Virus record (IMG/VR): IMGVR_UViG_3300017971_000754
Coordinates: 1 to 24,304 of that record
DNA from: a virus
Length of the DNA: 24,304 nucleotides
Strand: one strand, 5' to 3'
The stretch's first letter is position 1. Each line of letters begins with the position of its first letter. The position numbers and the translations under genes were made by a program. The notes under the pieces are model-generated. The model saw only the letters and a program-made list of their open reading frames with translations, was not told the origin of the DNA and made no database searches. This document shows positions 1-24,304 of the stretch, piece by piece.

Positions 1-124
1 ACATAACGCTAGGGGGTTTTAAGATGGAGACTCAAATATTAATTTACTTAAAATTAGATTAAAAATTATCAATAGTGTTAGGGTGTTGGCTTTACTTGCT
101 TCCTCCTGGGGTAATACTTATAAG
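1..124. other. AT-rich non-coding stretch after the last gene
   Basis: No supportable gene is seen. It contains an imperfect 16-bp direct repeat (3-18 and 72-87, 12 matches), a palindrome ACTTATAAGT (115-124), and, on the minus strand, an AGGAGG (105-110 region) with no start codon at usable distance. No U-tract terminator was found. Confidence 0.5.
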
Positions 125-598
125 TCATTTAGACCCCCCCGGCGTAAAATAAAATCCAACTATGATCGCCAGAATTGTTACCGTTGCCAATGCCATGTGA
201 CCAGTTGTTACAATAGTCGTTATATCTGAGCCAATAGGTATTTTAAAGAAAAACAGAAACTCAAAATATTCTTTGTTTTCCGGAGGAGTGAACGTTAAAA
301 GAGGCTTGGCCGGATTGATCGTACACAAAATAGAGATAATGAACAGGTTCACCATTCCAATTACAGCCAGTATTCGCCTGGTTGTACGGGCATACATGCC
401 ACCCTCATTATTGCCAAATACCTTATCCTGAAAATCTAGGTTGGCCTGTGCTATTTTGAGGTCGCGCACCAATTTACGCTGTTCCCTTAAAACCCCTTTT
501 CTGGCCCTGTTATCAAATATGCCCGCAACGATCTTCAGCGCCGACCCCATGCCAGCGCCGCCCATCGTGGAAAGCAACATTGTGATTAGGCCAACCAC
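125..598 (-). CDS. Holin-like membrane protein
   Basis: A 157-residue protein with two clear membrane segments (about 76-94, LAVIGMVNLFIISILCTI, and about 132-151, HMALATVTILAIIVGFYF), plus a Gly/Met-rich amphipathic N-terminus. Between them lie a charged helix (about 29-60) and the conserved-looking ARTTRRILAVIG. Length, topology and place at the end of the structural block next to a lipoprotein fit a phage holin, perhaps of the three-segment type related to gene-transfer-agent holins. The start is uncertain: GTG at 598 gives the full frame, and ATGs at 580 and 565 are alternatives, none with a good ribosome-binding site. It starts 5 nt after the lipoprotein stop, which favours coupling. Confidence 0.7.
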   Translation of the reverse strand: MVGLITMLLSTMGGAGMGSALKIVAGIFDNRARKGVLREQRKLVRDLKIAQANLDFQDKVFGNNEGGMYARTTRRILAVIGMVNLFIISILCTINPAKPLLTFTPPENKEYFEFLFFFKIPIGSDITTIVTTGHMALATVTILAIIVGFYFTPGGSK

Positions 599-603
599 TG
601 GTA

Positions 604-867
604 TTATGGTGTTTTTCTAAGCTGAAATATAAGGTCCGCCCTGAAATCAACGACATCCGAGCTGTCCTTATTCAGTTGATTGACTTCACGTTTCGTCAAT
701 ACAACGTCTTCACCGGATTTCCTCTGAGTCATGACCGCTTCACCATCCACCTTGTCGAAGGTATAGTTGGCCGTGTCAGATGGCAGCCTGGTTAATGGGC
801 TTACATTACGGCAAGCACCAATAGATAAGGCCATAACCAGAATGAATAATACAATTAACTTCTTCAT
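604..867 (-). CDS. Small lipoprotein (possible spanin-type or exclusion protein)
   Basis: An 87-residue protein starting at the ATG at 867; the frame also opens at a TTG 27 nt upstream, but the ATG has AAAGAGA before it and gives a clean signal peptide. KK is followed by a hydrophobic stretch (4-17) and IGAC, a good lipobox, with Cys19 the predicted lipidated residue. The mature part is polar and charged (TKREVNQLNKDSSDVVDFRAD). It is not proline-rich as classical Rz1 is. It lies immediately before the holin-like gene, which fits either an outer-membrane spanin subunit or a superinfection-exclusion lipoprotein. Neither is proven. Confidence 0.75.
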   Translation of the reverse strand: MKKLIVLFILVMALSIGACRNVSPLTRLPSDTANYTFDKVDGEAVMTQRKSGEDVVLTKREVNQLNKDSSDVVDFRADLIFQLRKTP

Positions 868-880
868 TTTTTCTCTTTCT

Positions 881-1696
881 TTATGGTTCAACAATATGTC
901 CTTGGACCAAAATTCTAAATCTTCCCAATCCTGTTAAATCATCCTGTACCAATGCTTCAAGCTTTTCACCGGCCCCAAGCCGGATAGCAACCCCCATTTT
1001 CCCAGGTGAAGCAAAAGTCCATCTAGCCCGCAATCCATAGGATCCACCGCCGCCGCTTCGTATAGTGTAAGTAAGATCATAGCAATGGGCAGCAATTTCG
1101 CCATTGTCCTTTGCCGTCATGTAGTTGCGGTATTCCCCATCGATCTTTCTTATGACAAGACCATTTGTAACGGCTGCTATGTTTCCAAACTTCCCATCGT
1201 CCCCAGCGGTCGTAAGGGTCATGGTGAAAATTATTCGCGTAATATCAATTTCAAAACCGGCTGCCGGTCCATCTATTTCAAACACCTGCCGCGTAACCGC
1301 TCCATTGACATTCATATCAATAACGGTAAATACAAACACATCACCAGTGAGATAGGCGAAGTTAAGTGGCGTATCCAGTGTAATGACCGAAGCAGCAATA
1401 TTTAGAATTGTCCCAAAATAATACCGGGCTGCGGCAGAATTAAAGATACCCACATATTGGCCAATGGCCATCCCCGCAGTCGATGTTACCAAAACCTGGT
1501 AAGTATCAATGATAGCATCACCGGCCAAAGTGGTTTGCCCCTGCGGTTGATTCATAAAAAGAGAAAATGCAGGGGTTGTTTGGTCTTGTATAGCTACATC
1601 CCACACATGGCCGGTTACTTGCGAAACAGCGTAAGGTTGTGCCGCAAGTACATTGGGACCGGCCCTTGAACCGGGATCTGCCGTGTTGTCGGGCAT
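881..1696 (-). CDS. Conserved phage structural protein, probably tail-associated
   Basis: A 271-residue beta-rich protein. The C-terminal two-thirds contains 'AGFEIDITRIIFTMTLTTAGDDGKFG', GLVIRKIDGEYRNYMTAKDNGEI, SYGLRARWTFASPGKMGVAIRL and ALVQDDLTGLGRFRILVQGH. I recognise this as a widely distributed phage protein type with the recurring ending 'QDDLTGL..F....QGH', but not as a functionally defined family. The N-terminal 100 residues look like a separate binding module (YQVLVTSTAGMAIGQYVGIF...). Its start overlaps the previous stop as TAATG. From context it belongs to the adhesion group together with the spike and the lectin-like protein. Confidence 0.75.
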   Translation of the reverse strand: MPDNTADPGSRAGPNVLAAQPYAVSQVTGHVWDVAIQDQTTPAFSLFMNQPQGQTTLAGDAIIDTYQVLVTSTAGMAIGQYVGIFNSAAARYYFGTILNIAASVITLDTPLNFAYLTGDVFVFTVIDMNVNGAVTRQVFEIDGPAAGFEIDITRIIFTMTLTTAGDDGKFGNIAAVTNGLVIRKIDGEYRNYMTAKDNGEIAAHCYDLTYTIRSGGGGSYGLRARWTFASPGKMGVAIRLGAGEKLEALVQDDLTGLGRFRILVQGHIVEP

Positions 1697-1977
1697 TATG
1701 CCACTACCGCCGGATGAATTTCAAACAGTACGTTTGGAGATGTCGAGCCGGCCATAGTTGCCGTTAGCGTTCTACCGGTTGCCCGCCATTCAATTCCAAT
1801 GGTGTTTGCCGACCATGCCTGAATGGTATCGCTTTTATGGTCCGCCACCGTTAGCGTTCCGCTTCCCCATGTACTTCCGGAAGCCTTAATTACATAAAGC
1901 TTACCCGGGCGAAGTTTGGTTACGGTGACAACACCGTCAGCGGTGATTGGGTTTGTTCCTGATATTGCTAGTGCCAT
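1696..1977 (-). CDS. Small beta-rich phage protein
   Basis: A 93-residue protein with an AAAGGAG ribosome-binding site (1985-1991). It is rich in Thr, Ala, Gly and Val, with alternating polar and hydrophobic residues (GVVTVTKLRPGKLYVIKASGS, LTATMAGSTSPNVLFEI) and no charge clusters, as expected of a small beta-sandwich. It has no Cys and no signal peptide. I do not recognise a family. Its place between the lectin-like and the 271-residue proteins, and a TAATG overlap with the latter, suggests a structural partner such as a fibre tip or trimer adaptor. Confidence 0.75.
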   Translation of the reverse strand: MALAISGTNPITADGVVTVTKLRPGKLYVIKASGSTWGSGTLTVADHKSDTIQAWSANTIGIEWRATGRTLTATMAGSTSPNVLFEIHPAVVA

Positions 1978-1994
1978 AGTTTTTCTCCTTTAAA

Positions 1995-2903
1995 TTAAGA
2001 TATAGGTGTTTTTATCCAGGTTGAAATAAGTGATTCGATGTCTGCTCTTTGCGTTGATTTGTCGGCATCCCAGACATTCAAGCAGGAAAGCTTCATGCCA
2101 GCCACATCACCGCCAGTCCGCCGCTTTCCAATAGCTCCATTGGTCTGCGATTCTCCATAGGTTCCTGTTTTCGCGGTGTCCACACTCAAGCTGATTTCAA
2201 CCCCGTCCACGAACAGGCTGATCGAAGGAGATGTTGTGAAATCCTTAATAATCAGCGTAAACAAATGCGGTGTTCCATCAACATAATCATTGGCGCTTGA
2301 AACGCCATAATATTCATTCGCTGTGCCGGATTGCTTGGAGCGGAATAAAACACCGGTATCACGAATCATTAAAATCCAGCCGCCATTATCTGCCCATCCT
2401 CCAAATTCAAACACATCATTTTGGGAATCACTGAATGAGGCAACAATCTGCAAGGTCAGGTTTCCGCCCAATAAGGATCCGGCTGCCGTCTGGAAATAAT
2501 CATCAGTACCATCAAAACTAAGCGCCTTGTTTCCAAGGGAATCCAGAATAATAGCTCCGCTGGTTACAAGCGCGGGCTCATTGTTATTGCTAACCTTGAC
2601 GGCATCATTATCGCTCCCGCTTTGGTCATAAAGCTTAGGCGTGGTTGAATTACTGCCGGCAAGCCAGGAAAGAAGGTCATCTCCAATTGGAGCCGGGAAA
2701 CTTAATGTAGCGCTGTCGCTCAACCTTCGTTGCCTTACAACCGGGTTAAAGGCACTGTCAACGGATCCGCGCTGGTTCCCTAAATCAACCAGTGAAAAGG
2801 CGCTAATAAGATCATCGCCAAAAACATCAGATAAATAATACTGCCCTAGAACAGTTTTGCGAACTGGCCTGACTACTGATCTTACTAAATCTCGCTTAAT
2901 CAT
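1995..2903 (-). CDS. AbfB-catalytic-like/lectin-fold surface protein
   Basis: A 302-residue protein. Residues about 35-135 carry 'LISAFSLVDL', VVRQRRLSDSATLSF, LYDQSGSDNDAV and EPALVTSGAI...ALSFDGTDDYF. This pattern (AYSLR.L, v.RRssD, .YDQSGn..dA, P.iv.nG, l.FdG) belongs to the N-terminal part of fungal and bacterial alpha-L-arabinofuranosidase B catalytic domains and related concanavalin-fold phage proteins. Residues 140-300 look like a jelly-roll lectin domain (FVDGVEISLS, IGKRRTGGDV). It probably binds or trims host-surface glycan; catalysis is not shown. An AAGGGA site precedes the ATG. It is preceded by the tailspike and followed by two more beta-rich genes. Confidence 0.8.
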   Translation of the reverse strand: MIKRDLVRSVVRPVRKTVLGQYYLSDVFGDDLISAFSLVDLGNQRGSVDSAFNPVVRQRRLSDSATLSFPAPIGDDLLSWLAGSNSTTPKLYDQSGSDNDAVKVSNNNEPALVTSGAIILDSLGNKALSFDGTDDYFQTAAGSLLGGNLTLQIVASFSDSQNDVFEFGGWADNGGWILMIRDTGVLFRSKQSGTANEYYGVSSANDYVDGTPHLFTLIIKDFTTSPSISLFVDGVEISLSVDTAKTGTYGESQTNGAIGKRRTGGDVAGMKLSCLNVWDADKSTQRADIESLISTWIKTPIS

Positions 2904-2912
2904 TTTGTTCCC

Positions 2913-5792
2913 TTAATCAACATAACTTGCCGCAGGCGGCTCAATCGTTACATCTCTTTTAACCTTGTAAGCCCAAGAAACGTCCATTGTGGCCGGCCCT
3001 GTCCTAATATAGAATTCAACCAAATCCGTAGAAGCATCAACCGGGGTTGTGTTCAAAAGCGTCACCTTTTCCCATACATTAGGAGCGGCGACCGCCATTT
3101 GTCCGGCATACCTATTATACGTCGTTCCATCTCCAATTGCAAAATCCCATGCCGCGCTTGTGGACTTCACCCAAAGCTCATCCAGTTCTTCACCAACAAG
3201 TAAAAGTTGGCCCTTCTGGAAAGAAGCGTTTTCGCTGTGGTTATTTCCCCTGCCCATCTGGACATTTATACCATTAACGGCCCCAACAAAACTATGTGTC
3301 CCGGTTATCCACTCAGGATCAATTATTCCATTGACCGTATCACCCAAGGCATATCCGGAAGGATACTTATCAGAATACATCACTTCAATGGCTTCCTGTA
3401 CGCTGAATACCGGAGTAACAATCCAGTTTTGCAGCTTAAATACCGCTCCTTGACCTCCTATATATCCAGGGTTTACATAGGGCGGAGCATCCAACAACGC
3501 AGCCGGAAGATAAGCAACTACTTGCTGCCATTCATTTAACTCCAAATGCATACCAACATTTAGCGAAATTTCAAAATTCCCGTTCACGTTATACGCGGAA
3601 GGATTGACCAGCATATGAACCACAAAGCCTATCTCAGTCGTAGTTGGGATATTCACGTTCGATAATACCGGCGTGCTTCCTGTAGCTGCCGAAAAATCAG
3701 CCGAGAAGCATTTAGGGTAAAGCGGGGCTGAAGGATCAAGAATGCAGGTTATTGGCCATGAATTAAAGAACGTGTCCATTTGATCGCCAAACGCTTGCGG
3801 GTATTCATTGCTTTTATCCCTTCTCGCATACCTTTTAATCTCTGAAATTAGGGCAATGTTGCGGCTTGCGCTGTTGATCCTTGAACCAAGGGAAGGGCGA
3901 ATGAAAGGAACTGTCTTTTTAACAGTGTTAGTTGAATCCCAAATAGTGGCTTGAACAAGGTTTGTGGCTACTTCACCGGCTTTTATTACGGCGTGGCTAG
4001 TCTCATCAATATTGGTTCTTCCAGCGACCCTACTTTTGGCTTCGGTTACAACGTCGCTTCCATCGGTAGCAAAGAACGTGTCATATTTAACGTCTTCACT
4101 GAAATAAACCTCACTTGAGATTATCCGGGTATTATAAGAAAGGTCGCGCCCGCCGCCCGGATCCACTGTAATTGTGCTATAGTCCTCGGCAACGGCGTAA
4201 ACATCCTCAAATTCATTGGCGTTGAAATGTGTAGGCGCTGCGGCAATTCCACCTTCCAGCCAGGATGCGCGGAATTTTACACGAGTGCTTCTGATAAGCA
4301 TGAAAGGCCCATCACTATCAGATACACACTTGTTAAAGCTTAGGTTTTGGGAATCGTAAGTAAGAATCGGCGCTTTATTTATCACCCTCCAATAGCAATT
4401 GGATATGTTTATATTACCGATATACCAGAATGAAGAAGCTGTGTTTACATCGCTTAAAAGCGCTATTCCATAAAGGCATCTTTCAAAAGTACATGTATCA
4501 ATACTGCCATCCAGCAATGCATGAGCCGAAGCTTGAGAGTTGTTAAGATAACCGGTTTGTGTCTGGTTGGATGAATAGCCCAGTATCCCGCAACCAATAT
4601 CAAAAATGCAGTTCTTAATATTGGTCTTCTTGTTGCCCATCACAATTCCGACATTTTTGATGGCCGTCACGACGCCGGCTGAAATTGCCAGAATTTCCCA
4701 GTTCTTATCCTGAAACATTTGGGCATCAGTCTTAACGTCAACTCCGTAGTAGGTACGCCAACTGGATTTGAAGGAAAAACCATCAACATAATAGTCAGGA
4801 CTTAGCCCGGCCCTGGATCCGGTTGCTGGAATCGGAGCGTAATAAAGACAATAGCTTTCCTCATCGGCCAACAGAAGCCTTGCCCCATCACCCTTAAGCG
4901 AGATTGGCACATTGACAACGCGCACCCCGGCACATTGATAAATGCCTTTTGGGAAGAATAGTTCAACCGCCGTTAAGATGCTGGTTGAATCAACCAGGGC
5001 AGCAATCGAAGTAATGGCTCCATTAATCAGGGTGGTTTCATCGGCCACGCCATCACCCTTAACGCCCCACCATTTTACATTGTAGAAGGTAAGATCGTGT
5101 ATGCGCTTCCATCGGCCGGTTGCCGTATCGTCGGCCTCAAAGATCAATCCATCGTCAGCGGTATCGGTTGAAGTGGAATCCCAATAGAATTTCCCGCCGC
5201 CCTGGTCGTTTGCAGAAGTGTAGCCGAGTACACTCGCCTGATCGTTGTTATTCAAACCAGCCGTTGCTATAGCCTTTAATGCTGCAATGTTCTCGGCAAA
5301 GATAGCGTCACCTTCCGCAAATATCACCGCGCTTGTAATATCAAGGGGCTCTGGTTTTTTGTCATTGCTGATCTTAATCAGCTTGCCCTTGAATGCATCG
5401 CTTAAGGGATCGATGACTTCATCATAAATAGGAACACGAATGGCCCTGTCCAGGCGGGCATTGAGAATCCTTGAAAGCATCGTCTTCTTATCAAGCGATT
5501 CCTCCATGTTCGTTGACGGGAATTTCCCATTGAAGGTGAGGTCAAGCAATTGGGTAAATGGCGGTTCATTGACCAGAACAACGCTTTCCCCTGTGGCCGG
5601 CGCGGTTGAAAAGGTTACATATCCGCCAGAAGGATTCCCGGCCCCGCTTACCGTAAACCCGGAAAACTGCTTCACTCCATCGATATAAACATCAATATCC
5701 CCATTGGCTAAAAATTTCGTGGGAAAGGTGAAAACGGTTGTTTCATCATTACCGGTATATCGAAAGACAATTTCTTCAACGCTTGTACTCAT
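2913..5792 (-). CDS. Tailspike/tail fibre with right-handed beta-helix domain
   Basis: A 959-residue protein. Residues 1-125 form a tail-anchoring domain like the N-terminus of T7-type fibres (FRYTGNDETTVFTFPTKFL, later 'LDKKTMLSRILNARLDRAI'). Residues about 160-235 have the 'IAALKAIATAG...VLGYTSANDQGGGKFYWD...RWKRI' connector. From about 236 (FYNVKWWGVKGDGVADETT, then FFPKGIYQC) it has the pectate-lyase-superfamily beta-helix signature seen in many phage polysaccharide depolymerases. C-terminal residues about 690-959 appear beta-rich and may trimerise or bind sugar. I cannot name the glycan or active-site acids. An AAGGA site (5802-5806) precedes the ATG. It starts the receptor-recognition group. 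Confidence 0.9.
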   Translation of the reverse strand: MSTSVEEIVFRYTGNDETTVFTFPTKFLANGDIDVYIDGVKQFSGFTVSGAGNPSGGYVTFSTAPATGESVVLVNEPPFTQLLDLTFNGKFPSTNMEESLDKKTMLSRILNARLDRAIRVPIYDEVIDPLSDAFKGKLIKISNDKKPEPLDITSAVIFAEGDAIFAENIAALKAIATAGLNNNDQASVLGYTSANDQGGGKFYWDSTSTDTADDGLIFEADDTATGRWKRIHDLTFYNVKWWGVKGDGVADETTLINGAITSIAALVDSTSILTAVELFFPKGIYQCAGVRVVNVPISLKGDGARLLLADEESYCLYYAPIPATGSRAGLSPDYYVDGFSFKSSWRTYYGVDVKTDAQMFQDKNWEILAISAGVVTAIKNVGIVMGNKKTNIKNCIFDIGCGILGYSSNQTQTGYLNNSQASAHALLDGSIDTCTFERCLYGIALLSDVNTASSFWYIGNINISNCYWRVINKAPILTYDSQNLSFNKCVSDSDGPFMLIRSTRVKFRASWLEGGIAAAPTHFNANEFEDVYAVAEDYSTITVDPGGGRDLSYNTRIISSEVYFSEDVKYDTFFATDGSDVVTEAKSRVAGRTNIDETSHAVIKAGEVATNLVQATIWDSTNTVKKTVPFIRPSLGSRINSASRNIALISEIKRYARRDKSNEYPQAFGDQMDTFFNSWPITCILDPSAPLYPKCFSADFSAATGSTPVLSNVNIPTTTEIGFVVHMLVNPSAYNVNGNFEISLNVGMHLELNEWQQVVAYLPAALLDAPPYVNPGYIGGQGAVFKLQNWIVTPVFSVQEAIEVMYSDKYPSGYALGDTVNGIIDPEWITGTHSFVGAVNGINVQMGRGNNHSENASFQKGQLLLVGEELDELWVKSTSAAWDFAIGDGTTYNRYAGQMAVAAPNVWEKVTLLNTTPVDASTDLVEFYIRTGPATMDVSWAYKVKRDVTIEPPAASYVD

Positions 5793-5845
5793 AGGTCAGA
5801 TTCCTTTTAACGTGTTGTTAAGATGGGTTGGCAATAAAATTAACA

Positions 5846-8800
5846 TCATTGTCGCTCCATGGCTTTGCGTTCGCGTTCCGCCATTTGCTTTAATTGTTTG
5901 AGTTGTGCGCGGTTTAGCCGGCCTTGAAGCGCATCCCTGGCGATCTTGATTTGGCGCTCTTCAATCTTATTTCGCTTATCCCTGTCATACGTGGAATACT
6001 GGATGTCTCGCAGCACGCTTAATGCGCGAACAGCATCCATGATACGAAGCCGTTCAAGCCGCTCTTCCGGGGTTTCTTCGCGCCTTTTGGAAGCCTGTCG
6101 CTCAAGAACTTCGCCATAGCGAGTATAAAGCTTTTCAATTGAAATTGGATTGCGGGCCATCTGTCCGCCTCGCTGGAAGATGGTTCCAATGACTGGCATA
6201 TCAGCCGGCTCGAATTCGTCCTCTTGCCTTACGCCGGCCCCGCGGCCAAACACGCTTAGGACATCCACCCCAACCCCACCAAAGAGCGATCGGATGGAAT
6301 GGTCGATTCGACGCGGGCTCACGTTGAACAAATCGCCCAGCCAAATTGAAGTATTGAGCGTATAGGGGCCAAATTGTTCCTCTTGTGGAATATTGCCCAT
6401 AATCTCCCCGCGGGGAACTATAGGGGAATCAAAGAAGAAGTTCTTATTGGCTGCCTGTTCCAAAGCAAGCTTCGGTAATACCGGCATTGGGCTTGGAAGG
6501 AATCCCGTTACCCATTTGCTTGCCCACTCAGACGCCGCCTGCGGGTCTTCCGCATACCAGGCGTCTATCAATGCTTCTGCGCCGGCCAAAAATATGCCAT
6601 CTGCTTCGAATGCCCGCGGGATCCGGATCAATTCATCGCCAACTGGAATATAGGTGAAAATGTAACGCTCTTCCAGCGGCATTTCCCGCCACCATTCCTC
6701 ATCCTTGTTCCGCATCCAGTTAGCAAGAACCGCCGCTGTTCCATAAAGTCCGCGAAGCATGAACTTGCCCGGATTGCGCTTTAGCGCCCTTGCGTGGGCA
6801 ACCGGTCCTTGGATGGCTGCATTGAAGAATGGAACAGCTTGATTCACCTTCCTTGCCACATCTCCAGCCTGGGTGAAATCGGTTGTTACCTGCTTGGCGG
6901 CAATTGCCAGCTTTTGGGCAATATCAGCGGTCAAGGGTTGTTTTGGATCATAGCCCAAGTCTTTTGCGTAAAGCTTCATTTCCGCTAGGCGTGAGGCAGA
7001 TTCAGGGAATTGAAGCACCTTAATCAAGGTATCATAATAGTCACCCGGATCAAAGAAGCTCCAACGACCGCCACGCTTAACCCTTCTTGCGGCGCGTTTA
7101 AGTGGCCGGGTGTCCTGTCCTAATGGCTGGGCCATCTCAATTCCCATGCGCTCGAACATGTCAATCCACTGTGTTCCGATCTTTCCCCCTGTCATGGTAT
7201 AGACAAAGGAATCCCACATCGACCCCAGCCAAGTGTGAAGCAATCTTGCCTGATTCGCGCCAGCTCGGCTGTTAAGGTGAAGGGTCCTCAAATCTCTTAA
7301 GGGATTTGTAACAAGGGAGAATGAAGCCCGTAAACCGGTTGTCCCGATTCGCATTGTGCGGGCCGGCAAGCCTAAGAATATATCAAGGATCTTTGGCAGA
7401 TTGTATAAATCCATGCCGTTAAGCGCCTTATATAAATCAACGTCCATTTCCAGCCAACGGGTTTTGCCATCGATATAAACTGGCATTATCGGATTTTCAT
7501 TTGGACTGGCTTGGTGTGCCGGGGCAAAGAAGGTCAATATTTCATCGGCAATGTCACCTGTCATGGCGTCGGCTTCTGCCTGAAATTGGACGGCGGCCAA
7601 AGGATCAAGCTTGCCGCTGATCTGCTCAATAACATCGGCCACACTTCTGGCTGCTTGGGGAACCATGTCTTTAGGAACTTCAAAGATATAATGGCCCATG
7701 CCATCGGTATTATCAGCAATCCTTATGATCTGCTCTAATATAAGCCGTTGGTGTGCCTTCAAGACAACTTGCTTGGCCTGGGTAAGCATACTTTCAATTG
7801 GATCTTTGATGCGGCGGCCGGATCCCTTTAGGCGTTTTGTGATGCTGGCAGTTGAGGCCTTCCCGCCAATCGATTGATAAGCCTTGTCGAGTGTGTTGAA
7901 TTCACGAAACAGCGGGATATAAAACCCCGGATCGGATTGGCGGATTTTGGTTACTGTCTCGGCAAAGTCTTCGCTGGATTGTGCGGCATAAGAAAGAATA
8001 CCATTGTTCCAATCATAGACAATTTGCGCGGCCTTCTTGAATTTTGGGTTTTCAAGTTCATTTACCAGAAATTGAGCATCCTTTAAATCCATACCAGGAT
8101 TGCGCTTGCGCGGATCTGTCCATAGGGCCAATGAACGCTTTGCCCAAAGATATATGACAAACTTTTCTGAATCCTTTTGACCAACCAGTTCAAAGGCTTC
8201 TGCCAATGGCGCTGTTCCTGTCACGTTCCCAGCAATATCCAACATACCTTTAGTCGCCATGTAATCAACAACGGCATCAGCGGTAAGCCTGCGGCTTTGC
8301 ATGGTGTAAACCGGATCCGCATCTTCGGGCAATGCATCCAGCCCCTTTCGTTCTGCCGCTTCCTTGGAAAAGCGCTCAATCGCTGCGCCCGCCTCAATGA
8401 ATTGGCGATAGAATTCCTTGCCGGCTATCTTGGATTTTCCGGCCACCTTTTGCGCCATCGTTTCAGCCTTGGCAATATTGGCCTGAGCTCGCGCTTCTGC
8501 GCCTTGTAGCAAGTACCGTCTTACAATATCGCTGGCGTTGTCGAAGCGCCGCCTCAATGAAGGAATACTATTAAGCTTCTTCTCCCAAAACTTGAAGAAT
8601 TCCGGAGCTTTAATTTCTGCATTGCTCGGATCGGAAAGGCGAAGGCGGATAAACTCGGAAAATCCTTCTGACTTATACCCGCCATTAGGAACCTTGCTTC
8701 CATAAAGATCCTTCCCCAGCTTGTTTAATTCTGCCTTGGCTCTAGCGTTGATTTCCTTTGATCGCTGCCAAACCGGACCCGTTCCAAATAAAGCGTCTTC

Positions 8801-11635
8801 CATGGCGTGGGCTATCTCATGGGCTGCGGTTGGAACATCGTTTGCGGTGGCAACCCGCACAAGCTTTTGCTTTACCCAAAATGTTCCTAGAGCCTTGCGC
8901 CTTCCGAATCTTCCCTGGCGTATAACGGCTGGTTCTCCTACGGCCTTCATTATGTCGGCAACTGCCTGCATAGCTTGTGGGGAACTTACCGGCTTTGTGG
9001 CGGAAACTGGTTCAACCGCAGCAAAACTAACCTTGGCCGGATTGGGCATATTGGTTCCAAGGGGTGATTCTTCAACGCCTTCCAGGGCAAGCGCATCCCC
9101 CCGGCTTATCGTTTTGCCGCCTTCGCTGGATTCTTGCACAACCCTTTCAACGGGTGAATCGGTAACATTCGATAGTTCTGTACGGGTGCGGACGGTTGTT
9201 GGGCCAGGTGGCGGCATTCCTTCAACTTCTTCACTGATTAAACTTCTCGCTAAATCTTGGTCTTCAAGGATTTTAGCAATAGGCTTTCCCCTTATGATAG
9301 TAATGGTTCCAGTTATGTCTTTACCAAGTTTTTTTGCTGCAAACCATCTATGATGACCATCTTCAATTTGAAGATTTCCTTCTTCACTAACGCCAATTTC
9401 AATTGGTTCGGATAAATCAACACTTCTAACCCAATCCATTCCGCCTTCTTTAAACTTGGCCTCTGGATTAGCTAAGTCTTCCTTATAGCGTATTCCTAAT
9501 TCGTCTGGGCTTACAGTAATGGTTTCATCCTGAACAACGCCCCATGCAGCCTTGTCTAAAACATCAATATCAAGCCGCTCTAAGTCACTCCACTCAACTT
9601 GTCGCTGTTCCGGGCTTATTTCATAGCCCTGCACTTCCCCGCCTTCGCTCTTGAGCGCCTTGGCCGGGTTTTGTGCGGATTCCGCTACTTCAACCGCGCT
9701 TTGACCGTCCTCAGTAGCGAGTTCAGAAATCTGTACGCCGGCTTCCTGGGCTTCCATGGCGGTTTTAACAGCCTTCTTAATATCGAAATGCTGAATAAAG
9801 ATGGCTTCCTTATCCTGTAGGTTTTCAGCCGCTCCTATATCGGTAATTGCCTCTTCTGGAATTCCAAAAAATCGCATGGCATCCGGATTGGCCGTAATCG
9901 ATTCGCGGGCTTGCGCGGTAATATATCCGGTATGCCCGCCACCAACCATGGCAAAGGGTAGTACATTCAAGGCAATGTCCGGAGCGCTCTTAATGGCTTC
10001 CGCTAAGTCTTCGGCAAAATTCGCATCCGGAATGCTTTCATCCAGGGCGCTCGCCATTTCCTGCACCATGGAAGCGGTCAAATCCTGGGCAAGTTCCGTG
10101 GCGGTTTCCACTCCAACCGCTTCCGCTCCGCTTATAATTCCGGCCAATAGCGGGCTTGTTACTTGTGCGCCAAGGCGCTTTTGGATCTTTGAAACGCCAG
10201 GTAACTTACTTAAAACAAACAAATCCCCCATCACTTCCAGCGTGGCGGCTATGGGCGCGGACGCATCAGAAACAAACATGGCGTCTTGTGGATCTAGCCC
10301 CTTGGCCCTAAGCATGTCGTAATGCTCCGCCTGTAGCGCCGGGATCATGCTCTTTAATCCATAGCCCATGCCAACAATTTTGCGGAATTGTTCTTGTCCG
10401 CGGATCCCGCCAACCTTTCGGCCTACCGCAAAGCTTCCAAGCACAAGGGCCATGTCAGCACTCATCCTCGATCCACCATAAACAACCTGTTCATAGGCTG
10501 CTTTGAATGATGGATTGTCGGCAAAACTTTCCGGGCCGGTTACTTCGCGGGAATAGCGCTGCATCCAAAGCATGGTTTCGGCAAAGTCCGCCGCTGTTCT
10601 GGCGTCTTGATAGCGCCTGGCTGCCGCTTCCGGCGGCAATGTCTGATAGAAGGGCATCCGAGTTCCGGGCTCAGTATAGGCAACTCTGAATGCAGCTTGC
10701 GCCGCCTCTGAGACAAAAGGCATATCAGCGGTGGCAATCGGCTCTTGAATAGGTTGACCGGCCTTCACCGCCTCAATAATTCCCATGGCGTTACGGTGGA
10801 TTTCTGCCGGGGTGAGATTTGCGATTTCCCGCATTACTTCATTGGCCCGACCTAAGAAAGATTCAGCAATACCCTTTTCGCCTGGCACAGTTGCTTCAAT
10901 ATAGCGCATGGCAAGCGTGCGGTGTTCCGGAGCAATATCGGCTAATTGTCCAATTGCTTCAAAAAATTGGCGGGTGTCCATAACGTCCGCTTCCTGTACA
11001 ATCGGGCGAATGGTGGCTCCAAGCCGTTCAAACTGTTCGCGGTTTTGGGTTAATGCCTTTGTTGCTTCGCTATGGGCTGCGCCGTAAAGGTCCGCCAAGC
11101 CATCCGGAATTTCCTCTAAATCTTGGGTGAAAGATATAAAGCCATCCATTTCGCTGCCTTCGCGGAAAGCATTCATGTAGGAATGGCGATAAGCCTGGTC
11201 GATTGTTTCAATTCGTTCGCGGGTTGCGTCCATGTCCTCGCGTATGGCTGAATCGACATCCTTTTGCGGATAAAGCATTGTCATAGCCTGCTCAAAAGAT
11301 GGCAAGGACGATTGAACGTCTTCAATGGGCTTTTGAAAACGCATGGCCAAGTAAGCAATCTTGGAGCCTTGGCGGTTGGTTTCTTCGTCGGCATCCTCGC
11401 TGAATGATTCTTCACCATCCCAAATGCGTTGTACCCGGTCCAATGATTCGCGTTCAATGCGGGGATTTAACTGATAGGGAACGCGGCCTTCGTTTCGAGC
11501 GTTGCTTTCGTAATCAATCAAATCATTCCAGGCTTGCCCTAATGCTGCTTGAGCAAACCTTTCGCCGGATGGTGTTTCCTGTTCACCAATTGCCCAATCG
11601 CGCAAGGCAATGGCCTCTCTATCATCAATCGCCAT
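5846..11635 (-). CDS. Giant internal virion/polyvalent protein (gp16 position)
   Basis: A 1929-residue protein where T7 has gp16 (1318). Residues 1-650 are mostly helical. Residues about 679-802 hold a ParB-like domain (PIEIGV..., then DGHHRWFAAKKLG at 759-771) encoded by AT-richer DNA. A zincin motif HEIAH (939-943) is followed by EGFSEFIRLRL (990-1000), which supplies a Glu for the third metal ligand. Residues about 1430-1700 (LRASFSLVTNPLRDLR, VPFFNAAIQGPVAHAR, RYIFTYIPVGDELIRIPRAFE) look like the large C-terminal domain of phage polyvalent proteins. A charged helical tail ends the protein. I see no lytic transglycosylase domain as in T7 gp16. It would be ejected with the DNA. Confidence 0.88.
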   Translation of the reverse strand: MAIDDREAIALRDWAIGEQETPSGERFAQAALGQAWNDLIDYESNARNEGRVPYQLNPRIERESLDRVQRIWDGEESFSEDADEETNRQGSKIAYLAMRFQKPIEDVQSSLPSFEQAMTMLYPQKDVDSAIREDMDATRERIETIDQAYRHSYMNAFREGSEMDGFISFTQDLEEIPDGLADLYGAAHSEATKALTQNREQFERLGATIRPIVQEADVMDTRQFFEAIGQLADIAPEHRTLAMRYIEATVPGEKGIAESFLGRANEVMREIANLTPAEIHRNAMGIIEAVKAGQPIQEPIATADMPFVSEAAQAAFRVAYTEPGTRMPFYQTLPPEAAARRYQDARTAADFAETMLWMQRYSREVTGPESFADNPSFKAAYEQVVYGGSRMSADMALVLGSFAVGRKVGGIRGQEQFRKIVGMGYGLKSMIPALQAEHYDMLRAKGLDPQDAMFVSDASAPIAATLEVMGDLFVLSKLPGVSKIQKRLGAQVTSPLLAGIISGAEAVGVETATELAQDLTASMVQEMASALDESIPDANFAEDLAEAIKSAPDIALNVLPFAMVGGGHTGYITAQARESITANPDAMRFFGIPEEAITDIGAAENLQDKEAIFIQHFDIKKAVKTAMEAQEAGVQISELATEDGQSAVEVAESAQNPAKALKSEGGEVQGYEISPEQRQVEWSDLERLDIDVLDKAAWGVVQDETITVSPDELGIRYKEDLANPEAKFKEGGMDWVRSVDLSEPIEIGVSEEGNLQIEDGHHRWFAAKKLGKDITGTITIIRGKPIAKILEDQDLARSLISEEVEGMPPPGPTTVRTRTELSNVTDSPVERVVQESSEGGKTISRGDALALEGVEESPLGTNMPNPAKVSFAAVEPVSATKPVSSPQAMQAVADIMKAVGEPAVIRQGRFGRRKALGTFWVKQKLVRVATANDVPTAAHEIAHAMEDALFGTGPVWQRSKEINARAKAELNKLGKDLYGSKVPNGGYKSEGFSEFIRLRLSDPSNAEIKAPEFFKFWEKKLNSIPSLRRRFDNASDIVRRYLLQGAEARAQANIAKAETMAQKVAGKSKIAGKEFYRQFIEAGAAIERFSKEAAERKGLDALPEDADPVYTMQSRRLTADAVVDYMATKGMLDIAGNVTGTAPLAEAFELVGQKDSEKFVIYLWAKRSLALWTDPRKRNPGMDLKDAQFLVNELENPKFKKAAQIVYDWNNGILSYAAQSSEDFAETVTKIRQSDPGFYIPLFREFNTLDKAYQSIGGKASTASITKRLKGSGRRIKDPIESMLTQAKQVVLKAHQRLILEQIIRIADNTDGMGHYIFEVPKDMVPQAARSVADVIEQISGKLDPLAAVQFQAEADAMTGDIADEILTFFAPAHQASPNENPIMPVYIDGKTRWLEMDVDLYKALNGMDLYNLPKILDIFLGLPARTMRIGTTGLRASFSLVTNPLRDLRTLHLNSRAGANQARLLHTWLGSMWDSFVYTMTGGKIGTQWIDMFERMGIEMAQPLGQDTRPLKRAARRVKRGGRWSFFDPGDYYDTLIKVLQFPESASRLAEMKLYAKDLGYDPKQPLTADIAQKLAIAAKQVTTDFTQAGDVARKVNQAVPFFNAAIQGPVAHARALKRNPGKFMLRGLYGTAAVLANWMRNKDEEWWREMPLEERYIFTYIPVGDELIRIPRAFEADGIFLAGAEALIDAWYAEDPQAASEWASKWVTGFLPSPMPVLPKLALEQAANKNFFFDSPIVPRGEIMGNIPQEEQFGPYTLNTSIWLGDLFNVSPRRIDHSIRSLFGGVGVDVLSVFGRGAGVRQEDEFEPADMPVIGTIFQRGGQMARNPISIEKLYTRYGEVLERQASKRREETPEERLERLRIMDAVRALSVLRDIQYSTYDRDKRNKIEERQIKIARDALQGRLNRAQLKQLKQMAERERKAMERQ

Positions 11636-13148
11636 AGAAATCTTTTAACCTTTGCATTTGATCTGGCGTCAATCCTTTCTCGCCAGCCGCCGCCTTAACG
11701 GCTTCTCGGAAGCTCATTTGCGCGGTTATTGCTGGAAACTGCTTTTGCAGGTAACGCAGATATGCATTGCGGCCCGCTTCCTTTTTCTCGCCAGCTCCGC
11801 TTGAAGGAGTTTGCGTATCCTTAACCAGAGTGGATGCGTGGCGGGCAATTGATTCGCCGCCGCTTCCATCAGAAGCAAAGAGCATGCCCATAATATCAGA
11901 AGCACTTTTATCCGGATACTTGTTTAAGAGCCTGTCAGCATCTTCCTGCACCTTCAAATAATTCATTTCAGCATCCAAAACTTCATCTTCCCCAATCGGA
12001 TCCAAGCCGCCGCTAAAGAAATTGGAATTGAACATGTTCTTTAAGCGCTCATTTACCCGGCGCGAAGCCTGGGTTTGTCCGGTTCCGTCCAACTGTTTTT
12101 CAAGCTCACTCTTCAAGCTGGCAACAACTTCCTTTGGTTGGCCCAACACTTCGCCCAAAAGCATCGAATACTCTTCGCCCATGGGATCGTTTGTCGGATC
12201 ATAACCGGTAATTTTGCGCCTGAGCGTGGCATGGGTAATAGGATCAAATACATTCTTCGCTGAATGATAGGCATTGAGATAAGCCTTGGCCTGTCCAGCG
12301 CTAAGTCGCCCATCGGCTTCCATTGTGCGAATTTCTTCCGGATCAACCAAATCCCCGTTCTCAATTCCAAGGGCGAGTTCGTTATAAAGAGCCGTGTTGG
12401 CCTTGGAAATTTCTTCCTTAACGCGCCTTTCGACGCTGCGGCGGTCGTCCCTGGCCATCTTTGGCTCAAAGACATATTCACCGTCTACCTTCTTATAAAG
12501 GTTTGCTTGGATGTCCCTTAACGCCACAACATCCCCGCTGGCAATGCGGACCAAGTCTTGCGAATCCTCATAAGCACCGCTTACCCAAAAGCTTTCTATA
12601 AGCTGCGCTTTTGCTTCCGGGCGCATATTAATCTTTTGCAACTCCGCTTCTGCGCCTTCCAAGTCGCCAGCCTTGCGAAGCCGGGTAGCAAGGGTTTGAT
12701 GATTGGCGTTGGCCGTTTCAATTTCCCGCTTGGCAACCTGTCCGCTTACCTTCGCATTGCTACGGGCCTGAGCTGCGATATAAAATTCATTAATAACGCC
12801 TTTTGCCAGTGGGCTATAAGTCTCATTGCCCTCAGTTTCCTTGGTAAGCTGGGACCATTTGTTTTCGGAAATTTCCTTCCATTTTGTATAATCCTGCTCC
12901 TGGGCAATCTCGTTCTCAACTTCCTGCTCAGTATCGATAGCCCGCGCCTTCGCCTCGGCAATGTGGCCTTCGTTGACAACCTGTTGCTTTTGCTGGGCCA
13001 TCTCGCCAAGCATGTTCGATACGCTGCCAATCCCTTGCCCCACACGGCGCAAGGCTTCAAATTCAACATCACGCGCACCCGGATCCATCCGGACCCCTAT
13101 TTGCTGGCGCGTCGGCTTGAATGGTTCTGCTGTTGGAATTCTTGGCAT
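11625..13148 (-). CDS. Internal virion protein, T7 gp15-like
   Basis: A 507-residue protein, shorter than T7 gp15 (747), but in the same place between gp14-like and gp16-like genes. The N-terminus (MPRIPTAEPFKPTRQQIGVRM, then FEALRRVGQGIGSVSNMLGEM) is typical of gp15-class proteins in distant podoviruses. The remainder is almost entirely helical and charged (long Ala/Glu/Lys/Gln stretches about 55-200). It would line the ejection tube across the periplasm together with the gp16 counterpart. The ATG at 13148 has no Shine-Dalgarno and lies 2 nt after the preceding stop, so it is likely translated by coupling. It overlaps the giant gene by 11 nt. Confidence 0.85.
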   Translation of the reverse strand: MPRIPTAEPFKPTRQQIGVRMDPGARDVEFEALRRVGQGIGSVSNMLGEMAQQKQQVVNEGHIAEAKARAIDTEQEVENEIAQEQDYTKWKEISENKWSQLTKETEGNETYSPLAKGVINEFYIAAQARSNAKVSGQVAKREIETANANHQTLATRLRKAGDLEGAEAELQKINMRPEAKAQLIESFWVSGAYEDSQDLVRIASGDVVALRDIQANLYKKVDGEYVFEPKMARDDRRSVERRVKEEISKANTALYNELALGIENGDLVDPEEIRTMEADGRLSAGQAKAYLNAYHSAKNVFDPITHATLRRKITGYDPTNDPMGEEYSMLLGEVLGQPKEVVASLKSELEKQLDGTGQTQASRRVNERLKNMFNSNFFSGGLDPIGEDEVLDAEMNYLKVQEDADRLLNKYPDKSASDIMGMLFASDGSGGESIARHASTLVKDTQTPSSGAGEKKEAGRNAYLRYLQKQFPAITAQMSFREAVKAAAGEKGLTPDQMQRLKDFYGD

Positions 13149-13150
13149 AA

Positions 13151-13522
13151 CTAATTTAGTGTTTCAATGACAGTTCCGCCGTAGTATGGTGGCCAAAGGT
13201 GATATAAATCATTCCAATGGTTCGCATCCCCGCGCATTATCCAGCTTAAAACGTTGCCTTCCTCATCACGCTTCCCCGGTGATTGGACCCTATGCAATTT
13301 TCCTTCCGGCAAATACTCAGGATGTTTATTTAAGGCTACTTCTCCAACCTCTAAACCATTCCAGTCCATTTTCAATACATGTTGGGAATAATATTCATAT
13401 TCAGGGGCCATCGACATACCCTCGGCTTCTATTAAAATAGTTCCGCCACTGTTAGCGCTTGCCGGTATTTCATAGGAAGTACAACCGCTAAAAACCAATA
13501 GGATAATGATTAAATATTTCAT
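13151..13522 (-). CDS. Lipoprotein with S26 signal-peptidase-like motifs
   Basis: A 123-residue protein with a lipoprotein signal: a hydrophobic stretch (4-11) followed by FSGC, with Cys14 the likely lipidated residue. The rest carries, in order, EGMSMAP (34-40, Ser37), LEVGEVAL (57-64), LHRV (76-79, His77), MRGDANHWND (96-105) and GGTVIE (115-120). This is the order of the conserved boxes of signal peptidase I and its SEC11-type branch: GxSMxP with catalytic Ser, 'vGDiv', HRV with His in place of Lys, and GDxN. I infer a peptidase-like fold facing the periplasm. It is translationally coupled to both neighbours (4-nt overlap upstream, 2-nt gap downstream). It could instead be an inactive relative. 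Confidence 0.7.
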   Translation of the reverse strand: MKYLIIILLVFSGCTSYEIPASANSGGTILIEAEGMSMAPEYEYYSQHVLKMDWNGLEVGEVALNKHPEYLPEGKLHRVQSPGKRDEEGNVLSWIMRGDANHWNDLYHLWPPYYGGTVIETLN

Positions 13523-14010
13523 CCTATTGCCCCCGTGTGTTTAAAGCTTGAATAACTCGAAGCCATTTGCCCGGCTCCTTGAAGTAAGGTTGCCCCAGCT
13601 CCCATTGTGCCGGCCCGCTTCGCAGCCGCCCCGGTAAACTTGTCAATTTCTGCCTGGGTAAGATGCTGTTCGGCCAAAGTGGTTCCGCTCCGCTCAATTT
13701 CAAGAGCTTCTAGTTCCATGTCGGTTGCGGTATCGATCATCACTTCAAGCGGCGTTCCTTCTGTAGTTACGCCAGCCTTGGCATACAAGGCGCGTTGCCG
13801 CTTTTCCAGCTTCTCGGCTTCGCGGCGCTTGGCGGAAGCGGCCGACCTGGCATCCAATTGGGCCTGAATTGCCCGATTTTGTTCGACCGCTGCATTGTAC
13901 TTGGCAAGGCGATCCCGGCTCTTCCCCTGTTCATAGGAAGAATAAGCCGATATGCCGGCTGCGGCTGCGGACATTGCAAGCCCAACTATTGCCATGGTTT
14001 CAATTCCCAT
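13519..14010 (-). CDS. Internal virion protein, T7 gp14-like
   Basis: A 163-residue protein (T7 gp14: 196). A Gly/Ala-rich hydrophobic N-terminus (about 6-24) is followed by YSSYEQGKSRDRLAKYNAAVEQNRAIQ, a long charged Ala/Arg/Glu helix, and 'LYAKAGVTTEGTPLEVM', then a second helix and a Gly/Ala-rich C-terminal stretch. This is the classic layout of gp14-type ejection proteins, which form the outer-membrane pore for DNA entry. It has the strongest ribosome-binding site of the block, GGAGG (14017-14021), inside the end of the gp13-like gene. The stop overlaps the next gene's start as ATGA. Confidence 0.88.
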   Translation of the reverse strand: MGIETMAIVGLAMSAAAAGISAYSSYEQGKSRDRLAKYNAAVEQNRAIQAQLDARSAASAKRREAEKLEKRQRALYAKAGVTTEGTPLEVMIDTATDMELEALEIERSGTTLAEQHLTQAEIDKFTGAAAKRAGTMGAGATLLQGAGQMASSYSSFKHTGAIG

Positions 14011-14407
14011 CGCTTACCTCCAAAGATTTAAAGAGTTGCACCATTGATTCATCGCCCTTTTGGAATCCATGCCTTGAATAGATTGCAGCTAATCCGGGTA
14101 TGTTGGTTTGAGCGATCATGGCTCCGTATTTCATGCTCTTGGCCTCATTCTCCAAGAATTTCAATACATTGGTAATGCCCCGGTAAATAGCCTTCGGCCC
14201 AAGGTCCGGATCCGCTGTAAACCATGCCGGGAAACAAACTCCGGTCGAATTGTCCATATAAAGCCAACCCATGGCGCCGGGCCTATCCCCTTCAATCCAG
14301 ACAACCCCAAGCTTTGGCAACATGGTAGACGGAACCTTGCCAATTTCGCGCTTATCCCACCATTGGCACACTATTTCATAGTCGCTATCTTCAAAAAATC
14401 TTATCAT
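14000..14407 (-). CDS. T7 gp13-like protein with GNAT-type features
   Basis: A 135-residue protein; T7 gp13 has 138 and occupies the same place after tail tubular B. The N-terminus (IRFFEDSDYEIVCQWWDKRE) and the C-terminal AIYSRHGFQKGDES segment are arranged as in acetyltransferase-fold proteins, where the latter is the usual 'lY.k.GF' end of the fold. In T7 gp13 is a minor protein needed for proper virion assembly, and I infer an assembly role here rather than catalysis. An acetyl-CoA-binding R/Q-x-x-G-x-G/A loop is not evident. The gene overlaps tail tubular B by 4 nt and the following gene by 11 nt. A GGGAG upstream of the ATG is a usable ribosome-binding site. Confidence 0.75.
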   Translation of the reverse strand: MIRFFEDSDYEIVCQWWDKREIGKVPSTMLPKLGVVWIEGDRPGAMGWLYMDNSTGVCFPAWFTADPDLGPKAIYRGITNVLKFLENEAKSMKYGAMIAQTNIPGLAAIYSRHGFQKGDESMVQLFKSLEVSDGN

Positions 14408-17394
14408 CCGAATGCTCCCACTTTTGGAAATAGGCCGAGAATCGTGGCCGGTAAAGGATCTTCACTCAAAATAATAATGTCACCACTCTTGTTATTTCCA
14501 CCGGGGAAAGATTGCATCTTGTAATCACCCGTAAACAGTGGAGGCGGTCCATCCATGTCATCATCTGTTCCTCGGAATTTAAGATTTTGTGCCTTCTCTT
14601 CTGTTTCGCCGCCCTTGAGTCCAAGGGTTTGATACAGGCGAAGGGTCATTTCACTAATAGCCAGAGTCTTGCCTATACTTGATCCAGTTTGCAGAGCAAG
14701 GGCCAGCTTTTGCGGTTTTAGCTTCCCGGTATAACCTAATCCTATGTGAACAACGTTTCCATAATCATCCAGGCTAACCGAGCCGCTTTGGACAACCTTG
14801 TCCGGAGTAGTTGCACCGTCCACAATAGCCTTAATGGTCTTACCCTCCAAATGGTCAAGGTTGGTAAAGGTATTCTCCACACGCTGCGCCTTTCCGCCTG
14901 TTGCATATGCGCTTGCTCCCTTGAATAGCTTTATATTCCCACCGTTGGCAACCCATGTTCCAAGCGATGGAAAAAGGCTTATTACAACGGTGTAAGTGGT
15001 TACAGAAACAACCGTAAAAGACTTACCGTTTAGAAGAATTCCAGCACTTCCTGTCACACCGTTGATTTCAACCACATCACCCGCAACAAAATGATGAGTT
15101 GTGACAGTGTTCACCGTCACATTAGGCGTTGTGTTGGAGACCGTTGTAATTTCATACTCTTCTTGAACGCGCAAATCCCATGGCTCGGTTCCGGCCTCGT
15201 TATAAAGCTCCCATGTACTGCTTGTCTTGTTCTTTACCGTCAGTTCTATTCCATCAACCTCAGGAATCCCGGTTTCTGTTATAATAACCTGCTGATCGTT
15301 TATAAATGGATGTCCTGAGCTTGTTGCAACCGGAGGCCTGGCATTAGTTAAGTTGCTTAGATTAACAGCCGATCCACCGTCAAAACTAAGAGATGAATCA
15401 AGGTGTATTCTGTCTTCCTGGTCAGTTTCAAAATCCTGAACAACAAAGCGTTCGACGTAACGTTTTGTTACTCCGCTAATGGTACGGTTTACAATTGTCC
15501 AAACCTCATCGGCATCATCTCCATAAATTAATGCAACTGATTCAAATAATCCCTGGGTAACGAACCTAAACCATCCCACAACATTTTCCTGACGCTCATA
15601 GGTCATCCCCAGCAATTCGCCATCATTTCTGATTGCCCAAAAGATAGCGTCAGGTTGGTTCTGGTAATCGATTTGCTTGATTCCGCCTTGGGTAATATGC
15701 TCGCTTAAAATGGTCATGTCCGGGGCAACAAACCCATCTTTTTCAAATGAATAAGTAAGTTCGCGCACCTTGCGGCCCTGTCTCTGCACGAATAAAACAA
15801 CATCATTAACAAGCTTGGCCTGCAATGAATCGCTGCCAAAGTTGGATTGCTGCCTTACAAAGACATTGGTTGGGGTCAATGGTTGAGTAGGGTCATTTGC
15901 CCCAATAGAGAATTCCCCGCCGCTTGTGCCGATAATAAGGCGGGTCTGACTGACAAGCCAAAGGATTTCATTGAATTCCTGAGATCCTATCGTATATTGC
16001 ATCGCGTCGGCATCGTCAGGACCATACTCTAAATTCTCATAATCATTTGACTGAGAAAGCCAAATCGTCTGCCGCTGGTAATCGGTTCCACCAAATGTAA
16101 GACGTTGCTCATATAGGGCTATCGCCCTCGGAAACCCTCTAAATGGGCTCCATGCACCTTCAGCCCAAAGTTTGGTTGCTGCGGTCGATTCTAGTTCTTC
16201 TATAACTTGGGCCGTTACTGACGTTGGAGAATTATAACCAGTGATTTTAACGAATCCGCCTAAAAATTGCTCAGCTATTTCAAGCGTACCTTGCGCTTCA
16301 AAGAACGTGTAATCAACCGCAGTTGGCGTTCCTCCGCCCGTATTGTCAATGTTGAACGGAGGGGATGCGTAAGGATCGCCAGCCGCCGTGTATTTAAGGC
16401 GTAGATAAGTTTTCTTTTCCTCTGTTCCCTCGACACTGACATTTCGCTCAGATGTTGATTTAAATTCTCGTATTTCTTCTGTGTCAGCCCCGAATGTCCC
16501 TGAATCGGATCGTTGGAGAGTGAGAGTTCCCCACCATCGTTCTGAGGTTGTAATCTGCCAATCACCTTTAACGCGCAACGATGAAGAATAAACGGTCCCC
16601 GCCGCCGCACTCATGTTGACTTGTGCGCTTGTACCAACTGTTTTATGTTCAATATACCAATAGCCTCCAACATGCTCGGATTTGAATAAATCACCTGAGG
16701 CGGCAAGGGTAATTGCGGATCCGGTCTTGGCGCTTGGGGCAATGGTGACATCAGTAATATTCTCATCTAGCAATGCTGGCCAGTCCCAAATAACCTCTTC
16801 AAGCGTCCAATAATAATCGGCAAAGCGACTTAACTTGTATGGCGCATGATCCGGATGAACAAAGTAAATGACATCATTTATTTGTGCGTAATGGATGTCG
16901 AATAATTCAGAATCGCTCCATGGAGAAGTTATCTCGTAAGGATCGCCAGAAACCCCAAGAGCAACCCAATATCCTGACGCTAAATCAGTTGCAAAAGTTC
17001 CGGATGTGTGAGCAACCAGGCAATAATAAACAATTCCCAATTCGCCAGCTATATCCCCTACAGAATAAACAGTTGAAGTAGCCCATGCAGAAGATGTTGG
17101 TACGGGAATTTGAGTTCCGTCCTCATAAAACCGAAAATACTGGTCGCCACCTTCAAGAATATAACTGATTGCCGTCGAAAACTGAAACTTAAATAACCGG
17201 CCTTCATCTGTAGAATCCTTTACCTCGGAAATGAACTCCGTTCCAGGTCGCTTCGTGGCGGCCCCGTATTTAGTAGGGCGAAAATTTTCCAGCGTCCGGC
17301 AAGACATGGAATATTTATCCATGTCAATCCTACCCTCAAGCAAAGGCGAGTATTCACCGGCATTGAAGGCAATTATGGATTTGTTTACCGCCAT
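14404..17394 (-). CDS. Tail tubular protein B (T7 gp12-like nozzle protein)
   Basis: A 996-residue protein, longer than T7 gp12 (794). The ATG at 17394 is chosen over a TTG 36 nt upstream because the protein then begins MAVNKSIIAFNAGEYSPLLE, the usual start of this family (SFNAGE.SP.L.GR.D), and abuts the previous stop as TAATG. Later family landmarks include ENFRPTKYGAATKRPGTEFI, RLTFGGTDYQRQTIWLSQ, 'LIIGTSGGEFSIG', and 'LLGMTYERQENVVGWFRF' in the second half. It would form the hexameric tail nozzle. The extra length appears to come from beta-rich inserts in the first 350 residues and after residue about 650. Its stop overlaps the next gene as ATGA. Confidence 0.92.
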   Translation of the reverse strand: MAVNKSIIAFNAGEYSPLLEGRIDMDKYSMSCRTLENFRPTKYGAATKRPGTEFISEVKDSTDEGRLFKFQFSTAISYILEGGDQYFRFYEDGTQIPVPTSSAWATSTVYSVGDIAGELGIVYYCLVAHTSGTFATDLASGYWVALGVSGDPYEITSPWSDSELFDIHYAQINDVIYFVHPDHAPYKLSRFADYYWTLEEVIWDWPALLDENITDVTIAPSAKTGSAITLAASGDLFKSEHVGGYWYIEHKTVGTSAQVNMSAAAGTVYSSSLRVKGDWQITTSERWWGTLTLQRSDSGTFGADTEEIREFKSTSERNVSVEGTEEKKTYLRLKYTAAGDPYASPPFNIDNTGGGTPTAVDYTFFEAQGTLEIAEQFLGGFVKITGYNSPTSVTAQVIEELESTAATKLWAEGAWSPFRGFPRAIALYEQRLTFGGTDYQRQTIWLSQSNDYENLEYGPDDADAMQYTIGSQEFNEILWLVSQTRLIIGTSGGEFSIGANDPTQPLTPTNVFVRQQSNFGSDSLQAKLVNDVVLFVQRQGRKVRELTYSFEKDGFVAPDMTILSEHITQGGIKQIDYQNQPDAIFWAIRNDGELLGMTYERQENVVGWFRFVTQGLFESVALIYGDDADEVWTIVNRTISGVTKRYVERFVVQDFETDQEDRIHLDSSLSFDGGSAVNLSNLTNARPPVATSSGHPFINDQQVIITETGIPEVDGIELTVKNKTSSTWELYNEAGTEPWDLRVQEEYEITTVSNTTPNVTVNTVTTHHFVAGDVVEINGVTGSAGILLNGKSFTVVSVTTYTVVISLFPSLGTWVANGGNIKLFKGASAYATGGKAQRVENTFTNLDHLEGKTIKAIVDGATTPDKVVQSGSVSLDDYGNVVHIGLGYTGKLKPQKLALALQTGSSIGKTLAISEMTLRLYQTLGLKGGETEEKAQNLKFRGTDDDMDGPPPLFTGDYKMQSFPGGNNKSGDIIILSEDPLPATILGLFPKVGAFG

Positions 17395-18002
17395 TATCCG
17401 TTTGTTGAAGTGTATCGGCCCGGAATCCAATTGCTTTGCCTGCGGTGGCTTGGGATTGGTTCCCTGGCTTCGGTCGCGTCAATATTCTTAGCTTCCGGTA
17501 AAACTACCTTATAAAAGTCTTCCTTCATTTCCTCCCGTAAAGATCGATTCTGTTGGACTACCCAAGCTAGCTTTGAAGCAAGTAACGTGTAGATGCATTT
17601 AATTAAAAGCGGATCCAGCAAGGAATCTTCAATTTCTGCAACATAATCCAGGCTTACGGTCGTTTCATCCGTGTAAATATCGCGGCCTCTTCGCTTGAAT
17701 AGTGGCCGGTCAACATCGTCAGGATCAACGTCATTGATTGAGATTATTCTGATAAAATCATCTGGCAAAGCAAACGATTTGGCATAACCAAAGGCTGGAT
17801 CAGCATCATTTTCTGCCAACACAACCAGCTTACCGGCACATTTCCACTTATGAAGCCTTAAGACCTCCCGCTTGGTTGCATCATAAAGAGCGTTGCACTT
17901 GATCGCGGCTTCGCCCTCATCCTCGCTTGTTATATCGGTAACAAGGGTTTCCGAAATTTCCGCCAAAGCATAATTGCAAATATCAGTACGATTGTCCGGC
18001 AT
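17394..18002 (-). CDS. Tail tubular protein A (T7 gp11-like adaptor)
   Basis: A 202-residue protein; T7 gp11 has 196. The opening (TDICNYALAEISE, then a cluster of Asp/Glu), 'KREVLRLHKWKCA' in the first third, FALPDDFIRIISI in the middle and the helical C-terminal half (LLIKCIYTLLASKLAW, then LREEMKEDFYKVVLPEAKNIDA) are characteristic of gp11-type adaptors. They form a ring beneath the portal and join it to the nozzle. It is followed at once by tail tubular B with a TAATG overlap. The ATG at 18002 lies within the end of the preceding gene, after a GGGGGCGGA stretch that may act as the ribosome-binding site. Confidence 0.92.
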   Translation of the reverse strand: MPDNRTDICNYALAEISETLVTDITSEDEGEAAIKCNALYDATKREVLRLHKWKCAGKLVVLAENDADPAFGYAKSFALPDDFIRIISINDVDPDDVDRPLFKRRGRDIYTDETTVSLDYVAEIEDSLLDPLLIKCIYTLLASKLAWVVQQNRSLREEMKEDFYKVVLPEAKNIDATEAREPIPSHRRQSNWIPGRYTSTNG

Positions 18003-18369
18003 TTCCGCCCCCGCTTAAAAGTGTTTTGCCGCTTCCGGCTCGTCCGGATCCCAAAACTGTGCGGCGTCTTTGGGTTGTTCGCTGCTTTGCCTGCTGAGCG
18101 GCCCGCTCCTTTGCCTTTGGATTAAACCTTACGTCCTTATCGTAATGATACTCATATTGAGGATTAAAGGTTGCCTTAGCATATCGGTTGATTACCTCAG
18201 GACTCCACTTTGTTCCGCCCATTCCTGGCGGCGCCATTTCCTTTTTCATTGCTCCAATGGGATTCAATGAGGCTTTCATAAAATGCTTTACGTTGAAAGC
18301 TTCGCTTAACCCTTTGTTAAGGACGCCATGAGTTGCAAACTGTGGATGCGTTGGATCTGTGGCCCTCAT
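17983..18369 (-). CDS. Small basic phage protein before tail tubular A
   Basis: A 128-residue basic protein. The ATG at 18369 lies only 15 nt after the terminator stem and has no Shine-Dalgarno; the intervening bases are U- and A-rich. A Met at residue 31 is an alternative start. The N-terminal half contains several short helices (NVKHFMKASLNPIGAMKKEM). The C-terminal half is Lys/Arg/Gln-rich and ends in TVLGSGRAGSGKTLLSGGGNAG. That tail resembles the end of the small protein before the portal. The protein overlaps the tail tubular A start by 20 nt. It is probably a virion or assembly protein, but I do not recognise a characterised family. Confidence 0.7.
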   Translation of the reverse strand: MRATDPTHPQFATHGVLNKGLSEAFNVKHFMKASLNPIGAMKKEMAPPGMGGTKWSPEVINRYAKATFNPQYEYHYDKDVRFNPKAKERAAQQAKQRTTQRRRTVLGSGRAGSGKTLLSGGGNAGQSY

Positions 18370-18384
18370 AATTTTTTAAGAAAA

Positions 18385-18417
18385 GGCAGCGGGGAGAGAA
18401 AGGGGCTCCCCGCCACC
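18385..18417 (-). terminator. Strong intrinsic terminator after head genes (T-phi position)
   Basis: On the minus strand, GGTGGCGGGGAG (18417-18406) pairs over all 12 positions with CTCCCCGCTGCC (18396-18385), two of the pairs being G-U, around a 9-nt loop. It is followed by TTTTCTTAAAAAATT. The stem is GC-rich and perfect in its inner 8 bp. It lies between the head accessory gene and the tail genes, the place occupied by the T-phi terminator of T7. Tail genes would then depend on read-through or on another promoter. Confidence 0.9.
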
Positions 18418-18443
18418 AATGTTTGAGCAGAAGACGCCAACGT

Positions 18444-18905
18444 TTATTCGTCAACGTAAGCAATCAAGAATAGAGCCACCGAAGCGGCGGTACTGGTTAC
18501 AACCGTTGTAAGGGTTGCAATAATTGCTTCGTCCCCAACTGCCGTGTCAGCCGGTTCAAACCGGTTATCTCCACCAGTGAAAGGCTGGTCGAGTTCAACG
18601 TCAGTTGTGTCCATGGCATCAGCATAAGCGTTCGGATTTGAGGCAACCCCAATATCCATATCGCTTACATCAAAGCCGGCCCCAGAAAGTACCCGACTCA
18701 GACTCGGAATGACAACGGCCCCAGGCTTAAGTTTGCCAAGGTTAATTGTATCCCCGGATGCCTCAGTCCCAATTACAGTGTAAGGAACCTTGAGGATTCG
18801 CAATTTTCCTGCCGCGTTCTTGGCAAGAGGGTAGCTACCGGCAGGGGAAACCTGACCAGATGAGCCAACCTGTTCATCATATAATGCGCTATTGAATTCA
18901 GCCAT
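18444..18905 (-). CDS. Probable head accessory/decoration protein
   Basis: A 153-residue protein with an AGGAG site (18915-18919) like that of the capsid gene, from which it is 45 nt away. The sequence is rich in Ala, Gly, Thr and Asp and probably all-beta. It contains SGDTINLGKLKPGAVVIPS in the middle and a hydrophobic C-terminal strand pair (AIIATLTTVVTSTAASVALFLIAYVDE read in pieces). Proteins with a 'GDTI.L.KLP.GAVV' core commonly follow phage capsid genes and are found in virions. A capsid-stabilising role is inferred from position. A strong terminator follows the stop, so the capsid and this gene form the last pair of the highly expressed head unit. Confidence 0.7.
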   Translation of the reverse strand: MAEFNSALYDEQVGSSGQVSPAGSYPLAKNAAGKLRILKVPYTVIGTEASGDTINLGKLKPGAVVIPSLSRVLSGAGFDVSDMDIGVASNPNAYADAMDTTDVELDQPFTGGDNRFEPADTAVGDEAIIATLTTVVTSTAASVALFLIAYVDE

Positions 18906-18950
18906 TTTTAATATCTCCTATTTTAAATTAATTTAGGGTTAATGACTCAA

Positions 18951-19847
18951 TTACGGGCTTTCGTCGCACATAACTTCGACAACAAGTTCTTCCTGCATCC
19001 GGGTAGCTCCAACAGACATGTTGTAGTATACCTGGGTTGCGTAGTTCTTATCGTCGCGTTCGCTGATCCGACCGCGCGCATCCTGACCGATTGCCCGGAG
19101 AATTCCACTGGAAGCGTACCCGAAACAGGTCCGGACATCCGTGGAGGTCGTCAGGGTCATCAATTCAGTCTTGATGAACTCAAAGCCCATGAAGAAGTTT
19201 ACTTCACCCTTCACCAATGCCTTGATAGCGGCATAGTCAGCATTTGAGACTTCATCAACGTTGTTGAGCAAGTCATCTAGCTGTTGCTGGGTGTGTGCGA
19301 AGTAAAGCTTATCTCCACGCGGATACTCATTCTTGCCAAGAATGGACTTGGTTTCGATGAGTTTGGCAAGGGTCAGCCCGATGTTGGAGCCACCGAAATT
19401 AACGGCAACTTTTTGCGTAGATGGAAGGGCCACGGCGATTGTTGCTCCACCATTGCCGTTCTTGTCGGCGTAGGAAGTCGCAACCGCGTTGTCGATAACC
19501 TCTTCATCCTTGGCCCGGTTAAAGGCCATAGCCGCGCTCTGAGCATAGCTTGAAGCGGGCGAAATGAGCATCTTGGTATCATCCAAGGTATCAACCAAGT
19601 CAGACCAGTCATAATCATTCAAGACACACTGGCGGCGTTGGTGATCGGAATCAACTCTTGGAGTGTCAGCATGGCGATTGGTACGCTTTACGGCTTGGGT
19701 TGCCCCCAACTGTTCCCAAAACTTGGTTTTACCCTTCTGGGATTCCTGACGTACCTTCCCGTCAAATCGAGACTCCATTTGCTGTGCTAGATGCTCCACG
19801 TTTGCGGAATACTGCTCCACAAAGGCGGTAGTAATTTTGACAGACAT
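18951..19847 (-). CDS. Major capsid protein
   Basis: A 298-residue protein with a strong AGGAG ribosome-binding site (19858-19862). The N-terminus (VKITTAFVEQYSANVEHLAQQ), the 'FWEQLGATQAVKR.NRHADTP' segment, the 'RRQCVLNDYDWSDLVD..D...MLISPASSYAQSAA' segment and a C-terminal YNMSVGATRM...VVEV match the coat family I know as Phage_capsid_2, which has an HK97-type fold and is common in marine and alphaproteobacterial podoviruses and siphoviruses. It would form the icosahedral shell. It follows the scaffold and precedes a head accessory gene. No slippery site or extended second product like T7 gp10B is visible at its end. The leader upstream is unusually long and structured. Confidence 0.9.
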   Translation of the reverse strand: MSVKITTAFVEQYSANVEHLAQQMESRFDGKVRQESQKGKTKFWEQLGATQAVKRTNRHADTPRVDSDHQRRQCVLNDYDWSDLVDTLDDTKMLISPASSYAQSAAMAFNRAKDEEVIDNAVATSYADKNGNGGATIAVALPSTQKVAVNFGGSNIGLTLAKLIETKSILGKNEYPRGDKLYFAHTQQQLDDLLNNVDEVSNADYAAIKALVKGEVNFFMGFEFIKTELMTLTTSTDVRTCFGYASSGILRAIGQDARGRISERDDKNYATQVYYNMSVGATRMQEELVVEVMCDESP

Positions 19848-20060
19848 TTTAGAATTTCTCCTATAATTGATTAAACGTTATGATTTGCACTCACGCTTAA
19901 CCGGGTATCTGTCGGCCAGGCCGGTATCTTTGAGGCAGTTCCACTTGCGGCCCTTACGGGGTATCGCTCGCTTCCCATAAGCCCAACTTGCCTAACTCTG
20001 AGATTGTGCGTCAAGCACTTGTTAAGAATTTTTCCAAGCCAGCTTAACAATTCAATTTGT
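19848..20060 (-). promoter_or_regulatory. Structured, repeat-bearing leader upstream of the capsid gene
   Basis: This is most of the longest non-coding stretch between genes (19848-20174). On the minus strand it holds several perfect or near-perfect hairpins: CTTAACAA/TTGTTAAG arms at 20043-20050 and 20019-20026; GTGC/GCAC at 20015-20018 and 20006-20009, immediately adjoining; an 8-bp stem at 19974-19981 with 19953-19960 (one G-U); a 5-bp stem at 19921-19925 with 19900-19904; and an 8-bp stem at 19893-19900 with 19871-19878 (one G-U). GATACC occurs three times (19960-19965, 19923-19928, 19904-19909). A strong AGGAG site (19858-19862) serves the capsid start. The features fit a cis-acting RNA leader or a protein-binding array. 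I see no convincing sigma-70 or T7-type promoter. Confidence 0.6.
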
Positions 20061-20091
20061 ACAAAAAGAAAGGACGCTATTTGCGCCCCTT
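20061..20091 (-). terminator. Probable intrinsic terminator between scaffold and capsid genes
   Basis: Read on the minus strand, AAGGGGCGC (20091-20083) pairs with GCGTCCTT (20077-20070) across a short AT-rich loop, with one bulged base and one G-U pair. It is followed by TTTCTTTTTG, a U-rich run. This is the form of a rho-independent terminator and lies about 85 nt after the scaffold stop. It could lower read-through into the capsid gene, or process or stabilise the scaffold mRNA end. Confidence 0.55.
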
Positions 20092-20174
20092 CTCTCTGAT
20101 AGACTTATCGCTCTCCAATATCCAATAATAATATGAAAGCCCTTTTCTAGTAAAACAGGGTTTACCGGTCAATC

Positions 20175-21056
20175 CTAATCGTTGGAGTCTGGATATTTGA
20201 GCTTATAAAGCTTTTCCATGTGGGTAACGGCTTTCAAATGGTCCGGATCGCCGGAGTTATTGAATGCCCTTGCAAATGGATGTCCGCTCTCCTTGTCGCG
20301 CATCTGGGCAATCTCGCTATCAACATCAACAAGCGGAGTATGCATCTGGCGGCCAGCCTTCAGCTTCCCTTCACTCATCATGGATCCAACCTTGGCCAAT
20401 GCTTGCAGGAACTTCGGATTATTCCCAAGAGACTGATCCTCCATCAATTCAGGATCGATCAAGTCAGCGGCAGCCTGGGCAAGCTCCAAGTTCTTGTTAT
20501 AGTCCTTGCCCCAAGCCTCATTTAGCTGAGTGCTTGCAGCTTCTTGAGCCTGGTCAAGTCCACGCTGCATTGCTTCTTGTCCCTTCACCATCCGGCCAAT
20601 GTCGAACTTGGATAAGCCCTCAATCTGCTTTTGGGTAAGCCTGAGTTCATGGGCAAGATTCAAGAATTCCTTGGCCTCTCCGTCATCCCATGGGATTCCT
20701 TCCGGCAAGTCTTCCGGCTTTTCAAGCGTATAATCATCCACGTTTTCAGGCCATCCAATCTTGGAATGGACTAAATCCCATACATCCTGCGGGGAATCCT
20801 CGCTTGGGATTGGCATCTTTTCAACACCGATCATTTGCTGGGCATTCAGGTAGCCCTTTGCCAACCCTTCAACTGTCGTGTACTTGGCTGCCAAGGCTTC
20901 ATTGTCGGTCCATCCCTCGCGCAAGTTTCCTTCCGCATCAGCTAGTGGGCCAGAAGGCGGGTCGACTCCACCGTCACCGCCTCCACCATCGCCACCATCA
21001 TCCAGGCGCAAAGGCAAGATTCCCAATAACAACATTTGATACAGATATTTGAACAT
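20175..21056 (-). CDS. Capsid assembly scaffolding protein (T7 gp9-like)
   Basis: A 293-residue protein, close to T7 gp9 (307) and in the same place, between portal and capsid. A short hydrophobic N-terminus (1-17) leads into an Asp/Gly run (about 18-33). Then comes a segment with LREGWTDNEALAAKYTTVEGLAKGYLNAQQMIG, a typical scaffold N-domain, followed by an acidic, largely helical body with Gln/Glu/Lys-rich stretches. The C-terminal end (HMEKLYKLKYPDSND) is basic then acidic, consistent with coat-binding helices of scaffolds. It would direct coat assembly and leave before DNA packaging. The ATG at 21056 is preceded by GAAAGAGAG; a second Met at residue 8 has no ribosome-binding site. Confidence 0.88.
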   Translation of the reverse strand: MFKYLYQMLLLGILPLRLDDGGDGGGGDGGVDPPSGPLADAEGNLREGWTDNEALAAKYTTVEGLAKGYLNAQQMIGVEKMPIPSEDSPQDVWDLVHSKIGWPENVDDYTLEKPEDLPEGIPWDDGEAKEFLNLAHELRLTQKQIEGLSKFDIGRMVKGQEAMQRGLDQAQEAASTQLNEAWGKDYNKNLELAQAAADLIDPELMEDQSLGNNPKFLQALAKVGSMMSEGKLKAGRQMHTPLVDVDSEIAQMRDKESGHPFARAFNNSGDPDHLKAVTHMEKLYKLKYPDSND

Positions 21057-21082
21057 ACTTCTACTCTCTTTCTTTTATGGTT

Positions 21083-21508
21083 CTACAAAACTACTTGCGG
21101 AATCTTTCGACCGGCATAACGCTTTTGCGCGTCTTCCGGGTAATTCTCGAATAACCAGGCCACAAATTGCGGTGTCTTATCCCCGGATGCCGGATCAATC
21201 AATCCCTTGTACTCAGGATAGGCTTCTTGCGGGTGCGGCAAAAGCTTAGGCTTAGGCTTAGGCATTGGCGGCGCTTCTTCCTTTGCTTGTGCATCCAAAA
21301 CGATTTCCTCTTCTGGTTTGGGATCCGGCTTAGATTCTTCTGGGAACTCTTCATCAGCAATCGCCTTTAAGAAGATTTCAACCTTGTCCGAATACTTCTT
21401 TTGGTTTCGGCGGTATTTTGGCTTACCGTCTTCACTAATATCAGCAATGGCCTTGCCATCGCGCAAAACAACTCCGTTTTCCAGTGTGTATAATGCTTCC
21501 TCACTCAT
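21083..21508 (-). CDS. Hypothetical protein, paralogue B with Pro/Glu/Lys-rich insert
   Basis: A 141-residue protein with a good AGGAGT ribosome-binding site (21516-21521). Residues about 1-45 resemble the N-terminal part of the preceding gene product (LRDGKAIADI). Residues 97-141 repeat its C-terminal block: 22 of the first 35 positions are identical, including the IDPAxGDKTP and NYP..A..RY motifs. Between them lies an insert (about 53-92) made of Pro, Glu and Lys, with a PKPKPK run encoded by three copies of a 6-bp unit. The insert is likely disordered. It lies directly before the scaffold gene. The function is unknown; the duplicated domain may be a small protein-binding module. Confidence 0.8.
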   Translation of the reverse strand: MSEEALYTLENGVVLRDGKAIADISEDGKPKYRRNQKKYSDKVEIFLKAIADEEFPEESKPDPKPEEEIVLDAQAKEEAPPMPKPKPKLLPHPQEAYPEYKGLIDPASGDKTPQFVAWLFENYPEDAQKRYAGRKIPQVVL

Positions 21509-21511
21509 AAT

Positions 21512-21862
21512 TTAGACTCCTACTATTCGATTTTTATAACGATCCGCTGCCTCAGCTGGATAATTCAGACGTAGCCAGCGCACAAATTCCGGGGTTTTAT
21601 CGCCTAAAGCTGGATCTATCACACCTTTAAAGTCTGGGAACCGATCATTCAAAGCATTGTAAGGAACCTGTTCATAAATTTTCGAATCATTACAGGTCGG
21701 CTCCCCATTAATCTGCCACATAAGCTTCTTTGCTGGTCCGGCATAATGCTCGAATCCTCGCCTCATTACAACATCCTGGCCCTGAAAGTCAGCTATTGGT
21801 ACACCTTCCCTGTAAATTACAGTCTCCTTCAACTCATAATGCGTTGGTTTGTCTCTACTCAT
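21512..21862 (-). CDS. Hypothetical protein, paralogue A of a tandem pair
   Basis: A 116-residue protein starting at the ATG at 21862. The frame is open 11 codons further upstream, but the 21862 ATG has an AAAGGA Shine-Dalgarno (21872-21877) at good spacing and overlaps the preceding gene by only 8 nt. The protein has an N-terminal part with 'VIYREGVPIADF' and a C-terminal block (about 75-116) with KGVIDPALGDKTPEFV and NYPAEAADRY. Both parts are shared with the next gene, so the two are tandem duplicates. I do not recognise a named family. Position between portal and scaffold suggests a head-assembly or accessory role, but that is inference. Confidence 0.8.
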   Translation of the reverse strand: MSRDKPTHYELKETVIYREGVPIADFQGQDVVMRRGFEHYAGPAKKLMWQINGEPTCNDSKIYEQVPYNALNDRFPDFKGVIDPALGDKTPEFVRWLRLNYPAEAADRYKNRIVGV

Positions 21863-22175
21863 GTTTTGCTGTCCTTTCTGTTTTTTCTTCCTCAAATGCT
21901 CGTCGGTTCATTTGCCAGAAAATATGTCTTAGCGGTTCCTTGCAACCATCATTATGCATGGATTTAAGCGGATCACCCCTTCCATTATTGTCCTCGGCAT
22001 AGCTGGTTTTAGTATATCCAAACCTTTCGCAAAGATCATCCAACACCTTTTTGGCATCCTCTTCGCCGCCACTCCCGGCAAACAATCTTTTATAGGAAAG
22101 GGTAAGCTCCCAGGCTTCGCGCCTCTTGTCTTCCCTTTCTTCTCTTTGCTTCTGCTTTAGGTTTTCCAGCGCCAT
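21855..22175 (-). CDS. Bbp19-like small phage protein
   Basis: A 106-residue, highly charged protein. Residues about 1-25 are Lys/Arg/Glu-rich and probably helical. They are followed by SYKRLFAG, then VLDDLCERFGY, a DPL segment, and DG..EPLRHIFWQMNRR. That pattern (F at the start, VLxDL, a variable loop, then a helix with xxHIxxxxNR) resembles the small family typified by Bbp19 of Bordetella phage BPP-1, usually encoded next to portal genes. The family's function is not established. The start overlaps the portal stop by 1 nt and lacks a strong ribosome-binding site, so translation is probably coupled to portal synthesis. The family call rests on motif memory and is moderately secure. Confidence 0.75.
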   Translation of the reverse strand: MALENLKQKQREEREDKRREAWELTLSYKRLFAGSGGEEDAKKVLDDLCERFGYTKTSYAEDNNGRGDPLKSMHNDGCKEPLRHIFWQMNRRAFEEEKTERTAKHE

Positions 22176-23791
22176 TATACTTCAATAACTTCTTGAGGCA
22201 ATTTACTGGCCGCCTCTGCCCCGGTCTTGGCTATTTCCATCGTCTGGGCCATTCTAGCCGCCTGTTCTTCTGCTTCAACCATCTCTTCGATTTCATTTTC
22301 ATCACGAATCCAATCTTGCGGCAAGCTCATATTTGTAAGGGCTCCGCGTGTTGCTGTTGTCGCCTTGATCGCGTATCTTGCAGCCGGATCGATTTCAGTC
22401 ATGCCTCTGATAAACTCCATGGCCTGGAAGAGCTGGTTGTTTTGCAGACTCTTGATTGCCAAGGCAATTCGTGAATTGTAGGAAATCTCATACTCTCCGC
22501 CCCATTCAGCGATATTCGCTGGCGGTCGTGGAAATGCGCCTTTACGGAAAAGGATAGAAAATACCCGCTCAATTGTCGGATTAAGCTTTTCTTGTGTAAG
22601 CCTGGAGAAGATTGGGGTAAATAAGCCAACTCGCTCTTCCAGCATCCCATGAATTTGAGTGGCGGTCGGGAATTGCCGGTTGTTCGCGCCTATTTGAGTG
22701 AGCATTTGGAACATGTCCACGAAGAATGCCCGCTCAATGACTCCCCGGTAAAATGCTTTTGTTGCTTCAGCCAGGTCGATCCGGTTCTTGTACTCCTGTT
22801 GCTTTGGTTCCTTGGATCCGGCCTTGTAATAGGTTACACCGTTTGGCCTGTTGTCCGGGTCATAGTCGCTGTCATCCGGAGCAATCCAAGGCGGATTGAC
22901 CATCTTTTCAATCGCAAGAAGTGTATCATACTCCATGCGGGAAAGCATCTTGGCTACTGGCAATGTGCCAATTGAAGGACTGCGGCCATACTTCTCCGAA
23001 TTTGATTTGAGAATGCGTCCTATCGGAGCTGGCAGCTCGTAATAACCATCTTCCTCGATTAGATGCTTATCAATATTGGAAACATAAACGCTTGCCCACG
23101 GCCTATTATCACCGGTTGTCGGACCTTCCTTGTATTCGCCTTCCTTGCGCTTATAGATGGCATGATAGAAGGTGAATTTCTTTTCACAGTCCGGACTTCC
23201 TGCCTTATATGCTTTAAGAACTTCCTCGCCAACATTCTCTTCGCCCCACTCGCTTACCGCCTGTCTTGCCGTCCAATCCCACTTGCGACAAATATAATCG
23301 GGCCTTTCCTCGCTGTCCATCGTGAAAGCCCATGTCGAGATAGGCCAGCTTACAAAATTCAAATCTTTCTCATCCCCGCCCTCAATAAACAAACAGGATG
23401 TTCCAAACATCAGCCCGTCAATGACATCCTCATGCCAAGACATATAGAAATTGCTTGATGCCAAGGCTTCCAGAAGAATTTCTGAGCAAATCCTAAACCA
23501 ATCCTTGATTTCTTGCGGAGCCTTTTTGTTCTTTGGTTCCAGAACAATCCACCTGGTTCCGATCGGTGTCACCCATCCAACGATTCCAGCCGCCGCCTTG
23601 AGTAGCATTTCTTCCCCTGTATAGTCGTAGCGTTCCTGAGCCCGTACCTCGCCGGGTGTTTCCAGTGTCTCAATATTGGCCTTAACCGGATAAAAATAAT
23701 CGCTTACGTCCTGCCAAGTATGACGCCAATTAACCTGTTCTTTGAACAGTTCATCACAATGGGCAACTACAAGTTTTGGGTCCGCTGGCAT
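22175..23791 (-). CDS. Portal protein (head-tail connector, T7 gp8-like)
   Basis: A 538-residue protein, almost the same length as T7 gp8 (536). Its N-terminus (about 1-35, with HCDELFKEQVNWRHTWQDVSDYF read in pieces), the 'LKAAAGIVGWVTPIGTRW' segment and the later GRSPSIGTLP and 'EERVGLFTPIFSRLTQEKLNP' segments are typical of podovirus head-to-tail connector proteins. It would form the dodecameric ring at one vertex of the capsid, nucleate procapsid assembly and serve as the DNA channel. Scaffold and capsid genes follow downstream in the usual order. The C-terminus is Glu/Ala-rich and probably helical. The start at 23791 (ATG) is the only reasonable one. Its stop overlaps the next start by 1 nt (TAATG). 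Confidence 0.95.
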   Translation of the reverse strand: MPADPKLVVAHCDELFKEQVNWRHTWQDVSDYFYPVKANIETLETPGEVRAQERYDYTGEEMLLKAAAGIVGWVTPIGTRWIVLEPKNKKAPQEIKDWFRICSEILLEALASSNFYMSWHEDVIDGLMFGTSCLFIEGGDEKDLNFVSWPISTWAFTMDSEERPDYICRKWDWTARQAVSEWGEENVGEEVLKAYKAGSPDCEKKFTFYHAIYKRKEGEYKEGPTTGDNRPWASVYVSNIDKHLIEEDGYYELPAPIGRILKSNSEKYGRSPSIGTLPVAKMLSRMEYDTLLAIEKMVNPPWIAPDDSDYDPDNRPNGVTYYKAGSKEPKQQEYKNRIDLAEATKAFYRGVIERAFFVDMFQMLTQIGANNRQFPTATQIHGMLEERVGLFTPIFSRLTQEKLNPTIERVFSILFRKGAFPRPPANIAEWGGEYEISYNSRIALAIKSLQNNQLFQAMEFIRGMTEIDPAARYAIKATTATRGALTNMSLPQDWIRDENEIEEMVEAEEQAARMAQTMEIAKTGAEAASKLPQEVIEV

Positions 23792-23795
23792 AGTT

Positions 23796-24083
23796 TTATG
23801 CGTTTCCGCCTAGAAGTGTCCTACGCTTGCCTATTGTGGATTCCTCGTCCTTTGTCCCGGCAAGAATGGTCGAACGTAATCCCTTTCGCCTAAGTGACTG
23901 ATAGCGGGCTTCCCGCTGGGCTTGTCGTACCTCTACCTTCTTTTCGGTAGGTGGTGGGACCGGAGCGGCTGGGGGAGATGGCGCTCCACCGCCTTTAAAA
24001 TGCATTACCCCAAGGTTTCTCTCGAATGCATCCCGGCCAAATGTTGGGTTGTAATTAATGGCTTCCGGCAGAAAATCTTTCAT
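23796..24083 (-). CDS. Small Pro-rich phage protein upstream of portal
   Basis: A 95-residue protein in three parts: an N-terminal head (about 1-30), a Gly/Pro-rich linker (about 31-48, with PSPPAAPVPPP), and a basic C-terminal tail containing RSTILAG and ending RRTLLGGNA. Small proteins with this arrangement of a proline linker followed by a 'STIL..G ... TLLGG' tail are common next to podovirus portal genes, where they are usually listed as hypothetical or head-associated. The ATG at 24083 has only a weak purine-rich upstream sequence. The stop lies 4 nt before the portal ATG, which suggests translational coupling. The precise role is unknown. A related tail occurs in the 128-residue protein at 17983-18369. 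Confidence 0.8.
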   Translation of the reverse strand: MKDFLPEAINYNPTFGRDAFERNLGVMHFKGGGAPSPPAAPVPPPTEKKVEVRQAQREARYQSLRRKGLRSTILAGTKDEESTIGKRRTLLGGNA

Positions 24084-24089
24084 TGGCTT

Positions 24090-24304
24090 TCAAATGTTAA
24101 GGTCCAATCTTTTTCGGATTAACCTTTTTAACCTGTCCATGGGATACCGACGCAAGACATTTTTACGCTCAAACGTCACCCAAGGGAATTTGAAAGGTTC
24201 AATGTCCCAACATTTGGTAATATCGCCGCTATAAAGATAGATGTGCCAAGCATCCCATTCGCACCTTGGAAATTGGTAAAGCGGATCCACAATGCACGAA
24301 TCCG
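24090..24304 (-). CDS. Hypothetical protein, C-terminal part, truncated at window edge
   Basis: The reading frame is open from the window edge to a stop at 24090. The first in-frame candidate start is a GTG at 24290 with no visible Shine-Dalgarno, and the codons beyond it (24291-24304) contain no stop, so the gene probably begins outside the window. The visible part is about 70 residues. It is rich in aromatics and ends in a strongly basic tail (RLKRLIRKRLDLNI). I do not recognise a family. It sits 6 nt upstream of the next small gene, so it belongs to the same transcript, just before the head-assembly genes. Confidence 0.6.
   Translation of the reverse strand, partial: DSCIVDPLYQFPRCEWDAWHIYLYSGDITKCWDIEPFKFPWVTFERKNVLRRYPMDRLKRLIRKRLDLNI

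Follow-up and report, generated by a model that had tools for sequence, protein, structure and literature searches.

A putative S26B (SEC11)-like lipoprotein gene between the gp14-like and gp15-like ejection protein genes of a short-tailed phage

The window analyzed here is the whole of a viral record of 24,304 bases, in which all recognised genes lie on the minus strand. The source is a fragment of a short-tailed phage. The recognised genes encode a portal protein (PF12236), a capsid protein (PF19821), tail tubular proteins A and B, a small protein that occupies the gp13 position, a gp14-like protein, the 123-aa protein that is the subject of this report, a gp15-like protein and a gp16-like protein; a pectate-lyase-like tail protein and a lectin-like protein are also encoded. 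The protein in the gp13 position is referred to as GNAT, following the acetyltransferase annotation of the gene occupying the same position in MW202898. The head and portal of this phage are not T7-like, and in GenBank its portal is related to those of Pelagibacter phages of the HTVC010P type and of epsilon15-like phages. The genes that flank the 123-codon gene, and their order, are shared with the T7-type gp14-gp15-gp16 cluster, and no gene of this kind is known between gp14 and gp15 in T7.

The upstream neighbour (13519..14010, minus strand) encodes a gp14-like internal virion (ejection) protein recognised by phrog_418 (E = 9e-24). The downstream neighbour (11625..13148, minus strand) is assigned as a gp15-like ejection protein from its position and its similarity to the gp15-like ORFs of the related loci L111, L007, L016 and L020, and it is followed by the gene for a large gp16-like ejection protein of 1929 aa (5846..11635, minus strand), assigned from LPD38 (E = 1e-27), phrog_9854 (E = 2e-32) and its position after gp15. 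The gp16-like protein contains a HEIAH motif that appears zincin-like by eye and a ParB-like stretch at residues about 705–802 (phrog_26754/phrog_1033), with LPD38 at residues 1646–1816, and this ejected protein may therefore carry enzymatic domains. Tail tubular protein B (14404–17430, minus strand) is 1008 aa long, about 300 more than its PHROG model, and includes in its interior a weak CBM_5_12 carbohydrate-binding module (115–143) and an FCCH-like stretch (771–830).

The gene between gp14 and gp15 (13151..13522, minus strand) is described here as encoding a putative S26B (SEC11)-like lipoprotein, P0001, on the basis of its ORF, its coding signal and its profile scores. The ORF has 123 codons and the sequence of its 123-aa product is MKYLIIILLVFSGCTSYEIPASANSGGTILIEAEGMSMAPEYEYYSQHVLKMDWNGLEVGEVALNKHPEYLPEGKLHRVQSPGKRDEEGNVLSWIMRGDANHWNDLYHLWPPYYGGTVIETLN. 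When codons are scored by the phage's own codon usage, the P0001 frame obtains +0.105 per codon, whereas the other five frames range from -0.25 to -0.60 and 2000 nucleotide shuffles reach -0.07 at best. A first-pass annotation, which gave no strand, had described a 123-residue protein with the motifs GxSMxP, vGE, HRV and GDxN, found here as GMSMAP, VGE, HRV and GDAN, and both the translation and the frame-specific coding signal on the minus strand confirm it. The start of the gene overlaps the stop of gp14 as ATGA, behind a G-rich run, and its TAG stop lies 2 bases ahead of the gp15 ATG. No clear Shine-Dalgarno sequence precedes gp15 in this phage (13149–13178, minus strand), but AGGAG stands upstream of gp15 in L111, the nearest relative. 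Given the lack of a clear Shine-Dalgarno sequence and the 2-base gap, translation of gp15 probably depends on the inserted gene, and the insertion seems to have placed gp15 under translational coupling. The G+C content of the P0001 gene is 0.417, compared to 0.551 in gp14 and 0.502 in gp15; the low value is consistent with a recent acquisition, although it does not prove one.

All four S26 boxes are present in P0001 in the proper order (minus strand throughout). Box B, GMSMAP (residues 35–40; 13403..13420), contains the putative nucleophile Ser37. Box C, VGE (residues 59–61; 13340..13348), aligns to VGE of SEC11A and to VGD of other S26B proteins, while box D, HRV (residues 77–79; 13286..13294), provides the putative base His77, located 40 residues after Ser37 as H96 is after S56 in SEC11A. 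Box E, GDANHWND (residues 98–105; 13208..13231), includes Asp99 and Asp105 with a spacing of 6. Both the Ser-His and the Asp-Asp spacing are identical to those of SEC11A, whose human sequence was confirmed through PDB entry 7p2p and which uses a Ser-His-Asp triad in catalysis (PMC13385932). Ten residues are invariant in an alignment of P0001 with six S26B sequences (A3), namely Ser37, Met38 and Pro40 of box B, His77 and Arg78 of box D, and Gly98, Asp99, Ala100, Asn101 and Asp105 of box E. The ordered box motif occurred in 0 of 300,000 shuffles of P0001, and past box E the protein aligns nearly without gaps to viral S26B domains up to its C-terminus. Box B reads GMSM and not SGSM, so that the Gly before the catalytic Ser is missing, and the first GD of box C is absent, with YYSQ found where GD (or GS) is expected about 10 residues downstream of box B. 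The base position is occupied by His and not Lys; the Ser-Lys dyad of S24 (LexA/UmuD) and S26A (LepB) is absent from P0001.

The N-terminus of P0001 resembles a short lipoprotein-type signal, MKYLIIILLVFSG-C14 (residues 1–14; 13481..13522, minus strand). The cysteine of a lipobox usually lies at positions 15–35. The first-pass annotation had a lipobox replacing the usual membrane anchor, and a putative lipobox, LLVFSG-C14, is present, with the residues of MKY-LIIILLV-FSG-C14 fitting the pattern of a basic n-region and a short hydrophobic signal before the lipobox; the reservation is that Cys14 sits early, behind a hydrophobic run of only about 8 residues (L4–F11) followed by F-S-G-C. Such a run cannot span the membrane, and P0001 lacks the N-terminal anchor helix typical of S26B. 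Because the run is too short for an S26B membrane helix and FSGC follows it, lipidation is the simpler reading, and a lipid anchor at Cys14 is plausible.

Profile comparisons point to the same family. Among 18,950 NCBIfam models searched with hmmscan, the sole match of P0001 was TIGR02228 (archaeal/SEC11-type signal peptidase, S26B), at E = 0.001 and 19 bits over residues 5–108, far below the family cut-off of 51.85 bits. The core without the first 26 residues scored 14.7 bits, and since its E value rises to 0.02, the hydrophobic start supplies part of the match. Scored with a profile of 13 S26B proteins that had been made without reference to P0001, the protein obtained 14.1 bits, compared with 4.5 bits reached by 5000 shuffles and a best score of 8.0 bits among 3650 ORFs of related phages. 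With a second S26B profile (14 sequences) P0001 scored 14.8 bits versus at best 7.9 among 12,295 frames. The hhalign comparison of P0001 with S26B yielded a score of 31.9 (E = 3.1e-5), whereas neighbouring proteins gave E values of 0.2–0.4 and the best of 200 shuffles a score of 19.2. The S26-like reading proposed earlier is supported by the single NCBIfam match, by an independent S26B profile scoring far above shuffles and by hhalign (E = 3e-5), and we regard the S26B-like assignment as fairly well supported at the level of sequence. We use the term S26B-like rather than S26B member because of the GMSM form of box B, the lost first GD and the score below the cut-off. Neither the Pfam S24/S26 models nor TIGR02227 matched P0001, and PADLOC returned no match. 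Pfam DUF3297 (E = 0.09) and weak PHROG and PDB matches were judged to be chance, and an O-spanin (Rz1-like) identity was set aside, as P0001 has no spanin match and no lysis genes were recognised beside it.

SEC11-type signal peptidases are membrane-integral enzymes. With the S26B peptidases as a group (SEC11, archaeal signal peptidase I, SipW), P0001 has in common the order and spacing of Ser-Met-x-Pro, VGD/E, His-Arg-Val and GDxN...D, the His in place of Lys, and a domain extending up to the last G-x-V-x-x-T strand. It differs from them in carrying a putative lipobox instead of a membrane helix and in ending before the IPxxG segment and the C-terminal helix. S26B signal peptidases scoring above the TIGR02228 cut-off were also found in phage/virus contigs (L106:5001–5282, from human faecal samples; L148:3001–3297; L150:513–797). 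These resemble P0001 in placing an S26B domain in a viral record and are 23–30% identical to it, but they possess an N-terminal hydrophobic helix and, as far as seen, are not surrounded by an ejection cluster. AF2 modelling from P0001 alone reached a pLDDT of 45. With three viral S26B rows added (four sequences), the model was mostly beta with a short helix and a strand leading into Ser37 (pLDDT 58, pTM 0.48), where the added rows would bias the model. Foldseek and VIA-align searches with these low-confidence models returned nothing meaningful, and the PDB matches included no S26 structure.

To place the gene in a wider context, relatives were collected via portal, capsid and gp14. In about 40 related loci that have the gp14-gp15 junction, gp15 follows directly after gp14, and no lipoprotein or S26-like ORF occurs between the two genes. 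The combination of an S26B-like domain, a putative lipobox and the gp14-gp15 slot was observed in none of these phages. The nearest relative, L111, also lacks the insertion; its proteins are 61% (tail tubular B), 63% (gp14) and 35% (gp15) identical to those of the present phage. A scan of 130 related loci with the S26B profile detected no further S26B-like ORF. Homologues of P0001 were absent from phages and plasmids searched by tblastn, from viral and genome collections, from 12 related viral records and from 398 genomes of the phylum of G001, where a single match was taken as noise on account of five stops. The DNA pattern MSM.P...HR...GDxN had two matches, both judged to be chance and without a matching ORF, and subsequently none. 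P0001 is known from a single occurrence, and the lack of such a gene in about 40 relatives indicates a lineage-specific insertion and not a conserved part of the ejectosome.

The first-pass annotation had also suggested a stoichiometric partnership between P0001 and the ejection proteins. This idea is not supported, as about 40 relatives possess the cluster without the gene. A lipoprotein leaves the cytoplasm and receives its lipid at the inner membrane of the cell in which it is made, so it should not be packaged with internal virion proteins; on such general grounds an exported lipoprotein would not enter a capsid built in the cytoplasm. Because a lipoprotein should stay in the producing cell, a function in the envelope of the infected cell is likelier than a role as a virion partner. 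We tentatively propose that P0001 is a late-expressed S26B-like peptidase, fixed by a lipid anchor at the periplasmic face and derived from a lineage-specific cargo gene, a reading that we consider possible but short of probable. The cargo gene would have been inserted precisely between gp14 and gp15, and its product would be a minimal S26B (SEC11/SipW-like) serine-peptidase domain with the membrane helix exchanged for a lipoprotein signal. Presumably made late, with its translation coupled to that of gp14, P0001 would be exported and anchored by Cys14 on the periplasmic side of the envelope of the infected cell, where the Ser37-His77 pair, aided by Asp105 or Asp99, may cut or bind proteins crossing or located at the envelope. 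The target could be a host envelope protein or the ejection proteins that related phages bring in, and the likeliest use would be to shield the producing cell from a second infection; superinfection exclusion is perhaps the role of P0001. Envelope proteins encoded by phages, as P0001 is predicted to be, include the lipoprotein Ltp of phage TP-J34, described as acting in superinfection exclusion (PMC3952083), and SieA of P22, described as working against ejection proteins (PMC10883804). A periplasmic peptidase with a gene next to those of the ejection proteins would suit a role of this sort. Where these reports describe the two proteins no S26 domain is mentioned, unlike P0001. The Ltp gene belongs to a lysogeny module and SieA is expressed from the prophage, whereas the P0001 gene lies in an ejection operon.

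A more specific proposal, in which P0001 is a SEC11-like Ser-His peptidase tethered by lipid, cleaves ejection proteins in the periplasm and so serves as a superinfection-exclusion or ejectosome-processing factor, is highly doubtful; a proteolytic factor of this kind encoded within the ejection operon itself would, if true, have no known counterpart. P0001 could instead retain the S26-like form as a catalytically dead lipoprotein used for binding, for example in superinfection exclusion or in the masking of a receptor or a secretion factor. The missing first GD and the altered box B suggest relaxed constraint, and a signal-peptidase-like protein of S. pyogenes is known to preserve the geometry of the catalytic core although it lacks Ser and Lys (PMC12984324). 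However, Ser37, His77, Asp99 and Asp105 are all kept at the SEC11 spacing, which is unexpected in an inactive protein, and we consider this alternative rather unlikely.

The tight coupling of the gene inside the ejection operon would also suit a virion-borne processing enzyme, as the first-pass annotation had envisaged, that escapes export, is packaged with gp14, gp15 and gp16 and, once ejected, cuts an ejection protein or a host envelope protein in the periplasm of the next host at entry. Cleavage of an ejection protein has one precedent, P22 gp20 (PMC8954989). Such a role nevertheless seems very unlikely, given the related phages that have the cluster without the gene and a lipoprotein signal that would direct P0001 into the periplasm of the cell that makes it before any capsid is assembled. 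Finally, P0001 may be a small phage lipoprotein with no relation to S26 peptidases, its boxes having arisen by coincidence, a notion consistent with the poor AF2 models without an S26 fold match, the lack of significant Pfam or PHROG matches and the subthreshold TIGR02228 score. It is decidedly unlikely in view of S26B scores far above those of shuffles and other ORFs, and of a box order, spacing and region past box E that all fit S26B.

A phage S26B protein cut down to the catalytic domain and a lipid tether would be architecturally new and would offer a natural example of a minimal S26B enzyme. Should P0001 act on ejection proteins, superinfection exclusion would have a route by proteolysis, and the protein would give a means of studying how the envelope-spanning DNA conduit can be blocked.

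The gp14-gp15 slot shows other features in related phages. In one of them (L016:15610–15693) it contains a possible membrane peptide of 27 residues (MKKLLFYAFLAFVLFDAVGFVVFFICT), and in another (L129:3930–4060) the junction is occupied by a short direct repeat of the CAGTGAACAGT type.
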